From an uncultured Actinomycetes bacterium (GTDB lineage Bacteria > Actinomycetota > Acidimicrobiia > Acidimicrobiales > RAAP-2), in contig CAIKAC010000002.1 of assembly GCA_903825305.1 (NCBI GenBank), positions 62,001 through 126,000 on the forward strand: 64,000 nucleotides of DNA, in the 5' to 3' direction. The translations under genes were made by a program, and so were the position numbers. A model generated the notes under the pieces. It was not told the origin of the DNA. It did not search any database and saw only the letters and a list, made by a program, of their open reading frames with translations. Shown in pieces: positions 1-64,000 of the stretch. Position 1 is the stretch's first letter; every line of letters begins with the position of its first letter.

Positions 1-2
1 CA

Positions 3-1508
3 CTACAGATCACCACGGTCAAGGCGGTCAAGGACTTCATGTGCACGAATCCTCACGGCTTCTAAGTCACTGAGTTTTCCTGAGGCCGCAACTTGGCGAG
101 CCATGCGGTGATTTTGTCTGAGCTGATCATGGTGGCGATCAAGGAAATCCCAATAGAGCGTGGTGAAGGGACAGGCGTTCGGTCCTGTACGGGCCTTTCG
201 ATCAAAGACACAGTCTTTACAGAAGTCACTCATCTTGTCGATATAGGCCCCACCAGCGGCATAGGGCTTGGTTGCCATGACCCCACCATCGCCATAGAGC
301 GCCATGCCAATGACGTTGGGAGCCATGACCCATTCGGCCGCATCAACAAATCGTTCCGACATCCAGTTCATGAGTTGCATCGGATCGATGCCAGCAATGA
401 GGCCCAAGTTTCCGAGCACCATCAATCGCGGTATGTGATGCGTCCAGCCATAGGTGTCAATGTCGCCCAAGACCTGAGACACACAGGTCATCGTGGTGGT
501 GCCAGAGGTGAAGAGCGGAGGGAGCGGCCGGGTGGCGTTGAGGGCGTTCAAGTTCTTGTACTCAGGGCCTTGGGTCCAATAGAGACACCACACAAATTCG
601 CGCCACCCAATGACTTGGCGGAGCAATCCTTCAGCACTGGCAATGGGCACCGTGCCCGATCGATAGGCCGTCTCAATGGCATCGGCGACTTCTCGTGGGT
701 GTAACAGCCCAAGATTAAGTGCCGGGCTCAGCATGGTGTGGGCCAGATGCCAGCTGCGGGTAGTCATGGCATCTTCATAAGGTCCAAACTGAGGCAAGAC
801 TTTGGAGATGACGTGGTCGAGTCGGGCCAAGGCTCCAGAGCGAGACGTCGGCCACCATCCAGCAGGAACCGCTCCAACTACCGAATCAGGTAGATCGTCG
901 ATGACCTCACGGTCGAGGTCGTCAAGGTGGTCCTTGATGGGCTCGGGGAAGTCCACGCCTCCCTTGGGGAGTGCTTGGCGGTTGTCTTCGTCGTAGTTCC
1001 ACCGGCCCGTCACGGGCTCGTCACCATCCATGAGGTAACCCAAGCGTTGGCGTTGCCAACGATAAAAGGTCTCCATGGTGAAGCGCTTCTTGCCGGCAAA
1101 GAGTGCTTGGAATTCATCGGGGGAGGTGAGAAAACGATCGTCGTCGACGAGGGAGACACCAAGGGACGTTATGAACGCTCGACCTGAATAGCTAGACGGG
1201 GCCATGGCCGTGATTGATGATGGCGAGAAGGCGGTTTGGTGCTCAGTGAGGCCATGGCGATAAGAGCTTGCCCGGCGATAGTCGACCACGAAGCCCTCGG
1301 ACTTGAGTTCTTGGGCAAAGCGACGCATGCTGGTCACGATGAGGTGGACTCGTTGTTGGTGCCAGGCTCGGCGAGCAAGATGTTCTTGCGATTCGACGAA
1401 CAAGATGGTGTGGCGACGCGGCTCAGCCGTGGCTAGTGGACCGAAAGCGCGATTCATCTGATCACCAAAGACCCAGATGGTGTCGTTGATCGGGGTAGTT
1501 GATGCCAT
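3..1508 (-). CDS. FeS-cluster bacterial cryptochrome/photolyase (PhrB-like, (6-4) photolyase family)
   Basis: A flavin photolyase of about 501 aa, complete: the TAG stop is at the window's left edge. Family members repair UV (6-4) photoproducts using FAD, a lumazine antenna and a [4Fe-4S] cluster. The N-terminus has the family's 'FGDQMN' strand. All four cluster cysteines are present: Cys342 (in MTCVSQ, followed by the HHIPRLMVLGN segment that lines FAD), Cys430, Cys433 and Cys446. The spacings of 3 and 13 between the last three match those of Agrobacterium PhrB. The reading frame extends 35 codons upstream, but the start at 1508 puts the photolyase domain right at the N-terminus and has a GGGAAGAG stretch before it. 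The gene follows the PucR regulator by 53 nt on the same strand, so the two are probably co-transcribed. Family assignment is firm; lesion specificity ((6-4) versus CPD, or a photoreceptor role) is inferred. Confidence 0.9.
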   Translation of the reverse strand: MASTTPINDTIWVFGDQMNRAFGPLATAEPRRHTILFVESQEHLARRAWHQQRVHLIVTSMRRFAQELKSEGFVVDYRRASSYRHGLTEHQTAFSPSSITAMAPSSYSGRAFITSLGVSLVDDDRFLTSPDEFQALFAGKKRFTMETFYRWQRQRLGYLMDGDEPVTGRWNYDEDNRQALPKGGVDFPEPIKDHLDDLDREVIDDLPDSVVGAVPAGWWPTSRSGALARLDHVISKVLPQFGPYEDAMTTRSWHLAHTMLSPALNLGLLHPREVADAIETAYRSGTVPIASAEGLLRQVIGWREFVWCLYWTQGPEYKNLNALNATRPLPPLFTSGTTTMTCVSQVLGDIDTYGWTHHIPRLMVLGNLGLIAGIDPMQLMNWMSERFVDAAEWVMAPNVIGMALYGDGGVMATKPYAAGGAYIDKMSDFCKDCVFDRKARTGPNACPFTTLYWDFLDRHHDQLRQNHRMARQVAASGKLSDLEAVRIRAHEVLDRLDRGDL

Positions 1509-1561
1509 GGCTCTACTCTTCCCTGATCCGTACCGCTGGTGATGCATGGCTCGGCGAGCCC

Positions 1562-3094
1562 TTACCCATTGGCAATTTTTTGCAAGATATCCATGGCCTG
1601 AAGGGCCAGCCAAAACAGGGCGATGTTTGCCGTTTCTGAGAGCGATCTTCCCGTCAATTCTTCAATTCGTTTGATGCGATAGATGACGGTTTGTCGGTGG
1701 ACGTGGAGACGCTCAGCGCAGCGGTGCCAAGAGCGTTGTTCCTCAAGGTAGATCGACAGCGAGCGGATCAGATCCGTGTGATGGCTTTCGTCGTAGTTAA
1801 TCAGCGGCGACAAAATACGATCAATCAAAATCACGGCTTCGTCGGGATCATGGAGGCCGAGCAGCGGCGAAGCGGCTCCATAGTGAGAAATCCCTGAGTC
1901 TTCAGTTGGTGCGGCGAGCGCCCAGAGTGCCTCTCGTGCCGCTGCTGGAATGCGCTCGAGGTCTCGGACCTCATTGCTGACTCCTAGTGAAGCGTTAGGC
2001 GCCGAGTTGAAAAAGGCAGTCGCGATCGCTGAGGCGACTCCATCAGCATGGGAACCTTCATTGGGTGTCGCCAGAATAAACATCGTGTCGTCGCGCCTCA
2101 CCATCACATGGGCGATGTCATTTCGGCGTAAGGAAAGATCCACATGTCGCTCATCACGTGCTGTCGTAGGACTCAACGCTACGACGAAGGAATCCTCAAT
2201 ACGAACCTCATGGCGCGCAAGTCGCTCGATTGCCAGAGCCGATTCGAGTCGTTGGTTGAGGAGTGCATCAAAGGTTTCGGCGCCAAGTTGGCGCTCATAG
2301 TCAGCGCGAAGAGAAGCATGAGCGACCTCTACGGCGATTGCGGTGGCCGCATGCTGAATCAAGACTTGATCGATTATGTGCTCAGCTTCGAGTTCGAGAA
2401 GTAGCAGTGTTGGTTCCTCAAAGGGAACATCGACCACGATGATGGTCGCGCCTTGCTCTATCTCGAGGCGCAAGGGTCCACTCAAGGCCGTGCCAGCGAT
2501 GGAGACCCGTGAGTCGAGTAACTCAGTGATCTCCTCATTGAGGACGCGAGCTCCAGCAAAGATGGGTCGAAAGGTTGTGGCATCGATGACGTGGAGAGCA
2601 CAACCGAGTTCATGTTCGAGGCGCAAGAGAAACTTGACAGGATCATCGGAGACAACTGCTTCGTGGATGGAGTCGTAAATCTTTTCGGTGCGATCGCTTC
2701 GATCACTTCGCTCATCCAACATGGCGTCGGCGACAGCTCGACTCAAGACAATGAAACTCATGGAATAGGGGATCTCAACGATGGGCAGATCGAGTTGATC
2801 TGCTCGCTGAAGCGCTGCCGCTGACCATGACGGCTGATCAGGATCAGACCCGATTACTAAGCCACTCGAGCGAGCGTTGTTCACCTGTTCAATAAATGAC
2901 ACTTGGCTGCGCTCATCAGCAGGCAGGGTTCGGCCGTTCTTCAACAGCAGCTCACCGCCGGCGAGCCATCCCCAGGGATCGGGCAGATCCGACGCGTGGG
3001 CCCAAGTGATGGTGCGCTCAAGGCCACCGTGGCCACAAAGGAGTCGCATCTGGAGGTGAGGCACACTTAGGAGCTCTCCTACTGTGGTTGGCAT
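1562..3094 (-). CDS. PucR-family transcriptional regulator
   Basis: A cytoplasmic DNA-binding regulator of 510 aa. Residues about 5-125 match the PucR N-terminal (purine catabolism regulator-like) sensor domain. The middle part resembles the CdaR/GGDEF-like domain. Residues about 440-500 are the C-terminal PucR helix-turn-helix, recognisable from the run SIYLEEQRSWHRCAERLHVH and the following TVIYRIKRIEELTGR. A GGAGGG ribosome site (3098-3103) lies 3 nt before the ATG. It diverges from the permease operon at 3212, and the shared intergenic region holds a perfect 8-bp inverted repeat, so it probably controls that operon and itself. PucR-family proteins typically sense small nitrogen compounds, but the effector cannot be read from the sequence. 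A decayed copy of the same C-terminal domain is found near 25.2 kb. Confidence 0.9.
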   Translation of the reverse strand: MPTTVGELLSVPHLQMRLLCGHGGLERTITWAHASDLPDPWGWLAGGELLLKNGRTLPADERSQVSFIEQVNNARSSGLVIGSDPDQPSWSAAALQRADQLDLPIVEIPYSMSFIVLSRAVADAMLDERSDRSDRTEKIYDSIHEAVVSDDPVKFLLRLEHELGCALHVIDATTFRPIFAGARVLNEEITELLDSRVSIAGTALSGPLRLEIEQGATIIVVDVPFEEPTLLLLELEAEHIIDQVLIQHAATAIAVEVAHASLRADYERQLGAETFDALLNQRLESALAIERLARHEVRIEDSFVVALSPTTARDERHVDLSLRRNDIAHVMVRRDDTMFILATPNEGSHADGVASAIATAFFNSAPNASLGVSNEVRDLERIPAAAREALWALAAPTEDSGISHYGAASPLLGLHDPDEAVILIDRILSPLINYDESHHTDLIRSLSIYLEEQRSWHRCAERLHVHRQTVIYRIKRIEELTGRSLSETANIALFWLALQAMDILQKIANG

Positions 3095-3105
3095 CGACCC
3101 TCCTT

Positions 3106-3140
3106 ATACAAATGTCTAAATCGTTGTATCTATTTGTATC
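3106..3140. promoter_or_regulatory. Candidate PucR operator: inverted repeat plus half-site
   Basis: ATACAAAT (3106-3113) and ATTTGTAT (3132-3139) form a perfect 8-bp inverted repeat separated by 18 bp. A further TTGTATC (3124-3130) repeats in direct orientation exactly 10 bp before TTGTATC at 3134-3140. It sits between the divergent pucR-type gene and the permease operon, in a locally A+T-rich stretch. A role as operator or overlapping promoter is inferred from position and symmetry. Confidence 0.45.
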
Positions 3141-3211
3141 AAACAGACAATTCCCAGCGAGCACTCAGCGTTTTACACTTCGGACCGTCAACGAGTTCGG
3201 GGGGACCACCA

Positions 3212-4714
3212 ATGGCAGAAGATCACAAGCATCACGGCGTAGAAACGCCGCAAGAGATTGCAGAAGATAAGGCCGATAGCCACTTGACCTTGGAGCGGGG
3301 CTTCAACTTCAAGACCATCTTCGCGCTGTCATTCTCAGACGTTTCGCCAATCGTCTCTATCGCCACCGTCTTTGGCCTCATCTTGGCCATTTGTGGAGCG
3401 GGCTTCTGGACCGCCATGCCCATCGTGTTGGGCGGTCAGCTCTTGGTGGCTGCCGTCCTCGGTGATGTGGCATCGAAGTACCCGCTGGCGGGTTCGGTGT
3501 ATCAGTGGTCTCGCTATCTCGTGAATCCTCGTTATGGCTGGTTCACGGCTTGGGCGTACATCTGGGGCCTCACCTTGGCGTTGGCGACCTTGACCTATGG
3601 CGGCGCAGGATTCTTGTTCGGCATCTTTGGCAACGACAGTCCTTCTCACACGCAACTTGCGGTGGTGGCGCTGTTGTTGGCCGCCTTTGGTAGCGGCCTC
3701 AACATCGCTGGTCGCAAAATCTTGAAGTACTTCTTCTACTTCTCGATCGCCGCAGAAGTGATTTGTTCGGTAGTGCTCGGCACGATTTTGTTGGTGGCCT
3801 ATCGGGTTAACCCCATCTCCGCGATCTTCCACAGCGCAGGCGGCACGCACGGCTCGGCTTATCTCACCGGACCCTTCTTGGCCGCCATTGCGGTAGCCGG
3901 TTGGTCCTTCCTGGGCTTTGAGGCTGCTGGTTCAGTAGCTGAAGAGGTGAACAAGCCTGCCCGCGAAGTCCCCAAGGCAATTTTCTTTTCCCTGCTCGCG
4001 GTGGGTCTCATCATTTGTTACATCAGCTTGGCCTTTACCATCGCTGAACCCAACATTAGCGACGTGTTGTCCGGCAAGACCTTGAGCCCTATTGCGGCCA
4101 CCTTGACGGCTCACTTTGGCAGTGGCGTCGCTCGAGGATTCCAGATTCTGTTCCTGGTTGGTTTCGTAGCCAGTTTCATGGCTGTCCAAGCTGCAGTGTC
4201 TCGTTGCATCTGGGCTAACGCTCGCGACCGCGTCTTGCCCGCACACCGTTTCCTCATCAAATTGACCAAGCACGAGAAGCTTCCCTACAACGCCATTTTG
4301 TTTACCGGCGTGGTAGCGGCAGCAATTCCCTTCATCAACTCACCCAAGGTATATGGCATGTTGATTAACTTCACCAGCGCCGGCTTCATGTTGGCTTATG
4401 CCTTGCCTGTCTTTGGTGCGGTTTGGGTGCGCTCTCGTGGCAAGTGGACGCCGGGCCCGTGGACCCTTGGAAAATGGGGTGTCCTTATTACTTACGCGGC
4501 AGCAGTTTGGTTAATCTTTGAAGTCACCAACGTCATGTGGCCGCGAGCAGAGCTCTACGGATCAGGCTGGTTGGCGTGGAGTGTGATTTACATGGTTGGC
4601 GGCTTAGCCATCCTTGGTCTTTTGCTCAACCTTTGGATCTACCGAGATGGGGGAGTCCACGTTCGCCAAGGCGTCCTTGAGGGCATCGAAGACGTCGACC
4701 TCACGGCCAAGTGA
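3212..4714 (+). CDS. APC-superfamily amino acid/amine permease
   Basis: A cytoplasmic-membrane transporter of 500 aa. The hydrophilic N-terminus (about 45 aa, rich in His/Glu) is followed by about 12 hydrophobic segments. The first contains the 'SFSDVSPIVSIATVFG' type sequence typical of APC-family permeases (the unwound TM1 substrate site), and 'GFEAAGSVAEEVNKPAREVPKA' in the middle is the conserved TM6-loop signature. The reading frame stays open upstream to 3134, but the ATG at 3212 has a GGGGGGA ribosome site 6 nt before it and is preferred. It is the first gene of a five-gene operon whose other members look like cytosolic catabolic enzymes, so it most likely imports their substrate. Substrate (amino acid, polyamine or guanidino compound) cannot be assigned. 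Confidence 0.88.
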   Translation: MAEDHKHHGVETPQEIAEDKADSHLTLERGFNFKTIFALSFSDVSPIVSIATVFGLILAICGAGFWTAMPIVLGGQLLVAAVLGDVASKYPLAGSVYQWSRYLVNPRYGWFTAWAYIWGLTLALATLTYGGAGFLFGIFGNDSPSHTQLAVVALLLAAFGSGLNIAGRKILKYFFYFSIAAEVICSVVLGTILLVAYRVNPISAIFHSAGGTHGSAYLTGPFLAAIAVAGWSFLGFEAAGSVAEEVNKPAREVPKAIFFSLLAVGLIICYISLAFTIAEPNISDVLSGKTLSPIAATLTAHFGSGVARGFQILFLVGFVASFMAVQAAVSRCIWANARDRVLPAHRFLIKLTKHEKLPYNAILFTGVVAAAIPFINSPKVYGMLINFTSAGFMLAYALPVFGAVWVRSRGKWTPGPWTLGKWGVLITYAAAVWLIFEVTNVMWPRAELYGSGWLAWSVIYMVGGLAILGLLLNLWIYRDGGVHVRQGVLEGIEDVDLTAK

Positions 4715-5409
4715 GTGCCGCAGCTCGGGTCGCCTTGGTAACGGGGGCGGCGAGTGGCATTGGCGCCAGCATCGCCTCACACTTGCGTCATGAAGGCTTC
4801 TTAGTAGCTGGTTTCGATCTTGTCCCCAGTGATTGCGATCTTTCCCTAGAAGGAGACGTCAGCGATGGCGCTGTGGTTGCCGCCGCCGTCGCGCACGCCC
4901 AACGCGAATTAGGACCCATTGCTGCGGCGATCAATGTGGCTGGCTATTACGAAATGCTGGCTATCTCTGATATCACCCAAGCCCAATGGGATCGCATGCT
5001 CACGGTCCACTTAGGTGGTCTTTTCAATCTCACCAAAGCGGTCTTGCCTGGCATGGTTGAGCTTGGCACGGGCTCCCTTGTGGCGATCACTTCAGAGCTG
5101 GCCATTGGGGGTGGCGATCATGATGCACACTACGCTGCAGCCAAGGGTGCCATTTTGGGATTCGTTCGTAGTCTCGCCGTCGAGGTGGCACCTACGGGTA
5201 TCAGAGTGAATGCGGTTGCCCCGGGGCCTTGTGACACGCCGCTCCTCAGTGCGGATTCGCCGTGGCGTGACCGAGCGTATTTGGATACCTTGCCAGCACA
5301 ACGCTTGGCGGATCCGAATGAAATTGCCGTTGCCGTGTCGTATCTCATCAACCACGACTCATTCATGGTGGGAGAAACCATTTCGGTTAACAGCGGGGCG
5401 GTGATCTGA
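4711..5409 (+). CDS. Short-chain dehydrogenase/reductase (first of pair)
   Basis: A classical SDR oxidoreductase of 232 aa, cytosolic and NAD(P)-dependent. The Rossmann motif TGAASGIG starts at residue 11, the NxAG motif is Asn75-Val-Ala-Gly78, and the catalytic set is Ser128 with Tyr141 and Lys145 (YAAAK). The start is GTG at 4711 and overlaps the permease stop as GTGA, so translation is coupled. It is shorter than the usual 250 aa but has all key residues. Asp at the end of beta-2 (AGFDLV) suggests NAD rather than NADP preference. Substrate unknown; context suggests oxidation or reduction of an intermediate of the compound imported by the permease. Confidence 0.88.
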   Translation: MSAAARVALVTGAASGIGASIASHLRHEGFLVAGFDLVPSDCDLSLEGDVSDGAVVAAAVAHAQRELGPIAAAINVAGYYEMLAISDITQAQWDRMLTVHLGGLFNLTKAVLPGMVELGTGSLVAITSELAIGGGDHDAHYAAAKGAILGFVRSLAVEVAPTGIRVNAVAPGPCDTPLLSADSPWRDRAYLDTLPAQRLADPNEIAVAVSYLINHDSFMVGETISVNSGAVI

Positions 5410-6179
5410 TGATCGACACCGGACTCGACACCGAAGCCATCACCTTGATTACCGGTGCGCAACAGGGAATCGGTGAAGCCATCACGAGACGGTTCTCTGC
5501 CGCAGGTGCACGCTGTGCCCTCAATGATCTCGAAGCAACCACTCGACTCGTCGATCTGGCAAAGGAAACCAACAGTGTCGTGGCGCCCGCCGATATTTCC
5601 AATCGAGCCCTTGTCCACGACATGGTGGAACAACTGATTGACTCCCATGGTCCCATTGGCACTCTGGTGTGCAACGCGGCCTACATGACCATGGCTCCCT
5701 TTCTCGACCATGACGTCGAAGACTGGTGGAAGGTCGTTAACACCAACTTGACTGGTGCGTTCAATCTGGTTCAAGAGGTGCTGCCGTCCATGCGCTCGCT
5801 TGGCGCGGGCCGAATTGTGATCGTCTCGTCCTATTGGGGCGTGACGGGCTGGCCTGACGCCACGGCCTACGCAGCGTCCAAGGCGGGCTTGGTGTCATTC
5901 ATTAAAACCCTCGGCCGAGAGCTCGCCCCTGAAGGCATCATCGTGAACGGCATAGCCCCAGGAGTTATTTCTACGCCGCAACTAGAAGTTGATGCCCGCG
6001 ATGCTGGTGTGAGTGTGGCGGAAATTGAGGCACAATACGCAACTGCAATTCCCGCCCAGCGGGTGGGCCAGCCCAGTGAAATTGCTGAGGGAGTGGCCTT
6101 TCTCTGTGATCGGCGTATCGGCAGCATGGTGGGCACCATTCTTCAAGTCAACGGAGGCGAAGTGCGAGCAAGAGTATGA
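5409..6179 (+). CDS. Short-chain dehydrogenase/reductase (second of pair)
   Basis: A 256-aa classical SDR, distinct from its neighbour rather than a recent duplicate. The cofactor motif TGAQQGIG begins at residue 15. The structural motif is Asn89-Ala-Ala91 instead of the usual NAG. The catalytic residues are Ser140, Tyr154 and Lys158 (YAASK). The stop of the previous gene and this ATG share one base (TGATG at 5407-5411), and its own end overlaps the next start by ATGA. Probably a cytosolic dehydrogenase working in the same pathway. Substrate is not predictable. Confidence 0.88.
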   Translation: MIDTGLDTEAITLITGAQQGIGEAITRRFSAAGARCALNDLEATTRLVDLAKETNSVVAPADISNRALVHDMVEQLIDSHGPIGTLVCNAAYMTMAPFLDHDVEDWWKVVNTNLTGAFNLVQEVLPSMRSLGAGRIVIVSSYWGVTGWPDATAYAASKAGLVSFIKTLGRELAPEGIIVNGIAPGVISTPQLEVDARDAGVSVAEIEAQYATAIPAQRVGQPSEIAEGVAFLCDRRIGSMVGTILQVNGGEVRARV

Positions 6180-7126
6180 GTGAAGAACCCATTGTTGGAC
6201 AGACCAACGGTCTTGAAGTTCCTCGATTTGCAGGTCTCACGACCTTTGCTCGACTCCCGCGTCGCGAAGATGTCACTCACTATGACGCAGCCGTCGTCGG
6301 GGTGCCGTTCGACTCGGGAACAACCTATCGACCTGGCGCTCGCTTCGGCCCGTCACATATTCGTCAGTCTTCTCGACTCCTTCGCCCCTACAACCCGTCC
6401 CAAGATGTTGAGCCCTTTGCCCATCACCAGGTGGTTGATGCAGGTGACATCGCTTGCAACCCTTTCAATATTGAAGAAGCACTCCAAACCATCGAGACTT
6501 CTATATCGAGCTTGATTGCTGACGGGCAATCGCTGGTGATCTTGGGTGGGGATCACACCATTACCTTGCCGATTCTGCGATCGCTCTACAAGGCTCATGG
6601 CCCTGTTGCCCTTGTGCACTTCGACGCCCACCTTGATACGTGGCCCACGTACTTTGGTGCGCCCTACACCCATGGGACTCCCTTTCGCAGAGCCGCCGAA
6701 GAAGGCCTCTTCATTCCGGGGCACAGCGCTCACGTCGGCATCCGTGGTTCGCTCTATGGCACCGATGATCTTCACGATGATGCGGCGATGGGCTTTCAGA
6801 TGTTCAGCTGTCTTGATGTGGAGCGTCTCGGCGTCCCTGGCGTGATTGAGCGACTCAGAGAGCAAGTCGGTGATGCACCCACCTACCTATCGATTGATAT
6901 TGACGTCCTTGACCCTGCCTTCGCTCCTGGAACGGGAACTCCTGAAACCGCTGGGCTTCTGAGTCGAGAATTGGTCGCCATGGTGCGAGGATTCCGAGGT
7001 GCCAACATTGTGGCCGGTGACGTTGTCGAAGTGTCACCTCCCTATGACCATGCTGAGATCACGGGTGTCGTTGCAGCAAACTTGGCCTATGAGTACCTAT
7101 CGCTGTTTGCGAGCAAACCACGGTGA
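6176..7126 (+). CDS. Ureohydrolase (agmatinase/arginase family)
   Basis: A 316-aa dimanganese hydrolase of the ureohydrolase family, which removes urea from guanidino compounds such as agmatine or 4-guanidinobutyrate. All metal ligands are visible: His127 in GGDHT, Asp150, His152 and Asp154 in DAHLD, and Asp241 and Asp243 in SIDIDVLDPAFAPGTGTPE. The N-terminal segment GVPFDSGTTYRPGARFGP is typical of agmatinase-type members rather than true arginases. Start ATG overlaps the preceding stop as ATGA. Clustered with a permease, two dehydrogenases and a deacetylase-fold amidohydrolase, it suggests breakdown of a guanidino substrate. The exact substrate is uncertain, because this family also includes guanidinobutyrase, proclavaminate amidinohydrolase and guanidinopropionase. 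Confidence 0.9.
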   Translation: MSEEPIVGQTNGLEVPRFAGLTTFARLPRREDVTHYDAAVVGVPFDSGTTYRPGARFGPSHIRQSSRLLRPYNPSQDVEPFAHHQVVDAGDIACNPFNIEEALQTIETSISSLIADGQSLVILGGDHTITLPILRSLYKAHGPVALVHFDAHLDTWPTYFGAPYTHGTPFRRAAEEGLFIPGHSAHVGIRGSLYGTDDLHDDAAMGFQMFSCLDVERLGVPGVIERLREQVGDAPTYLSIDIDVLDPAFAPGTGTPETAGLLSRELVAMVRGFRGANIVAGDVVEVSPPYDHAEITGVVAANLAYEYLSLFASKPR

Positions 7127-7989
7127 GTAATTCGCCATTTTGCACGAGTTGGCCCGCCTCGTACACCGCCGCAGCATCGTTTTGCTTTGATCTTGACGCC
7201 GAATCTGCCGTGTTGGCCTTTGCTCCTGAAGCCTCGTCGCGGATGAGCGTGATGAGTCATCAGTCGTATGGACCCTTGATCGGGGTGCCTCGCTTACTTG
7301 CAATGCTGGGGCGCCATGGGGTCAAGGCCACGTTCTTTGTGCCCGGCTACTCGGCGCATCGCTACCCCGACATTGTTCGCATGATTGTTGATCAAGGACA
7401 TGAGATCGCCCACCACGGCTACCTGCACGAACCACTGGGAGAAGCCGATGAAAAGATGGAGCGCTCTTATCTCGAGCGAGGTCTTGAAGCCTTAGATGAG
7501 GTGGCGGGGGTTCGTCCCGTTGGGTATCGAGCACCGATGTGGGAATTGAATTACCGATCACCAGCAATTTTGGCTGAGTATGGCTTTCTCTATGACTCGA
7601 GCCTCATGGATGGCGACAGCCCCTATGAACTCGCTACAGGACGAGATGCCGAAAGCATTATTGAAATCCCTATTCACTGGTCACTCGATGACTGGGAGCA
7701 GTACTGCTACGTCCCGAGTTTGTTTGAATACGGTGTCATTGAAAGCCCAACCAAAACCCGAGAGATGTGGAATCTCGAACTTGAAGCCACAACTAATGAA
7801 GGTGGTTGCTTTGTGCTGACAGCACATCCCTTCTTGACGGGACGGCCATCTCGGACCAATGCGCTCAGTGACGTGATTGAAGCCGCTGTCGCAGCTCCCC
7901 ACGTGTGGGTGGCAACCATGAGCGAAATTGCCAACCATGTTCGATCGCTCGGACTCGAACGTCGCATCTTGGTGGAACCAAGACTGTAA
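7123..7989 (+). CDS. Polysaccharide deacetylase-fold amidohydrolase (PuuE/HpPgdA-like)
   Basis: A 288-aa NodB-homology (CE4) protein without signal peptide, so probably cytosolic. Catalytic and metal motifs are present: FDLD with Asp23 and Asp25, the metal pair His98 and His102 (HHGYLH), RAP at 136-138, and AHPFLTGRP around His235. The 'HP...GRP' ending is characteristic of the PuuE-allantoinase/HpPgdA branch, whose members act on small amides or on cyclic ureides as well as on glycans. The start is GTG at 7123, overlapping the ureohydrolase stop as GTGA. It is the last gene of the coupled operon. Given the PucR regulator and ureohydrolase, hydrolysis of a small nitrogen compound is more likely than cell-wall modification; that is inference. 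Confidence 0.85.
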   Translation: MSNSPFCTSWPASYTAAASFCFDLDAESAVLAFAPEASSRMSVMSHQSYGPLIGVPRLLAMLGRHGVKATFFVPGYSAHRYPDIVRMIVDQGHEIAHHGYLHEPLGEADEKMERSYLERGLEALDEVAGVRPVGYRAPMWELNYRSPAILAEYGFLYDSSLMDGDSPYELATGRDAESIIEIPIHWSLDDWEQYCYVPSLFEYGVIESPTKTREMWNLELEATTNEGGCFVLTAHPFLTGRPSRTNALSDVIEAAVAAPHVWVATMSEIANHVRSLGLERRILVEPRL

Positions 7990-8037
7990 GTCACTTGGCT
8001 GGCGTGTCGATGGCGTTGGGTAACGCGGCGTGAACCC

Positions 8038-8043
8038 TAGGCT
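8038..8043 (+). promoter_or_regulatory. Leaderless-type -10 box (TAGGCT)
   Basis: TAGGCT lies exactly 6 nt before the ATG at 8050, and no ribosome-binding site is visible. The same geometry recurs at 46296, 60150 and 63263, which supports a leaderless promoter here. Confidence 0.5.
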
Positions 8044-8049
8044 GAAACC

Positions 8050-8726
8050 ATGAGTGAATCACTGGCCAATAACCACATCGTTGTCATTGGAGCATCGGGG
8101 GTCTTGGGCGCAGAGTGTGTTCGTCAACTTCGAACACGAGGCGCCAAGGTGAGCTTGTTGGCTCGGAATCTCGAAGGCCTTGATCCTGAGTTCGATGGCT
8201 TGGAACGCGCACACGTTGATATTGGTGATCGCGACGATCTGGCCCGAGCGCTTGGCGAAGTACGTGCTGAAGGGATCGATGGAATCGGAACGCTGCTGGG
8301 GTAGTGGCCTTTGGTGGGATTCATGAAGTACCCGGTGCTGTTGTTGATGAAATGTTCAAGGTAAATGCCCGCGGCACCATCAATGTTGTGGCCTGCGGGG
8401 CTGCTGTGGTGAGAGAGGGGGGCTTCATCGCCTCGTTCTCTGGCGTAGCGGCAGAGATGACGGTGATGAACATGAGCGCCTACTGTGCATCGAAGAGCGC
8501 GGCTCACGTCGCCATGGCGGTCGGCGCTCGTGAGCTGCGACCTAAGAAAATCACGGTGCTCGATATTCGCGCACCACACACCGAGACCGGTCTAACGGGA
8601 CGGGCCCTGTGGGGTCATGCTCCCAAAATGCCCGAGGGACTGTCGCCCAACAAGGTGGTTGCGCGCGTAATGCAAGCCCTAGAGAGCGCAGAGCGAGATC
8701 TTCCATCGAGTGCATTTTCTGATTAG
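8050..8726 (+). pseudogene. Short-chain dehydrogenase, interrupted by a one-base frameshift
   Basis: An SDR gene read in two frames. The first part (8050-8304) has the Rossmann start VVIGASGVLGAE and the second strand, then runs into TAG at 8302. The second part (frame of 8304-8726) continues the fold, with catalytic YCASKSAAHVAMA. Just before its first GTG the second frame encodes Asn-Ala-Ala-Gly (8289-8300), the SDR structural motif expected directly after the 'DGI' reached in the first frame. Adding one base near 8287 restores a continuous product of about 225 aa. So either the gene is inactivated by a 1-nt deletion or the assembly has an error here. Start at 8050 has a leaderless-type promoter. 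It lies 60 nt past the coupled operon and is probably transcribed separately. Confidence 0.8.
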
Positions 8727-8954
8727 GCCTTTAAGCCATGAAGCGTTGAGGTCAGTGGGATCAATGCGTTCCCGATGGACGCGGACGCTGCGTTTTCTGG
8801 CGAGCGATCTCGGAGATTTTGGTGGCGAGCACGGTGGTTGTTGGTTTCTAGATGCGGGTGTCAGGTGATGGGGGAGTACCTCTGCGTCCCCGACAGCAGT
8901 AACGGCTTGACGATGCAGATTTCGTCTCTCGATGGAGCAGTCCCCGATGCCTGA
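8727..8954. other. Intergenic stretch without recognised gene
   Basis: About 230 nt between the broken dehydrogenase gene and the convergent propeller gene. I see no credible ORF, RNA gene or repeat here apart from the hairpin that follows at 8955. Confidence 0.5.
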
Positions 8955-8988
8955 GTGAACTCCCGCGCGCCAGCACGCGGGAGTTCAC
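8955..8988 (-). terminator. Perfect 13-bp hairpin after the 1290-aa protein gene
   Basis: GTGAACTCCCGCG (8955-8967) and CGCGGGAGTTCAC (8976-8988) are exact reverse complements with an 8-nt loop. It begins 3 nt after the stop codon of the minus-strand gene ending at 8992. There is no T-tract on either side, so it may terminate or stabilise the mRNA by a mechanism not needing a U-run. Confidence 0.6.
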
Positions 8989-8991
8989 AGA

Positions 8992-11900
8992 TCAGTGGGT
9001 GGTCTTGTGCGTCACCCGGTGATGTTTCTTGGGCACCGTGACGCTGACGGATTTTGCATTGCCGGTGACGGGCAAGGAAGTATTCGTCGCTGCCATGGAG
9101 GCAGTAACTGAGCAACGTCCAGCATCGATGAACCTGACTGTGAGTCCCGAAACCGAGCACACCATGGGCGTGCTGGTGGAGAGCGAAATGTGACCAGGCG
9201 ATGCGGGGCTTACCAGTGCACTGAAGTGTCCTCCAACAGTTCCGTGAACCGGGGCATTCGTGATGACCGGCTTTGCTGGTGACGTCTTCACCATCACCAC
9301 CTGAGGGCTGCCATTTTGCGCAAGATAGCGAGCACTTTGGGCTACATGACCGACAATGACACAACGGCCGACGCTGAGGAATTTAACGTTGTGGCCTTGG
9401 ATCTTGCATACCTTGGGTGTTGTGGTGGTGATCGTTGACGTGCCATCAGAGTCAGTTGCAACTGCGAGCGATCGGGTCGTTCCCATCGCAACGCTGGAGG
9501 CCAAACCAGTAACACTTACCGACGATGGCGTGCGGCGCGAGACGCTAAAAGACTGGCGCGAACCGGAACGAGCCAAGTAGTTAGTCGACTGGGCAACCGA
9601 AGCCGTCACCGTGCAGGTGCCAACGGCGAGATAGGTGATCGTGAGTCCACTCACCCCACAGATAGTGGGGGTGTTGCTGAGGATGGTCTTGGTTCCATCG
9701 CCCGTGGTGCTCACCGTCGCCGTGAAGGATGCACCCACATAGGCGGTACTTGGCAGATTTGAGATCTGTGGTGAACTTGCGGTGCCGAGATACACGGGGA
9801 AACTTTGCGTCGAGCCAGTGGCGTCAAAATACGTTGTTCCGAATCCAACTTGAGCCGTGAGCGAACACGTTCCTGACCCCACAAAGCTGACGCTCAAGCC
9901 GCTGGTCGTGCACACACTTTGGGTGCTCGACGAAACACTCTTGACGCCATCGCCATTGGTGGAGACCGTAGCGGTGTAGGTAGCGCCATCAGTCTCAAGT
10001 GACGGAAGGTTGGTAATGGTGGGCGTCGTGGGGTTGGGCAGCGGTGACCATTGTGCTGTGAACGTCACTGGCGATGAACCCATGGTGTAGTTGTCGCCGC
10101 CATGGTAGGTCGTGGTGCCATCTGACCATCCGGTAAAGGTATAGCCAGGGTTCGAAAGCCCACTGCCACTCGCTACTTGGAATTGAGCATTGGTTGCCTC
10201 ATCGACTTGGGTGGGCATGGTGCCAGAGTTGGCGCTGTCGGTGTAGGTCACTGAGAACAGTGGCGCATAGACGACATGAATGGTGAGCTGTTGGACAATG
10301 GGTCGCTGCACGTTATTTTCAGCGATGATGCTTACGGTGTAGTCCCCAACGGGCACCGATTGGTCCACTTGACCACTCAGGGTCATATGCCCCCCCGAGG
10401 TTTGATACAGGTTCAGTCCTGTCGGTAGGTAACCGGAATAAGTCATCGTCGGAGCTGGTGTTCCGGTTGCGGTGATGGCAAACGATGCGGAAGCCGTCTG
10501 TGACATGGTGGTGCTTGCTACCGACGTAATTGCAGGCACCGAACCGGCAACTTGCGTCCACTGCTGAGCCTGGATGCACCCACTGTCAGAAGCCCAGATG
10601 GTGCCCGACGAATCAGCTGCCAGCCAGCGGCTCCAATAGCCTGTGTACATCGGGGGCTGGGTGTACCACGTGCCGTTGACCAACTCAGATTCGCTGAGCC
10701 AGTCACCATTGGTGCCAATCCAGACCGCACCATTGGCGGTGACCACCATGGTGGAAGGGTCAACATTGGCTGCCGCCAAGTCCAGGCTGGTTGGAGCATG
10801 CGCGGTCCATGTCCCGTTGCTTTGCGTAACTTGCTGGAGTTGACCCGCGTTTGCTTCGTGCGACCAGCCTTGTTCTGACGAGTAAGTAACCAAGATGGAA
10901 CCATCCGTGTAGAGCGCCATCACCATGTCCAAACCCGATGCCGCCATCTGGATGGGAGTTTGCGCGCTGTAGGAACCAGAGGAATAGGCGAACTCTTGAA
11001 GGGAGCCAGGTCCACTCAGACCTACCCAAACATCACCACTGCGGTCAACGAGAACACCTGTGGGATCAGACCCGCTTGGGACCGACAACACCTGGCCAGC
11101 GGTAATCGTGCCATTAACCAGTGAGTAGTAGGTGATCGTATTGGCCGTAGCGTCAGCGAGCCATACTCCCGTCGTTGCGGCTGCAGTAATGGTGGTCGTA
11201 TTGGTCCCTACGGGCAATGGGGACGAAAGCGTCCAGGTGCCCGCATTGTCTATTTCGGCTTGAATGGTTTGGTCATTTTTGTTGAGAAACCAAAGATTGC
11301 CGTCAGCCGAACCCGTGAGATCGGTGGGGTTATTGCCTACGGTCACCTGCTGGGTCCGAGGCGTGCTCGGCGTGGAGGGTGATAGTTGCTGAATAAAGCT
11401 GGTGGTACTCGCTGCCCACAGTGATCCGTCACTGGTCATCGCGATCGCATTGGTGCCGCAGAAATTTTGACCACCCAAGGTGATCCCTGACACCGGGGTG
11501 GGAAGTGCTGTCGTACCGCCGGTAATGGTGAGGGTGATGGCTTGCGTGGTCACCACACCGCCATTGGAGGCATTGATATGCAACTGGTAGGTGCCAGCGG
11601 AATCGACGGAGGGGCTACCGGAAATGGTTGCCGTTCCATCGTTGTTGTCCGTGAAGCTAAGGCCGTAAGGAAGGGGGTCAGCCACCGACAGGGTGGGCGT
11701 TGGAAAGCCACCGGTCGTCGTTACCGTGAAGGAGCCTTGCTGGCCGGCACTAAAAGATGCGGTATTCGCACTCGTGAATGACGATGACACGATGGGTTTT
11801 TGAACAATTTCCTGAACGGTGCCGTCGCCTCGGTTGACGACCCACACGTTGCCATCAGCACCAGTGGTGATGGCCCAAGGATCTGAACCAACGTGAATAG

Positions 11901-12864
11901 GCGTTTGCGGGGTTACCGTGCCATTGACTGATGAAAATTGCTGGACAATGTTCTCATGGCCAGCACCATCGGCCATCCAAATGCTTCCGTCTCCAGCTGT
12001 GGTAATTGCTTCGCCGTAGTGTCCATTGGAATCAATTCGAGGCTGAATGTTCCACGTACCGTTGGAGTAGGTGGCTTGTTGAATACCGTTTTGGCTTGTG
12101 GTCCAGATGGAACCGTCAGTGCCTTGCGTCATCCAAATCGAGTAGTGAGCCCAACTGCTGGGGTTAAAGCCAGTGCCATTGGAAAGTGCGGTCCACGTGC
12201 CATTTACCTTGGTGATCTGGATGAGCACAATGTCAAAGAAGGACACCCAAATATTTCCATCTGAAGTGGCGTAAATCTGATGAGGGCTTCCGCCCGAGAA
12301 CGTCACTGATGCTCCCGCAGTCCACGTCCCGTTCACCAAGGTGAATTCTTCTGCCTCATCATTGTTCAAGAGCACCCACAAACCACCGTCCGTGCCTACC
12401 GTCAAACTGACCGCTGCGGTGGTTGAGGCCAAGGTGGTGGCAACTGATCCGTTGAGGATTTCTTGGACACCTGCATCGGTGGCGACCCACACGCCACCAT
12501 CAGATGTCGCCGCCAATGCGCGAGGGTTATTGCCAACGCTGATCGGCGATTGGGCCATCCATGTATTGCTGACATCAGTGAGTTCTTGAACCGTGTTGGA
12601 ACCTGAGTTGGCAACCCACATATTTCCCGAGGTGTCAGGAATCATGGCGACGGGTTGGCTGCCCACGGCAATCGCCGGAAGTGGACCCCATGCCAACTGC
12701 GTTGAGCCCCCCGAACTCGCTGCTGCCGGTAGCACACTAAGGCCGAAGAGCCCGATTGCGAAAGTTACGGTTGCTGTCAGCGCACGTGCGCTGAATCGAT
12801 TCAGGCGACGAGTGAAACTCGGGCCGTTAGCCGAGTGTGCGGGCACCGTTGAGGGTGTCATCAT
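8992..12864 (-). CDS. Secreted double beta-propeller / Ig-like repeat protein (1290 aa)
   Basis: A large exported protein. Residues 1-50 are a long signal peptide (RRLNRFSAR, a hydrophobic run, then AAA-S). Residues about 55-350 are a virginiamycin-B-lyase-like/NHL beta-propeller, with repeated 'G.VWVANSGSNTVQE' type blades. A putative Ig (He_PIG) domain follows at about 355-450 (PLPYGLSFTDNNDGTATISG). A second propeller is at about 455-770, then another He_PIG domain. Next comes one InlB/Flg_new-type repeat (TFTGWSDGTTTY ... FTAQW), then four degenerate repeats of 80-85 aa, each with a cysteine pair (VC..SGL....GTCS). It ends in a cationic His-rich tail (VPKKHHRVTHKTTH) with no LPxTG or TM anchor. 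AAGGAG is 6 nt upstream of the ATG. Probably cell-surface or released; binding or lyase function is not established. It is divergent from a TetR-type regulator. Confidence 0.85.
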   Translation of the reverse strand: MMTPSTVPAHSANGPSFTRRLNRFSARALTATVTFAIGLFGLSVLPAAASSGGSTQLAWGPLPAIAVGSQPVAMIPDTSGNMWVANSGSNTVQELTDVSNTWMAQSPISVGNNPRALAATSDGGVWVATDAGVQEILNGSVATTLASTTAAVSLTVGTDGGLWVLLNNDEAEEFTLVNGTWTAGASVTFSGGSPHQIYATSDGNIWVSFFDIVLIQITKVNGTWTALSNGTGFNPSSWAHYSIWMTQGTDGSIWTTSQNGIQQATYSNGTWNIQPRIDSNGHYGEAITTAGDGSIWMADGAGHENIVQQFSSVNGTVTPQTPIHVGSDPWAITTGADGNVWVVNRGDGTVQEIVQKPIVSSSFTSANTASFSAGQQGSFTVTTTGGFPTPTLSVADPLPYGLSFTDNNDGTATISGSPSVDSAGTYQLHINASNGGVVTTQAITLTITGGTTALPTPVSGITLGGQNFCGTNAIAMTSDGSLWAASTTSFIQQLSPSTPSTPRTQQVTVGNNPTDLTGSADGNLWFLNKNDQTIQAEIDNAGTWTLSSPLPVGTNTTTITAAATTGVWLADATANTITYYSLVNGTITAGQVLSVPSGSDPTGVLVDRSGDVWVGLSGPGSLQEFAYSSGSYSAQTPIQMAASGLDMVMALYTDGSILVTYSSEQGWSHEANAGQLQQVTQSNGTWTAHAPTSLDLAAANVDPSTMVVTANGAVWIGTNGDWLSESELVNGTWYTQPPMYTGYWSRWLAADSSGTIWASDSGCIQAQQWTQVAGSVPAITSVASTTMSQTASASFAITATGTPAPTMTYSGYLPTGLNLYQTSGGHMTLSGQVDQSVPVGDYTVSIIAENNVQRPIVQQLTIHVVYAPLFSVTYTDSANSGTMPTQVDEATNAQFQVASGSGLSNPGYTFTGWSDGTTTYHGGDNYTMGSSPVTFTAQWSPLPNPTTPTITNLPSLETDGATYTATVSTNGDGVKSVSSSTQSVCTTSGLSVSFVGSGTCSLTAQVGFGTTYFDATGSTQSFPVYLGTASSPQISNLPSTAYVGASFTATVSTTGDGTKTILSNTPTICGVSGLTITYLAVGTCTVTASVAQSTNYLARSGSRQSFSVSRRTPSSVSVTGLASSVAMGTTRSLAVATDSDGTSTITTTTPKVCKIQGHNVKFLSVGRCVIVGHVAQSARYLAQNGSPQVVMVKTSPAKPVITNAPVHGTVGGHFSALVSPASPGHISLSTSTPMVCSVSGLTVRFIDAGRCSVTASMAATNTSLPVTGNAKSVSVTVPKKHHRVTHKTTH

Positions 12865-12890
12865 GGAATTCTCCTTGTGGGATGCTAGAA

Positions 12891-12948
12891 AGCAAATACT
12901 TTGCTACCTAAGGTTGCAATGGTAGCGGTAGGGCTCTTTGGTAGCAAA
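12891..12948. promoter_or_regulatory. Nested palindromes between the propeller gene and the tetR-like gene (candidate operator)
   Basis: Three inverted repeats are interleaved: AGCAAA-TAC-TTTGCT (12891-12905), GCTACC (12903-12908) with GGTAGC (12921-12926), and TTTGCTACC (12900-12908) with GGTAGCAAA (12940-12948). They occupy the 147-nt divergent intergenic region upstream of both starts. Control by the adjacent TetR-family protein is inferred. Confidence 0.5.
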
Positions 12949-13011
12949 CATTTGGATTCTGAACTGCAACAGTGGGTTGGCTAAGTATGGATATGGAAAG
13001 GGGGTCAATGC

Positions 13012-13668
13012 ATGAGTGAGGATGTGAAAACTCCTCAGCGTCGATCGCGCGTTTCTTCTGAGGATGCTCGGGCACACCTTATTAATGCGGTACTCGAGAT
13101 TGTTCGAACGGGACCGTTCGATTCGCTTACGAGCCGCGCCATTGCCAGCAAAGCAAATTTGGTTCCCCAGGCAATCTTTCGCAACTTCGCCACCCTCGAC
13201 GATCTCTATATTGAGGCTGCTCGAGAGTTGATTCATCGGGGTGTCAAAGAGTGGTCTCCCGAGATGCTGGAAACCGGGGCGCCCGTTCTCAATGAGTATC
13301 TCGTTGATTTCACTCGCTTCACCACCTGGATGAGCCTTGCCAAGGGGATTACCTCTGTTGTCGGCGAAGCAGAACACGCGGTGATGCGCCAAGCCGCAGC
13401 CGGCCTATTTTCCTTTGATTCCACCTTGCCCGAGCAAACTAAAGAGGCGTTTCTCGCCCTCAACGTCTTCTTTGGGACTGGTTTCATGTTGCTCGGGCCA
13501 GAGTCACTCGGGAGCGCGAACCCTGATCCCTTCTCCGTATTCGAGCTCATGCGCTACCTCCACATGCATTTGGTCGAAGCAACTGAGTGGCTTGGCTGGA
13601 GTACTCGTGATGTAGGCAAGTCGGACACAACTTCGCCCGGCTCCCCTGAAGCCAGCCCCTCAAGCTGA
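13012..13668 (+). CDS. TetR-family transcriptional regulator
   Basis: A 218-aa regulator. The N-terminal DNA-binding domain spans about residues 18-65: helix 1 'ARAHLINAVLEIVRTGPFDSL', then the helix-turn-helix 'TSRAIASKANLVPQAIFRNFATLDDLY' pattern typical of TetR (usually 'T.R.IA..AGVS...LY.HF..K..L'). The C-terminal ligand domain is not recognisable beyond the fold. AAAGGGGG (12997-13004) is a good ribosome site before the ATG. It stands divergent from the large secreted propeller gene, with palindromes between them, so autoregulation and control of that gene are likely. The final about 15 residues are Ser/Pro/Thr-rich and probably disordered. Confidence 0.85.
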   Translation: MSEDVKTPQRRSRVSSEDARAHLINAVLEIVRTGPFDSLTSRAIASKANLVPQAIFRNFATLDDLYIEAARELIHRGVKEWSPEMLETGAPVLNEYLVDFTRFTTWMSLAKGITSVVGEAEHAVMRQAAAGLFSFDSTLPEQTKEAFLALNVFFGTGFMLLGPESLGSANPDPFSVFELMRYLHMHLVEATEWLGWSTRDVGKSDTTSPGSPEASPSS

Positions 13669-13857
13669 AAGACCTACACATCGGCTCACAGCATGCTGAC
13701 TTTGCCCAACTGGGGTGAGTCACCGAGAAGCGTCGCAGACTTTCTGGGGCTTTCCTCCAGTGGGGAGTATGGTCGTCATGGTGGAAATGGGTTGCCAGCG
13801 GGAGGTGTGCGCGTGCTAGTGAGCCAATACCCTGGGCGAGCGCGGGCACTGAGATAG

Positions 13858-16800
13858 ATGCGAACTGTGCGCGCGGCCCTCGCCACCTTGGTGGTCTTGT
13901 CATCGATGCTCATTGGCACGACCGAGGCCATGGCATCGAATGTGGCACCGGTATCGATCTCATTCTTGAGTGCGACGGGTCAAAATCTTTCCACGCTGCG
14001 TCTTCACGCCCAAAGTCCTGATTTGGTCATTGTGAAGGTGACGAACAACTCGTCGAATCCATCGAGCTCGCAAGTTGATCCGACCCTGTCTTTTTCTGAT
14101 TCTCCTGGGATCACGGTTTCCGCGGTGGAGCTTTCTGGCGCGACGATCTCTAAATCAGCCCGAAGCATGTGGCCTTGCTCTAAAGGATCCACCGTGGTCT
14201 GCCAACTTCGCACTCCATCTGGCGGGCCCTATGTCATCCAACCCAATACCAGCGTGTTGGCAGCCGTCATTTTTTCCAGTGGTGCCATCACGCCTGGAAC
14301 ACCTGGTCTGAGCGTTTCTGCTGCGGGTGCCTTGTCAGGTGTTGGCTCAGGCAACGTTCGTGAAACCGTCGTCATGGGCCAACCTACGGATCCCGTAGGA
14401 GCGTCGGGATTGCGTCTGTTGGTTGCGGGCGATTCCATCGTCACTGCTGGCCAATCGGCCAGCCTTACCTACACGCTTGATGATGGTGGTCGCTCTGCTA
14501 TTCGACCAGCGCGTCGTGGAGCCGCATCGGTCACCTTGAGCAAATTGTTGCCCGGGTCGATTATTCGCTGGAGGGCAACGGGAACTGATTGGAAGTGCAC
14601 AGGTAAGCAGAACGCATCACCAACGTGTACTACGTCGTCAACCGTGGCCACGGGGAGCCATAGCGCTCCGCTGCAGTTGAGTTACGTAGAAGCTCCCGGA
14701 TTGGCCTCGACCCAGCAACACCCCATCGCGCCGAAATATCTCCTTTGGCAAGTTGGCGTGCTCACCCACATGGCCACGTCGCGCACCATTGTTGGAAAGG
14801 TGCGCGAAAGTGTTGCGCTCAAGCCACGCGTGGCTGATCAGTTGGAGATTGCGGCTCGGGTAACGGGATCGAGTCTGCTGACGCCTGGCGCATCAACGAC
14901 CATGGAAGTAGACCACCGGGCTCTGGCGGGCACCGTCGGGGCTGTGAAAGACCGCATCACCTTGCCGTCTGGTGTCTCGGTGGCGCGAGCCGTTTCGAGT
15001 AACGGCTGGCGCTGCCCGGCAGGCGCCAAGGTAATCACCTGTACCCACGCAGCGAGTCTGCGAACCAGCGTGTCGGGAAACCGCTATTCGCTTACCCTCA
15101 GCTCAAAATCCAGCGTCCAAGACGGCGTAGCCAAGGTCTCTGTACTTTCTCAAGATGCGGTGGATGGGGCACGGTCCAGCTCGAGCGTGCCTCTGTTTTT
15201 CCTGAGTTTCGGCGGCCCGCGGCTCGTGGTGAATCGCTACCCATCGACCACGAACTACGCAGCTATTTCCAATGGCTCACTGCTCGGCCTCACCTCGGGT
15301 GTAGCCCAAAGCGTGGTGTATCGCGTCACCAATGCGGGGGATAAGCCCATCGCCGCAAAGTCGGTACTGCACGTTTCCCTTGGCCTCACCCAAGCCGGCC
15401 AGACCCTCAACGCGTCGTTGGCGAGCGCCCACGAAGCCGGGCTGCGCTTGAGTGTTGTTCATCAACAAGCTCGATGCACCGCCGGAGCTTTGGGCAGTTG
15501 GTCTTGTGCCATTACCTTGTCCAAGGGATTAGCGGCTGGTGCGCTCTCTGCCCCTTTCGTATTTTCGGTCTCGGTAGGTACACCCTTGGCATCGGCGTTG
15601 CTGTTGAATCTGAGTCCCACGGTGCAAGCCCAAATCCAAGCCGGCCAACTCTTCGCCGCTACCGCATCTTTGTCGGGTGATTCAACGCACCCGCCGAGTG
15701 TGAGCCAACACTTGGATGTATCGGCTCATTCCGCATCGGATCTTGAGCCGCTGCTGAGCACATCTGCCCAGCTGGTAGCGGGCGGTTCGAGTGTGACAGC
15801 CACGGCGCGCATTGAGAACTTTGGGAGTGCTACCCAAGGTGCGAGTTCGGTGACCTACTCCATCCCACCTTCTCTGCAGGCGAGCGTGGCTCCCAATTCC
15901 TCTTGTACGTTGATGGCGCACATGCTTGGTGGCCAAATGGTCACCTGTAGTGTCTCCTCGATTCCGGCCGCCACACCCGGTCAAGCGGGAACGAGGCCGA
16001 CGCCTGCCATCTCAGGGCCAATGACCTTTACTCTGAGCGACCTCAGCGCGGTTGGCCAAGTTGTCATTCCGGTATCGGTCGCAGATGCCAGCACGACGCA
16101 TCCGATCACCACGGCCGTGACCTTGGCGGCATCATCGGCGCCGCTAGTTGCGTTGCATGCGCCGAGCGATCTTGCGGTCACGCAATCGGGAACACCTGGT
16201 GCACTCGAGCTTTCATTCCGAACCCCGAGCAATGCTGCTCCTAATCAGCTCTACCTTGCCACCTTGTGTACCAATCAGGCCATGACACAGTCGTGCGTCA
16301 CTCGCGACGTCACGGTGACCAAGACGGTGACGGGGTTGCTGCCGGCGACTACGTATTGGGTGACAGTCACCGCACTTGCTTCGCCAGGCTACGTTGCTGC
16401 CACGTCGAGCATTGTTTCGGCCGCCGTATCATCCGCGCCCATCCCCGTGGCACGCAGACATGATTCGTCAAACTCTAAGTACTTGAGCATTCCGCCAGCC
16501 TTGGGAAGCAATTTCTGTGACTTGGTGTCGCAACTCACCGCTTTGGCGCCACCCACCACGCTTGCTGCACCCCTTGGCGGTGGTATTTCGGTGAGCTTGA
16601 GTGGGGTCACCTTGTCGAACAATTCTTGCAGCGCTAGTGGGACCACGATCAGCTTCACCGGTGGCAGTTTGGACCTCAACGGGACGTACTCACTCTCTTT
16701 GGGAGCCGGCACCGTTACCTCGTCGGGATTCAGTATTAGTCAAGCAACCTTGACGACGCCAGCAGCATGGTCGGGTGGACCCACCGTATTGACCGGTTCC

Positions 16801-19800
16801 AACATTACGGTGACGCTCGCCGGAGCGTCTAACAATGCGACGTCAGCTCTGAGCGGGACCTTTAGTGCCAACACGGCATTGGGTCTACCTCTTGGTTCGG
16901 GATGGAGCGCTACGACCACCATCGTGGTTCACGACGCCAACGGTGTGACCTCTGGATTGGGATTGAGTGTTGCGGCGAATGATGGATCGAATGCCTTTGC
17001 GGTGTCAGGTACAGCATCGCTCACCGGGACGTATCAGGTCTCGGTATCGGGCTCCATGAACCTTGGCGGTGCATCGCTCAGTTCGCTGTCGGGCACGTGG
17101 ACCTCAGGTTCGGCCATGACCGCCCAGGCAAGGCTCTCTGTTGGTGGAACCACCATTGCAGTGAACCTGTCGTACACCTCGACGTCAACGTGGTCGATAA
17201 AAGGCTCTGGCTCATTCTCTCTCTTTGGCACGACCTCTGCCGCAGTATCAGGAATGGTGAGTGATACCAACGGCACCGTGTCCGGATCTCTTGCGAGTTC
17301 CATCACGGCAGCCGTCGCATCGGGGATGACGACGACCTTGACCTTGAGCTGGACACCGAGTGATACGACCACCGTGGTCGGAACGGGCTCACTGACCCTT
17401 GGGGCTCAAGGGTCACTTGCGACGACGCTGTCGTACACCTCGCCGTCTGATTACTCCTTTAGCGTCACCGGCCAGACCACGCTCGATCAAGTGACCTTGA
17501 CCAATATTTCGGGTAGCTATCAAGCTGGTGGCTCATTGAATGCGTCAGCACAAGTCATCGTTGGCGGCGCCCCGCTCTCGGTTTCGCTTTCCTACCAAGA
17601 TCCCACTGATTGGTCGCTCCAAGCCAATGGTTCACTCGCTATGTTCGCGAACACCCAAGCTGCAGCTTCGGGCACCATTGTTGATGTTGCAGGAACGGTG
17701 TCGGGGGCGTTCAGTTTGAGCGTGACCGGTGGTGAACTCGCTCCTTCTATCACGGCTGACATGAGTGCGACCTGGACGCCGACCACCGTGGTCAATGGGG
17801 TACAAATTGCGACCAGCGGTCTTACGGGAACGGCAACCATTACAGCGGGAACCGCTGGATCGCTGAGTGCGAGTTTCTCGTACACGAGTGCTACGAACTA
17901 TCAATTTGCCATTACCTCGGGATCCATTACCGTCGACACCGTTTCGATCAGCAACGTCAGCGGCAGTATTGCCAATGGTGGAGTACTGAGTATCTCGGGC
18001 ACGATCACCATCGGGGGTGCCTCACTCAGCGTGACTGAGGCCTATACCAATGACACGACGTGGACACTGAGCGCGAACTCCAATCTGTCGCTCTTTGGTG
18101 CCACTGCGTCGGCGACGGGATCTATCAGCGAAGGCGTGCCGAGTGGTGGTGGCTCAGCGGTAGTAACGGGTGGCTTGTTGCTCAGCGTGAATGCATCCCT
18201 GCCGGGTTCGATGACCCTTACCGCATCAATGAATTGGACGCCATCGGCGGGCCTGAGCGGTACGGGAACGCTGAATCTTGGCTCCCCGGGAACGCTGGCG
18301 GCCACGATTACCTATGTCGATGCCAGCGATTATGCCCTGAGCGTTTCAGGGAGTTTGAGTCTTGGTGCCATGACCTTGAACTCAGTGAGTGGCACCTATG
18401 GCATTGGCTCGTTGGCGCCATCTGCTCCCCATGGAGCACCGTCCTATGCCTTGGTGGCCTCGGCGAGCGTCTCGATTGCTGATACCTCGCTCACGATCGC
18501 ACTTGATTACGCGAATGCTCGCACGTGGCAGTTTGATGCCACGAGCACCTACACCATTTTTGGCGCAGCACTCAGTGGGTCGGGCCTCATTGCTGAGAAC
18601 AACGGAACCGTGACGGGAACGCTGACGTTCTCACTTGCCAATGCCGTAACGGTGGCTCCGGGGGCTGTACTTTCCAATACGCAGCTGAGTTGGGACATCA
18701 CCACCGCTTCCTTGATCGGCTCGAGTCAGCTCGCTGTCGGAGGCGTGACCCTTGCTATGGCGGTGAGTTATCACAACGCTCACAACTGGTCACTGAGCGT
18801 GACGGCGGGCTCGACGGGAAGCTTGTCGTTGGCTCCGGGTTTTTCTCTTACTGCGGGCGCATTCACGGGAACGCTTGGTGAGGCCAGTGGCGTGCTTGCT
18901 TGGTCGCTTCAAGCCACCGCATCTTCGGTGACCCTGGTTAATGGCGCGGATGGTATGAGTGCATCGCTCGGGGCCACCACTATTGCTCTCTCATCGAGTT
19001 GCCCGACGAATCTCGGGAACTTGCCATGTCCATCAGGGTCGAATTCGTTGTATCTCGGGTTTTCCACCACCTTGAATGTGACCTTGGGTAACGGACTCAG
19101 TCCCCAAACGATTTCGGCAGTTGGTGCGTACGGCGTTGATTCGCACTCGTTTGTTTTAGGCGCATCATTGTCAACCATCTCTATTGGATCTGGCCTGCTC
19201 AGCATCTCGGGCGCGCAATTGGTCATGGCGTATGGGGCAGGAGCTGCTACGCCGAGCACTTCGGGGGTGAGCTTTTCAGATTCCAATGCCGGGAAGGTCA
19301 ACGGCTTTGCTGTCTTTGCTACCGGCCAAGTAACCCTGAATGTTCCTGGAGATTCAGCGACAGTGGGGGTCACCTTCACCTATGCCAACGGTGGTTTTGT
19401 GGTCGAGGCGACGTTGCCAAGTGGTGGCACAATCGGCGCCACCGGAGCGCAGCTGCAGAGTTTGGCCTACGTGAGTGTCCCTCAAACCATCACCTTGGGT
19501 TCGCTGGTTCGGTCGGTCACTGCCCCTGGGTTGGTGTTTGGCGGAACCATTGCACTTCCCACGTGGCTTGATACCTACCTCGGCCTCGCACCGGGGGCGA
19601 GTGCCTCACTGTTTGCGAGCTACCAAAGCGCCTCGGTCTACGCCGTGAGTGCCGTGTTCAACATTGGCTTGCCAGTCGACACTGGATCATCACAATTTGG
19701 TTTTAGCTTTACGAGCTTTACCTTGACCTTGGGATCCAATGGGTCGGGCCCTTATCAACAGGTCAGCGCGACGGGCACCATGGCGGTCTCGGGGAGCGCG

Positions 19801-22149
19801 GGAGATCAGTCTGCGATCGCCGTGACGGCCATGTTGAGTTATATCGACGCAACCGAAACCATTGCCGGATCCATATCTGCGGTGGGCCAAGGTGGTGCGA
19901 GCATTTGGGACAACGCCTTTGGCATGACCGGCCTCGACATCACTGGCTTTGCCATCTCGCTCTCGGTGGAGCTCGCCACTACGCCGTTACCGCTCCCGGG
20001 TCTTGGCTTGGCAGCGTCGTTTACCTTGGCGGGGTCATCATCGGGACTCTGGAGCTTTCTTGGGGTGGCGCCAAATACCCCGATGACCGCAATAGTGAAT
20101 TTACAAGCGTCGAATCCCTGTATGGACATCTCCATTGGCACGGCCGGGAGTTCCACGACGGCGATCGATGTATTTAATGCAGGTGTGCTCAAGGCCAACT
20201 ACGCCAATTTGATCGTGGCTCCCGATGGCTGCCAAGTCGGCGTCTACAGCGTGGCCCCTGGCATTGCTCTCGATTTCCAGGGAAGTTTCCTCAATACACC
20301 CGTGAATTTCCAAACCACAGTTGAAGTATCTCCAACACTGTCTATAGAGGGTTCACTTTCCATCGGGGCCTTCTCCGCAGGCCCCGTGAACTTTTCAGCC
20401 ACCACTGTTTGCATTGCTGCGGGAATTGCTTCGAGTGTTCAACCTTGTTCCGATATTCAATCGGGCACCCAAGCGGTGATCGGATTTAGTGGTGGCATCT
20501 CGGTGCTGGGCACCACGGTTGATCTCTCGGGGGCCGTGAGCGCCACCGCCATGACCTTGAGCGGAACGATCGCCAATCTCGATACCGGTGGTTTTGGTAT
20601 TTCGAGTCTGGTCTTTAGCGGGACCTATCAATCGAGTCCGCTCTCCTTCGCCTTGAGCGAGACGGGCAACTTTGAAGTCTTTGGCACCGCTATTGCTGAG
20701 TCAGCATCGTTTAGCTACGCCAACGGCCAAGTAGACACCATGGCCTTCTCGGTAGCAGTCCCCAACATCGCTTTGGATTCGGCAGCGAGTCTGAACGGCA
20801 CGATCAGCTTCTACGCCAGTTCCGTAACGGGAGAAGTAGACGTAGCCGCATCGGGGTCAATTTCGGTAGGTGGATTTACGTTGAGCATTAACGCATGCCC
20901 CAACGGTTCGCCTGGCCTCACCATTACATCTAACGGCGCGACACTCTGTTCGGCGACCATGTACGCGTGGGGTGTCTTCACGGCAAATGTTTCGGGGCAA
21001 CTGTGGTGGGGCACACCACCATCTGGGCAACTCATCTCTAACGCCGTAACGGGAGCGACGACTACAGCATCTGCGGGAGATTTTTCGTTCTCAGTGGAGA
21101 ACGTCACGATGGGGATTCAGGGATTCAGTGTGCAGGGCACGGCTGCGCTGAGTGACATCGGTGGCAATTTCTCGGCCATGTTGTCCCTTGGCCTGTACCT
21201 GTCGAATGCCGCGTCGCAACCTGCCATTGAAGTCCAGGGATCGTTCACGCAAAACGGTGCATTTAGCTTGACGGGAAGTGGCACCGTTGATTTGGGTGGC
21301 CTTGGGGTCAATCTCAACGTGACGGCGGCGTCGACCTATCACGACAGTGGCTCGGTGAGCGCGTCGGGGAGTTTGGCGATTGCTGGCACCACCATCAATG
21401 TGGCAGGAAGTTTCAGTGCAGCCTCGGGTGGCATCAGCGCCTCGCTGAGTGGGACGGCTGATTTTGCCCCGGGTGGTTTTAATCTCGGAAACGTCACCAC
21501 CTCAGTTACGGTGAGTCCGGGCTACGAAGACATCACCTTGTCGGCGTCGGTCAATTTGGGCAATGTCCTCACAGCCGGTATTAACACCAACATCGGCATC
21601 GTCAATGGACAAGCAGCGATGTATCTCACCGTTGATGCTGGCTTCAACATGCCAGGCATCAACATCAGCGGTAACCTGACCTTGACCAACTGCAGCTCAA
21701 GTTCGTGTACGTCGCTGACGGGATTCTCCGCATCCATTGGTGGTCAGTTCACTGACTTCACGGGAGCGAATTACAGCTTCGGTTCGGTTGCTGTCAATAC
21801 CAACTGGAGTTTCTCGTTCAACGTGAGCGGATGGACCAATAACTGCAGTGGGGTCGTGAACACTGGCGCTAATGAGTGGCAGGCGTGTTTTGGTGGAAGT
21901 TATTCGCTCACGGTGAGCTCATCTTCCCCTTACTTGACCTTTGCGGTGAACTTCCAAGCGTCCGTGAATGCGGCCAACTGGGAAGTCAACACCTCGTGTT
22001 CAGGGAGTTGGTATCCCTCGTCGTGGAACTGCAACACGAGTTCATACTTTGGAGGTTGGTACAGCGTTGCCTCCGTGGGGGTGAGTGTTGATAGTCAAGG
22101 GAATCTGACGGCAAGTTTTGCTGGCGTCAACATGAGTATTCAGATTTAG
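13858..22149 (+). CDS. Giant secreted beta-repeat protein (2763 aa)
   Basis: A very long exported protein of unknown function. Residues 1-26 are a signal peptide (MRTVRAALATLVVLSSMLIG, cleavage near AMAS). Residues about 30-760 hold several Ig-like/DUF11-type modules with paired cysteines. Residues about 765-865 resemble one fibronectin type III domain (PSDLAVTQ ... GLLPATTYWVTVTA). Residues about 880-2640 are tandem modules of roughly 90-110 aa, rich in Gly, Ser, Thr and Ala, with recurring motifs such as 'SYTSPSDYSFSVTG' and 'GTVSGS', suggesting a stacked beta structure. The last about 120 residues are Trp/Cys-rich and non-repetitive. No LPxTG motif, TM anchor or catalytic site is visible. 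The ATG is not preceded by a strong ribosome site; a TACCCT at 13828 could be a -10. An adhesin or matrix role is a guess. Confidence 0.8.
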   Translation: MRTVRAALATLVVLSSMLIGTTEAMASNVAPVSISFLSATGQNLSTLRLHAQSPDLVIVKVTNNSSNPSSSQVDPTLSFSDSPGITVSAVELSGATISKSARSMWPCSKGSTVVCQLRTPSGGPYVIQPNTSVLAAVIFSSGAITPGTPGLSVSAAGALSGVGSGNVRETVVMGQPTDPVGASGLRLLVAGDSIVTAGQSASLTYTLDDGGRSAIRPARRGAASVTLSKLLPGSIIRWRATGTDWKCTGKQNASPTCTTSSTVATGSHSAPLQLSYVEAPGLASTQQHPIAPKYLLWQVGVLTHMATSRTIVGKVRESVALKPRVADQLEIAARVTGSSLLTPGASTTMEVDHRALAGTVGAVKDRITLPSGVSVARAVSSNGWRCPAGAKVITCTHAASLRTSVSGNRYSLTLSSKSSVQDGVAKVSVLSQDAVDGARSSSSVPLFFLSFGGPRLVVNRYPSTTNYAAISNGSLLGLTSGVAQSVVYRVTNAGDKPIAAKSVLHVSLGLTQAGQTLNASLASAHEAGLRLSVVHQQARCTAGALGSWSCAITLSKGLAAGALSAPFVFSVSVGTPLASALLLNLSPTVQAQIQAGQLFAATASLSGDSTHPPSVSQHLDVSAHSASDLEPLLSTSAQLVAGGSSVTATARIENFGSATQGASSVTYSIPPSLQASVAPNSSCTLMAHMLGGQMVTCSVSSIPAATPGQAGTRPTPAISGPMTFTLSDLSAVGQVVIPVSVADASTTHPITTAVTLAASSAPLVALHAPSDLAVTQSGTPGALELSFRTPSNAAPNQLYLATLCTNQAMTQSCVTRDVTVTKTVTGLLPATTYWVTVTALASPGYVAATSSIVSAAVSSAPIPVARRHDSSNSKYLSIPPALGSNFCDLVSQLTALAPPTTLAAPLGGGISVSLSGVTLSNNSCSASGTTISFTGGSLDLNGTYSLSLGAGTVTSSGFSISQATLTTPAAWSGGPTVLTGSNITVTLAGASNNATSALSGTFSANTALGLPLGSGWSATTTIVVHDANGVTSGLGLSVAANDGSNAFAVSGTASLTGTYQVSVSGSMNLGGASLSSLSGTWTSGSAMTAQARLSVGGTTIAVNLSYTSTSTWSIKGSGSFSLFGTTSAAVSGMVSDTNGTVSGSLASSITAAVASGMTTTLTLSWTPSDTTTVVGTGSLTLGAQGSLATTLSYTSPSDYSFSVTGQTTLDQVTLTNISGSYQAGGSLNASAQVIVGGAPLSVSLSYQDPTDWSLQANGSLAMFANTQAAASGTIVDVAGTVSGAFSLSVTGGELAPSITADMSATWTPTTVVNGVQIATSGLTGTATITAGTAGSLSASFSYTSATNYQFAITSGSITVDTVSISNVSGSIANGGVLSISGTITIGGASLSVTEAYTNDTTWTLSANSNLSLFGATASATGSISEGVPSGGGSAVVTGGLLLSVNASLPGSMTLTASMNWTPSAGLSGTGTLNLGSPGTLAATITYVDASDYALSVSGSLSLGAMTLNSVSGTYGIGSLAPSAPHGAPSYALVASASVSIADTSLTIALDYANARTWQFDATSTYTIFGAALSGSGLIAENNGTVTGTLTFSLANAVTVAPGAVLSNTQLSWDITTASLIGSSQLAVGGVTLAMAVSYHNAHNWSLSVTAGSTGSLSLAPGFSLTAGAFTGTLGEASGVLAWSLQATASSVTLVNGADGMSASLGATTIALSSSCPTNLGNLPCPSGSNSLYLGFSTTLNVTLGNGLSPQTISAVGAYGVDSHSFVLGASLSTISIGSGLLSISGAQLVMAYGAGAATPSTSGVSFSDSNAGKVNGFAVFATGQVTLNVPGDSATVGVTFTYANGGFVVEATLPSGGTIGATGAQLQSLAYVSVPQTITLGSLVRSVTAPGLVFGGTIALPTWLDTYLGLAPGASASLFASYQSASVYAVSAVFNIGLPVDTGSSQFGFSFTSFTLTLGSNGSGPYQQVSATGTMAVSGSAGDQSAIAVTAMLSYIDATETIAGSISAVGQGGASIWDNAFGMTGLDITGFAISLSVELATTPLPLPGLGLAASFTLAGSSSGLWSFLGVAPNTPMTAIVNLQASNPCMDISIGTAGSSTTAIDVFNAGVLKANYANLIVAPDGCQVGVYSVAPGIALDFQGSFLNTPVNFQTTVEVSPTLSIEGSLSIGAFSAGPVNFSATTVCIAAGIASSVQPCSDIQSGTQAVIGFSGGISVLGTTVDLSGAVSATAMTLSGTIANLDTGGFGISSLVFSGTYQSSPLSFALSETGNFEVFGTAIAESASFSYANGQVDTMAFSVAVPNIALDSAASLNGTISFYASSVTGEVDVAASGSISVGGFTLSINACPNGSPGLTITSNGATLCSATMYAWGVFTANVSGQLWWGTPPSGQLISNAVTGATTTASAGDFSFSVENVTMGIQGFSVQGTAALSDIGGNFSAMLSLGLYLSNAASQPAIEVQGSFTQNGAFSLTGSGTVDLGGLGVNLNVTAASTYHDSGSVSASGSLAIAGTTINVAGSFSAASGGISASLSGTADFAPGGFNLGNVTTSVTVSPGYEDITLSASVNLGNVLTAGINTNIGIVNGQAAMYLTVDAGFNMPGINISGNLTLTNCSSSSCTSLTGFSASIGGQFTDFTGANYSFGSVAVNTNWSFSFNVSGWTNNCSGVVNTGANEWQACFGGSYSLTVSSSSPYLTFAVNFQASVNAANWEVNTSCSGSWYPSSWNCNTSSYFGGWYSVASVGVSVDSQGNLTASFAGVNMSIQI

Positions 22150-22189
22150 CCGATCGGGACCGCGGCGTCACTGCGCACTCAAAGACGTC

Positions 22190-23725
22190 CTAGTTCGAGA
22201 TACTTAGGTTATTGAGCGAAATGGGCAGCGCGTTCCAGGCGTAGGTGTAATCACCTTGGATGCGGTAACTAAAGGCGACTGCATTGTTGGCCCCAAGACC
22301 GACGAGCTCTGGCCCTCCATAGGCTGAGGCGTAGTCGACTAAATAACTCGAGCCGGCCGAATAGACGCTGCCACAAATGGGGCTCCAATAAGAAGGCTTC
22401 GGGTTGTATTGCCAGGTGACACTGGCACGGTGGGTTCGAAAATTGAGTTGGTATTGCCGAGGTGCACTCGAGGTTCGCTGAACGCCTGCGGGGTATTCAA
22501 AACTGCTCTGATCTCCGTCATCGAACAATAAGAGCTGCCCATGGGGGGTAATCGATATCGAGTGTTGGCCGACAGGGGGAAGCGATCCCTTGGCCAGCGT
22601 GAATGCAAAGGCCCGCAATGATCGGTAGCGATGCCAGGCCTTGGTGGGGTCGCCAAGAATCCAGTCAATTTTATGGGACGTGTAGCCAATGCCCATGACG
22701 AAGTTTTCTCGACTCGAAACCACAATCTCATTGCGCTGTGGCCAGTAGGTAGCTGAGTTGAGATGAAACCAATCGTTCATGGGACTTACGAAGCCTGCAG
22801 GATTGTCGTGTCCGGCTTTCATTGCGGCACTGATGATTGTTGCGAGATCAAAGGTTGTGATGATGCGACCGGTGGTCGTGACCTCGACCACCGTTGCCTC
22901 ATTGTCGGTTGTGGTGTTCACTTCGAGAAGCAGGCCGTGTGGATCAGGATCCATGTTGTGATGTTGGATATAGGTGATGCCAGATGAGCGGTAGTTGCGG
23001 ATGAGTGAGACGTTGCCCGAGAGGTCTTCTCGGTAGAGAGAAGACCCCGATCCTATGAAAAAGGAATTGCCCACCATGGCCGATGAGGGGGTGTTCGCGA
23101 AGCTGGTCGTACCCACCCATCGAACCTGTCCATCGGTGTCCATGATGACGGGGTTCATGCCGGGGGCAACGCCTTTAATGAGAAAGTAGCTATATCCCAG
23201 CGACACTGAATTGTTGCGAGGCACCAGTCGGTTCAGGCCCGTGGTGTAGAGCCCGCCCGTAGCATCTTGCCAAGGCGTCGTGGTGATGGTGGTACTTAGC
23301 CCTTGGGAACCTGTTGTGGTGGTGATCGTGATATCCACCGTGTTGATGTGATCTTGAACGCTGGCATAGAGGCCAAAGACCGGAACGGTAATGGAGCTGG
23401 CCGCAACGTTTTCGAGACCGTGGCTGACAAAGTAGGCGGCGCTATAACTCGCTGACACTGGTGTCGTCATGGATCCCGTGGCCGGCGTGATCACGAAGTG
23501 CACGGAGCTCAAAGTGGAAACCGGTACACCCGTGATCGTCACATTGGCAATAAACGGTGTTGCGCCGGGTGTCTCTGTGCTGACGACTGGCACAAACTGT
23601 GTCGTTGCCCCACTTCTTCCCTCGGTGGCCACGGTTCCAAACATGATGACGCCACCAAGGAAGATGCAGAGCAACACCCGGGCCGCCACGGAGGTGGGAA
23701 TTGTTCGAAGCATCACCTTGCTCAT
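22190..23725 (-). CDS. Aryl-sulfate sulfotransferase (ASST family), exported
   Basis: A 511-aa protein of the arylsulfotransferase family (PF05935 type), which moves sulfate between phenolic compounds without PAPS. An N-terminal hydrophobic segment (about 13-35) serves as signal peptide or anchor, and residues about 55-150 look like the family's Ig-like N-domain. The six-bladed propeller follows. Active-site counterparts are His255/His256, His321 in DWFHLNS, Arg339 in SSREN and His388 in GQHSI; the 18-residue spacing His321-Arg339 equals that of His356-Arg374 in E. coli AssT. Blade sequences such as WILGDPTKAW and LLLFDDGD also fit. The ATG overlaps the stop of the LPHTG propeller gene (ATGA at 23722-23725), so the two are translationally coupled. 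Donor and acceptor are unknown. Converges with the 2763-aa gene, 40 nt away. Confidence 0.87.
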   Translation of the reverse strand: MSKVMLRTIPTSVAARVLLCIFLGGVIMFGTVATEGRSGATTQFVPVVSTETPGATPFIANVTITGVPVSTLSSVHFVITPATGSMTTPVSASYSAAYFVSHGLENVAASSITVPVFGLYASVQDHINTVDITITTTTGSQGLSTTITTTPWQDATGGLYTTGLNRLVPRNNSVSLGYSYFLIKGVAPGMNPVIMDTDGQVRWVGTTSFANTPSSAMVGNSFFIGSGSSLYREDLSGNVSLIRNYRSSGITYIQHHNMDPDPHGLLLEVNTTTDNEATVVEVTTTGRIITTFDLATIISAAMKAGHDNPAGFVSPMNDWFHLNSATYWPQRNEIVVSSRENFVMGIGYTSHKIDWILGDPTKAWHRYRSLRAFAFTLAKGSLPPVGQHSISITPHGQLLLFDDGDQSSFEYPAGVQRTSSAPRQYQLNFRTHRASVTWQYNPKPSYWSPICGSVYSAGSSYLVDYASAYGGPELVGLGANNAVAFSYRIQGDYTYAWNALPISLNNLSISN

Positions 23726-24912
23726 CGGTACAGACGACGGCGAACATAGCGGTGACGCGCAGCAACGAGCAGCGTGCCAAGAAGCGTCAGTGTGCCGCCA
23801 AGCAAGCTTGCGTTACTGATGGGTGAACCGGTGTGAGGAAGGACCTCGGTTGTGGTGGTTGCCGGAAGCGTGGTCGTGGTCATGGGTGTTGCCACCAGCG
23901 AAATCTCGCTCAAGGTTGTACCGGCATAGTTCGTAACCCAAATGGTTCCGTTGGGGGCAACCGCAATACCAGCCGGTTCGCTTGCCCCGCCCACCTTGGC
24001 CACAATGTGCTGCGTGGTGGGATTAATGCTCAACACGGTGCCTTGGGCAATCGCGGCTACCCACAGCGCATTACTCGTGGCGCTGTAGGTAATGCCGACT
24101 GGAGCAATGAAACCTGAGATAGTCGCCGTGATGGTTGGCGGTGATCCTGGTGTCACTTCAGAGATAGTGGTGCCACCAAAGTTTGACACCCACACGTGAC
24201 CATTGGCGAGGGCGGTAATACCAACAGGGCCTGAAAACCCAGTGATGGTATTGGTGATCGCAGGAGGCGAGGTGGTCGCTGAAATCGAACTCACTGCATT
24301 GGCACCTTTGTCCGCCACCCAAATGGTCGAACCGTCAGGACTCACACAAAGCCCCGCCGGGTGAGTGAAACCGGTGACGACATTGGTAAGAGACGGGGAG
24401 AGACCTGGTGTGATTTCTGCGACATCGCCTGTCGCTTGATCGGCCACCCAGACCGAGTTGGTGACTGCGTCGTAGGCAATGCCACCAGGTTGGGTGAATC
24501 CGGTGACACTTGCCATGACATGAGGGCTTGCTGCGGTTGATATTTCCTCAACGACTCCGCGGGTTGCGTCTGTCACCCAAAGGTACGCGCCGGTGGGATC
24601 CAGAACGAGATCTGTTGGGGATCCCAAGCCCCCAATCGTGGCGACAATGTGGGGAGTCGGCGTTGGTGAAACTTCGATCACGCTGCCACCACCTTTGTTG
24701 GCTACCCAAATTGCAGATCCGTTAGGGCTGACGGCGATGCCAAACGGTTGTGAGAATCCTTCAAGATTGGCGACAACTTTGTAAGAAGCGGGTGATGCTG
24801 AAGCAGAACGAGTTGCAAGCATTGCCGGAGCGACAACCACAAGACCGGCTAGCACAGACGCGGCCAATGAGCGCCAGCGAGAATGAAGCGAACACCTTGA
24901 TGAAATTGGCAT
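23722..24912 (-). CDS. LPxTG-anchored YVTN/NHL beta-propeller surface protein
   Basis: A 396-aa wall-anchored protein. Residues 1-40 form the signal peptide (RWRSLAASVLAGLVVVAPAML, cleavage near ASA). Residues about 45-330 are a propeller of roughly seven blades, each with the pattern 'GFSQPFGIAVSPNGSAIWVANKGGGSV'-like (NHL/YVTN). A Thr/Pro linker follows, then a sorting signal: LPHTG at 358-362, a hydrophobic stretch and an Arg-rich end (RHRYVRRRLYR). A longer frame starts at 24966, but the ATG at 24912 has GGAG (24918-24921) at proper spacing and gives a proper signal peptide. It overlaps the downstream sulfotransferase by ATGA, suggesting they act together at the surface. The needed sortase gene is not in this window. 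Confidence 0.88.
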   Translation of the reverse strand: MPISSRCSLHSRWRSLAASVLAGLVVVAPAMLATRSASASPASYKVVANLEGFSQPFGIAVSPNGSAIWVANKGGGSVIEVSPTPTPHIVATIGGLGSPTDLVLDPTGAYLWVTDATRGVVEEISTAASPHVMASVTGFTQPGGIAYDAVTNSVWVADQATGDVAEITPGLSPSLTNVVTGFTHPAGLCVSPDGSTIWVADKGANAVSSISATTSPPAITNTITGFSGPVGITALANGHVWVSNFGGTTISEVTPGSPPTITATISGFIAPVGITYSATSNALWVAAIAQGTVLSINPTTQHIVAKVGGASEPAGIAVAPNGTIWVTNYAGTTLSEISLVATPMTTTTLPATTTTEVLPHTGSPISNASLLGGTLTLLGTLLVAARHRYVRRRLYR

Positions 24913-25506
24913 GATGTCTCCACTATTGGCTTCGACACAGTATTGCATTTGTGACCATCTCCACATCTGCGCCTAAGTGAACAGCTGGAGCAGAACCGAG
25001 ATATCGCACTCATTTCAACTGTCGCGGCTTCTTCATGCGAACACATTGCCTGCCATTGGTAAGCCTTGACGTTTGGCCCAATCGCAGCTTCGGCGGCCCA
25101 AGACAGGCTGGATGCATGTCTCGATGGGTGGTCAGGGGTTCAGCGCAGCGTTGCTAGGAACGTTGTGCCTCGCGATAGATCGAAGCCGAGCGGATGAGGT
25201 TGGTGCGTAGTTTTGGCGTAGTCAGGCGCTATTGCGTGGTTTGACTCTGGTAATGGCGGGCATTTGCCCCTTTGGCAACGCTGTGGCTGGGTGCTGGTTT
25301 TCTTTTACCCAATCCCTTTGAGTGATTCCCTCCTTCGTTGTCGACGGACGTTGCGGTCGAAGTGCCTGCCTCATGAGACCCTCAAGGCCAAGGAGAATCA
25401 CAGGGTTTTCTATGCAAGAATCCAAGTCATGGCTGGATTTCCCGAAGGGGAAATGGGGCCCCTGTGGGGGAAGGCTGGCCAATATGGCCAGAGGGACGCG
25501 GTATTC
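24913..25506. other. Long divergent intergenic region
   Basis: About 590 nt between the LPHTG propeller gene (minus) and the giant FN3 gene (plus). It contains the PucR-type gene relic at 25121-25227. The plus-strand frame of the FN3 gene is open from 25264, but the sequence before 25507 reads as non-secretory and is probably leader. No RNA gene or strong repeat seen. Confidence 0.5.
25121..25227 (-). pseudogene. Decayed fragment of a PucR-family C-terminal domain
   Basis: Read on the minus strand this stretch encodes LIRSASIYREAQRS, a TAG stop (25154-25156), then QRCAE. The intact PucR protein at 1562-3094 reads LIRSLSIYLEEQRS, W, HRCAE at the same place. The nucleotide match to about 1709-1806 is roughly three quarters identical over 80 nt by eye, without gaps; it weakens at both ends. 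The stop replaces the conserved Trp of the helix-turn-helix region. It is a relic of a second PucR-type gene, now upstream of and opposite to the giant FN3 gene. No other part of such a gene is recognisable nearby. Confidence 0.65.
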
Positions 25507-28500
25507 GTGGTGCGCCCCGTTTGGACGCAGTTGAAGAGAAGCGCCATCTGTCTTCTTGTATTTGTGATGGCGGTGGCGAGTTTTGCTCTCGCTTCCACCA
25601 CCTCGGCTTCAGCTGCGGTTACGGCCCACAAGGTCTTACCCGCCACGAAGTCGCCGAGCAATCTCGTGGCATTGCGCGAGAGTGGCGGCACCCAAGTTGC
25701 GTGGACTGCCCCGGGGCCGTCGTCCATGAAAGGGCACCTCCTCGGATTCGAAGTTGCCGTGTGCGGCCCCTACGCCATAGGGGGCAAGTCCTTCTCGACG
25801 GCGCTATCGATTCAGTGCGCTGGGGACCCCCACGTCAGTGTCAAGCGAGTTGCTGCCACCACGTCTTCGATTGACATGCCATGTGATGCCTCGTCCACGA
25901 AGTTTTGCATCGCCGTTGTCAACGCCCTCACAACGAAGGGCGTTAGCTCTTCAGCCGTAGCTGGGGCGGGAGGCTTGCTACCGCGTGCCGTTACCCACCT
26001 CGTGGATCAAGCAACACCGAGCGGCACGGGTATCGCATTGGGCTGGGCGCCTGGCACCCAAGTGAAACAGCCTGCTGGCGTGCCTGCGGAGACGTTGCGC
26101 TACACCGTGCTTCGCAATGGCCACGTCATAGCCCGAGCAATCACTGGCTTGAGTTATGTCGACAATGGGTGTGGCGCGGGGGCGACCTGTCGCGAGAGCG
26201 TGGAAGCCCTCACTCCGGGTGGGACTTCGGCGCCGATGAGCGTGAGCGCGACGACGGGAGGAACGCAAGCACCGTCACTGAACAGTGCAAGCATCTTGGT
26301 GCAGCCGGGCGTCGACACCATTACAGGTCAAGTGGGAAATGGTCCCAACGATCATCGGCCCGTGACCATCACCTTGACGCCAGTCGATGGGACCACGGGA
26401 GCTGTCACGCGCTTGGTTGCCCAACGCAGTGGGAGTAGTTGGTCGCAAACGATTCCGAATGATCTAGAGCCTGGCGCCTACGGCGTCACAGCATCGCAAG
26501 GTTGGTTCACCTCGTCGCAGAGCCTGCTTCGTGTTGGTCGCTTCATACCGTTGAGTGTCACGACGAGCAGCGATGCTCCGATCGCGAGTGGAGATGATGT
26601 TTCGGGTGAAGCCACGCCATCGCCGGCTGCATCTACGGTCAGCGTGAGCGATTCTTGGACAACGTCTTCAGTGGCGGATCCTTCAACGACAAATTCCAGC
26701 CAACAATTTGTTTCAGTGGCAGCCGATGGCACTTGGTCGGTGGCGCTGCCCGCCAATGCGGCACCTGCTCTTCACCACCTCGTGATCACCCAGTCGGTTC
26801 CGGGCCACGGTATCCAAACTGCATCGCTCAATCTCACCGTAGCTGCGCCCACCTCGACGACGACGGCAACGAAACCGTCGGCGCCCCCGAGCGTGACCGC
26901 TACTGCAGGAAACGCAAGCGCCAAGGTGGTGTGGACGACGCCATCGGCTGGGACCAGTCCTATTACCTCTTATAAGGTGACTGCTTCGCCGGGAACGGCC
27001 AGTTGCACCTATACGGTGCCGAAGTCGAACCCAACCAATACCTGTACGTTGACGGGATTGGTCAATGCCACCACGTATCAGGTGAGCGTGACCGCTACCT
27101 CGGCAGCTGGAACTTCGCCAGCCGCCACCGCTACGGTGACCCCAGTTGGCCCACCTTCTACGCCAGCGGCACCCAGCGTCTTGGTTCAAAGCGGCCAAGC
27201 ACAGCTGGCATGGTCACCAGCAACAGCCAATGGCTCTCCAATTACTTCTTATGTCGCCACCGCGAGTCCTGGGGGACAAACCTGTACGTCAACAATCAGT
27301 CCGGGCACGCCAGAGATTGATGGGTGTACGGTCACGAATCTCACCAATGGCACGGCCTACACCTTTAGCGTTACTGCCGCGAACGTCGTAGGTAAATCTG
27401 CTGCGTCTCCAGCGTCAAAGGCAGCAACGCCACTTGGGCCACCCGCCGCGCCGACGGCGGTGACGACCACCGTGACTGGCACCTCGGTCAAAGTGAGCTG
27501 GACGGCACCAACGACCACTGGCGGATCTCCCGTGACTTCGTATACGGCCTCGTCGTTGGGGGGTCTCACCTGCAAAGCCACGACCACGACGTGCACCATT
27601 TCCTCACTTCATTACGGAGTCTCGTACAGCTTCAGCGTGACCGCAACGAATGCCGTTGGCACCTCCGCGGCATCGTCAGGATCAACGCCATTCACGCTGA
27701 GCGCTGCACCCGGCGCTCCCGTGTCTGTGGCGGCAGCTGCTCGTGCAGCTTCGGCGGTCGTGAGTTGGCTACCAGGACCGAGCAATGGCGCGAATATCAC
27801 CACCTACAAAGTGAGTACGGTTTCGGGGAGCCAATCGTGCACCTACACGGTTCCCACCTCCTCGCCTGAAACCGACAGTTGCACGGTGACGGGTCTTACC
27901 AATGGTCACAGTTATCAATTTGTTGTCGCGGCGACCAATGTCAAGGGAAGTTCCGCGGCCTCATCGAGTTCGGCCGCGGTGACACCCATTGATGTCCCCT
28001 CGGCCCCGAGTGCGGTGTCGGCGAATCTGTCGGGCACCTCGGTCACCGTTACGTGGAACCCTTCGACGCAAAATGGCGGTTCAACGATTACGGGCTATAC
28101 CGCGACATTGAGTCCTGGGGGATTGAGCTGTTCGTCGAGCTTGACTGGTAACAACGTGCCCAGTACGAGCTGTCAGATCACCGGATTGACAGTGGGGACG
28201 ACCTACACCTCGAGTGTTGTTGCGACGAATGCAGCTGGGAACTCCGTTGCTTCACAGCCGTCTTCCTCGTTTGTTGTTTCACAAGCGCCGAGCGCGCCAC
28301 AGAACTTGACCGCAGTTGCTGGGAACCAAAGTGTGACCTTCACGTGGCAAGCGCCGCTCAGTACCAATGGCGCAGCAGTTACGAACTACACCGTAAGCGT
28401 GACCAATGCACAAGGCGTCAGCGTTGGCAGTTGCTCAACTGCCAGCCTGAGCTGTCAGGTTTTCAACTTGACCAATGGCGTCACGTATTCGGCATCAGTT

Positions 28501-31500
28501 ACGGCAACGAATCGATCGGGAACTTCGCCTGCGTTGAGCGTGACCAACATTGCCCAACCTTTGGGAGTTCCCGGGTTACCTAGCGCTATCGCTGCGGCTA
28601 CGGGGATTTCCCAAGCAATGGTCAGTTGGCAGGCACCAACATCGAACGGTGGTTCGCCGATTCTTTCGTATCTCGTCACTGCATCACCTGGTAGCGAGAG
28701 TTGCACCTACGTCGTCCCTACGGATGGTTCGCCTGAAACTGACCAGTGCCCGGTTTTGGGCCTCACCAACGGAACGACCTACACCTTCTCAGTGGTAGCG
28801 ATTAATACACAGGGTGCATCACCCACTTCAGGTTTGGTTGCAACGGGCACACCGGGGGCAGTTCCCTCAGCCCCCACCTCAGTGGTCGCATCATCAGGTA
28901 ACGCTACGGCTACCGTGCAGTGGTTCTCGTCGACGATGGCAACCGCGCTGGTTGCTTCTTACACGGCGACGGCTAGCCCGGGTGGGCAAAATTGCACGGT
29001 GGCGGCGAGCTCCATCGGCCAGGCCGGATCCTCGGAGAGTTGCATAATCAACGGTCTCACCAACGGTACGACCTACACCTTCTCGGTGGTGGCTAACGGC
29101 CCAACATCAGAATTATCGAGTCCTGCTTCGGCCTCGAGCAACGCCGTGATGCCCGTCGGCCCACCGTCGGCACCGAGTATCGGAACAATCACCGTGGGTC
29201 TAGGTTCTGCGACGGTTTCGGCGACGGCCGGGGCGAGCAATGGCTCCGTCATCCAAGGTCTGTTGGTGTCGGCCTATCTCAACGGGGTGGATGCCAATCA
29301 ACACTGCTCAATCACGCCGACCGCGTCGCCGCAAGCTTGTACCGTTACCGGATTGACCGCTGGGGCGAGCTACAGCTTCAGTGTCGTGGCAAGCAGCACC
29401 GTTGGAAATTCTCCCGCTGCAACCTCATCGCAAGCGGTCACCATTCCTTCCGCACCCCAAGCCCCGACCAACGTGGCCGTGGCCGGAACGAATAATTCAG
29501 TGACGGTGAGTTGGGTGCCGGGTAGCAATGGTGGCCTAGCCGTTTCGTCGTATGCCGTTACGGGCTACAGCGAGAACCAGGGAACGTGGTTGTCGCCGTG
29601 CACCTATAGCGTGCCGACGGCGTCACCTGAAACTGACCAGTGCACCTTCACGGGTTTGACGAATGGTTATCCCTACGACTTCACGGTCACCGCCACCAAC
29701 GCGGCGGGGACCTCACCTCCATCGGCGACGGTAACGGGCCGATCGGGGCCTCCGCCGAATGTGGCCTCTGTGGTTACGGCCTTTACCGACGGTCTGACCG
29801 TTCGCGTCATTCTCAATGTATGGACGCCGAATGAATGGATTCTGACCCCTGAGACCGCAACGGTGACCGCATCTCCGGGAGGCGAGACCTGTACGCAGTC
29901 GGGCCCTGTGAACAGCATCTCCGAGTGCGACTTCACCGATCTTCCCAACGACAACACCTATACCTTTACGGTTTCTGTGACGAACTCCTATGGTTCGTAT
30001 AGCGCAGCTTGGGGTGGGTCAGTAGGGCTGTATTACACGCCTCCTCCTCCTGCGCCCGACCCTCCTCAATCACCTCAGATAAGCAACACCACGGGTGGAG
30101 GGGCGAGTACGGGTACCGCATTGGTCACGTGGCAACCTCCCGATAACGCAAGTCAAGTCAACGTCTATGCCTATTGGGTCACCGCGAGCACGGGGCAGAT
30201 ATGCGTTGCTTATCCGGCAAACCCTTGGTCGACAGTGCCGCTGCAGTGCACGCTCTATGGCATTCCCTTGGGTTCAACCGTGACGGTAACAGTGCAAACC
30301 CAAGTTGACTCCTTGAACGGAGATAAGAGTGGCCCGAGTGTTGCCTCCAATGCCGCCGTGATTGGTACAACGCCGTCGCCACCCACCAATGTGGTGGCCA
30401 CCGCGCAACCCGGTGGAGCAACCGTGACATGGTCGGATCCCACCTCCAATGGTGGTGCCCCTATTACTTCATACGTGGTGACGCCCTTGATCGCGAGCGT
30501 GGCAATTAGACCCAACTGGGACAACGACCCAGTCCCCACGTGGATCTACACCACTGATCAGAACGTCACTCCCTGCGTAGTGAATGTACCGGCCTCAGGC
30601 GCTGATCCGGTAGAGAGTTGTACGTTTGGCAACCTCACGTTGGGCGATAGTTATGTCTTCCAAGTTTCAGCAGTCAACAGTGATGGTTATTCGGGTTTTC
30701 CTAATGTCGTCAATGAGTTTGATGTCCAGCAGGCATGGCCAAGCCCTAATGACCCCGTGGCCTGGGAGCTACAGGGCCAAAGTAATTTCGTCAACATAAC
30801 TACCGGCCCACCTGGGGCCCCGACCGGAGTCTCGGCAGTCTTGACCGGGGCCAATTTTGTGGATCTGTATTGGAACGCTCCCGCAATCACGGGAGGCGAC
30901 ACCCTTGGTGCCTACCGCGTTCAAGTCTTTGATGCCACCACCGGAACCGAGACCAGCAACTTCATCAATGGACCGTCATACAACGCAGACGGAACCATGG
31001 CGCAGGGCTCAACGTCGTCCACCATCCATGATCTCACGGTCGGTGATTCGTATTACTTCAAGGTCTCAGCCATCACCTATGACAACCTTGGCAATACGCT
31101 CGAAGGCCCCACGGCCACGTCGGGGATCGTCGGCTTCGCCCTGCCTCCTCAAGCGCCCACCAACGTGGTGGCCACGGCCGGCGCGGGTGGCGTGAGCGTT
31201 TCGTGGTCCCCCACGCCCGCTTCTGCCAATGGTGGATCTCCCGTGACGAGCTACACCGTCGAGTCAGCATCTGTGGTCAGCGGCGCTAGCACTCCCACCT
31301 GCACCTACCAAGTACCAACTGATGGTTCAGCGGAGACCGATACCTGCATCGTGACGGGACTCTCGATCGACAAGCCCTACACCTTCGTGGTCATTGCTAA
31401 CAGCATCATGTCGAGCAACCTATCTGATCCATCTTCGACGGTGCTCGCCGCGCAAGCCCCGCCCCAAGTCAGTCTTGCCTGGGCAACAGCGAGCGACACA

Positions 31501-34500
31501 TCAGCCACGTTGCACTGGTCTCCGGTCACGGACTTAGCTGATCTGACCCAGAGCTACACGGTGACCGCCTCGCCTGGTGGCGCGCAATGTCTCTACAACG
31601 TGCCAACGGATGGTTCTAATGAAACCGACACCTGCACGTTTACAGGACTCACGAATGGAATGTCCTACACCTTTACAGTGGTGGCTCATAACGCAATTGG
31701 CGATGGACCCATGTCTAATCCGACTTTGCCCATCATTCCCGTCGGTACGCCTTCACCACCAACAACGGTGAGTGCCGTGGCCGCAGACTCATCGGCCACG
31801 CTGAGCTGGGTGCCAGGAAGTGGCAATGGTGCTCAGGTAACGCGCTACACCGCCACGGCCTCTCCTGGTGGACAAGTTTGCGTCTACAGCGTGCCGAGCA
31901 CTAGTCCCGAGACAGACACCTGCACCATCGTGGGACTGACCAATGGCACGGCGTATAGCTTCAGCGTGACGGAGACGACAAGCGCGGGCACCTCTGCTGC
32001 ATCCTCCTCGAGTGCCGCGGTGACGCCCGTCGGCACACCCTTCGCTCCGCTAACGCCGACGTTGAGTGCTGGTCTTAATGGTGTGAGCGTGTCGTGGAGC
32101 CCATCGAGCGCAAACGGTTCACCTATCGTTACCTACACGGCAACGGCCTCTCCTGGAGGACACAACTGCAGCTATACCGTGCCGACCGACGGCTCGACGG
32201 AAACTGACCAGTGCTTACTCACGGGTTTGACGCCCGGTCAGCGCTACGCCGTGTCGCTGGTCGCGACCAATGCTCAAGGAGTTTCAAGTCCTGCATCCTC
32301 GAGCGCGACCGTGACTACGGTGACGACTCCATCGGCGCCAAGCAACGTGGTGGTAACGGCAGGCAATACCTCGGCCACCGTGTCGTGGACTCCAGGTTCG
32401 GCGAACGGAACGCCGATTTTGGGATTCGTGGCCTCAACGAGTTCCGGTTCGCAGTGTGGTGTCACGGAACCGGGGGACGGCACGACCCCATCGCTGAGCT
32501 GCGTGCTCACCAATCTCACCAATGGCCAGAGCTACAGCGTGAGCGTGGTTGCAATCAATGGTGCGGGGAACTCATTGCCGAGCACGTCAGTCTCGGTGAC
32601 CCCGGGAACGATTCCGGCTTCGCCTCAGAGTTTGTCGCTCGTTCCAGCAGATTCGAGTGTGACGGCGAGTTGGACGCCGCCAAGCTCAAACGGTGGAGCG
32701 GCGGTCGCGTCATATCTCGTGAGCGTGTTCCCGGGTGGGAAGACGTGCAGCTACAACGTTCCAACTAATGGCGCACCCGAACAAGACACATGTACGGTCC
32801 GTGGGCTCAGTAACGGAACGAGCTACTCGGCCCAAGTAGTGGCGATCAATACCTTTGGGGCGTCGAGTGTTGGTATTGCTCCTCCAGTAGCACCGGCGGG
32901 TATGCCAGCAACACCCGCAGCGCCAAGCCTGCAAGGTGCCGATGGCTCAGCTCTTGCTACATGGTCGCCGTCGTCTGGCAATGGAGCGGCGATTCTGAGC
33001 TACACGGTCTCGGCCTATTCGGCTGCGGCTTGGAATAACGGGGCGTACAACCGACCCGGGTTCTTGAGTAGTCCTGATGCTCAATGTTCGCCGACTCCTC
33101 CCACGGCAACGAACTGTGCGTTGACGGGCTTGAGCAACGGGCAGTCGGAAATCGCCGTAGTGACCGCAACGACGGCGATTGGCACCAGTTCGATATCTGC
33201 CATCTCCAATGCCGTCACGCCGGCTGGACTCATGCCTCCGCCAACGGCTGTCTCGGCCATGATGAATTCGAATGGTACGTCGGCACTGGTGAATTTCACC
33301 CCCGCCGTCTATCCCCTCAATGGCAATGGTTCCGCAGTCACGTCCTATGTGGTGACCTCCGTTGAGGACCCGAGTAAAATCTGCACCGACACCATTAATC
33401 CCGCTTCGGGTGGGGTGCAGTATCTCTGCACTATTTCGAATTTGGTTGCTGGCAACAGCTACACCTTTACCGTCGCCGCCGTGAATGGCGTCGGCAAAGG
33501 CGCTCAATCCGCCTCCTCAGCGCCGGTCTACGCGGGTGGCGTACCCGCAGCGCCGACGGCAGTGTCGACCAGTGTGGTTTCACCAACATCAGTGAAGGTG
33601 AGTTGGACGCCACCGACCACCAAGGGTTGGGCACCTTTGAGTTACTGGGTGAGTGCCTCTCCCGGTGGAGCGTGGTGCACCTATCAAGTACCCGCTTCCG
33701 GCTCTGCCGCGAACAGCTGCACGCTGACCGGACTTCAAACGGGAACGGGATATTCAGTGACGGTCGCCGCGATCAACATCGTGGGATGGGGGCCGACGTC
33801 CGTTGCTTCAACGGTGGTCCCGTCAACGGTTCCCATGGCTCCGTCGTCACTTACCTCGCAGGTATATGGCACGTCGTTACAGATGACATGGACCGCTCCG
33901 CCTTCGAACGGCGGGGCCACTATTTCTTCTTATGCCGTCACCCTGAGCCCAGGTGGTGCGAGCTGTACCGCGACCACCTCGTTGAGTTGCACCATTTCCA
34001 ACTTGACGGCCGGCCAGACCTATACCCCTTCAGTGGTGGCGACTAACAGCAATGGTTCATCACTCGCGACCGTGGGTTCCGCAGCCCTGCTGGCATCGAA
34101 TCCTTCTTCGCCATCCAACGTTGTGGCCACACCGCAATATCAAAGCGCCATGGTGACGTGGTCGGTTCCTCAGGCCAATGGTTCGCTCATTTTGTACTAC
34201 ACGGTGACGGCTTCACCTGGGGGAGCGACGTGCACGGCACTGCCCACTAAATCTGGAAATGTCTCCTGCGGCGTGTTGGGTCTCACCAATGGCACGCCCT
34301 ACAGCTTCAATGTCAAAGCGACGAACTTGGTTGGTACGAGTACCCCATCGTCGGCCTCGGTACCGGTAACGCCTGGTGCGGTGCCAACCGCTCCCAATCA
34401 CGTGGCCGCGAGTAGCCAAGTTGGCAGCGTGACCGTGAGTTGGTGGGCATCGAACCCTAATGGATATAGCGTTACGGGCTACAGCGTCTCAGCGCTTGGG

Positions 34501-37500
34501 GTAAATGGCGTCGGCTGCTCCACAACGGGAGCCACGTCGTGCACGGTGACGGGTCTGAGCCCTGGCGAGTCCTTCAGCTACGTGGTCAGCGCTACCAATG
34601 CGCTTGGCGTGTCGACCACCTCGGCGCCAACGTCCTCGGTTGCACCCTTTAACGTTCCAAGTTCCCCGGTGCCAACCTTGCTTTCTGTCGCGAGTCACAG
34701 TGCGACGTTGATGGTTTCGGGAAATACTTCCGATTCGCCAATTACGTCCTATCAAGTGTTCGCGGTCGGTAATCCTTCAGCTGCGTGCACAGTGCCCGCT
34801 TCATCTTCGAATTTGCAATGCATGATTACAGGATTGACCAATGGCGTTAACTACCAATTTGTCGCTACGGCAACGAGCGCTGCTGGTACGTCGCTGGCCT
34901 CGGCACCAACCGCGACAGGCACTCCCGCTGCTGCACCGGTAACACCCATCGCACCAACAGCAGTCGTCGGTAATGCCTCGGTCACCGTGTCTTGGGTGGC
35001 TCCGCTTTCAGACGGAACCCCTATCACGGGCTATCAAGTGACGTCGAGTCCAGCTGGGGCTACGTGCACCACTACAGGTGCCACGAGTTGTGTGATTGGC
35101 TCGCTGTCACCCAAGGTGGCTTACAGCTTCTCGGTAGTAGCCACCAATGTGATGGGCAGTTCTTCCGCGAGTCCTCTTTCGAACCCAGTGATGACTGACG
35201 TCGTGCCTGCAGCCCCCACCGTGGTGACGGGCACGATTGCATCGACGACCTCGACCGTGAGCTGGGTGCCAGGCAACTCAACTGGTAGTCCCACGACGTC
35301 GTATCAGGTCAGCGTGTTTGATGTTTCAGGCTCCACGCTTAGTGCTGATACGTCCACTGGGGTGCAAGGTTGCACCTATCTGGTGCCCAGCAATGGTCCC
35401 GAGCTCGATACCTGTACGGTCAGCGGCCTCACGAATGCCAAGACCTACGCCTTCGAAGTCACGGCCCTCAATGCTGTCGGAGCGAGTGCTGTTTCTTCAC
35501 CGTCGGCCTCGGTAATCCCCGCGTCGGTACCCACGATGGGCACTCCCTCGGCGACGGTGAATTTGACGACGGCCACCATCTCATGGAGCCCGGCCAATGG
35601 CAATGGTTCAGCGGTGACGAACTACCTCGTGACGGCAAGTCCTGGTGGACTGACCTGCTCCACGTCGGGCACCCAATGCACCATTGGCGGACTGATTGCT
35701 GGAACCACCTATAGCTTCAGCGTTGTTGCTACCAATGCTCAAGGACCGTCCGCAGCATCGAGTCCAAGCAACATCGTGCTTGCGGTCGCAGCCCCGAACG
35801 CACCAACCAACGTCACTGCTTCTCCTGGCAACACGTCGATTGCTGTGTCGTGGATGCCAAGTGTGATCAATGGAGCACCCGTGACGAGTTACACGGTGAG
35901 TGTTCAAGAGCTGCCTTCGGCCACGTGCACCTATACGCCACCATCATCTGGGCCCGAGCAAGATCAATGCATTATCTCGGGACTCACGAATGGGACGACG
36001 TATCACCCCGTGGTGGTCGCCAATAGTGCTGCGGGTTCTTCGTCGCCAGCAATCGGAGGATCGGTCACCCCGGCGAGTGTGCCAAGTGTGGATAGCGCCC
36101 CAACGGCCGTGATTGCCGACGCCCAGGGCGATGCAGCGACGGTTACCTGGACAGCGGCTAGCGCCCATGGTGCTGCCGTCAGTAGTTACCTCGTCACGAG
36201 TTTTCCCGGTGGTTTGACCTGTTCGACAACTGGCACCTTGAGCTGCATGGTGTCGAATCTGGTCGCAGGCACGTCGTACACCTTCTCGGTGGTGGCAACC
36301 AACGCCCAAGGTTCCTCCGTACCTTCAGCTTCGTCTAACGCCGTATCCGCTGGACAGGTGCCCAATGCTCCGGTATCGCCAATGGCCGTAGCTGGCAACA
36401 CCACCGCCACGGTGTCATGGTCGCCGCCAACGGGCAACGGAACCCCCGTGTTGAGCTACAGCGTCAGTGCATCACCTGGCGGTGCAACCTGTAGTTACCA
36501 AGTACCCCAGTCTGGCCCCGAGCTTGATCAGTGCACCGTGACGGGACTCACCAACACCAAGAGCTACACCTTCTCAGTGATTGCTCGTGACCTTGTGGGA
36601 TCATCATCGGCTGCTAACTCTGCTGCGGTGGTGCCCGGTACGCCACCGGCCGCGCCGACCAACCTCAGCATCACCCCTGGCAACGCCACCGCGACCGTGA
36701 CCTGGGTCGCCTCCGTTCCCAATTCCACTCCGGTGATCTCATACACCGCATCGGTCGTTGGAAGCCCGAGCTTGTCGTGCACGGCACAGGGCGCCGCTGC
36801 AACAAGTTGCGTCATAACTGGTCTCACTAATGCCAATAAGTATCAATTCCAAGTAGTCGCTGCCAACGTGTTTGCCAATTCAACGGCTGCAACCTCCACC
36901 TCCACGACCATTGGCATCGTGCCCGGCCCCGTCTCTCAAGTCCAAGCAACTGCTTCCAATACTGCAGCGACGATTACCTGGCAGGCTGCTGATGGCAGTG
37001 GCTTGCCCGTGACGAGTTACAAGGTCACGGCGTCGAGCCCGACGGCGTCGACGACGGCTTCGTGTTCCACGGCTACGACCTCGTGCACCATTACAGGCCT
37101 CACCAATGGCGTCTCCTATAGCTTCGCCGTGGCGGCAATCAACTCGATTGGCACCGGTTCGGCCGTGAGTTCCAACCCCATCATTCCCGCTGGCGTGCCG
37201 ATTACTCCGGTGATTGCATCACTGACCCCAGGACAAGCTAAGACCATCGTGGCTTGGTCACCCACCGCAGGCAACGGTGCCAGCGTGACCTCCTATCAAG
37301 TCACAGCTACGGCTGCTGGGGTGACCAAGACCTGCAGTGCAACTACGACGACGTTCTGTGCCGTTACTGGTTTGACCAATGGAACGACCTACAGCTTTAC
37401 CTTGACGGCGACCAATGCGGTTGGCACCTCGAGCGCCTCTGCCGCCATGACGGCCATGCCGGTAGCACCCCCGAACGCACCAACCGGACTTACCTTGACC

Positions 37501-40500
37501 CCAGGTGCGGGCTCAGTCACGGTGGCGTGGACCGCCCCAAGTACCAACGGATCACCGATTACTGGCTACACCGCATCGGTCACGCCAGGGGCAACTGTTA
37601 ACAGCTACACCTGCACCACGACGAGCGCCACGGCGACCTCATGCACCTTGACCGGCTTGCCACTTGGCGTGAGCGTCCCGATTTCTGTTGTCGCGAACTC
37701 AGCGGCTGGGGCAAGCCCTGCATCGGCCGTCGTGAACGGAACCGGCTTTGGGTTACCAGCCGCCCCGCTGCTCAGCGTCACGACGGGCTATTCAAGCATC
37801 ACCGCCAGCGTGCATTTGCCAACCTCGACCAGCACTCCTGATGGATATGCCGATGGAGGTTCGATGCCTACCTCCTATACGGTGACGACCTCTACGGGTG
37901 TCAGCTGCACGACGTCCACGATTGCGAGCGATACCAGCGCGAGCTGCACGATTACTGGTTTGACCAATGGCACAACCTATGTGGTCAGCGCCTTGGCCAC
38001 CAATGTCGTGGGAACAGGCTTCCCGTCGGCCCCAGCGGTCATCACAGCCGCGGCGGCGCCGAGCGCACCAACGTCCATCGTGCTGTACCCAGGTTCGACT
38101 GAAGTGACTGTCTTGTGGTCTCCCGCAGCGTCCAATGGCGCTGCGATCACCTCGTATACGGCTACCGAAGTAAATAGTGGACAATCCTGCACTGCTGGCG
38201 AGGCCGCCTCGCATGTCGAAATTGACCAATGCACCATCACGGGACTGACCGATGGTGCTTCGGATTCAGTGGTGGTCAGTGCCACGAATAAAGTGGGCAG
38301 CACGCCATCAGTTGCTACGGCTGCCTTCTCCACCGCCGTGCCGTCTCCTTCGGTGACGGGCCTTACCGGAACCGGGGTGAGCTCACCGGCATCAAGCATC
38401 CCGCTCTCCGCGGCCCCGGTAATGAACGGAACCGCCGTCTCGCCTTTGCTTCCCTCGGTAGGGGCCACCGTGACGGTGTCGTTGGTACCGGTGGGTAGTC
38501 CCACATGGTTCCCGGGAAGTTCGCAAACCCCGAGTTTTAGTGCCACCGTGTCAGTTTCCAATCAAGGTGCCTGGTCGGTGACCTTGCCGAGTTACCTGGC
38601 CTCGGGCACCTATAGCGCAAGTGTTACCCAAAGCACGCCGTGGGGGAGTCTGAGTGGATCACAAAGCGTGACCCTGACCTCCGCGGCACTGATTGGCACT
38701 GCCGTTCATCAGGCGTTGACATCCGGCGGAGAAAACCTCGTGGTGACGGGATCGCTGCCCGGCGCGACCAAGGTGACCGCACTCTCATTGACGACGGGTT
38801 CGGGCACAAGTTGCACGGCCACGATTTCAGGCTCCACCTTCTCCTGCACCTTGCACGCGACTAGCTTCACCGCCGGAGCGCTGCCCCTGACGGCCAACGA
38901 GACCACCACGGTCTCGTACCAAGCATTCTCGGTGGTTGGCGGAGCCACGCAAACGATTAACAAGACGGCGACGCAAACGCAGACGGTGAGTACCTCGGTC
39001 AATGTGGCTGGTCTGGCCCAGCCAGAGATCACCTCGCCACAGCCAGCAAGTTTTACCTCCGCGGGCGCCCTCTCATCGGCGTCACTCGCGTTGGTTAGTC
39101 CCTTGGCGGTCAGTGGTTCGCTCGATAGCAATTTCCCAGGCTTTACGGCGGTGGCGCTTGATGTCTTTGCTGGGAACACCACACAGGGCAGCCCGGTACA
39201 AGTCCTGAATCCAACTGCATCGCTGAGCACCGGCTTTGCGAGCACCTTGGCCATAGGTGATGGCACCTGGACCGTCGTAGCAGTGGCCAGCGACGCTCAG
39301 GGAGACCAAGCACTCTCGGCGCCGGTGACCTTTGTGACGATGTCCACCCCGCCTTCATTGTCATTGACGTGGCCTAACCCTGGAGCCACCATCAGTTCAG
39401 CTGGCGTGGGTGGCGTCATTGCCAATGGCTGGAGCGCGAGTTCTGCCCTGCAGGCTTCGTTCAAGATTTCCTACTACCACGGCTCGAGCGCTACCGGCAC
39501 GGCCAGTTTGGTCGATACCTTGCTGACCTGTGTGAGCTGTAACGGTCAGTTCCTCGACACACCAAACCTCGCGACGGGAACGTGGACGGCTGTCGTTGCG
39601 ACGGCTAGTGCAAATGGTGTCACGGCAACGAAGACCGTGACGTTTAGCGTGTCCTCAACAGCCGTAGCTGCCGCTACACCCATCATTGCGCTGACCAACG
39701 CCAGCGGCGTGGCCTTGGCGAACGCGTCGTCGCCGGTGGCTGGCGCCAACCCCATCACCGTGTCGGTGCAAGGCGCGGCAGGAAGCGCCGATGCACCGCT
39801 CGCCAATGGCAGCGTGACGCTTTTCGATGGTGTTCGCCAAGTAGGAAGCGCGACGCTGGTTCAAGGTCAGGCCACCATTGCCTTCCCGCTCTCGGTGACC
39901 TCTCAAGCGCACCTCATTACCGCAAGCTACACGCCGAGTCCTTCTGAAAAGAACTTCATTGCCTCAACCAGTCTTGCGGTATCGCTCACCCCGGTATTGG
40001 CAACGCCAGCGGTAACGCTTAATGCAAGTTTCCCCGCTGGAGAGTCTGCTCCCGGTTCCTTGAGCATTGGCCTTTCCTACACAGGAACTGATGGCACAAC
40101 TCAATACTGTGACAACCCCACCGTCACGGTAGAAGCGGCCACCCCGGCACAACCGCAAGGTGGAATCTGGTTATGGAATGGCACGAGGTGGCAGTTCAAC
40201 CCCGGTCCTACCGACACCTCGTATGCCGGGGCCCCCAAGCTCGGTCAACTCGTCAATGGCACCTTGGTGACACCGATGACGCAAGGCAATCCTTCAGGCC
40301 CTGGAACCATCGCGACTCCGGCGACGAACTTGTTCTCGCCTGTGGTGAGTAGTTACGTGCTGTGGGTGTCTTCGTCTGGTGATGATCGCTGTGGGTCATT
40401 TAGCCCCGTAGCTGAACCTGTCACGATTTCTCCAACGCAGTATGCAGCGTTGGCTCAACCGGCGACGCCCATTACCCATGGTCAATCTCTCGGGACGACG

Positions 40501-43500
40501 GCCCCCTACGTGCAAGGTCAAGCCACGACTGCCTCGATCAGCGTGCTGAGTCAACCCACCTGGAATTGGAATGTGCTCTATCAGTCACCGAGTGAAGTGA
40601 ACTCGCTGACCACGTGGCTTGCCAACAACGATGCTGACCAAAGCCCCGATTTGCTCGCTGGCGCTGAGGCGTACTGGGCGCAGCTTGACATGAACGGCAG
40701 CGCCGAGCCGTGGAGTGTGGGCGTGCCTGTCTATCCCATCAACCCTGATGGAAGTTTGGGCACGCCGGTGTACACCAACTCCCAAGGGGTAGCGCAAGTA
40801 CCGTGGACGCCTGCATCGTCGGGATGGGTAACCCAACGCTTCCAAGTCGGATCCAAATCAAGTAACGGGGCCTTTACCGGGACTACCACCTCCATCACCG
40901 TGCCCGTCGAACCCCAAGCGGTCTCGCTGTCGCTCAGCCAATCACCAAGCTCATTCCAGATCGGACAAGCCGGCGTCACCTCGACCTTGAGCATTGGGAC
41001 CCAAGCCCAAGGCCAAGTGCAAATCCGAGATGATTCGGTGTCGGCGACAGGATCGCCAGGACCGTGGACGGCGGGCACCGTGAACTGTCCAAGCGCGAAT
41101 ACCGCGACCTGCACGGCTACTTTCGCCATGCCATCGTCGCTGGTGACCGAGACCCCCGTTGAATCTCAGGGTTCTGTGTCGGTCAACCCGCTTCAGATTG
41201 ATGGTCAGTACACGTCGGCCACAACGGGATTGGTCTACAACCTCACCAGCCCCATCACCCGTGCCGCACCGCAGCCAACGACCACCACGGTGCAATTGTC
41301 CAATTCACCCACCTTGCAAGAAGGGGAGTTGCCACCCACGACAGAGAGTATGGAGTGGCAACCACTGAGCTTGCCTGGCGCGAACAGTGTGGTCTACACG
41401 GCTAAGGCTATGGCCTGGAACTCCGCTGACAATCAAGTGGAACCCATTACCGGTCTGTCGTGCACACCTCCTGCTGGTGTTTCGAGTTGCCAGATCACCG
41501 GCCTTGATCCCAGCCAAGTGTATGTATTTGCGGTGTTCTACAGCTTTATTGATGCTGCCGGAGTGTCGCACAACAACATTCGCCTTGACGACAACGCCGT
41601 GATTGCCGTTGCTGGTCAATCCTTGGTTGCCAATACCGGTATTTCCACCGACTCTGGTTCGGTGCCGAGAGACAGTGTTGAGAACTTCCATGTCACCGTT
41701 TCGGGACCCCAGCTCCAAACCCTGATGTCGAATCCAGGATCGGGAATGGTGCAAATTACGGCGACGCCCAAGGACTGCAGTGGTGCCGCGTACTGCACCG
41801 CTGCGGTGACGCAGATCAATGTGGACACCAGCACCTTGCAAGCAACGGTGGTTCACCAAGAAGTTGCCGATTCACTTCCCCTGGCCACGACCGCATCGTG
41901 GACGTCACCGACGACGCTTGCTATCGACAGCCAAGCATTCGTTGGCGGCATGGCATTCAATGTCACGGCGCAATTTATTCCGAGCACCACCGGATCATCT
42001 GGCAGTGGAAATCTTTGGTCGCCCGTTCAAGGCTCTTCATCCTCGACCATCGTGACCGGTGTTGGTCCGGCGCCCATCTCCATGGAGATGGGCTCGGCCA
42101 CGGTCAGCGGTGGCTTCTGTCAGCCTGGTGACTTCACTCAGGTCAGGGCCGGCGTTGGACCTTGTGAATTTACCAATGTGGCCCCCATGGAGCCCATTGG
42201 GGAAGCTCAGAATCCGCAAGTTGGCCAAGTGGCCTATGTCCAAGCACAGTGTGACATCAACCTCTGCACGCCGAACGATTTGACGCAAAAGTTTGACTTG
42301 TCTGAATCTCAATCGGGATTGAGTCCGACCTTCTTCACCACGCCTGATCAGTTCTACAAGCAAGCGGGTGGAGTCGTCACCAACATCGCCACGCCAACCA
42401 CCTTGACTGGTGTTCAGTCCTTTGGCTATACGTCCGATTCCATCGCGTCATTCTTCCCTCGAGGATCTGGTCCCTACTCGTGCACTGAATGCATGATTTG
42501 GCCTATCGCATCGCTCACCCAGAGCGACCCCTATGCCGACGGTGGAAACTTGATTGCTGGAACTTCAATGTTGGGTCTCGTGCAATACGCCGCCAACGCC
42601 CCGGCAACCTTGCTTTCAAGCGAAGACCCCACCAATGATCCAGAGGCCGCCGCCCGAGTCGGCTCCATTATCTCGTTCCCCATCACCGTTGATCCTGCGC
42701 CTATTACCGATGAGGCACAGGCAGCGATTTCTTCAACGGGATCATTGAATGTCCTCGCTGCTGCTCGTTGGCCAGGCCTTGCCCCCATCGTGCAAGCTTC
42801 ACCAGCGAGCATCTGGGAAGAGGTGTATCTCACCGACACGCTCAATGGCAATCCCGTCAACATCGAAGTCGGGTACTGCAACTACGAGGGCTGGTGTGCC
42901 CCGACGCGCTCTGACAGCAGTCATTTGCCGAGTGTGACCCCGGTGGCCGCTAATGGTGCGCTTGACCTCTCTATTGATTTGACGTCGCTACCCTCGGCGA
43001 GCTCATCACAACCCAATTGGGTCGCCGATCTCCGTTCGGGGGCTGCGAAGGTTGACGTGGTGTTCACGGCGCCTTGGAGCCAGAGCGACTCCAAAGTGAC
43101 CCAGGCGCTGTCAACGGCAATTCCTGCGACCATAGGGAACACGGCCAATTTCGCTAGCGCTGTTTCTACTTATCAAGGTGCCGTGATGCAAAATCCGGAT
43201 CTCAGCCCGCCAGGCGGTGCATTTACGTGGTCCATGTACGACGGGGAAATGTCGTTCTTTACCTCGTTGTTTGGAGACTCAGCCGCAAAGGTGCTCACTG
43301 ACATCACGAATCAGATTTTGGTGACCATCATCACCACCGTTGCCGCAGGTCCCTTTGGAGATGCTATGGCCGCGATTGGTGAAGTGGCTGACGCCGTGAG
43401 CGCATCGCTTTCAGAATTTGCGGGCTCAGTCTTGAGCAAAATCGCGATGGAGGCCAGGGCTTACCTTGGCTCGCTCCACGTCTCCGAAGCAGCCATTGAA

Positions 43501-44802
43501 AGTGTTGATGAAGGGTTCGCCACCTTTACGACGGTGGGCACCGACTTAGATACCGGAGTAACTGTTGAGACTGTCAGCCTCGACACGCCGGTCGTTAAGG
43601 GTTCGTGGTTCTCTAATTTCAAGACCGGTGCGGCTTCTCTGATCTCGAAGGGTGTGGCCAAAGCCGGTAAAGCGCTCATTGGCAAGTTGGTTTCCAACCT
43701 CATTGGGGTGGACAGTGTTACCAACTACGCGCAGCTCTACATGCACTTCACCTGCGGTGGTGCGCCAAGTGGCCCGTCCTTCAACTCGCCATTTGGAGCG
43801 GCGAAGGCATTGCTGATGACCGATGTAGTGAAGAAGCCAGCTCTGCTGCTCATTCGTCAGAAGCAAGTGAACTTCGATTGGGCGCCGAGCGTGCGGACAA
43901 CCGACAACTCATTCAACTACTCCTCGTCGCTGCAGGCCACCTTTACGAGCCTCCAAAATGAAGTTGATGCTGATCCACAATCTCAGCAACTAGTTGCCTG
44001 GGAAAAATCGTTGCAAGCTGACATGGCAACTGCTGCGAGCCCATCGGCCAATGACCCCAACGACGAGGGATACGGCTACGGCCTCGCTGATCAGTTCACG
44101 CAGTACTTCACCACCATCGTCAGTGCTGGCGTGACGGAATCGTCAGTTGCCCAAGCGCAGCAAGATGGCGTCAAGGTCGAAGTCGATTTGATGAGCAACC
44201 CGCATGCTTACAACCCGGTTGTGGGACCAGATCCGAATTACCGAGTGTTGGAACCACTCGCCACCTGTGATTTGCATGGCGTCTGCACAGGCGATGAGCC
44301 AAAGTTGAAGGACTCCTCAGTCACGGTCAATGCCATCAATGGCACGATGGTGATTTCGGGAACCTTCCCCCAAGACGTAGCGTGGACGCCACCGGGTGCC
44401 TGGCTCAGAATTCAGGTCTTGAGTTATCCCAACGGTGCCAGCACTCCAACGGTGCTGTCGACGAGCTATGACGACGTTCCCTTCATGGGTGACTCCCTCC
44501 CGTGCCCCACCGCCATTCAGGTGAACGACCCAGGAGCCAACGGCACTGAATCCACCCCGTTCTCTAACTGGAATAAGGCGTGGGAAGAAAACAACATCTG
44601 GGGGGCGTGCCAAGTGCTCAGCGAGGCAATGCACCACGCAAACTTGAAGTGGACGGAAACCGAAGCTTGGGGCTACAGCCCACTCAACCACGGTGGCATT
44701 GCCTGGCAATACCAGACGCCTCAGAATTTCACGCAACCGCTTCCCAGCCCAGATTCAGCAATGCCTAATCAATACGGACTGACGGGTGGGCTTCCCTTCT
44801 AA
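25507..44802 (+). CDS. Giant secreted fibronectin type III repeat protein (about 6431 aa)
   Basis: By far the largest gene here. I place the start at GTG 25507: a GAGGG site lies 10 nt upstream and it gives a normal signal peptide (RPVWTQLKRS, hydrophobic AICLLVFVMAVASFALA, cut near ASA). Earlier ATGs at 25264, 25429 and 25453 would bury that signal. Residues about 40-455 hold two divergent FN3-like modules and Ig-like modules. Residues about 456-4279 are about 39 tandem FN3 domains of 90-110 aa. After these come Ig-like regions, including a Big_3-type domain at about 4723-4835 (NGSVTLFDGVRQVGSATLVQGQA), another FN3-like module near 5290, and a non-repetitive C-terminal part. No LPxTG or C-terminal TM anchor is visible. 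Likely an extracellular stalk, adhesin or matrix protein; partner unknown. It stands alone, with its own promoter region. Confidence 0.85.
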   Translation: MVRPVWTQLKRSAICLLVFVMAVASFALASTTSASAAVTAHKVLPATKSPSNLVALRESGGTQVAWTAPGPSSMKGHLLGFEVAVCGPYAIGGKSFSTALSIQCAGDPHVSVKRVAATTSSIDMPCDASSTKFCIAVVNALTTKGVSSSAVAGAGGLLPRAVTHLVDQATPSGTGIALGWAPGTQVKQPAGVPAETLRYTVLRNGHVIARAITGLSYVDNGCGAGATCRESVEALTPGGTSAPMSVSATTGGTQAPSLNSASILVQPGVDTITGQVGNGPNDHRPVTITLTPVDGTTGAVTRLVAQRSGSSWSQTIPNDLEPGAYGVTASQGWFTSSQSLLRVGRFIPLSVTTSSDAPIASGDDVSGEATPSPAASTVSVSDSWTTSSVADPSTTNSSQQFVSVAADGTWSVALPANAAPALHHLVITQSVPGHGIQTASLNLTVAAPTSTTTATKPSAPPSVTATAGNASAKVVWTTPSAGTSPITSYKVTASPGTASCTYTVPKSNPTNTCTLTGLVNATTYQVSVTATSAAGTSPAATATVTPVGPPSTPAAPSVLVQSGQAQLAWSPATANGSPITSYVATASPGGQTCTSTISPGTPEIDGCTVTNLTNGTAYTFSVTAANVVGKSAASPASKAATPLGPPAAPTAVTTTVTGTSVKVSWTAPTTTGGSPVTSYTASSLGGLTCKATTTTCTISSLHYGVSYSFSVTATNAVGTSAASSGSTPFTLSAAPGAPVSVAAAARAASAVVSWLPGPSNGANITTYKVSTVSGSQSCTYTVPTSSPETDSCTVTGLTNGHSYQFVVAATNVKGSSAASSSSAAVTPIDVPSAPSAVSANLSGTSVTVTWNPSTQNGGSTITGYTATLSPGGLSCSSSLTGNNVPSTSCQITGLTVGTTYTSSVVATNAAGNSVASQPSSSFVVSQAPSAPQNLTAVAGNQSVTFTWQAPLSTNGAAVTNYTVSVTNAQGVSVGSCSTASLSCQVFNLTNGVTYSASVTATNRSGTSPALSVTNIAQPLGVPGLPSAIAAATGISQAMVSWQAPTSNGGSPILSYLVTASPGSESCTYVVPTDGSPETDQCPVLGLTNGTTYTFSVVAINTQGASPTSGLVATGTPGAVPSAPTSVVASSGNATATVQWFSSTMATALVASYTATASPGGQNCTVAASSIGQAGSSESCIINGLTNGTTYTFSVVANGPTSELSSPASASSNAVMPVGPPSAPSIGTITVGLGSATVSATAGASNGSVIQGLLVSAYLNGVDANQHCSITPTASPQACTVTGLTAGASYSFSVVASSTVGNSPAATSSQAVTIPSAPQAPTNVAVAGTNNSVTVSWVPGSNGGLAVSSYAVTGYSENQGTWLSPCTYSVPTASPETDQCTFTGLTNGYPYDFTVTATNAAGTSPPSATVTGRSGPPPNVASVVTAFTDGLTVRVILNVWTPNEWILTPETATVTASPGGETCTQSGPVNSISECDFTDLPNDNTYTFTVSVTNSYGSYSAAWGGSVGLYYTPPPPAPDPPQSPQISNTTGGGASTGTALVTWQPPDNASQVNVYAYWVTASTGQICVAYPANPWSTVPLQCTLYGIPLGSTVTVTVQTQVDSLNGDKSGPSVASNAAVIGTTPSPPTNVVATAQPGGATVTWSDPTSNGGAPITSYVVTPLIASVAIRPNWDNDPVPTWIYTTDQNVTPCVVNVPASGADPVESCTFGNLTLGDSYVFQVSAVNSDGYSGFPNVVNEFDVQQAWPSPNDPVAWELQGQSNFVNITTGPPGAPTGVSAVLTGANFVDLYWNAPAITGGDTLGAYRVQVFDATTGTETSNFINGPSYNADGTMAQGSTSSTIHDLTVGDSYYFKVSAITYDNLGNTLEGPTATSGIVGFALPPQAPTNVVATAGAGGVSVSWSPTPASANGGSPVTSYTVESASVVSGASTPTCTYQVPTDGSAETDTCIVTGLSIDKPYTFVVIANSIMSSNLSDPSSTVLAAQAPPQVSLAWATASDTSATLHWSPVTDLADLTQSYTVTASPGGAQCLYNVPTDGSNETDTCTFTGLTNGMSYTFTVVAHNAIGDGPMSNPTLPIIPVGTPSPPTTVSAVAADSSATLSWVPGSGNGAQVTRYTATASPGGQVCVYSVPSTSPETDTCTIVGLTNGTAYSFSVTETTSAGTSAASSSSAAVTPVGTPFAPLTPTLSAGLNGVSVSWSPSSANGSPIVTYTATASPGGHNCSYTVPTDGSTETDQCLLTGLTPGQRYAVSLVATNAQGVSSPASSSATVTTVTTPSAPSNVVVTAGNTSATVSWTPGSANGTPILGFVASTSSGSQCGVTEPGDGTTPSLSCVLTNLTNGQSYSVSVVAINGAGNSLPSTSVSVTPGTIPASPQSLSLVPADSSVTASWTPPSSNGGAAVASYLVSVFPGGKTCSYNVPTNGAPEQDTCTVRGLSNGTSYSAQVVAINTFGASSVGIAPPVAPAGMPATPAAPSLQGADGSALATWSPSSGNGAAILSYTVSAYSAAAWNNGAYNRPGFLSSPDAQCSPTPPTATNCALTGLSNGQSEIAVVTATTAIGTSSISAISNAVTPAGLMPPPTAVSAMMNSNGTSALVNFTPAVYPLNGNGSAVTSYVVTSVEDPSKICTDTINPASGGVQYLCTISNLVAGNSYTFTVAAVNGVGKGAQSASSAPVYAGGVPAAPTAVSTSVVSPTSVKVSWTPPTTKGWAPLSYWVSASPGGAWCTYQVPASGSAANSCTLTGLQTGTGYSVTVAAINIVGWGPTSVASTVVPSTVPMAPSSLTSQVYGTSLQMTWTAPPSNGGATISSYAVTLSPGGASCTATTSLSCTISNLTAGQTYTPSVVATNSNGSSLATVGSAALLASNPSSPSNVVATPQYQSAMVTWSVPQANGSLILYYTVTASPGGATCTALPTKSGNVSCGVLGLTNGTPYSFNVKATNLVGTSTPSSASVPVTPGAVPTAPNHVAASSQVGSVTVSWWASNPNGYSVTGYSVSALGVNGVGCSTTGATSCTVTGLSPGESFSYVVSATNALGVSTTSAPTSSVAPFNVPSSPVPTLLSVASHSATLMVSGNTSDSPITSYQVFAVGNPSAACTVPASSSNLQCMITGLTNGVNYQFVATATSAAGTSLASAPTATGTPAAAPVTPIAPTAVVGNASVTVSWVAPLSDGTPITGYQVTSSPAGATCTTTGATSCVIGSLSPKVAYSFSVVATNVMGSSSASPLSNPVMTDVVPAAPTVVTGTIASTTSTVSWVPGNSTGSPTTSYQVSVFDVSGSTLSADTSTGVQGCTYLVPSNGPELDTCTVSGLTNAKTYAFEVTALNAVGASAVSSPSASVIPASVPTMGTPSATVNLTTATISWSPANGNGSAVTNYLVTASPGGLTCSTSGTQCTIGGLIAGTTYSFSVVATNAQGPSAASSPSNIVLAVAAPNAPTNVTASPGNTSIAVSWMPSVINGAPVTSYTVSVQELPSATCTYTPPSSGPEQDQCIISGLTNGTTYHPVVVANSAAGSSSPAIGGSVTPASVPSVDSAPTAVIADAQGDAATVTWTAASAHGAAVSSYLVTSFPGGLTCSTTGTLSCMVSNLVAGTSYTFSVVATNAQGSSVPSASSNAVSAGQVPNAPVSPMAVAGNTTATVSWSPPTGNGTPVLSYSVSASPGGATCSYQVPQSGPELDQCTVTGLTNTKSYTFSVIARDLVGSSSAANSAAVVPGTPPAAPTNLSITPGNATATVTWVASVPNSTPVISYTASVVGSPSLSCTAQGAAATSCVITGLTNANKYQFQVVAANVFANSTAATSTSTTIGIVPGPVSQVQATASNTAATITWQAADGSGLPVTSYKVTASSPTASTTASCSTATTSCTITGLTNGVSYSFAVAAINSIGTGSAVSSNPIIPAGVPITPVIASLTPGQAKTIVAWSPTAGNGASVTSYQVTATAAGVTKTCSATTTTFCAVTGLTNGTTYSFTLTATNAVGTSSASAAMTAMPVAPPNAPTGLTLTPGAGSVTVAWTAPSTNGSPITGYTASVTPGATVNSYTCTTTSATATSCTLTGLPLGVSVPISVVANSAAGASPASAVVNGTGFGLPAAPLLSVTTGYSSITASVHLPTSTSTPDGYADGGSMPTSYTVTTSTGVSCTTSTIASDTSASCTITGLTNGTTYVVSALATNVVGTGFPSAPAVITAAAAPSAPTSIVLYPGSTEVTVLWSPAASNGAAITSYTATEVNSGQSCTAGEAASHVEIDQCTITGLTDGASDSVVVSATNKVGSTPSVATAAFSTAVPSPSVTGLTGTGVSSPASSIPLSAAPVMNGTAVSPLLPSVGATVTVSLVPVGSPTWFPGSSQTPSFSATVSVSNQGAWSVTLPSYLASGTYSASVTQSTPWGSLSGSQSVTLTSAALIGTAVHQALTSGGENLVVTGSLPGATKVTALSLTTGSGTSCTATISGSTFSCTLHATSFTAGALPLTANETTTVSYQAFSVVGGATQTINKTATQTQTVSTSVNVAGLAQPEITSPQPASFTSAGALSSASLALVSPLAVSGSLDSNFPGFTAVALDVFAGNTTQGSPVQVLNPTASLSTGFASTLAIGDGTWTVVAVASDAQGDQALSAPVTFVTMSTPPSLSLTWPNPGATISSAGVGGVIANGWSASSALQASFKISYYHGSSATGTASLVDTLLTCVSCNGQFLDTPNLATGTWTAVVATASANGVTATKTVTFSVSSTAVAAATPIIALTNASGVALANASSPVAGANPITVSVQGAAGSADAPLANGSVTLFDGVRQVGSATLVQGQATIAFPLSVTSQAHLITASYTPSPSEKNFIASTSLAVSLTPVLATPAVTLNASFPAGESAPGSLSIGLSYTGTDGTTQYCDNPTVTVEAATPAQPQGGIWLWNGTRWQFNPGPTDTSYAGAPKLGQLVNGTLVTPMTQGNPSGPGTIATPATNLFSPVVSSYVLWVSSSGDDRCGSFSPVAEPVTISPTQYAALAQPATPITHGQSLGTTAPYVQGQATTASISVLSQPTWNWNVLYQSPSEVNSLTTWLANNDADQSPDLLAGAEAYWAQLDMNGSAEPWSVGVPVYPINPDGSLGTPVYTNSQGVAQVPWTPASSGWVTQRFQVGSKSSNGAFTGTTTSITVPVEPQAVSLSLSQSPSSFQIGQAGVTSTLSIGTQAQGQVQIRDDSVSATGSPGPWTAGTVNCPSANTATCTATFAMPSSLVTETPVESQGSVSVNPLQIDGQYTSATTGLVYNLTSPITRAAPQPTTTTVQLSNSPTLQEGELPPTTESMEWQPLSLPGANSVVYTAKAMAWNSADNQVEPITGLSCTPPAGVSSCQITGLDPSQVYVFAVFYSFIDAAGVSHNNIRLDDNAVIAVAGQSLVANTGISTDSGSVPRDSVENFHVTVSGPQLQTLMSNPGSGMVQITATPKDCSGAAYCTAAVTQINVDTSTLQATVVHQEVADSLPLATTASWTSPTTLAIDSQAFVGGMAFNVTAQFIPSTTGSSGSGNLWSPVQGSSSSTIVTGVGPAPISMEMGSATVSGGFCQPGDFTQVRAGVGPCEFTNVAPMEPIGEAQNPQVGQVAYVQAQCDINLCTPNDLTQKFDLSESQSGLSPTFFTTPDQFYKQAGGVVTNIATPTTLTGVQSFGYTSDSIASFFPRGSGPYSCTECMIWPIASLTQSDPYADGGNLIAGTSMLGLVQYAANAPATLLSSEDPTNDPEAAARVGSIISFPITVDPAPITDEAQAAISSTGSLNVLAAARWPGLAPIVQASPASIWEEVYLTDTLNGNPVNIEVGYCNYEGWCAPTRSDSSHLPSVTPVAANGALDLSIDLTSLPSASSSQPNWVADLRSGAAKVDVVFTAPWSQSDSKVTQALSTAIPATIGNTANFASAVSTYQGAVMQNPDLSPPGGAFTWSMYDGEMSFFTSLFGDSAAKVLTDITNQILVTIITTVAAGPFGDAMAAIGEVADAVSASLSEFAGSVLSKIAMEARAYLGSLHVSEAAIESVDEGFATFTTVGTDLDTGVTVETVSLDTPVVKGSWFSNFKTGAASLISKGVAKAGKALIGKLVSNLIGVDSVTNYAQLYMHFTCGGAPSGPSFNSPFGAAKALLMTDVVKKPALLLIRQKQVNFDWAPSVRTTDNSFNYSSSLQATFTSLQNEVDADPQSQQLVAWEKSLQADMATAASPSANDPNDEGYGYGLADQFTQYFTTIVSAGVTESSVAQAQQDGVKVEVDLMSNPHAYNPVVGPDPNYRVLEPLATCDLHGVCTGDEPKLKDSSVTVNAINGTMVISGTFPQDVAWTPPGAWLRIQVLSYPNGASTPTVLSTSYDDVPFMGDSLPCPTAIQVNDPGANGTESTPFSNWNKAWEENNIWGACQVLSEAMHHANLKWTETEAWGYSPLNHGGIAWQYQTPQNFTQPLPSPDSAMPNQYGLTGGLPF
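26872..38343 (+). repeat. Tandem array of about 39 FN3-encoding repeats
   Basis: Each unit of about 270-330 nt starts with a Pro-rich strand like 'PSAPTNVVATAGN', continues 'ATVSW.P...NG..I.SY.VTASPGG..C.Y.VP' and ends 'ETD.CTVTGLTNGT.Y.FSV.ATN..G.S..S'. Most units carry two cysteines bracketing a 'VPTDGSPETD' type loop, probably a disulphide. Units differ substantially in DNA sequence, so the array is old rather than freshly amplified. The count is by eye and could be off by one or two. Confidence 0.8.
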
Positions 44803-45037
44803 CTAGTGATGCGAGAAATCGTCGGCAATCTGCTCGCTGTTGAGTAGTTCCATAACAAGGGTTGCGAAACAGCGAGAAAGAATCTCGTCGGCCAAGAGAG
44901 CGTCCATTTGCAGTCAGTAGTGAGTCTTGCCTGACTTTTGATGATCCGGTGTGGTGATCCTCTTCAAGCTGGGGATTCACAGGCAACCCACAGGTCCTCG
45001 ACGAGGAAAGAGCCCACCGTGGGTATAGACCAGAGTT
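44803..45037. other. Intergenic region upstream of the slipin gene
   Basis: About 235 nt. No gene found. TATAGA (45024-45029) lies 8 nt before the slipin ATG and could be the -10 box of a leaderless transcript. A weak CGAGA/TCTCG hairpin is present at 44873-44887. Confidence 0.4.
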
Positions 45038-45871
45038 ATGGGGATCCTGATCGTTCTCGGCATTGTTGTCATTGCAGTCGTCTTACTCTTGATGGCTGCG
45101 CTCAAGGTAGTGGCGGAATACGAGCGTGGCGTGCTCTTCCGACTCGGCAAGGTAAAAGGCGTCAAAGACCCAGGGCTTCACTTCATAATCCCTGTCATTG
45201 ACCGCTTGCCGAAGGTTTCGCTCCAGATCATCACTCAGCCCATTCAGTCGCAGGGCATCATTACTCAAGACAACGTCAGTGTCGACATTGCTGCGGTCTC
45301 GTACTACCGAGTGGTCGATCCCATCATGTCTATTGTGGCGATCCAAAACGTGGCAGCGGCTATTGATCAGATCGCACAGACAACACTTCGTAAAGTGGTG
45401 GGCAAGCACTCGCTTGATCAGACGCTGTCCGAGACCGAGACCATCAATCAAGACATCCGCGAAATCCTGGAGCGCACCGCCACCGAATGGGGCGTGGAAG
45501 TGACGTTGGTGGAGCTCAAAGACATTCAACTCCCAGAAGATATGAAGCGCGCCATGGCAAAACAGGCTGAAGCCGAGCGCGAAAAGAGAGCCAAGATTAT
45601 TGCGGCTGAAGGTGAAGCCATGGCGGCCTCGTCACTGGGTGAAGCATCAGACATCATGATGGCCCACCCCCTCGCCCTGCAACTAAGAAACTTGCAAACT
45701 TTGATTGAGATTGCCGTTGATAAGAACTCGACCGTGGTCTTCCCAGCTCCGCTGATGAGCACGATTTCTGAATTGGGTAGTTTCCTCAATCGAGAAACGC
45801 AAGCCGCCGCGGCGACTCCACTTTTGAAGCTTCCTGATCAAGCAGGATCTTCTGAGATCAACGGTCGCTAG
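45038..45871 (+). CDS. Slipin (stomatin-like SPFH/band 7 membrane protein)
   Basis: A 277-aa protein with one N-terminal TM helix (residues about 2-22, ILIVLGIVVIAVVLLLMAAL) and then the SPFH/band 7 domain (about 23-200: EYERGVLFRLGKVKGVKDPGLHFIIPVID; QGIITQDNVSVDIAAVSYYRVVDP; ATEWGVEVTLVELKDIQLPEDMKRAMAKQAEAEREKRAKII has been the family's hallmark, split here into its parts). An Ala/Glu-rich coiled coil follows. Slipins form oligomeric rings in membrane microdomains. In many bacteria they pair with an NfeD protein, and none is adjacent here. No ribosome site is visible; a TATAGA box 8 nt upstream suggests leaderless expression. Its end overlaps the convergent next gene by 4 nt. Confidence 0.9.
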   Translation: MGILIVLGIVVIAVVLLLMAALKVVAEYERGVLFRLGKVKGVKDPGLHFIIPVIDRLPKVSLQIITQPIQSQGIITQDNVSVDIAAVSYYRVVDPIMSIVAIQNVAAAIDQIAQTTLRKVVGKHSLDQTLSETETINQDIREILERTATEWGVEVTLVELKDIQLPEDMKRAMAKQAEAEREKRAKIIAAEGEAMAASSLGEASDIMMAHPLALQLRNLQTLIEIAVDKNSTVVFPAPLMSTISELGSFLNRETQAAAATPLLKLPDQAGSSEINGR

Positions 45872-46296
45872 TAGGTCTGAATTAGAGCGATCACGCCTGC
45901 AAAACAGGCAACCGCCCACAAAAGAGTGCGAAACCAGTGACTCAGTCGTAGGCGACGATCAAGGTCTTGGCGCCATTGATGGCTGAGTTGCTGATGAATG
46001 GGAACCGCCACGATGAGGGTGATGATCACTGCGCCAAGCGAAGCAGCAGCGCACAGCAACCAAGCAATCCATGTTGCTCCGGGATGACCAAAAAGCCATA
46101 GGCCGAGGCCGAGTGCTTGGGCTACCCAAGCCGGGCCCACCGCCCACGCAATTTTCTGAGCATGGTGTTCGTGGAAGCGGGGCCAATCATCGCTGCGCAC
46201 CAAAGAAAAAGCCGGATAGATCACGAGGGCAACGGTAAATCCCAGCCCTAAGAGATAGAAACTCGAAACCAGACTGATGACAATGCCCACTCTCAT
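45868..46296 (-). CDS. Small integral membrane protein, four TM segments
   Basis: A 142-aa protein of unrecognised family. Four hydrophobic stretches are visible: about 4-28 (VISLVSSFYLLGLGFTVALVI), 50-68, 75-98 and 122-140. They are linked by short polar loops, including 'RSDDWPRFHEHHAQKIAW', which has a cluster of His. The layout resembles small DUF-type 4-TM proteins, but I cannot name one with confidence. TAACCT (minus strand, 46308-46303) lies 6 nt before the ATG with no ribosome site, so it is probably leaderless. Its stop overlaps the convergent slipin stop by 4 nt. Confidence 0.75.
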   Translation of the reverse strand: MRVGIVISLVSSFYLLGLGFTVALVIYPAFSLVRSDDWPRFHEHHAQKIAWAVGPAWVAQALGLGLWLFGHPGATWIAWLLCAAASLGAVIITLIVAVPIHQQLSHQWRQDLDRRLRLSHWFRTLLWAVACFAGVIALIQTY

Positions 46297-46302
46297 GGCT
46301 TC

Positions 46303-46308
46303 AGGTTA
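46303..46308 (-). promoter_or_regulatory. Leaderless-type -10 box (TAACCT)
   Basis: TAACCT on the minus strand, exactly 6 nt before the ATG at 46296, without a ribosome site between. Confidence 0.5.
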
Positions 46309-46359
46309 GGTCTGGGAGTGCTAAGCCAGGCAATTGAAGTTCTGCGAGCTGTGTCGGAC

Positions 46360-47061
46360 CTACAAGCGGCGCCGCCGGTGTTTACGCATGACAGCGACGA
46401 GAGCAAGGACAGTTCCCATAAGCAGAGCGCTACCGCCCGTGAGGCCGAGTCCTACGTCGTTCGTGCCCGTAGTGGGCAAGGTTGTCACCGTTGACGAGGT
46501 TGGAGCAACTGTTGAGGTTGTCGTACTGGTCGAAGTTGAACTCGAAGTAGTTGAGGTCGTCGAGGTGGGTACCGCAGCAACCGTGACACTGGGGCTGGTG
46601 TAGGCCCCATGAGGCCCCAGTGTCGTAACCGAGACCTGGTAGGACGTGGCGTCAACAGCCCCATGGAGAACGCAACCATTGGTGCTCACCGCATTACACA
46701 ACAGGGGACCTGGCAGAGCGGACACGGTGAAATTCGTATTTTGACCGAAATTGGAGGTGCCAACCGGTGAACTAATCGTTACTGCGATCGTGCCATTTCC
46801 CCGGTTGGTTGTCGCGACTGTTGGTTCGACGAAGGCAGTGAAGGTGTCGGAGAGCTGGTTGAAACCTAACGATTGGATCGTGTCCGTTGGGGAGGCGATG
46901 TTGCTGCCGTAGGCCAACACCAGTTGCCCGGCTGGCATGTTCTCTTGTGAAGCCAACTGGGTGATGATGGTGCTGATGGGGTCGTTAGGAAGGCAGGGCA
47001 TCACTCCGCCAGGGACACTGATGCCGGCCATATCTTGTACGTCGCACCAAGCAATACTCAT
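46360..47061 (-). CDS. LPTTG sortase substrate with ubiquitin-like N-terminal domain and no signal peptide
   Basis: A 233-aa protein. The C-terminus is a classic sorting signal: LPTTG at 195-199, a hydrophobic helix (about 210-224) and RKHRRRRL. Before it lies a Ser/Thr linker (about 166-194) and an Ig/FN3-like domain (about 85-165). The N-terminus (1-80) begins MSIAWCDVQD and has no signal peptide. A GAGGAGG ribosome site 8 nt before the ATG fixes the start, and upstream in frame a TAA lies within 25 codons. Residues 25-78 follow the ubiquitin pattern by eye: PNDPISTIITQL against ubiquitin PSDTIENVKAKI, then ENMPAGQLVLAY against EGIPPDQQRLIF, then DTIQSLGF against RTLSDYNI, and a closing beta strand. 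A beta-grasp fold is therefore plausible. How it would be exported is unclear. It may be a tail-anchored cytosolic protein or use a non-classical route. Confidence 0.75.
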   Translation of the reverse strand: MSIAWCDVQDMAGISVPGGVMPCLPNDPISTIITQLASQENMPAGQLVLAYGSNIASPTDTIQSLGFNQLSDTFTAFVEPTVATTNRGNGTIAVTISSPVGTSNFGQNTNFTVSALPGPLLCNAVSTNGCVLHGAVDATSYQVSVTTLGPHGAYTSPSVTVAAVPTSTTSTTSSSTSTSTTTSTVAPTSSTVTTLPTTGTNDVGLGLTGGSALLMGTVLALVAVMRKHRRRRL

Positions 47062-47310
47062 GGGGGCCGCCTCCTCGTTGTCTTTTGATGGTAGCCCTCC
47101 TTATGGAAAACTCCAGCACTTGGACTATCTGAGAACATCTTGAATCTGTTCCTAGCCCATTGATGTGGTTCGGATATTCTGAAGCCAGGTAGGGACGGTG
47201 TCGTACGGCCTCGCAAGTAAAAGGGTCGGCCACGCGACTCGAACCCAGTCATAGCGCCGCGCAAATGCGATGGCAATTGAGCCAACAAGAAAGAGCAGGG
47301 GGAAGCGGTG

Positions 47311-50300
47311 ATGCGAAAGCGACCACATCGCTTCGTGATTACTCTCACGGCGTTCGCGGTGTTCCTGAGCACCTGTCTCGTGACCGTCACCTCTAATGCC
47401 CCCAGTGGTGCTGCGGTGCTGCCAGCGTGGAATCCAACAACGCTTCCACTCTTGAATGAAGGATCCGGAACGGGCCAGAATCCTCCTATCTTGGCCAACG
47501 ACGTCATCGATGGCTCGTTGGGATTGGCCACGTCACTCCAACCCATCTTGACGTGGACCAAAGTGCCTGCAGGAGTCGGTCAGGTTCGCTTTGAGTTGAT
47601 GAACTTGAATACCACGAAGCCCGAAGTGCTCTGGAGTGGGAGTGGGGTCGCCAACGCTGGCACGGCAAAGGTGACCGTTCCGTTGGGCCGAGTCATGCAA
47701 GGTCATACCTATCGATGGAAGGCCTATGACATCCAGCGACCATCTATCACCACGCCGTCTCGCGTGCTTCACGTTGATGTTCAGCGAACCAATGTGCAAA
47801 GCCTCTATCAAGTAGGCCCGCTAGCGATTGCCCAGGTGAGTGGAGAGCCCATCGTCATGGCCGGCTCGGCAACGCTCGCGACCAAAGAAGGGAATGCTGC
47901 ATTTTCACTTCTGTATCGACCAACGAACGCTTCTGACGCTGGTTTACCGCTCGGTTGGCAGTTGAATCCGGGATCCAACAGCACCGAGTGGGTGAATCTC
48001 AAAGTCAACGCTGATGCCTCGGTGACGCTGTCTTCGCAGTTGGGTGAGTCGGTGACCTATCTTCCAACCGACGCTAACCGTGAAAGCTACGTACCTGAAT
48101 TTGGTGCCGACCAGAGTTGGCCCAATGGCACCGAGACCACCTTGGTAGCGGAACACCTGAGTAATGGCTCGACACAATTCACGGCTACCGATGCCAATCG
48201 ACTCGTGACGCTCTTTACCCCCATTACGGCATCTCGCACCGAGGCTGAACCGTCCCGGGTATACAGCGACACAGGTTTAGTTCTCCAGCAACGATGGTCA
48301 CAAGGTAGGTTGCGAGCCATTGTTGATCCCACAACGCAGTCTGATGTGTTTGATTTCTACTACTCAGGCTCTGACCTGTGCCCCTCGGTGCATGTCGTCG
48401 CTGGCGCTATTGCAACCCCAGGCGGCATGCTGTGTGCTGCAACCGACTGGTCGGGTCGCTACTACGGCGTCTATTACCGAACCACGCCCAACGGTCCAGA
48501 AATTGCGCGGTTTGTGGCTGGCCTCGGGAACGCTGAGAGCGCACAAGTCACGGACTTTGGCTGGGATGCTTCTCGCCGACTGATAGCGGTTCGAACGCCC
48601 AATGCCTCCGCCGATGTGGCTTCGGGGGCTATTGCCGGACTTGGTGACCAAGATGAGCGAGCGTGGTATCAACTCAGCTACGACAGTCAAGGCCGAGTTG
48701 CATCCGTGACGCCACCAGCAGGTCTCGTGCCGGGATCAACAGAAACACCAAATCAGTCATCTCGTGTGCCAACGACGTTTGCGTATCTGCCTCATTTCAG
48801 CGCATCGAGCGGTGGCCACATGCTTCGTTCGACCAAGTCATCCATCACCACCATGTTGCCTGAATGGTCGGCATCGGCATCGGGCGCCAAGATCACCACA
48901 ACCTGGGACGTCGCCACAGCGAATCCTCTCGTCATCAGAGACCTTGGTGCGGGCACGATCACCAAGACCACCTATGACGCCTCAGGCCGGCCCATTGAGG
49001 AACAAGGTCCAACGACCTCAGCACCCGGGGGCACCAATGTGCCGGTCACAAAAACGGCCTACGACCAAAATGCCCACGAACAAGCCTGGACAGGTTTGGC
49101 CACGATGTACTGGGACAATGCGAGTTTCGAAGGCATTCCCAAGACGAGTTCGGTGGGGCCCGTTATCAATGGCTCGTCTGAGATCCCGCTCAATCTGAAT
49201 TTTGATTTCCCCAACCCACCCCCTGGTCTCAACCCTGGCCCGAGCGGTTGGTCTGCTCGATTGAGTGGCATCTATCTCGCCACCAGTGCTGGAACCTATC
49301 GATTCGTGAATCACGCCAGCCAGACCGAGGTATGGCTCAATGCCAAACCTTGTTCCACCTCGTGCACCCTAGAGTTACCAAAAGACGCTGAGGTGAGCGT
49401 TCGTATTGACGTCACTACCGCTAAGGGAACTCCCGCGACGGGACTGTTTGTTTCGGCCCCTGGTACGAGTTCAGTCCCCGTACCAACAAGTGCGCTGCGG
49501 CCTGATCTTGGTTACGTCACATCAGTGACAAGCTATGACTCCCTCAGTGCGTTGTCACCAACCGATATTGGTCCAACGCAGAAACTCACCATCTCCACCC
49601 AAGTAGATCCCGCAAACGGCCACATCCTGCAAACCACATCACCTTTGGGGTCAACGACGGCAAACACATATAACGCTGACGGTTCACCCTCGACCTCTAC
49701 CAATGTCGCAGGTGAAACAACCACGACCTCGTATTACGGCTCGCAGCAGACCTCGCAGATCAGTTGTGATCAAGGGGCAACGGTGGCCCAACGGGGTATG
49801 GCCTCGTCGATATCGCGACCGGGTTTGACCAGTGTGTCATTCATGTACAACGCCAGCGGCCAAGACGTCAGTACTACGGAGGGAACGACGAAGAGCTGTG
49901 GGACCACTCTTGGCAATTCGCTCATTACTTCTTCGGCAACCCAAGGAACGGGTGTGAGTACCGCCACGATGTCGTTGCTCAAAAACAACAACCCCATGAA
50001 GGTCTACGTCATTGCGGGTACGGCATCGTCAGCGAAATTGCAACTTTCTATCCGAGACCTCCTGGGCAGGGTCTATGAAAGCGTTGACGAGTGGGGGACC
50101 ACGACGACGAATGACTACAACCCTGCAACGGGTCTAGTTACCTCGGTGACGCAGAAGACGAATACGGGCGAATCGCGCACCGAGTTCTACAGCTACAACG
50201 CCAATGATCAAGTAACTCGCATTCAAGTTGGATCGAGCGTTCTAGAGGAAGCGAGTTATGGACCTACGAATGGCCTCTTGCAGAGTGATCGATTGGCCAA

Positions 50301-52149
50301 CGGTGTCGAAGCTACGTATCACTACGGCACCAATAATCAACTTGTTGCCATTCACTACCGCTTCCCTAATGGTCAAGAGACCATGGCTACGGCGACCTAT
50401 TCAGTGGGTGGCCGCTTACTCTGCGAAGGCTCCCATGCGCCCGACGGCGTGTCAACGCAGTGCTATGGCGCAGATCGCGATGGCAAGATCGTTTCGGCCC
50501 ATGAATATGGCACGCTGCCAGTACTCGCGAAAAGCTGGTCGGCAAGTTATCCCGGCCTCTACGGAGCCAACGCTGACCGTGCCAACCTGACGTCTGCTTT
50601 GACGAGTCGCGGCCGAGTGCTCCTTGGCTCACCTTCTGGATCAACGTCAATCGCCGAAACCTTTGGATCGGGCGATGTGCTGACGAGTCTTTCGGTGTCG
50701 GGGGCCGAACGAGCCTTGGTGCATGACGCCAATCAGCGGGTGACCAACCGTGGCACAACGTCGCTACGTTATGACGCGGCAGGGGATCTCCTCAGTGTGG
50801 CTAAGGGCAACGCCCTGTTGTCCTTGAACTACGGACCAAGCGGTATCGACGCCCAATCTTTTATACCGAGCCATTCTGCGGGCACCGAGAGCGCGCCCAT
50901 CGTCGTGCGTCATTCCGGCTTGGATCTCTTGCTGAATCAACACGATCAGATTGTGGGTCAAGCGCTTACACTCGCGTCGGGCGTGGAGGCTGGTTTGGGA
51001 AGCAATACCGAGGCGGTGGCTTGGAATTATCCGAGCATTGACGGCTCGACTGCCTGGACATCTACTGACGCGGGGCCTTCACCAACGCAGACCTTTAACG
51101 CGTGGGGTCAACCCAATTCCATTGCTGCACCGTTCGCGCCAACTGGCCCGGTACGTCTGGTCTTGAGTGAGCAAGCATGGGGAGCAGGCCAAGGTGGCCT
51201 GACGATTCCCGATGATCGCAATCTGGTGCAACTGGGATCGCGAACCTACGATGCGCTGACTGGCCGCTTTCTCCAACCTGACTCACAACTCAGTAGCGCT
51301 AACGCGTTTGCCTATGCCGATGGAGACCCCGTCGATGGCAGCGATGCTTCGGGCCATTGGGGAAGTTTTGGTGAGGTGTTCTCGTGTTTGCTGTTCTTGT
51401 TCATTGCTGTGGCTGCCGCCGCAGTTGCTCCAGTCACTGCGGGTACGTCACTCAGCCTGACGGGTACCGCAATTACCTTCGCCTTCTCCACCGTGTTGGG
51501 ATTTGCATCTTCTGTGGTGACCCAAGCGATTGATCACGGCATCACCAATGTCGACTGGGGGAAAGCGGGTATTAATGCGGCAAGCGCCCTTGGCCTCTCT
51601 GCGGCAACACGATTGCTTTCCTCTGGTGCAGCCTTTGTGGCCGCTCGCTTCATTCGACCTTCAGCAGCAGCGGCTGCAGCAGAAGGAGCTCCGGCTGCAG
51701 CCGCGGTGGTAGCTGAGCCTGCGGTAAAGAAGGTGAACTATCCATTCGTGGTTCTTGGAAGAGGACCTTGGACCTGCCTAGCAAGAGAACTCTTAGCTAC
51801 ACCTGGGGCCAATATCCCGGAGAATCAACCCACCACACCCCTCGAAGCGGTCGATGTCGCCAACACATTAGAAGTCGACCAACAGCAAGAGGCGTCACAG
51901 AACAATGAAAGCGTTTCGGCGCTTCGGCCAAGCTCGAGTGGAACGGCGAGTGCGAGTGCCCTTCTTGGCGTAGTTACGGAAGCCAATCTCACCCGCGAGC
52001 AGCTCCTGCGTGACATTGGCCAAGTGCAACGCGTTGATCAAGTACTGGCGGCTGCGGGATCGAAGGACTATTTTTTGCAACGGTTCCTCAATCACTTTGA
52101 TGAGGCACTTTCCTTTTCGGGCCAAAACCTCGACAGCTTGTTTCCGTAA
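47311..52149 (+). CDS. Secreted YD-repeat/RHS protein with PA14-like domain, paralogue A
   Basis: A 1612-aa RHS-type protein. The start at ATG 47311 follows AGGGGGAAG; a GTG directly before it (47308) is also possible. Residues 1-32 form the signal peptide (KRPHRFVITLTAFAVFLSTCLV). An N-terminal conserved part (about 35-590) includes 'LANDVIDGSLGLATSLQP' and YD-type strands. A PA14-like domain lies at about 595-733 (GLATMYWDN ... WSARLSGIYLATSAGTYRF ... EVWLNAKPC). YD repeats fill about 740-1310. The RHS core signature is at about 1312-1349 (YDALTGRFLQPDSQLSSANA, ending DPVDGSDASGH). The tail (1350-1612) has a long Ala-rich hydrophobic region and then about 165 residues unlike those of paralogue B. 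I recognise no toxin motif in the tail and no immunity gene follows. Confidence 0.88.
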   Translation: MRKRPHRFVITLTAFAVFLSTCLVTVTSNAPSGAAVLPAWNPTTLPLLNEGSGTGQNPPILANDVIDGSLGLATSLQPILTWTKVPAGVGQVRFELMNLNTTKPEVLWSGSGVANAGTAKVTVPLGRVMQGHTYRWKAYDIQRPSITTPSRVLHVDVQRTNVQSLYQVGPLAIAQVSGEPIVMAGSATLATKEGNAAFSLLYRPTNASDAGLPLGWQLNPGSNSTEWVNLKVNADASVTLSSQLGESVTYLPTDANRESYVPEFGADQSWPNGTETTLVAEHLSNGSTQFTATDANRLVTLFTPITASRTEAEPSRVYSDTGLVLQQRWSQGRLRAIVDPTTQSDVFDFYYSGSDLCPSVHVVAGAIATPGGMLCAATDWSGRYYGVYYRTTPNGPEIARFVAGLGNAESAQVTDFGWDASRRLIAVRTPNASADVASGAIAGLGDQDERAWYQLSYDSQGRVASVTPPAGLVPGSTETPNQSSRVPTTFAYLPHFSASSGGHMLRSTKSSITTMLPEWSASASGAKITTTWDVATANPLVIRDLGAGTITKTTYDASGRPIEEQGPTTSAPGGTNVPVTKTAYDQNAHEQAWTGLATMYWDNASFEGIPKTSSVGPVINGSSEIPLNLNFDFPNPPPGLNPGPSGWSARLSGIYLATSAGTYRFVNHASQTEVWLNAKPCSTSCTLELPKDAEVSVRIDVTTAKGTPATGLFVSAPGTSSVPVPTSALRPDLGYVTSVTSYDSLSALSPTDIGPTQKLTISTQVDPANGHILQTTSPLGSTTANTYNADGSPSTSTNVAGETTTTSYYGSQQTSQISCDQGATVAQRGMASSISRPGLTSVSFMYNASGQDVSTTEGTTKSCGTTLGNSLITSSATQGTGVSTATMSLLKNNNPMKVYVIAGTASSAKLQLSIRDLLGRVYESVDEWGTTTTNDYNPATGLVTSVTQKTNTGESRTEFYSYNANDQVTRIQVGSSVLEEASYGPTNGLLQSDRLANGVEATYHYGTNNQLVAIHYRFPNGQETMATATYSVGGRLLCEGSHAPDGVSTQCYGADRDGKIVSAHEYGTLPVLAKSWSASYPGLYGANADRANLTSALTSRGRVLLGSPSGSTSIAETFGSGDVLTSLSVSGAERALVHDANQRVTNRGTTSLRYDAAGDLLSVAKGNALLSLNYGPSGIDAQSFIPSHSAGTESAPIVVRHSGLDLLLNQHDQIVGQALTLASGVEAGLGSNTEAVAWNYPSIDGSTAWTSTDAGPSPTQTFNAWGQPNSIAAPFAPTGPVRLVLSEQAWGAGQGGLTIPDDRNLVQLGSRTYDALTGRFLQPDSQLSSANAFAYADGDPVDGSDASGHWGSFGEVFSCLLFLFIAVAAAAVAPVTAGTSLSLTGTAITFAFSTVLGFASSVVTQAIDHGITNVDWGKAGINAASALGLSAATRLLSSGAAFVAARFIRPSAAAAAAEGAPAAAAVVAEPAVKKVNYPFVVLGRGPWTCLARELLATPGANIPENQPTTPLEAVDVANTLEVDQQQEASQNNESVSALRPSSSGTASASALLGVVTEANLTREQLLRDIGQVQRVDQVLAAAGSKDYFLQRFLNHFDEALSFSGQNLDSLFP

Positions 52150-52351
52150 AGAGAACCGTGGGGCAGATTGCGTGTGCCTCAATGCGGTGATTTGAGAATC
52201 GTGAAGGTTGAGTAATCCTCCATTTAGGGCGGTTGCGTAATTTGCTGAACAAAACCTGATGAAATTCAATGAGATTTCAAAATTGATAAATAAACACATT
52301 TACAATGGTGGAAATTCTTCAGTAACGGTCGCCAATCAGCAAGGAGTGCCA
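52150..52351. promoter_or_regulatory. A+T-rich leader of the secreted 327-aa protein
   Basis: This 200-nt gap is clearly richer in A+T than the surroundings, mainly at 52230-52320. TACAAT at 52301-52306 is a fair -10 box; a well-spaced -35 is not obvious (TTGATA at 52283 is too close). AAGGAG at 52341-52346 serves the next ATG. Confidence 0.4.
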
Positions 52352-53335
52352 ATGCGCCGAGTCATCACGTCTATGAAAATGCTTGCAGCATCAGCTGTCG
52401 TCTTGAGCACTGCGACCATCGTTTCGGTGGCGGGAGCCAGCGGAACGTTTTCGACGAGTCGACCGTCCTTTTGTGACACGGGGTTTTATCGTTCGGCGTG
52501 CGCGCAGATTTTGAATGACACGCAGGGTTTCGCACCGGGGAGTTCCTCGCCGAGCGTGGCCCATGGCTTTGCCCTCACGTGGAACGGTTTCCAAGAAGGT
52601 GATTGTGCTAAGTGTGCCAATTACATCCACTCCAAGACGATTCAGCCTGGCACCGTTGGTGGGGCAAATATTGCCAGCTACGGCGGTGTGGTCAGCGGTG
52701 CAATTGGCGCCATTCGCTACACCGCTGATACTTCGATTTTTGGAGCCTCGGGCGCCGAGAACACCTGGTGGTTGGACGTGCCGCACTCGGGAGCCAATCA
52801 TGCTGACTGTCGAATCTATTTGTCGCAATATTTGACCTGCACAGAGCAGTGGACCGCAGAACATGGCACGAGTAAAGATGCGTGGTGGAACTGGACCGTT
52901 GTTGACCGCCCCTACGCCCTGTCAATCCGCAATTTCACGGCTGGTCGGTTGGTTGGCCTTGGCCACCCAGCGTTGATGGATGCGATTGACAATATGAGCG
53001 GCATGCACACCGCTGGCAACATCCCCGCTGATAACGGTACGCCCGGTCATGGAACGGACACAGGTCTTTTGACCACCAACGCCGGCCGTGATGCACAACT
53101 CAACTTCGAATATGAGGTGGTGGGCGGCCCTCACAATGGAGCGGTCTTGACGATTCACATCAAAGTCGCCCCTACAGCTACGCCGGCTACCACTGACGAA
53201 GGCAAGTCGGGCAACCAAGAGAACGGCTCATACTGCAATGTGAGTGGCGCGAACACGGGCGGCCTCAACTGCGAAGTTCCGCGCTTCACTCCCGTCAAAA
53301 ACGGCTTTAACCGCCTTTCGGTGCTCGTGAACTAA
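52352..53335 (+). CDS. Secreted protein of unknown family between the two RHS genes
   Basis: A 327-aa exported protein I do not recognise. The frame is open from 52259, but the ATG at 52352 has AAGGAG 5 nt upstream and yields a good signal peptide (MRRVITSMKMLAASAVVLST, cut near AGA-S). The mature part has many cysteines: a pair near the start (FCDTGFYRSACAQ), CAKC at about residue 87, two around 'CRIYLSQYLTC', and a final pair (YCNVSG ... LNCEVP). Trp-rich segments (NTWWLDVP, DAWWNWTVVD) suggest a compact extracellular fold, perhaps beta-rich. No catalytic motif or anchor is evident. It sits between two RHS paralogues on the same strand with its own A+T-rich leader, so a partner or modifier role is possible but unproven. 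Confidence 0.75.
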   Translation: MRRVITSMKMLAASAVVLSTATIVSVAGASGTFSTSRPSFCDTGFYRSACAQILNDTQGFAPGSSSPSVAHGFALTWNGFQEGDCAKCANYIHSKTIQPGTVGGANIASYGGVVSGAIGAIRYTADTSIFGASGAENTWWLDVPHSGANHADCRIYLSQYLTCTEQWTAEHGTSKDAWWNWTVVDRPYALSIRNFTAGRLVGLGHPALMDAIDNMSGMHTAGNIPADNGTPGHGTDTGLLTTNAGRDAQLNFEYEVVGGPHNGAVLTIHIKVAPTATPATTDEGKSGNQENGSYCNVSGANTGGLNCEVPRFTPVKNGFNRLSVLVN

Positions 53336-53463
53336 CGCAAGTGGCGTGGCCGCCGTTGCCCAGCGTTTGAAGAGAAAACTTGTTTCCGGCGAGAACGACG
53401 GAATCGCTACTGCGATTTTGGCCAACTTTGTAAACATCTGAGTAAGACAAAAAGGTAGACAAG

Positions 53464-56400
53464 ATGCGCTGGTACTCCCGTCAAACCGTCCTTGGAGGAG
53501 TGGCTGCTGTGGTTGGCGTCTCTTCGTTCCTGCTTGTACCCAGTACAGGGGGAGCGGCCTCATCGGCGTCGTTGCCCTATTGGGACCCAACACACCTTCC
53601 ACTACTTGTTGCATCAAGTGGTTCGGGACCGGCGGCCCCGATTCTTTCCAATGATGTCGTCGACGGCAGTTTGGGCTTGGCCACCTCATTACGACCTGAA
53701 CTGACGTGGAATGCAGTACCAGCTGGTGTGAGCCAAGCGCGATTCACGATCACCACGGTTGCCTCAAGAGATCCGCGAGCGCTGTGGTCGGGAAGTGCTT
53801 CAGTAAATGCGGGGAAGGCCAAGGTTGTAGTTCCTCTCGGGATCCTTCACCAAGGACAAAGCTTCATTTGGCACGCCTATAGCGTTCAGCATCCTGCGAC
53901 AACGACGCCGAAACATCTCATGAGTGTTGACGTTCAGCGAACGAATGCTCAGGGGCTCTACACCGTTGGACCTGTGGACGTGGCTGAAGTGAGCGGTGAG
54001 CCGGTCACGATGTTTACTTCTGGCGGTTTGAGCACCAAGGAAGGCAATTCAAGTTTTTCATTGCTGTATCGGCCGACGAACCCTTCCGAAGTCGGCCTTC
54101 CGCATGGTTGGAAACTGAGTGTGGGTGGCACGACATCGAATTGGGCCATGCTCCAATCCCACAAGGATGGCTCTCTGAGTTTGATCTCACGTACTGGTGA
54201 ATCGGTAACGTTTGTGCCAGCTGACGCGCGAGATGACAGTTACCGGCCTGAATTTGGCGCAGACCAAACGTGGCCCAATGGCAGCGTTACGACCTTGGTT
54301 CCCGAACGCCAATCGAATGGATCGGTGGTATTCACCGCAACCGAGCAAAACCGCTTAGTCACAGTCTTCAGTCCGATCAGCGCCACTGCTACCACATCAG
54401 AGCCCACCAAGATTTGGAGTGATGGAACGACCCTGCTTCAGCAACAGTGGAGCGGCGGTCGCATCCAATCAATCACCGATCCAACGTCGCAAGCGACGAC
54501 CTATACCTTCACCTACGGAGGATCAGGGTCGTGCCCATCCATTACACACATTGCTCATGCCATTGCCGCACCGGCTGGATTCCTCTGCGGGGTGAACGAT
54601 TGGTCGGGTCAGAGTTACGGAATTTTCTATATTCACACCACCGCCGGTCCTCGAATTGCTCGAATTGTGGCCGGTGTTGGTGCTGGCGAGAACGCACAGG
54701 TGACCGATTATCAGTGGGATGAATCAGGCCGCCTCGTTGGCGTGCGACCGCCTTCAATTACTTCTGATGTGGCGTCGGGAGCGGTGACAGGTCTTAGCAG
54801 TCAAGACCCCCGGTCGCTCTATCAAATCAGCTATGACGCCCAAGGCCGTGTGGCTTCCATTACGCCACCGCCAGCACTCATGCCAGGGACAATACAAAGT
54901 GCTGCCAGCCAAGAACGTATTACTGCACACTTCGCCTATCACCTGTTTCGAAATGGAGCGAATCCCAACGCCACCTTCGTTGCCAGCGTTAAAGGTGCTC
55001 CAACAACGTCGGCAGCAATTGATCCCACCACGATGTTGGAAGCATGGAATTCGGTTGGCCCCACCGGGCGCTCATCCATGACGTGGAATACCGCAACGGG
55101 CAGTTTGATAAGCCAGAAAACTATGCCGTCGGGTTCAGCAACCGAAACGGTCTACAACTCATCGGGTCTGCCGATTGAGCAATACGGACCGAGTACCGGC
55201 AATCTCAAAGGCTCTCATTCGCCTCGTACGATCAGTGCCTATGACGAAAATGCATCGGGACAGCCATGGACAGGTCTTGCGACCTTCTATTACAACAACG
55301 GGACCTTTGCCGGCGCACCCTCAACAAGCTCGGTCGGACCGACTTTTTCGGGGATGGATAACCCGCCCAGCACCTTGGCCTTTACCTTCCCCAACCCTCC
55401 AGCTGGCGTAACGCCAGGGAGTAGTGGGTGGTCTGCCCGGATGACCGGTTCGTACCTCGTGGGTCAAACAGGTAAATACACCTTCACCAACGAAACCTCC
55501 GGGGCAAAAGTGTGGATGAATGGTGTGCCGTGCTTGGCAAGTTGCACCTTTGAGCGCAAGGCCGGAGCTGGCATCACAATTCGCATTGACCTCACGGCAA
55601 CGAACGGAGCGCCAGCGATCCGGTTGGTTGTTACGACTCCGAGTGGCCTTCAAGAGCCGGTACCGAGTAGTGCCCTTCGTCCAAGTCTGGGATACGTCAC
55701 GTCCGAAACCACCTATGACTCCCTGTCAGCTTCCTCTCCAACGTCACTTGGCGCAGAGCGAAAGTTGCAAGCCAAGATGACCGTGGACCCAACGACCGGT
55801 GAGGTGCTTTCAGAAACCACGCCGGCTGGATCGGTTACCTCGTCGACTTTTAATGCCGATGGCAGTCCGGCGACCAGTGTCAACGCAGCGGGACAAGTCA
55901 CCACGCTCTCGTACTACGGCAACAATGAATCGGCAGCGCCAAATTGCGATAGTACGACGTCGACGAATCAACGAGGCATGGTGCGCTCTGTGAGTCGCTC
56001 TGGCCTCAGTGTGACATACATCAACAGTGCCAGCGGTGGCCAAGCATCGGTTTCAACCCCCTCTTCGCAGAACTGTTCGGCGATGGCTGGTAATTCGTTC
56101 TTGGCAGCTCAGAGCCAACGCGGTATTGGCGTCACCACCACGTCGGCGAGTGTTTCATATCTCGGCAATGATCCCATGGTCTCGATGAGCGCCAACGTCT
56201 CTGGGCAAGGCTTGAAGTTCGAGCAGTCAACGGTGAACCTGTTGGGACAACTCATCAAAGATGTCGATGAGTGGGGGACCACGACTACCTACACCTACGA
56301 TCCGGCGACCAATCTGCTGACTTCGATGACGCAGACTACGTCACGAGGCGCTACTCGAGTTGAGTCCTATACCTACAACGCCAGTGGCCAGACAACGAGC

Positions 56401-58347
56401 ACCCGACTCGACGGCAAGGTGCTTGAGACGTTGCAGCACCGTGGTCCTGATGGTCTGGTGAGTTCGGCAACCCTGGAAAACGGCGTTGAGGTTCTCTTCC
56501 ACTACGGAATTAACTTGCAGTTGTCAGGTCTGACCTACCAATTCCCCAATGGCACGAAGGTAAACGATCAGGGCACGTACTCGGTGGGTGGCCGTCTGCT
56601 GTGTGATCACCTGACGGCTCCCGATGGCACTTCGACGCAGTGCTACCAAGCTGACTTAAATGGCAAAATTACGGGTGCAAACGAGACGGGCACCTTGCCA
56701 GTACTCGCCAAGAACTGGTCGGCCAGTTATCCAGGCGCCCAAGGGGCCAACGGTGACCGTGCAAGTCTGACAGCGGAGCTAAGCACTGCAGGCAAGACAC
56801 ACTTCTCGACAAGCGCAACACAGCGAATCGTGAGTGCGAGTTACAGCGCCAGTGATGCGCTGGCGGCATTGAATGTTTCAGGTACAGCTCAAGCGCTGAG
56901 CTCTGATGCGCTTGGCCGAACGACACACATAGGTGGCGCAGCGCTGACCTACGACGCGTCGGGCAACATTCTCTCTGTAGCCCAAGGTCATGCCAAGGCC
57001 ACCTTCCAATACGGCCCGAGTGGCATGGACGAAGAGACGTATACGCCAAACAGCACCGACACGGCAACGCACCCGCCCATCTCGGTTGAGTACTCGGGAA
57101 CCAATCTCTTGCTTTCCACAGGCCATCACCTTGCGGGGCAGAGCATCAACTTGGCATCGGGTGCCACTGTTGGCGTGAATGCTGCAGGAACTCCGGTCGA
57201 GTGGTCCTACGACGGGATTTTGGGCAATGCCAACTGGCGATCAACGGGAACAGCACCTTCAGCCACGCAGACCTATAACCCTTGGGGGGAACTCAATTCA
57301 GCTAAGGCTTTGCCGAGTCCAAAGGACGCGGTGGAATTAGCGATTGATCAGCAAGGCTGGGGCGACGGCCAAGGAGCAGTCACCCTTCCTGTCTCAAGTT
57401 CAATTATTCAAATGGGTGCACGAACCTATGACGCCTTGACTGGCCGCTTCCTCCAAGCTGATCCACAGATTGCATCTGACAATCTCTATGCCTTTGGCAA
57501 TGGCGACCCTATCGACGTGACTGACCCCACAGGTAATTTTGGTTCTGCCGGCGACATCTTTTCCATGCTCATGGGCGTCCTCGTCGGTGTGGCCGCCACG
57601 GTGCTCATGCCAGTCACTGGCGGTGCTTCTGCTGGTCTCTATGCGGCTGGAATTGGACTCATGGTTACAGCTGCTGCTGATTTTGGAATATCAGTGTTGG
57701 GACAAGTAATCGACAACGGCGGGTTCAGCAACATTGACTGGGCACAAGCAGGTATCAATGCTTCGATATCGACCGCCATATCAATCGCCACCTTTGGCAT
57801 CGGAAGAGCCGTGGCTTCACCGACGTGCTACGTCAAGCATTTGAAGTGGAAGTCACTCGATGGCTTTAAGACGCCGGCTCAATGGTCATTGTTTGACGAT
57901 ATTGTCAGCGGCGTCAAGAGCGGAGAGAACCCCTTGACCGCCAAGCTGAGTTGGCAAGGAATCGGCCAGAGCTTGGAGGACAAGGGCCTCAAAAACACGG
58001 TATGGCAGCGAATGCGTCGCCGTATCTTCTGGAACGACATTGGTGGTCTCGAGTCGCAAGCGAAAAAAGGCATCTCGTTTGACTCACTTTACGGTGACAA
58101 TTTGTTGGTTGGTGGTTCATCAACTGCTCGCCGTTCCGCGGTGACGTACAACAGTCAAGAACTAATTCCTGAAGGTACCTTGCTTCGGCCCCAATCGAAG
58201 GCTGTAAGCGAGAATTCATTGAAGTCTCTCGAAGAGCGCCTCATTGTTTCCCGAAGCAGTAGCGGGAGTCTTAATTTGAATGAGCAACTCCTTGATCAAT
58301 CCAATAGGGAGATGATGAATTATCTCAAGAAGATGGGTTGGGATTGA
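53464..58347 (+). CDS. Secreted YD-repeat/RHS protein with PA14-like domain, paralogue B
   Basis: A 1627-aa paralogue of the protein at 47311, sharing its order throughout: signal peptide (RQTVLGGVAAVVGVSSFLLV), 'LSNDVVDGSLGLATSLRP', PA14-like domain at about 604-742 (GLATFYYNN ... WSARMTGSYLVGQTGKYTF), YD repeats, and the RHS core at about 1321-1358 (YDALTGRFLQADPQI, ending DPIDVTDPTGN). After the core comes a similar hydrophobic Gly/Ala region (about 1362-1450). The last about 170 residues differ completely from paralogue A: basic and aromatic (CYVKHLKWKSLDGF, WQRMRRRIFWNDIGG) and ending MMNYLKKMGWD. This is the arrangement of polymorphic RHS proteins with exchangeable tails. The last 100 nt are less G+C-rich. 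No known nuclease or other toxin motif is evident, and the 165 nt after the gene hold no immunity ORF. Confidence 0.88.
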   Translation: MRWYSRQTVLGGVAAVVGVSSFLLVPSTGGAASSASLPYWDPTHLPLLVASSGSGPAAPILSNDVVDGSLGLATSLRPELTWNAVPAGVSQARFTITTVASRDPRALWSGSASVNAGKAKVVVPLGILHQGQSFIWHAYSVQHPATTTPKHLMSVDVQRTNAQGLYTVGPVDVAEVSGEPVTMFTSGGLSTKEGNSSFSLLYRPTNPSEVGLPHGWKLSVGGTTSNWAMLQSHKDGSLSLISRTGESVTFVPADARDDSYRPEFGADQTWPNGSVTTLVPERQSNGSVVFTATEQNRLVTVFSPISATATTSEPTKIWSDGTTLLQQQWSGGRIQSITDPTSQATTYTFTYGGSGSCPSITHIAHAIAAPAGFLCGVNDWSGQSYGIFYIHTTAGPRIARIVAGVGAGENAQVTDYQWDESGRLVGVRPPSITSDVASGAVTGLSSQDPRSLYQISYDAQGRVASITPPPALMPGTIQSAASQERITAHFAYHLFRNGANPNATFVASVKGAPTTSAAIDPTTMLEAWNSVGPTGRSSMTWNTATGSLISQKTMPSGSATETVYNSSGLPIEQYGPSTGNLKGSHSPRTISAYDENASGQPWTGLATFYYNNGTFAGAPSTSSVGPTFSGMDNPPSTLAFTFPNPPAGVTPGSSGWSARMTGSYLVGQTGKYTFTNETSGAKVWMNGVPCLASCTFERKAGAGITIRIDLTATNGAPAIRLVVTTPSGLQEPVPSSALRPSLGYVTSETTYDSLSASSPTSLGAERKLQAKMTVDPTTGEVLSETTPAGSVTSSTFNADGSPATSVNAAGQVTTLSYYGNNESAAPNCDSTTSTNQRGMVRSVSRSGLSVTYINSASGGQASVSTPSSQNCSAMAGNSFLAAQSQRGIGVTTTSASVSYLGNDPMVSMSANVSGQGLKFEQSTVNLLGQLIKDVDEWGTTTTYTYDPATNLLTSMTQTTSRGATRVESYTYNASGQTTSTRLDGKVLETLQHRGPDGLVSSATLENGVEVLFHYGINLQLSGLTYQFPNGTKVNDQGTYSVGGRLLCDHLTAPDGTSTQCYQADLNGKITGANETGTLPVLAKNWSASYPGAQGANGDRASLTAELSTAGKTHFSTSATQRIVSASYSASDALAALNVSGTAQALSSDALGRTTHIGGAALTYDASGNILSVAQGHAKATFQYGPSGMDEETYTPNSTDTATHPPISVEYSGTNLLLSTGHHLAGQSINLASGATVGVNAAGTPVEWSYDGILGNANWRSTGTAPSATQTYNPWGELNSAKALPSPKDAVELAIDQQGWGDGQGAVTLPVSSSIIQMGARTYDALTGRFLQADPQIASDNLYAFGNGDPIDVTDPTGNFGSAGDIFSMLMGVLVGVAATVLMPVTGGASAGLYAAGIGLMVTAAADFGISVLGQVIDNGGFSNIDWAQAGINASISTAISIATFGIGRAVASPTCYVKHLKWKSLDGFKTPAQWSLFDDIVSGVKSGENPLTAKLSWQGIGQSLEDKGLKNTVWQRMRRRIFWNDIGGLESQAKKGISFDSLYGDNLLVGGSSTARRSAVTYNSQELIPEGTLLRPQSKAVSENSLKSLEERLIVSRSSSGSLNLNEQLLDQSNREMMNYLKKMGWD

Positions 58348-58450
58348 TCGGACTTGGTGGATGTGACATCTTCCCAGTCGACGTCATTGAGGTTGGCATC
58401 ACGGCTCACTTAGTTCCATGTTCAAGGTTTGAGACATTTATGAACTAAGG

Positions 58451-58468
58451 CTGGGATTACCAACCCAG
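58451..58468. terminator. Candidate hairpin between convergent genes
   Basis: CTGGG (58451-58455) pairs with CCCAG (58464-58468); with one bulged A the stem can extend by two T-A pairs. It lies between the convergent RHS paralogue B and ThDP enzyme genes. There is no clear T-tract, so the call is tentative. Confidence 0.3.
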
Positions 58469-58512
58469 TCCGAGCAGATCCAAGTAGTGACCGCCAGAGG
58501 CAATTGCAGGTT

Positions 58513-60150
58513 TCAAGATCTGGGAGCTCGAACGGCGGCGACAATGTCGCGATACGAACTTGGATCAACAAGAACGTCAATAAGGGTTGGACCTGATCGT
58601 CCGAATGATGTCGTGAGCGCTTCACGGTATGAGAATTCGTCTTCGCAGCGAATGCCTGGCATACCGAGTCCCTCGGCTACCGTCGCGTAGTCGATATCGC
58701 GATAGCGAATGGCTGATTCGCCACCATGGCCTTGTGCTGCTTGCTTCGCTGCAATCAAGCTAAGCGACGCATCATTGAAGACCACGACCGTGACGTCTCC
58801 ACCAAGTCGAGCCAACGTCTCGAGTTCCGCCAAGGCCATGGAGAGGCCACCATCGCCGGTAAGCGCCACCACGCGAGTGCCGGGTCGGTGGAGGGCCGCA
58901 CTGATGGCTGCTGGCAGGGAAAAACCCATCGTCGCGAGGCCACTAGAAATCAGGAGTTCGCAAGGGCGATAGGTGTTCCACAGGCCCATGGCTGGCAGCA
59001 TGTGGGCGCCGGCATCGACGGTGGCAATAGCCGTTTCAGGGGCTAGTTCTCGAGCAATTGCCACGACACGACCAGGGTCAAGGCCAGGTCCTGAAGTCTT
59101 CGATGCCTTCTGAATGTCTGCTTGGGCCTGCGGGCCAAATGCGCTCACGACATCTAAATCCCACTGACTTGAACGAATGAGCGAAGTCATTTGTTGCGTT
59201 AGTTCGGTGAGATCACCCACCCATTCGCCATGGAGGTGTTCACCAAAGTAGGTGCTGTCCACAATGGGCCAAGCGCCGAGCAGGGCTACTGGTGCTCGAT
59301 AGTTCCAAGCGGCGGGAATGAATTCAACGGGATCAAGGCCGATCCCGATGATGAGATCTGCTTCATGAAGTACGGGTGCTTCAATCGTCGCCGCAGTCAA
59401 GAGACCTGCGGCACAAGGATGATCTGTTGGAATCATGCCAGCGGCGTCATACGTGCACAGCACGGGGAGATGGTGCGTTGCTGCAAGGGCAGCGATAGCG
59501 GAACACAGCTCGGCTCGGTGTGCGTCTCCACCCTTAATGGCGCCAACACCTATTGCGAGAACTGGCCGTTTCGAGGCGAGGAGTAAATCGCTCAGGGACG
59601 TCTCATGCAACGAGGTAGTTAACTTCGTTTGCCTGTCGGTGATCTTGGCGACTGGTGTTGCACCTGGGTCAAGATCAATGTGGACGGCTCCAGGTTGATG
59701 ACCCGTGGCGAGGCCAGTGAGCGCAACGGGATCGGGATCGTGATCGCCGGTCAATACCAGGGTGGCGCGGGTTACTGCCTGATAGAGGCTCTGTTGGTTA
59801 ATTCGTTGATGTGAAATCCGATCCCAGTCGGTTTCGGCCACACTGTCGGTAAACAGAATGATCGGCTGACGATCAAGATCAGCTTGCGCTACGCCGTTGA
59901 GCGCCGCTGCAGCCCCAGGGCCTCTCGTGGCTAAGCAAAGACCAGGTGAGCCGGAAATCTCGCCAGCCACGCCAGCCATGATTGCGGCGGCGGTCTCCGT
60001 ATGGGTGAGCACAAATTGAAGCCCCGCTGCTTCGGCTTCGCCAACCACATCAAGATTGGACCCACCGCCGGGAACGCCAAAGACATGGGTGGTTCCAAGG
60101 TGAGCGCAGCGCTCAATAATGTCTCTGGCCAATTCACGTTTCGTAGCCAT
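58513..60150 (-). CDS. Thiamine diphosphate-dependent enzyme (acetolactate synthase/decarboxylase-like)
   Basis: A 545-aa cytosolic ThDP enzyme of the POX/ALS/benzoylformate decarboxylase superfamily. The N-terminal PYR domain (about 1-170) has the catalytic Glu52 in THTETAA after 'HVFGVPGGGSNLD'. A central domain lies at about 190-330. The C-terminal PP domain (about 360-540) carries the metal and cofactor motif GDGG (432) ending in Asn459 (FNDASL). FAD-binding and quaternary features of acetohydroxyacid synthase are not obvious. More likely this is a 2-oxoacid decarboxylase or a sulfonate/benzoylformate-type enzyme acting in catabolism. TAAGGT is 6 nt before the ATG without a clear separate ribosome site. 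It diverges from the flavoprotein operon at 60346. Substrate not assignable. Confidence 0.88.
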   Translation of the reverse strand: MATKRELARDIIERCAHLGTTHVFGVPGGGSNLDVVGEAEAAGLQFVLTHTETAAAIMAGVAGEISGSPGLCLATRGPGAAAALNGVAQADLDRQPIILFTDSVAETDWDRISHQRINQQSLYQAVTRATLVLTGDHDPDPVALTGLATGHQPGAVHIDLDPGATPVAKITDRQTKLTTSLHETSLSDLLLASKRPVLAIGVGAIKGGDAHRAELCSAIAALAATHHLPVLCTYDAAGMIPTDHPCAAGLLTAATIEAPVLHEADLIIGIGLDPVEFIPAAWNYRAPVALLGAWPIVDSTYFGEHLHGEWVGDLTELTQQMTSLIRSSQWDLDVVSAFGPQAQADIQKASKTSGPGLDPGRVVAIARELAPETAIATVDAGAHMLPAMGLWNTYRPCELLISSGLATMGFSLPAAISAALHRPGTRVVALTGDGGLSMALAELETLARLGGDVTVVVFNDASLSLIAAKQAAQGHGGESAIRYRDIDYATVAEGLGMPGIRCEDEFSYREALTTSFGRSGPTLIDVLVDPSSYRDIVAAVRAPRS

Positions 60151-60156
60151 CTAGTC

Positions 60157-60162
60157 ACCTTA
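60157..60162 (-). promoter_or_regulatory. Leaderless-type -10 box (TAAGGT)
   Basis: TAAGGT on the minus strand ends 6 nt before the ATG at 60150. It might alternatively act as a weak ribosome site (AAGGTG), so the reading is not unique. Confidence 0.4.
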
Positions 60163-60180
60163 CGGGAAGTCGCGGTGATT

Positions 60181-60194
60181 GGTCTCGAAAGACC
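60181..60194. promoter_or_regulatory. Palindrome at the -35 position of the ThDP enzyme gene
   Basis: GGTCT-CGAA-AGACC is a perfect 5-bp inverted repeat. It lies about 17 bp upstream of the TAAGGT box, so it would overlap the -35 region of the minus-strand promoter. Operator function is inferred. Confidence 0.3.
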
Positions 60195-60299
60195 GGAGTA
60201 GCGGTGGTCAAGGCAACGCTGGCTTGGGGATACACCGTGTAGAGATTTGGAAGTGACGTGAGGGCCTCCTTCCGCTATCGTGACCTCTAAGCCGAGGGT

Positions 60300-60317
60300 C
60301 TTGCGAAAAATCGCAAG
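60300..60317 (+). promoter_or_regulatory. Small hairpin in the leader of the PPOX-fold gene
   Basis: CTTGCGA (60300-60306) and TCGCAAG (60311-60317) are exact complements around a four-A loop. It ends 28 nt before the ATG at 60346 and 13 nt before the AAGGGGGAG ribosome site. It may be an mRNA stabiliser, a regulator site or an attenuator remnant. Confidence 0.35.
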
Positions 60318-60345
60318 GCTGGTGATTCACAAGGGGGAGTGAAAG

Positions 60346-60867
60346 ATGTCTATCAAAGTTGCTCGTTTTCTTGACGTTTCCGAGGGAACGCAAGCGAATC
60401 AATTTTCTGTTGGAAGCCATGATTCCATTGAGTCGCTCGATGACTTGGATCCGATTTACAAGCAACTCCTCGATGACCCCATTCACTGCACGATGGGCCT
60501 TATTGGCAACGACGGCATTGTCAATATGACCCCCATGTGGTTTGACTACGAGGGTGCGCAGGTCCTGTGCAACTTGGCGGAGCACCGGAAGAAGATTGAG
60601 TGGGTTCGCCGCGATGGCAAGATCTCACTCTTGATTGTGAACCCAGCGAACATGTACCACTGGGTCAGCATCAAGTGCACCGTCGATCGAGAAGTTCATG
60701 AAGATGACCCCAAGGATGGGGCGATGGCCACCGAGCACGTCAACAAGATCTGGCGCAAATACATTGGCGATGGTGACACATATCAGCTTCGTGACCCCTC
60801 GTTTGAAGAAAAGCGTGTGCTCTTCATCTGCAATGTCGATCGCATCGCCACCTTCGGCCGGCCCTAA
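60346..60867 (+). CDS. PPOX-fold (pyridoxamine 5'-phosphate oxidase-like) flavoprotein
   Basis: A 173-aa protein of the split-barrel FMN/F420-binding superfamily, often annotated as PPOX class F420-dependent oxidoreductase in actinobacteria. Typical strands are visible: 'TMGLIGNDGIVNMTPMWFDYEGAQVLCNLAEHRKK' split over about residues 49-83, then 'KISLLIVNPANMYHWVSIKCTV' at about 92-113 and the final strand 'CNVDRIATFG'. A strong ribosome site AAGGGGGAG lies 7 nt upstream of the ATG. It is the first gene of the region 3 plus-strand cluster and is followed after 9 nt by the FAD monooxygenase. The reaction (reductase or hydroxylase partner) is not predictable from sequence. Confidence 0.8.
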   Translation: MSIKVARFLDVSEGTQANQFSVGSHDSIESLDDLDPIYKQLLDDPIHCTMGLIGNDGIVNMTPMWFDYEGAQVLCNLAEHRKKIEWVRRDGKISLLIVNPANMYHWVSIKCTVDREVHEDDPKDGAMATEHVNKIWRKYIGDGDTYQLRDPSFEEKRVLFICNVDRIATFGRP

Positions 60868-60876
60868 GCATCCTCG

Positions 60877-62061
60877 ATGGTCACTTCGGCTCGAGTCGCC
60901 GTTGTCGGCGGATCCCTCGGTGGCCTCACCGCCGCACTCTTACTGCGAGATCTTGGTCTTGACGTAACGGTCTATGAGCGTTCTGCAATTGAGCTTGAGC
61001 AGTTCGGAGCTGGCATCGGGTTTTTGCCAGATAGTTCTCGCTATTTAGTCGAACGCTGCGGTCTCGAACTCGATTCAGTGAGCACTAAGACATCGGCAAT
61101 CCGTTACCTACGTCGTGACGGATCGGTGGACTTTGAGCGAGAGCACACTTATTACTTCAGCTCCTGGAACGACGTATATCGTCACCTTCTTGACGCGTTT
61201 GGCCGAGAGCGGTATCTCTTGGGTCATGAGGCAATAGGGAGAACGGAAAACCCGGACTCCGTTACGGTGGCTTTTTCCAATGGCACTGAGCAAGAGGTGG
61301 ATCTTTTGGTCTGTGCGGATGGCATCACATCGCGTTTCCGATCTGAATTAGTGCCAACGATGAAGCGCGAATATGCGGGCTATGTCGCGTGGAGGGGGAT
61401 GGTCCCAGAATCGGCCATCGATCAGGAAGTAGCAGCTCATCTTGGCGATGCGCTTACCTACGGGATTTTCGCCAACAGCCACATCTTGGTTTACCCCATT
61501 CCTGCTCTTGATGGGTCAGTCGAAGTCGGTAAGCGGCTCTTGAATATTGTCTGGTATCGCAACTATGCACCAGGTCCCGATGTTGAAGACTTGATGACCG
61601 ATATTCATGGGGAACGCCGTGAGGTATCCCTGCACCCAGGGTCAGTCCGAGACGTTCACGTTGAAGAGATGAGGGCAACGGCCAAGGCTCGGCTGGCTCC
61701 ATCGCTCGCTCACGTTGTCTGTGCCGTGGAACAACCCTTCATCCAAGCAGTCTTTGACATCACCATTGATCGCATGGCCTTTGGTCGAACCTGCATCATT
61801 GGCGATGCCGGCTTTGCCGCTCGACCTCATGCGGCAGCCGGTACGGCTAAGGCCGCAGCGAATGGCTGGGCTTTGGCAGAAGCACTTGAAACTGCCGATG
61901 AAATTCCCGAAGCGCTCGCGGCGTGGGAACCAGGACAAGTTGAACTTGGTCGTCAGCTTGTTGAGCGGACCCAGCGGCTCGGCCGACGTTCTCAGGTTGA
62001 GCAATCATGGGATCCACGCGACGATGAAACCTTGTTTAGGTTGAGACCCGAAGGCCCATGA
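60877..62061 (+). CDS. FAD-dependent monooxygenase, dihydroxypyridine 3-hydroxylase-like
   Basis: A 394-aa class A flavin hydroxylase, the kind that inserts oxygen into an activated aromatic ring using NAD(P)H. The N-terminal Rossmann motif is GGSLGG at 11-16, with Glu34 closing beta-2 (VTVYERS). The middle DG motif reads CADGITSRFR. The GD motif is Gly309-Asp310 in GDAGFAARPHAAAGTAKA, the pattern found in 2,6-dihydroxypyridine 3-monooxygenase of nicotine degraders. The length is normal for the family. It follows the PPOX-fold gene by 9 nt and overlaps the DUF3500 gene by ATGA, so they form an operon. A heteroaromatic substrate is suggested by the family, not proven. Confidence 0.87.
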   Translation: MVTSARVAVVGGSLGGLTAALLLRDLGLDVTVYERSAIELEQFGAGIGFLPDSSRYLVERCGLELDSVSTKTSAIRYLRRDGSVDFEREHTYYFSSWNDVYRHLLDAFGRERYLLGHEAIGRTENPDSVTVAFSNGTEQEVDLLVCADGITSRFRSELVPTMKREYAGYVAWRGMVPESAIDQEVAAHLGDALTYGIFANSHILVYPIPALDGSVEVGKRLLNIVWYRNYAPGPDVEDLMTDIHGERREVSLHPGSVRDVHVEEMRATAKARLAPSLAHVVCAVEQPFIQAVFDITIDRMAFGRTCIIGDAGFAARPHAAAGTAKAAANGWALAEALETADEIPEALAAWEPGQVELGRQLVERTQRLGRRSQVEQSWDPRDDETLFRLRPEGP

Positions 62062-63188
62062 GCAAGGCCCATGAGGTAGCAAAACGCTGCGCAGAAGCGG
62101 CCAGTCGGTTGGTCGACCTCCTTGATCAGCGACAACGCGAACTCGTGTGCTGGGCGTTTGATGATGCAGTCGAGCGCGAGCAGTGGTTTTACACGCCAAC
62201 GGATCACGGTGGATTGGCACTCAGCGCCATGACGCCAGTGCAGCAGCGGGCCGTGTGGCAACTCATTGCTGCTGGGACCTCAATGGCTGGATACAACACC
62301 GTTGCGTCCATTGTCGGCCACGACAACATTCTTGATCGGGTTGAGGGCTTTACGGTCGATTGGGGTCGGGAGAGAGGCCGCGATCCCGGCCTGTATTACC
62401 TGCGCATCTTCGGGAATCCCATGGAGAGTGAACCGTGGTCTTGGCGATTTGGTGGCCACCACGTGTCGCTCAATGTCACCATCATCGATGACCAGGTCCA
62501 AGGGGCAACGCCATGCTTTCTCGGAGTCGATCCGGCGACGTCGCCGCTGCTCGGTGGACATCTGCTTCGGCCCATGGGCGCTGCTGAAGACCTCGGCCGC
62601 GAACTCGTTCGCTCCCTTGACGAGACACAGAGACGTACCGCGATTGTGAATGCAGTCGCCCCCACGGATCTCGTGAGTGCGAATCGAACTCGCTATGGGC
62701 AAGGAGAAGGAGATCTTGCCTTACCGCTCATTGATGTGTGGCGCGGCCGCTTCGAAGGAGCGTTGGGTGACATCGTGACCAAGATCCAACGAGATGCGGA
62801 GGAGAAAGATCACGTCACCGCTGAGGTGCTGGAGTCACTTCGCCTTACCTCAACGCCGATTGGTTTATCGGTCACAGCCATGAACGCGTCTCAACGTGAG
62901 ATGCTGAGAGCCCTCCTTGATGTCTACGTGGCGCGAGTTCCGGAAGGTCTCGCCGATCTCGAAGCTGCGAAGTATGCAAGCGATGACCAACTTGAGACGC
63001 TGAGCTTTTGTTGGGCCGGAGGCCTCGAGAATGGCGAGGGTCATTACTACCGCGTCCAGGGGCCTTCGCTGTTGTGCGAATACGACAACACACAACGTGG
63101 AGCTAACCATGTCCATACGGTGTGGCGGGACCCTTCTCGAGACTTTGGGGCGAACCCACTAGCCGAGCACTACCGTCACGACCACTAG
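62058..63188 (+). CDS. DUF3500 family protein
   Basis: A 376-aa protein matching the DUF3500 family (PF12006) by its sequence style. Hallmarks are 'DQRQRELVCWAFDD', 'EREQWFYTPTDHGGLALSAMT' and 'RFGGHHVSLNVTIIDDQV', the last with a conserved GGHH pair that could bind metal. Near the C-terminus 'CWAGGLENGEGHYYRVQGPSLLCEYDNTQ' (in pieces) and 'NHVHTVWRDPSRDFG' are also typical. No signal peptide is seen, so it is probably cytosolic here, though some relatives are exported. The function of the family is unknown. It is translationally coupled to the FAD monooxygenase by ATGA. Confidence 0.82.
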   Translation: MSKAHEVAKRCAEAASRLVDLLDQRQRELVCWAFDDAVEREQWFYTPTDHGGLALSAMTPVQQRAVWQLIAAGTSMAGYNTVASIVGHDNILDRVEGFTVDWGRERGRDPGLYYLRIFGNPMESEPWSWRFGGHHVSLNVTIIDDQVQGATPCFLGVDPATSPLLGGHLLRPMGAAEDLGRELVRSLDETQRRTAIVNAVAPTDLVSANRTRYGQGEGDLALPLIDVWRGRFEGALGDIVTKIQRDAEEKDHVTAEVLESLRLTSTPIGLSVTAMNASQREMLRALLDVYVARVPEGLADLEAAKYASDDQLETLSFCWAGGLENGEGHYYRVQGPSLLCEYDNTQRGANHVHTVWRDPSRDFGANPLAEHYRHDH

Positions 63189-63250
63189 CGAGACCCAGCT
63201 CGATTTGTGGCTGTCGTTGTGACAAGACCACGTGAGGAATCGTTCCATGT

Positions 63251-63256
63251 GACAAT
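63251..63256 (+). promoter_or_regulatory. Leaderless-type -10 box (GACAAT)
   Basis: GACAAT lies exactly 6 nt before the ATG at 63263. The six bases between, GGGAAG, are too close to serve as a normal ribosome site. Confidence 0.4.
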
Positions 63257-63262
63257 GGGAAG

Positions 63263-64000
63263 ATGATCACCAGCGCTTGGCTCCATACTCCCGATGGTCA
63301 CACGAGGGCACGAGGTCTTGGCCTTGAATTCGAAGGTGAACCGGGGCCCCACAATGCAATCACCGACGTGCCAGGTGTCTTGGTGGGAACCAGCACCATC
63401 ATCGAAGGCGACGGTGAACACCGGTATCTCGAAGGCCCGATTCGCACCGGAGTAACCATGATCTTGCCTCGTGGCCGAGAAGGCGTCGGTGTTCCTTGCG
63501 CAGCGGGTCTCTATTCCATGAATGGCAATGGGGAGATGACGGGCAGTCACTGGATCAAAGAATCAGGAAGCCTGTCAACGCCCATTGGACTGACCAATAC
63601 CCACGCCGTGGGAACGGTGCATCGCGGGATTATTGATTGGATTGCGAGCAATCGACCGAATGTGGCGGCCCAATGGCAGCTCCCCGTGGTCGCCGAAACC
63701 TGGGACGGATTTTTAAACGACATCAACGGCGTGCACGTCAAGCGCTACCACGTGCTCGAAGCCATTGACCATGCCAACGCTGGCCCCTGCAATGAGGGCA
63801 GCGTTGGCGGTGGCACGGGCATGAACTGTTACGGCTTTAAAGGCGGCAATGGCACAGCATCGCGCAAGGTCCGCTTCGGTTCAGCCACCTACACGGTGGG
63901 CGTCCATTTGCAATGCAACTTTGGGGGCAGAGGCGAGCTGACGATTAAAGGTGCACCCGTTGGTCGGGCTGTTGATGCACCATGTCAGATTCAAAGCGAT
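63263..64000 (+). CDS. P1-family (DmpA/S58-type) aminopeptidase, 3' truncated by the window
   Basis: An open frame of 246 codons runs from ATG 63263 to the window end. It encodes the N-terminal part of a DmpA-type L-aminopeptidase/D-esterase, a self-cleaving Ntn-hydrolase-like enzyme. Visible hallmarks are 'NAITDVPGVLVGTSTI' near the N-terminus, GVTMILPR, 'GLTNTHAVGTVHRGI', LNDINGVHV, and the glycine-rich 'CNEGSVGGGTGMNCYGFKGG' (about residues 186-205). The Gly-Ser/Thr self-cleavage site, near residue 250 in relatives, falls just beyond the window, so catalytic competence cannot be checked. It lies 74 nt after DUF3500 and has its own likely leaderless promoter. A role in cleaving an amide or peptide-like intermediate fits the cluster; this is inferred. 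Confidence 0.85.
   Translation, partial: MITSAWLHTPDGHTRARGLGLEFEGEPGPHNAITDVPGVLVGTSTIIEGDGEHRYLEGPIRTGVTMILPRGREGVGVPCAAGLYSMNGNGEMTGSHWIKESGSLSTPIGLTNTHAVGTVHRGIIDWIASNRPNVAAQWQLPVVAETWDGFLNDINGVHVKRYHVLEAIDHANAGPCNEGSVGGGTGMNCYGFKGGNGTASRKVRFGSATYTVGVHLQCNFGGRGELTIKGAPVGRAVDAPCQIQSD

Follow-up and report, generated by a model that had tools for sequence, protein, structure and literature searches.

The 147-bp gap between the genes for a TetR-type regulator and a divergent propeller-type surface protein probably contains a TetR operator together with a partly decayed inverted copy of it, and from the first of these sites (O1) the regulator would repress the surface gene until a ligand releases it. 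The gap lies in the window, the whole 64-kb stretch of DNA that was analyzed, and separates the predicted start codons of the surface-protein ORF (8992-12864, minus strand) and the TetR ORF (13012-13668, plus strand). The surface-protein ORF, which is the proposed target, codes for 1290 aa with a signal-like N-terminus and Pfam matches to Vgb_lyase, Reg_prop, NHL and He_PIG, and the regulator is 218 aa long. Directly 3' of tetR is an ORF coding for a 2763-aa surface-type protein (13858-22149, plus strand) that possibly forms one operon with tetR. A promoter scan of 12700-13100 found no sigma-70-like promoter. There is also a perfect 18-bp palindrome, TCAGCGCACGTGCGCTGA, at 12777-12794, within the surface-gene sequence that codes for the N-terminal part of the protein.

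A candidate operator in the divergent gap

The proposed main operator O1 (12901-12919, no strand assigned) reads TTGCTACC-TAA-GGTTGCAA, with 7 of 8 arm pairs, a T-T mismatch within the arms and a 3-nt centre, and is the best palindrome of this centre length in the gap. When the window was scored with an operator matrix built from eight distinct sites of relatives, which were picked by eye and did not include the window, O1 was the top match of the whole 64 kb. Specifically, it ranks first in every matrix setting, though the margin over the next window match is sometimes small (14.9 versus about 11.6-11.7, 16.4 versus 14.7 and 15.7 versus 14.6 under three pseudocount settings, and 15.2 versus 14.8 with a larger training set), and shuffles of the gap scored as high as O1 in 1, 1 and 0 of 2000 cases under the three pseudocount settings. 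The matches ranked second to fourth, at 11270, 12596 and 10700, all fall inside the propeller coding sequence of the surface gene and were judged to be coding coincidences of this repetitive sequence. Note that the 15.2 of O1 is below the best sites of ten relatives, which score 22.5-30.3 with the relative in question omitted from the training set. Seven clade members without the motif score from -3.3 to 15.5, where the 15.5, as high as O1, belongs to L085, a TetR paralog in the window's own genome that has its own palindrome. This paralog (also L032) has TGTCTCC-att-GGAGACA upstream and is next to a reverse-strand ORF whose N-terminus is secretion-like. The O1 site is identical to the site of the relative L066, TTGCCATCTAAGATGGCAA, at 15 of 19 positions. 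Comparison with relatives thus supports the operator-like sequence, its register and the gene order around it, and the palindromic operator that the gap appears to have in common with relatives, as in a tetR/tetA-type unit, would be O1. The O1 palindrome was absent from the list given in a preliminary description of this DNA, yet it has the best comparative support. That description had placed its palindromes in a divergent TetR promoter region, which is borne out by a gap that lies between divergent TetR and surface genes and carries sequence resembling a TetR-type operator.

The regulator and its relatives

The regulator has the N-terminal TetR_N helix-turn-helix that characterizes the TetR family, and the window protein alone matches this Pfam domain with E 2.8e-4 and 21 bits, which is under the curated 24. 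A 16-row profile of the subfamily matched 76 PDB sequences at E <= 0.001 and, among the matches listed, most are named as TetR-family or transcriptional regulators. The AlphaFold model of the protein consists of helices only (mean pLDDT 85.9, pTM 0.75), and the Foldseek matches listed for it are mostly named TetR-family regulators (best E 1.1e-3, TM-score relative to the query 0.34-0.57). KstR and EilR, both present as DNA complexes among the top fold matches, appear to share a TetR fold with the window protein (query TM-score 0.50-0.57) but have only 14-18% identity with it at Foldseek E values above 1e-3. Assignment to the TetR family agrees with the subfamily profile and is compatible with the predicted model. 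The window protein sits on a long branch (2.12 changes per column) within a group supported at 87/93 and is 21-28% identical to 15 aligned relatives, so the transfer of specificity from these relatives is uncertain. No match to it was observed in the same-genus genome G001 at the thresholds used, and a contig scan with the window TetR alone as query found no relative.

Among 172 genomes of the family, 18 have homologs that match the profile at E <= 1e-15; of 397 genomes sampled from the order, 11 do so at E <= 1e-25, and five of these 11 are themselves from the family. Nine contigs with close relatives are from metagenome genomes labeled Acidimicrobiaceae or 'uncultured actinobacterium', and judging from the isolate names these come from lakes. 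After removal of duplicates and of the 15 of 60 HMM matches that were under 125 bits, 45 regulators including that of the window were kept; L042 has too little upstream DNA and was left out of the palindrome counts, which leaves 44 upstream regions with the window included. A palindrome with at least 7 of 8 pairs and a 3-nt centre is present in 20 of these 44 regions, compared with an average of 4.4 and no more than 9 in 40 shuffle rounds. The other odd centres of 1, 5 and 7 nt, which share its symmetry axis, are also frequent at this stringency (19, 14 and 13 regions, respectively). Even centres of 0, 2, 4, 6, 8, 10 and 12 nt occur in 3, 3, 7, 7, 4, 5 and 6 regions, with shuffle means of 3.4-4.0 and maxima of 7-11. 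The centre-3 palindrome is seen in 10 of 17 members of the window's clade, window excluded (shuffle mean 1.4, maximum 4), and in 9 of 26 members of the other clade (shuffle mean 2.3, maximum 8), with 100 shuffles each.

Ten related TetR genes from the same family and order have an upstream 19-bp site with a 3-nt centre that reads roughly TTGyCAyC-tww-GrTGrCAA. Five of these ten have paired operators, spaced 35 bp apart in L044, 33 bp in L057 and L062, and 30 bp in L078 and L082. The operators of L082 are exact inverted copies of each other, with 17-nt arms and a total span of 47 bp that none of 100 shuffles equalled, and L082 is the only one of the five where an inverted operator order is clear. 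A self-inverted alignment is not significant in L044, L057 and L062, where 62, 39 and 27 of 100 shuffles were as good, and the stretch aligned for L057 did not reach its sites. Very long perfect palindromes occur upstream of tetR in L058, L064, L065 and L063 (arms of 23, 20, 19 and 14 nt) around the same operator core, and may represent two operators that overlap or have arisen by template switching.

The inverted copy and competing readings of the repeats

The gap also contains an outer inverted repeat, TTTGCTACCTAAG/CTTTGGTAGCAAA, which spans 49 bp with 13-nt arms that match at 12 of 13 positions, a similar plan to the 47-bp operator pair of L082. The left arm (12900-12912, plus strand) covers the O1 left half, its centre and the first base of its right half, and the right arm (12936-12948, minus strand) covers the outer half and centre of a proposed second operator, O2. 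This repeat exceeds chance because no inverted repeat with 13-nt arms and a 12/13 match appeared in 300 dinucleotide shuffles of the gap and because, at its own spacing, it occurs only once in the whole window, with 0 mismatches; a match with up to three mismatches was seen in 3 of 100 window shuffles. An extension to a 74-bp inverted repeat (12887-12960) is only modest since 25 of 2000 shuffles were as good. We propose that the pairing of TTTGCTACC (12900-12908) with GGTAGCAAA (12940-12948) reflects the O1 left half and the outer half of a decayed O2. This putative O2 (12929-12947, no strand assigned) reads TAGGGCTC-TTT-GGTAGCAA and would be an inverted O1 copy with its outer half and centre intact, while its inner half (12929-12936) no longer matches O1. 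A second full operator, as found in tetR/tetA, is thus absent as O2 keeps one half, and such an operator is not a requirement of a tetR/tetA-type unit. The proposed case for O2 is made by the repeat and the spacing, its matrix score being unremarkable.

It is possible, if rather unlikely, that only O1 is real and that O2, the middle GGTAGC and the first palindrome of the preliminary description are chance sequences or non-binding relics. Such a reading would agree with the matrix score of O2, which at 4.2 is below the weaker operators of the five paired relatives (20.3-22.6) and no better than the second-best matches of single-operator relatives (8.9 in L063 and 5.2 in L066), and with the presence of a single operator in five of the ten motif-bearing relatives. 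However, it leaves the 12/13 inverted repeat, never seen in the gap shuffles, to chance, and it does not account for the position of O2 close to that of the second operators in five relatives, given that the O1 and O2 centres are 28 bp apart versus 30-35 bp in those relatives. The least probable reading is that the repeats form an RNA hairpin in the surface-gene leader and are not DNA sites. The presumed minus-strand leader does fold somewhat better than shuffles (z -2.12, 6 of 200 as good), but this is expected of any inverted repeat, the plus strand folds like its own shuffles (z -0.71), and an Rfam search of 12600-13300 gave no match. The odd-centre symmetry also recurs across different TetR proteins.

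The preliminary description had offered another reading, in which three interleaved palindromes share half-sites and two TetR dimers pick among alternative half-site pairings to switch the surface gene. All of its words are present, with AGCAAA-TAC-TTTGCT at 12891-12905, GCTACC at 12903-12908 and GGTAGC at 12921-12926 in addition to the outer pair described above, and the outer repeat is not random, but there is a better way to read them than as three palindromes. A perfect 6-3-6 palindrome occurs in 10 of 300 gap shuffles and is marginally above chance, and a 6-nt palindrome as such is unremarkable, since 59 of 300 have one when the centre may be anything from 0 to 8 nt. The register of AGCAAA-TAC-TTTGCT (the 19-mer from 12889) scores -14.9 versus 15.2 for O1, because its half-sites point the opposite way, and 12891-12905 is probably not an operator. 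A switch among these pairings would require gaps of 3, 12 and 31 nt, with one pairing of reversed polarity, whereas in the register that the window shares with the relatives the half-site is TTGCTACC facing a 3-nt centre, the spacing that palindromes of the relatives favour (20 of the 44 regions). The suggested check on conservation of GGTAGC speaks partly against this reading since the exact word is found in only 5 of 44 upstream regions, while the equivalent half-site G[AG]TG[AG]CAA is found in 10 of 44. Two dimers are conceivable because five of the ten motif-bearing relatives carry two operators, but a choice between pairings is unsupported, and we regard this switch as highly improbable. 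We propose instead that the interleaving arises largely from the presence of two palindromic operators with cross-matching half-sites. The extra cross-pairings arise because two palindromic operators adjoin, which covers the third palindrome of the preliminary description and part of the second. The half-site-like GGTAGC (12921-12926, plus strand) between O1 and O2 is an extra word that this two-operator reading does not account for.

From what is known of the TetR family, the regulator most likely represses both the surface gene and itself from O1. A TetR dimer would bind O1, which is centred 46 nt upstream of the surface-gene start codon, and in doing so would block the surface-gene promoter and probably that of the regulator as well. 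A second dimer may bind the degenerate O2, which is nearer to tetR, either weakly or with help from the first. A ligand would then free TetR from the DNA and turn on the surface gene. DNA binding by the regulator, its repression of the surface gene and of itself, a role for O2 and release by a ligand are all modeled on other TetR-family members.

A search of the 1.94-Mb genome for a wider regulon found GGTAGCAAA at 15 places, equal to a reversed control word (15). A widened operator pattern with up to two mismatches returned O1 on both strands and five other places, or seven rows versus two for the reversed control; the exact match of O1 to this pattern is partly by construction because the pattern includes window letters. 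None of the five other places makes a convincing regulon as judged by ORF overlap and, for L088, by its protein and flanking DNA. Just past the window end, at 1501-1509 of L005, a TTTGCTACC word is located in a divergent gap, 30 nt upstream of a secreted-type ORF that is rich in glycine; this word lacks a second half and shows no genome-wide enrichment.

Surface-protein partners of the TetR subfamily

A TetR-family regulator is reported to be most likely to control a divergent neighbour when the two are less than 200 bp apart (PMC3511530). The divergent surface gene as likely target fits this rule because the gap, measured between predicted starts, is 147 bp. The gap fits an already known arrangement, the divergent TetR unit. 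As described in the same source, a tetR/tetA-type unit likewise has a divergent TetR and likely target, a gap under 200 bp and palindromic operators, with two of 15 bp in tetR/tetA itself. The differences are that the tetR/tetA target is a pump whereas that of the window is a secreted propeller-type protein, and that the second operator of the window is half decayed. The Streptomyces regulators ActR, SGR3979 and SCO7222 also have two to three palindromes in a divergent gap, and the SGR3979 site TGCGTAA-TGC-TTACGCA has a 3-nt centre as does O1, but the sequences of the three are unrelated to those of the window (PMC3511530).

Of greater interest is that, in Acidimicrobiaceae, members of this TetR subfamily are repeatedly found head-to-head with secreted surface proteins. 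In a crude scan, a divergent ORF of 150 aa or more that starts no further than 320 nt away was seen for 26 of the 45 regulators, window included, and 22 of these 26 ORFs have at least 10 strongly hydrophobic residues in a 14-residue stretch. The scan returned no divergent ORF for the other 19 and misses some, as L028 (= L039) and L032 (= L085) have divergent secretion-type ORFs when inspected by eye. All ten motif-bearing relatives are among the 22; their divergent ORFs are at least 370 aa long and, by crude count, include a hydrophobic stretch within the first 110 residues. For L062, the count picked up a stretch other than the signal-like one, which was seen separately. A Pfam scan of three divergent partners identified an NHL propeller in L044 (window's clade) and L014 (other clade) and CARDB in L078. 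The divergent partners in L066, L078, L082 and L076 are homologs of the 2763-aa ORF of the window, with L066 giving the best match (E 3.5e-36 over 337 aa). The 8992-12864 protein, in a BLASTP search of the relatives' divergent ORFs of at least 150 aa (1e-3), matched only L050 (E 9e-4) and L051 (2e-4), both weakly, which indicates that the propeller partners are alike in kind and not close homologs. These matches tie the TetR type by homology to the large surface family and by kind to propeller proteins. Literature searches found no publication on TetR paired with NHL-repeat or beta-propeller partners, and nothing related on Acidimicrobi TetR, cell surface proteins and freshwater.

For an uncharacterized TetR subfamily, this analysis provides a testable operator and a connection to propeller proteins that are secreted and to very large surface proteins in Acidimicrobiaceae. 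It also indicates that side-by-side palindromic operators can mimic interleaved palindromes, so a switching mechanism is not needed. More tentatively, lineage-specific TetR regulators may have radiated in freshwater Acidimicrobiaceae. Many of these would be head-to-head with a large secreted propeller or surface protein of their own, and each would have its own 3-nt-centre operator, sometimes paired, which would amount to modular switching of individual surface proteins. The window would then be one such module, with a decaying second operator and with its large partner downstream of tetR, not opposite it.
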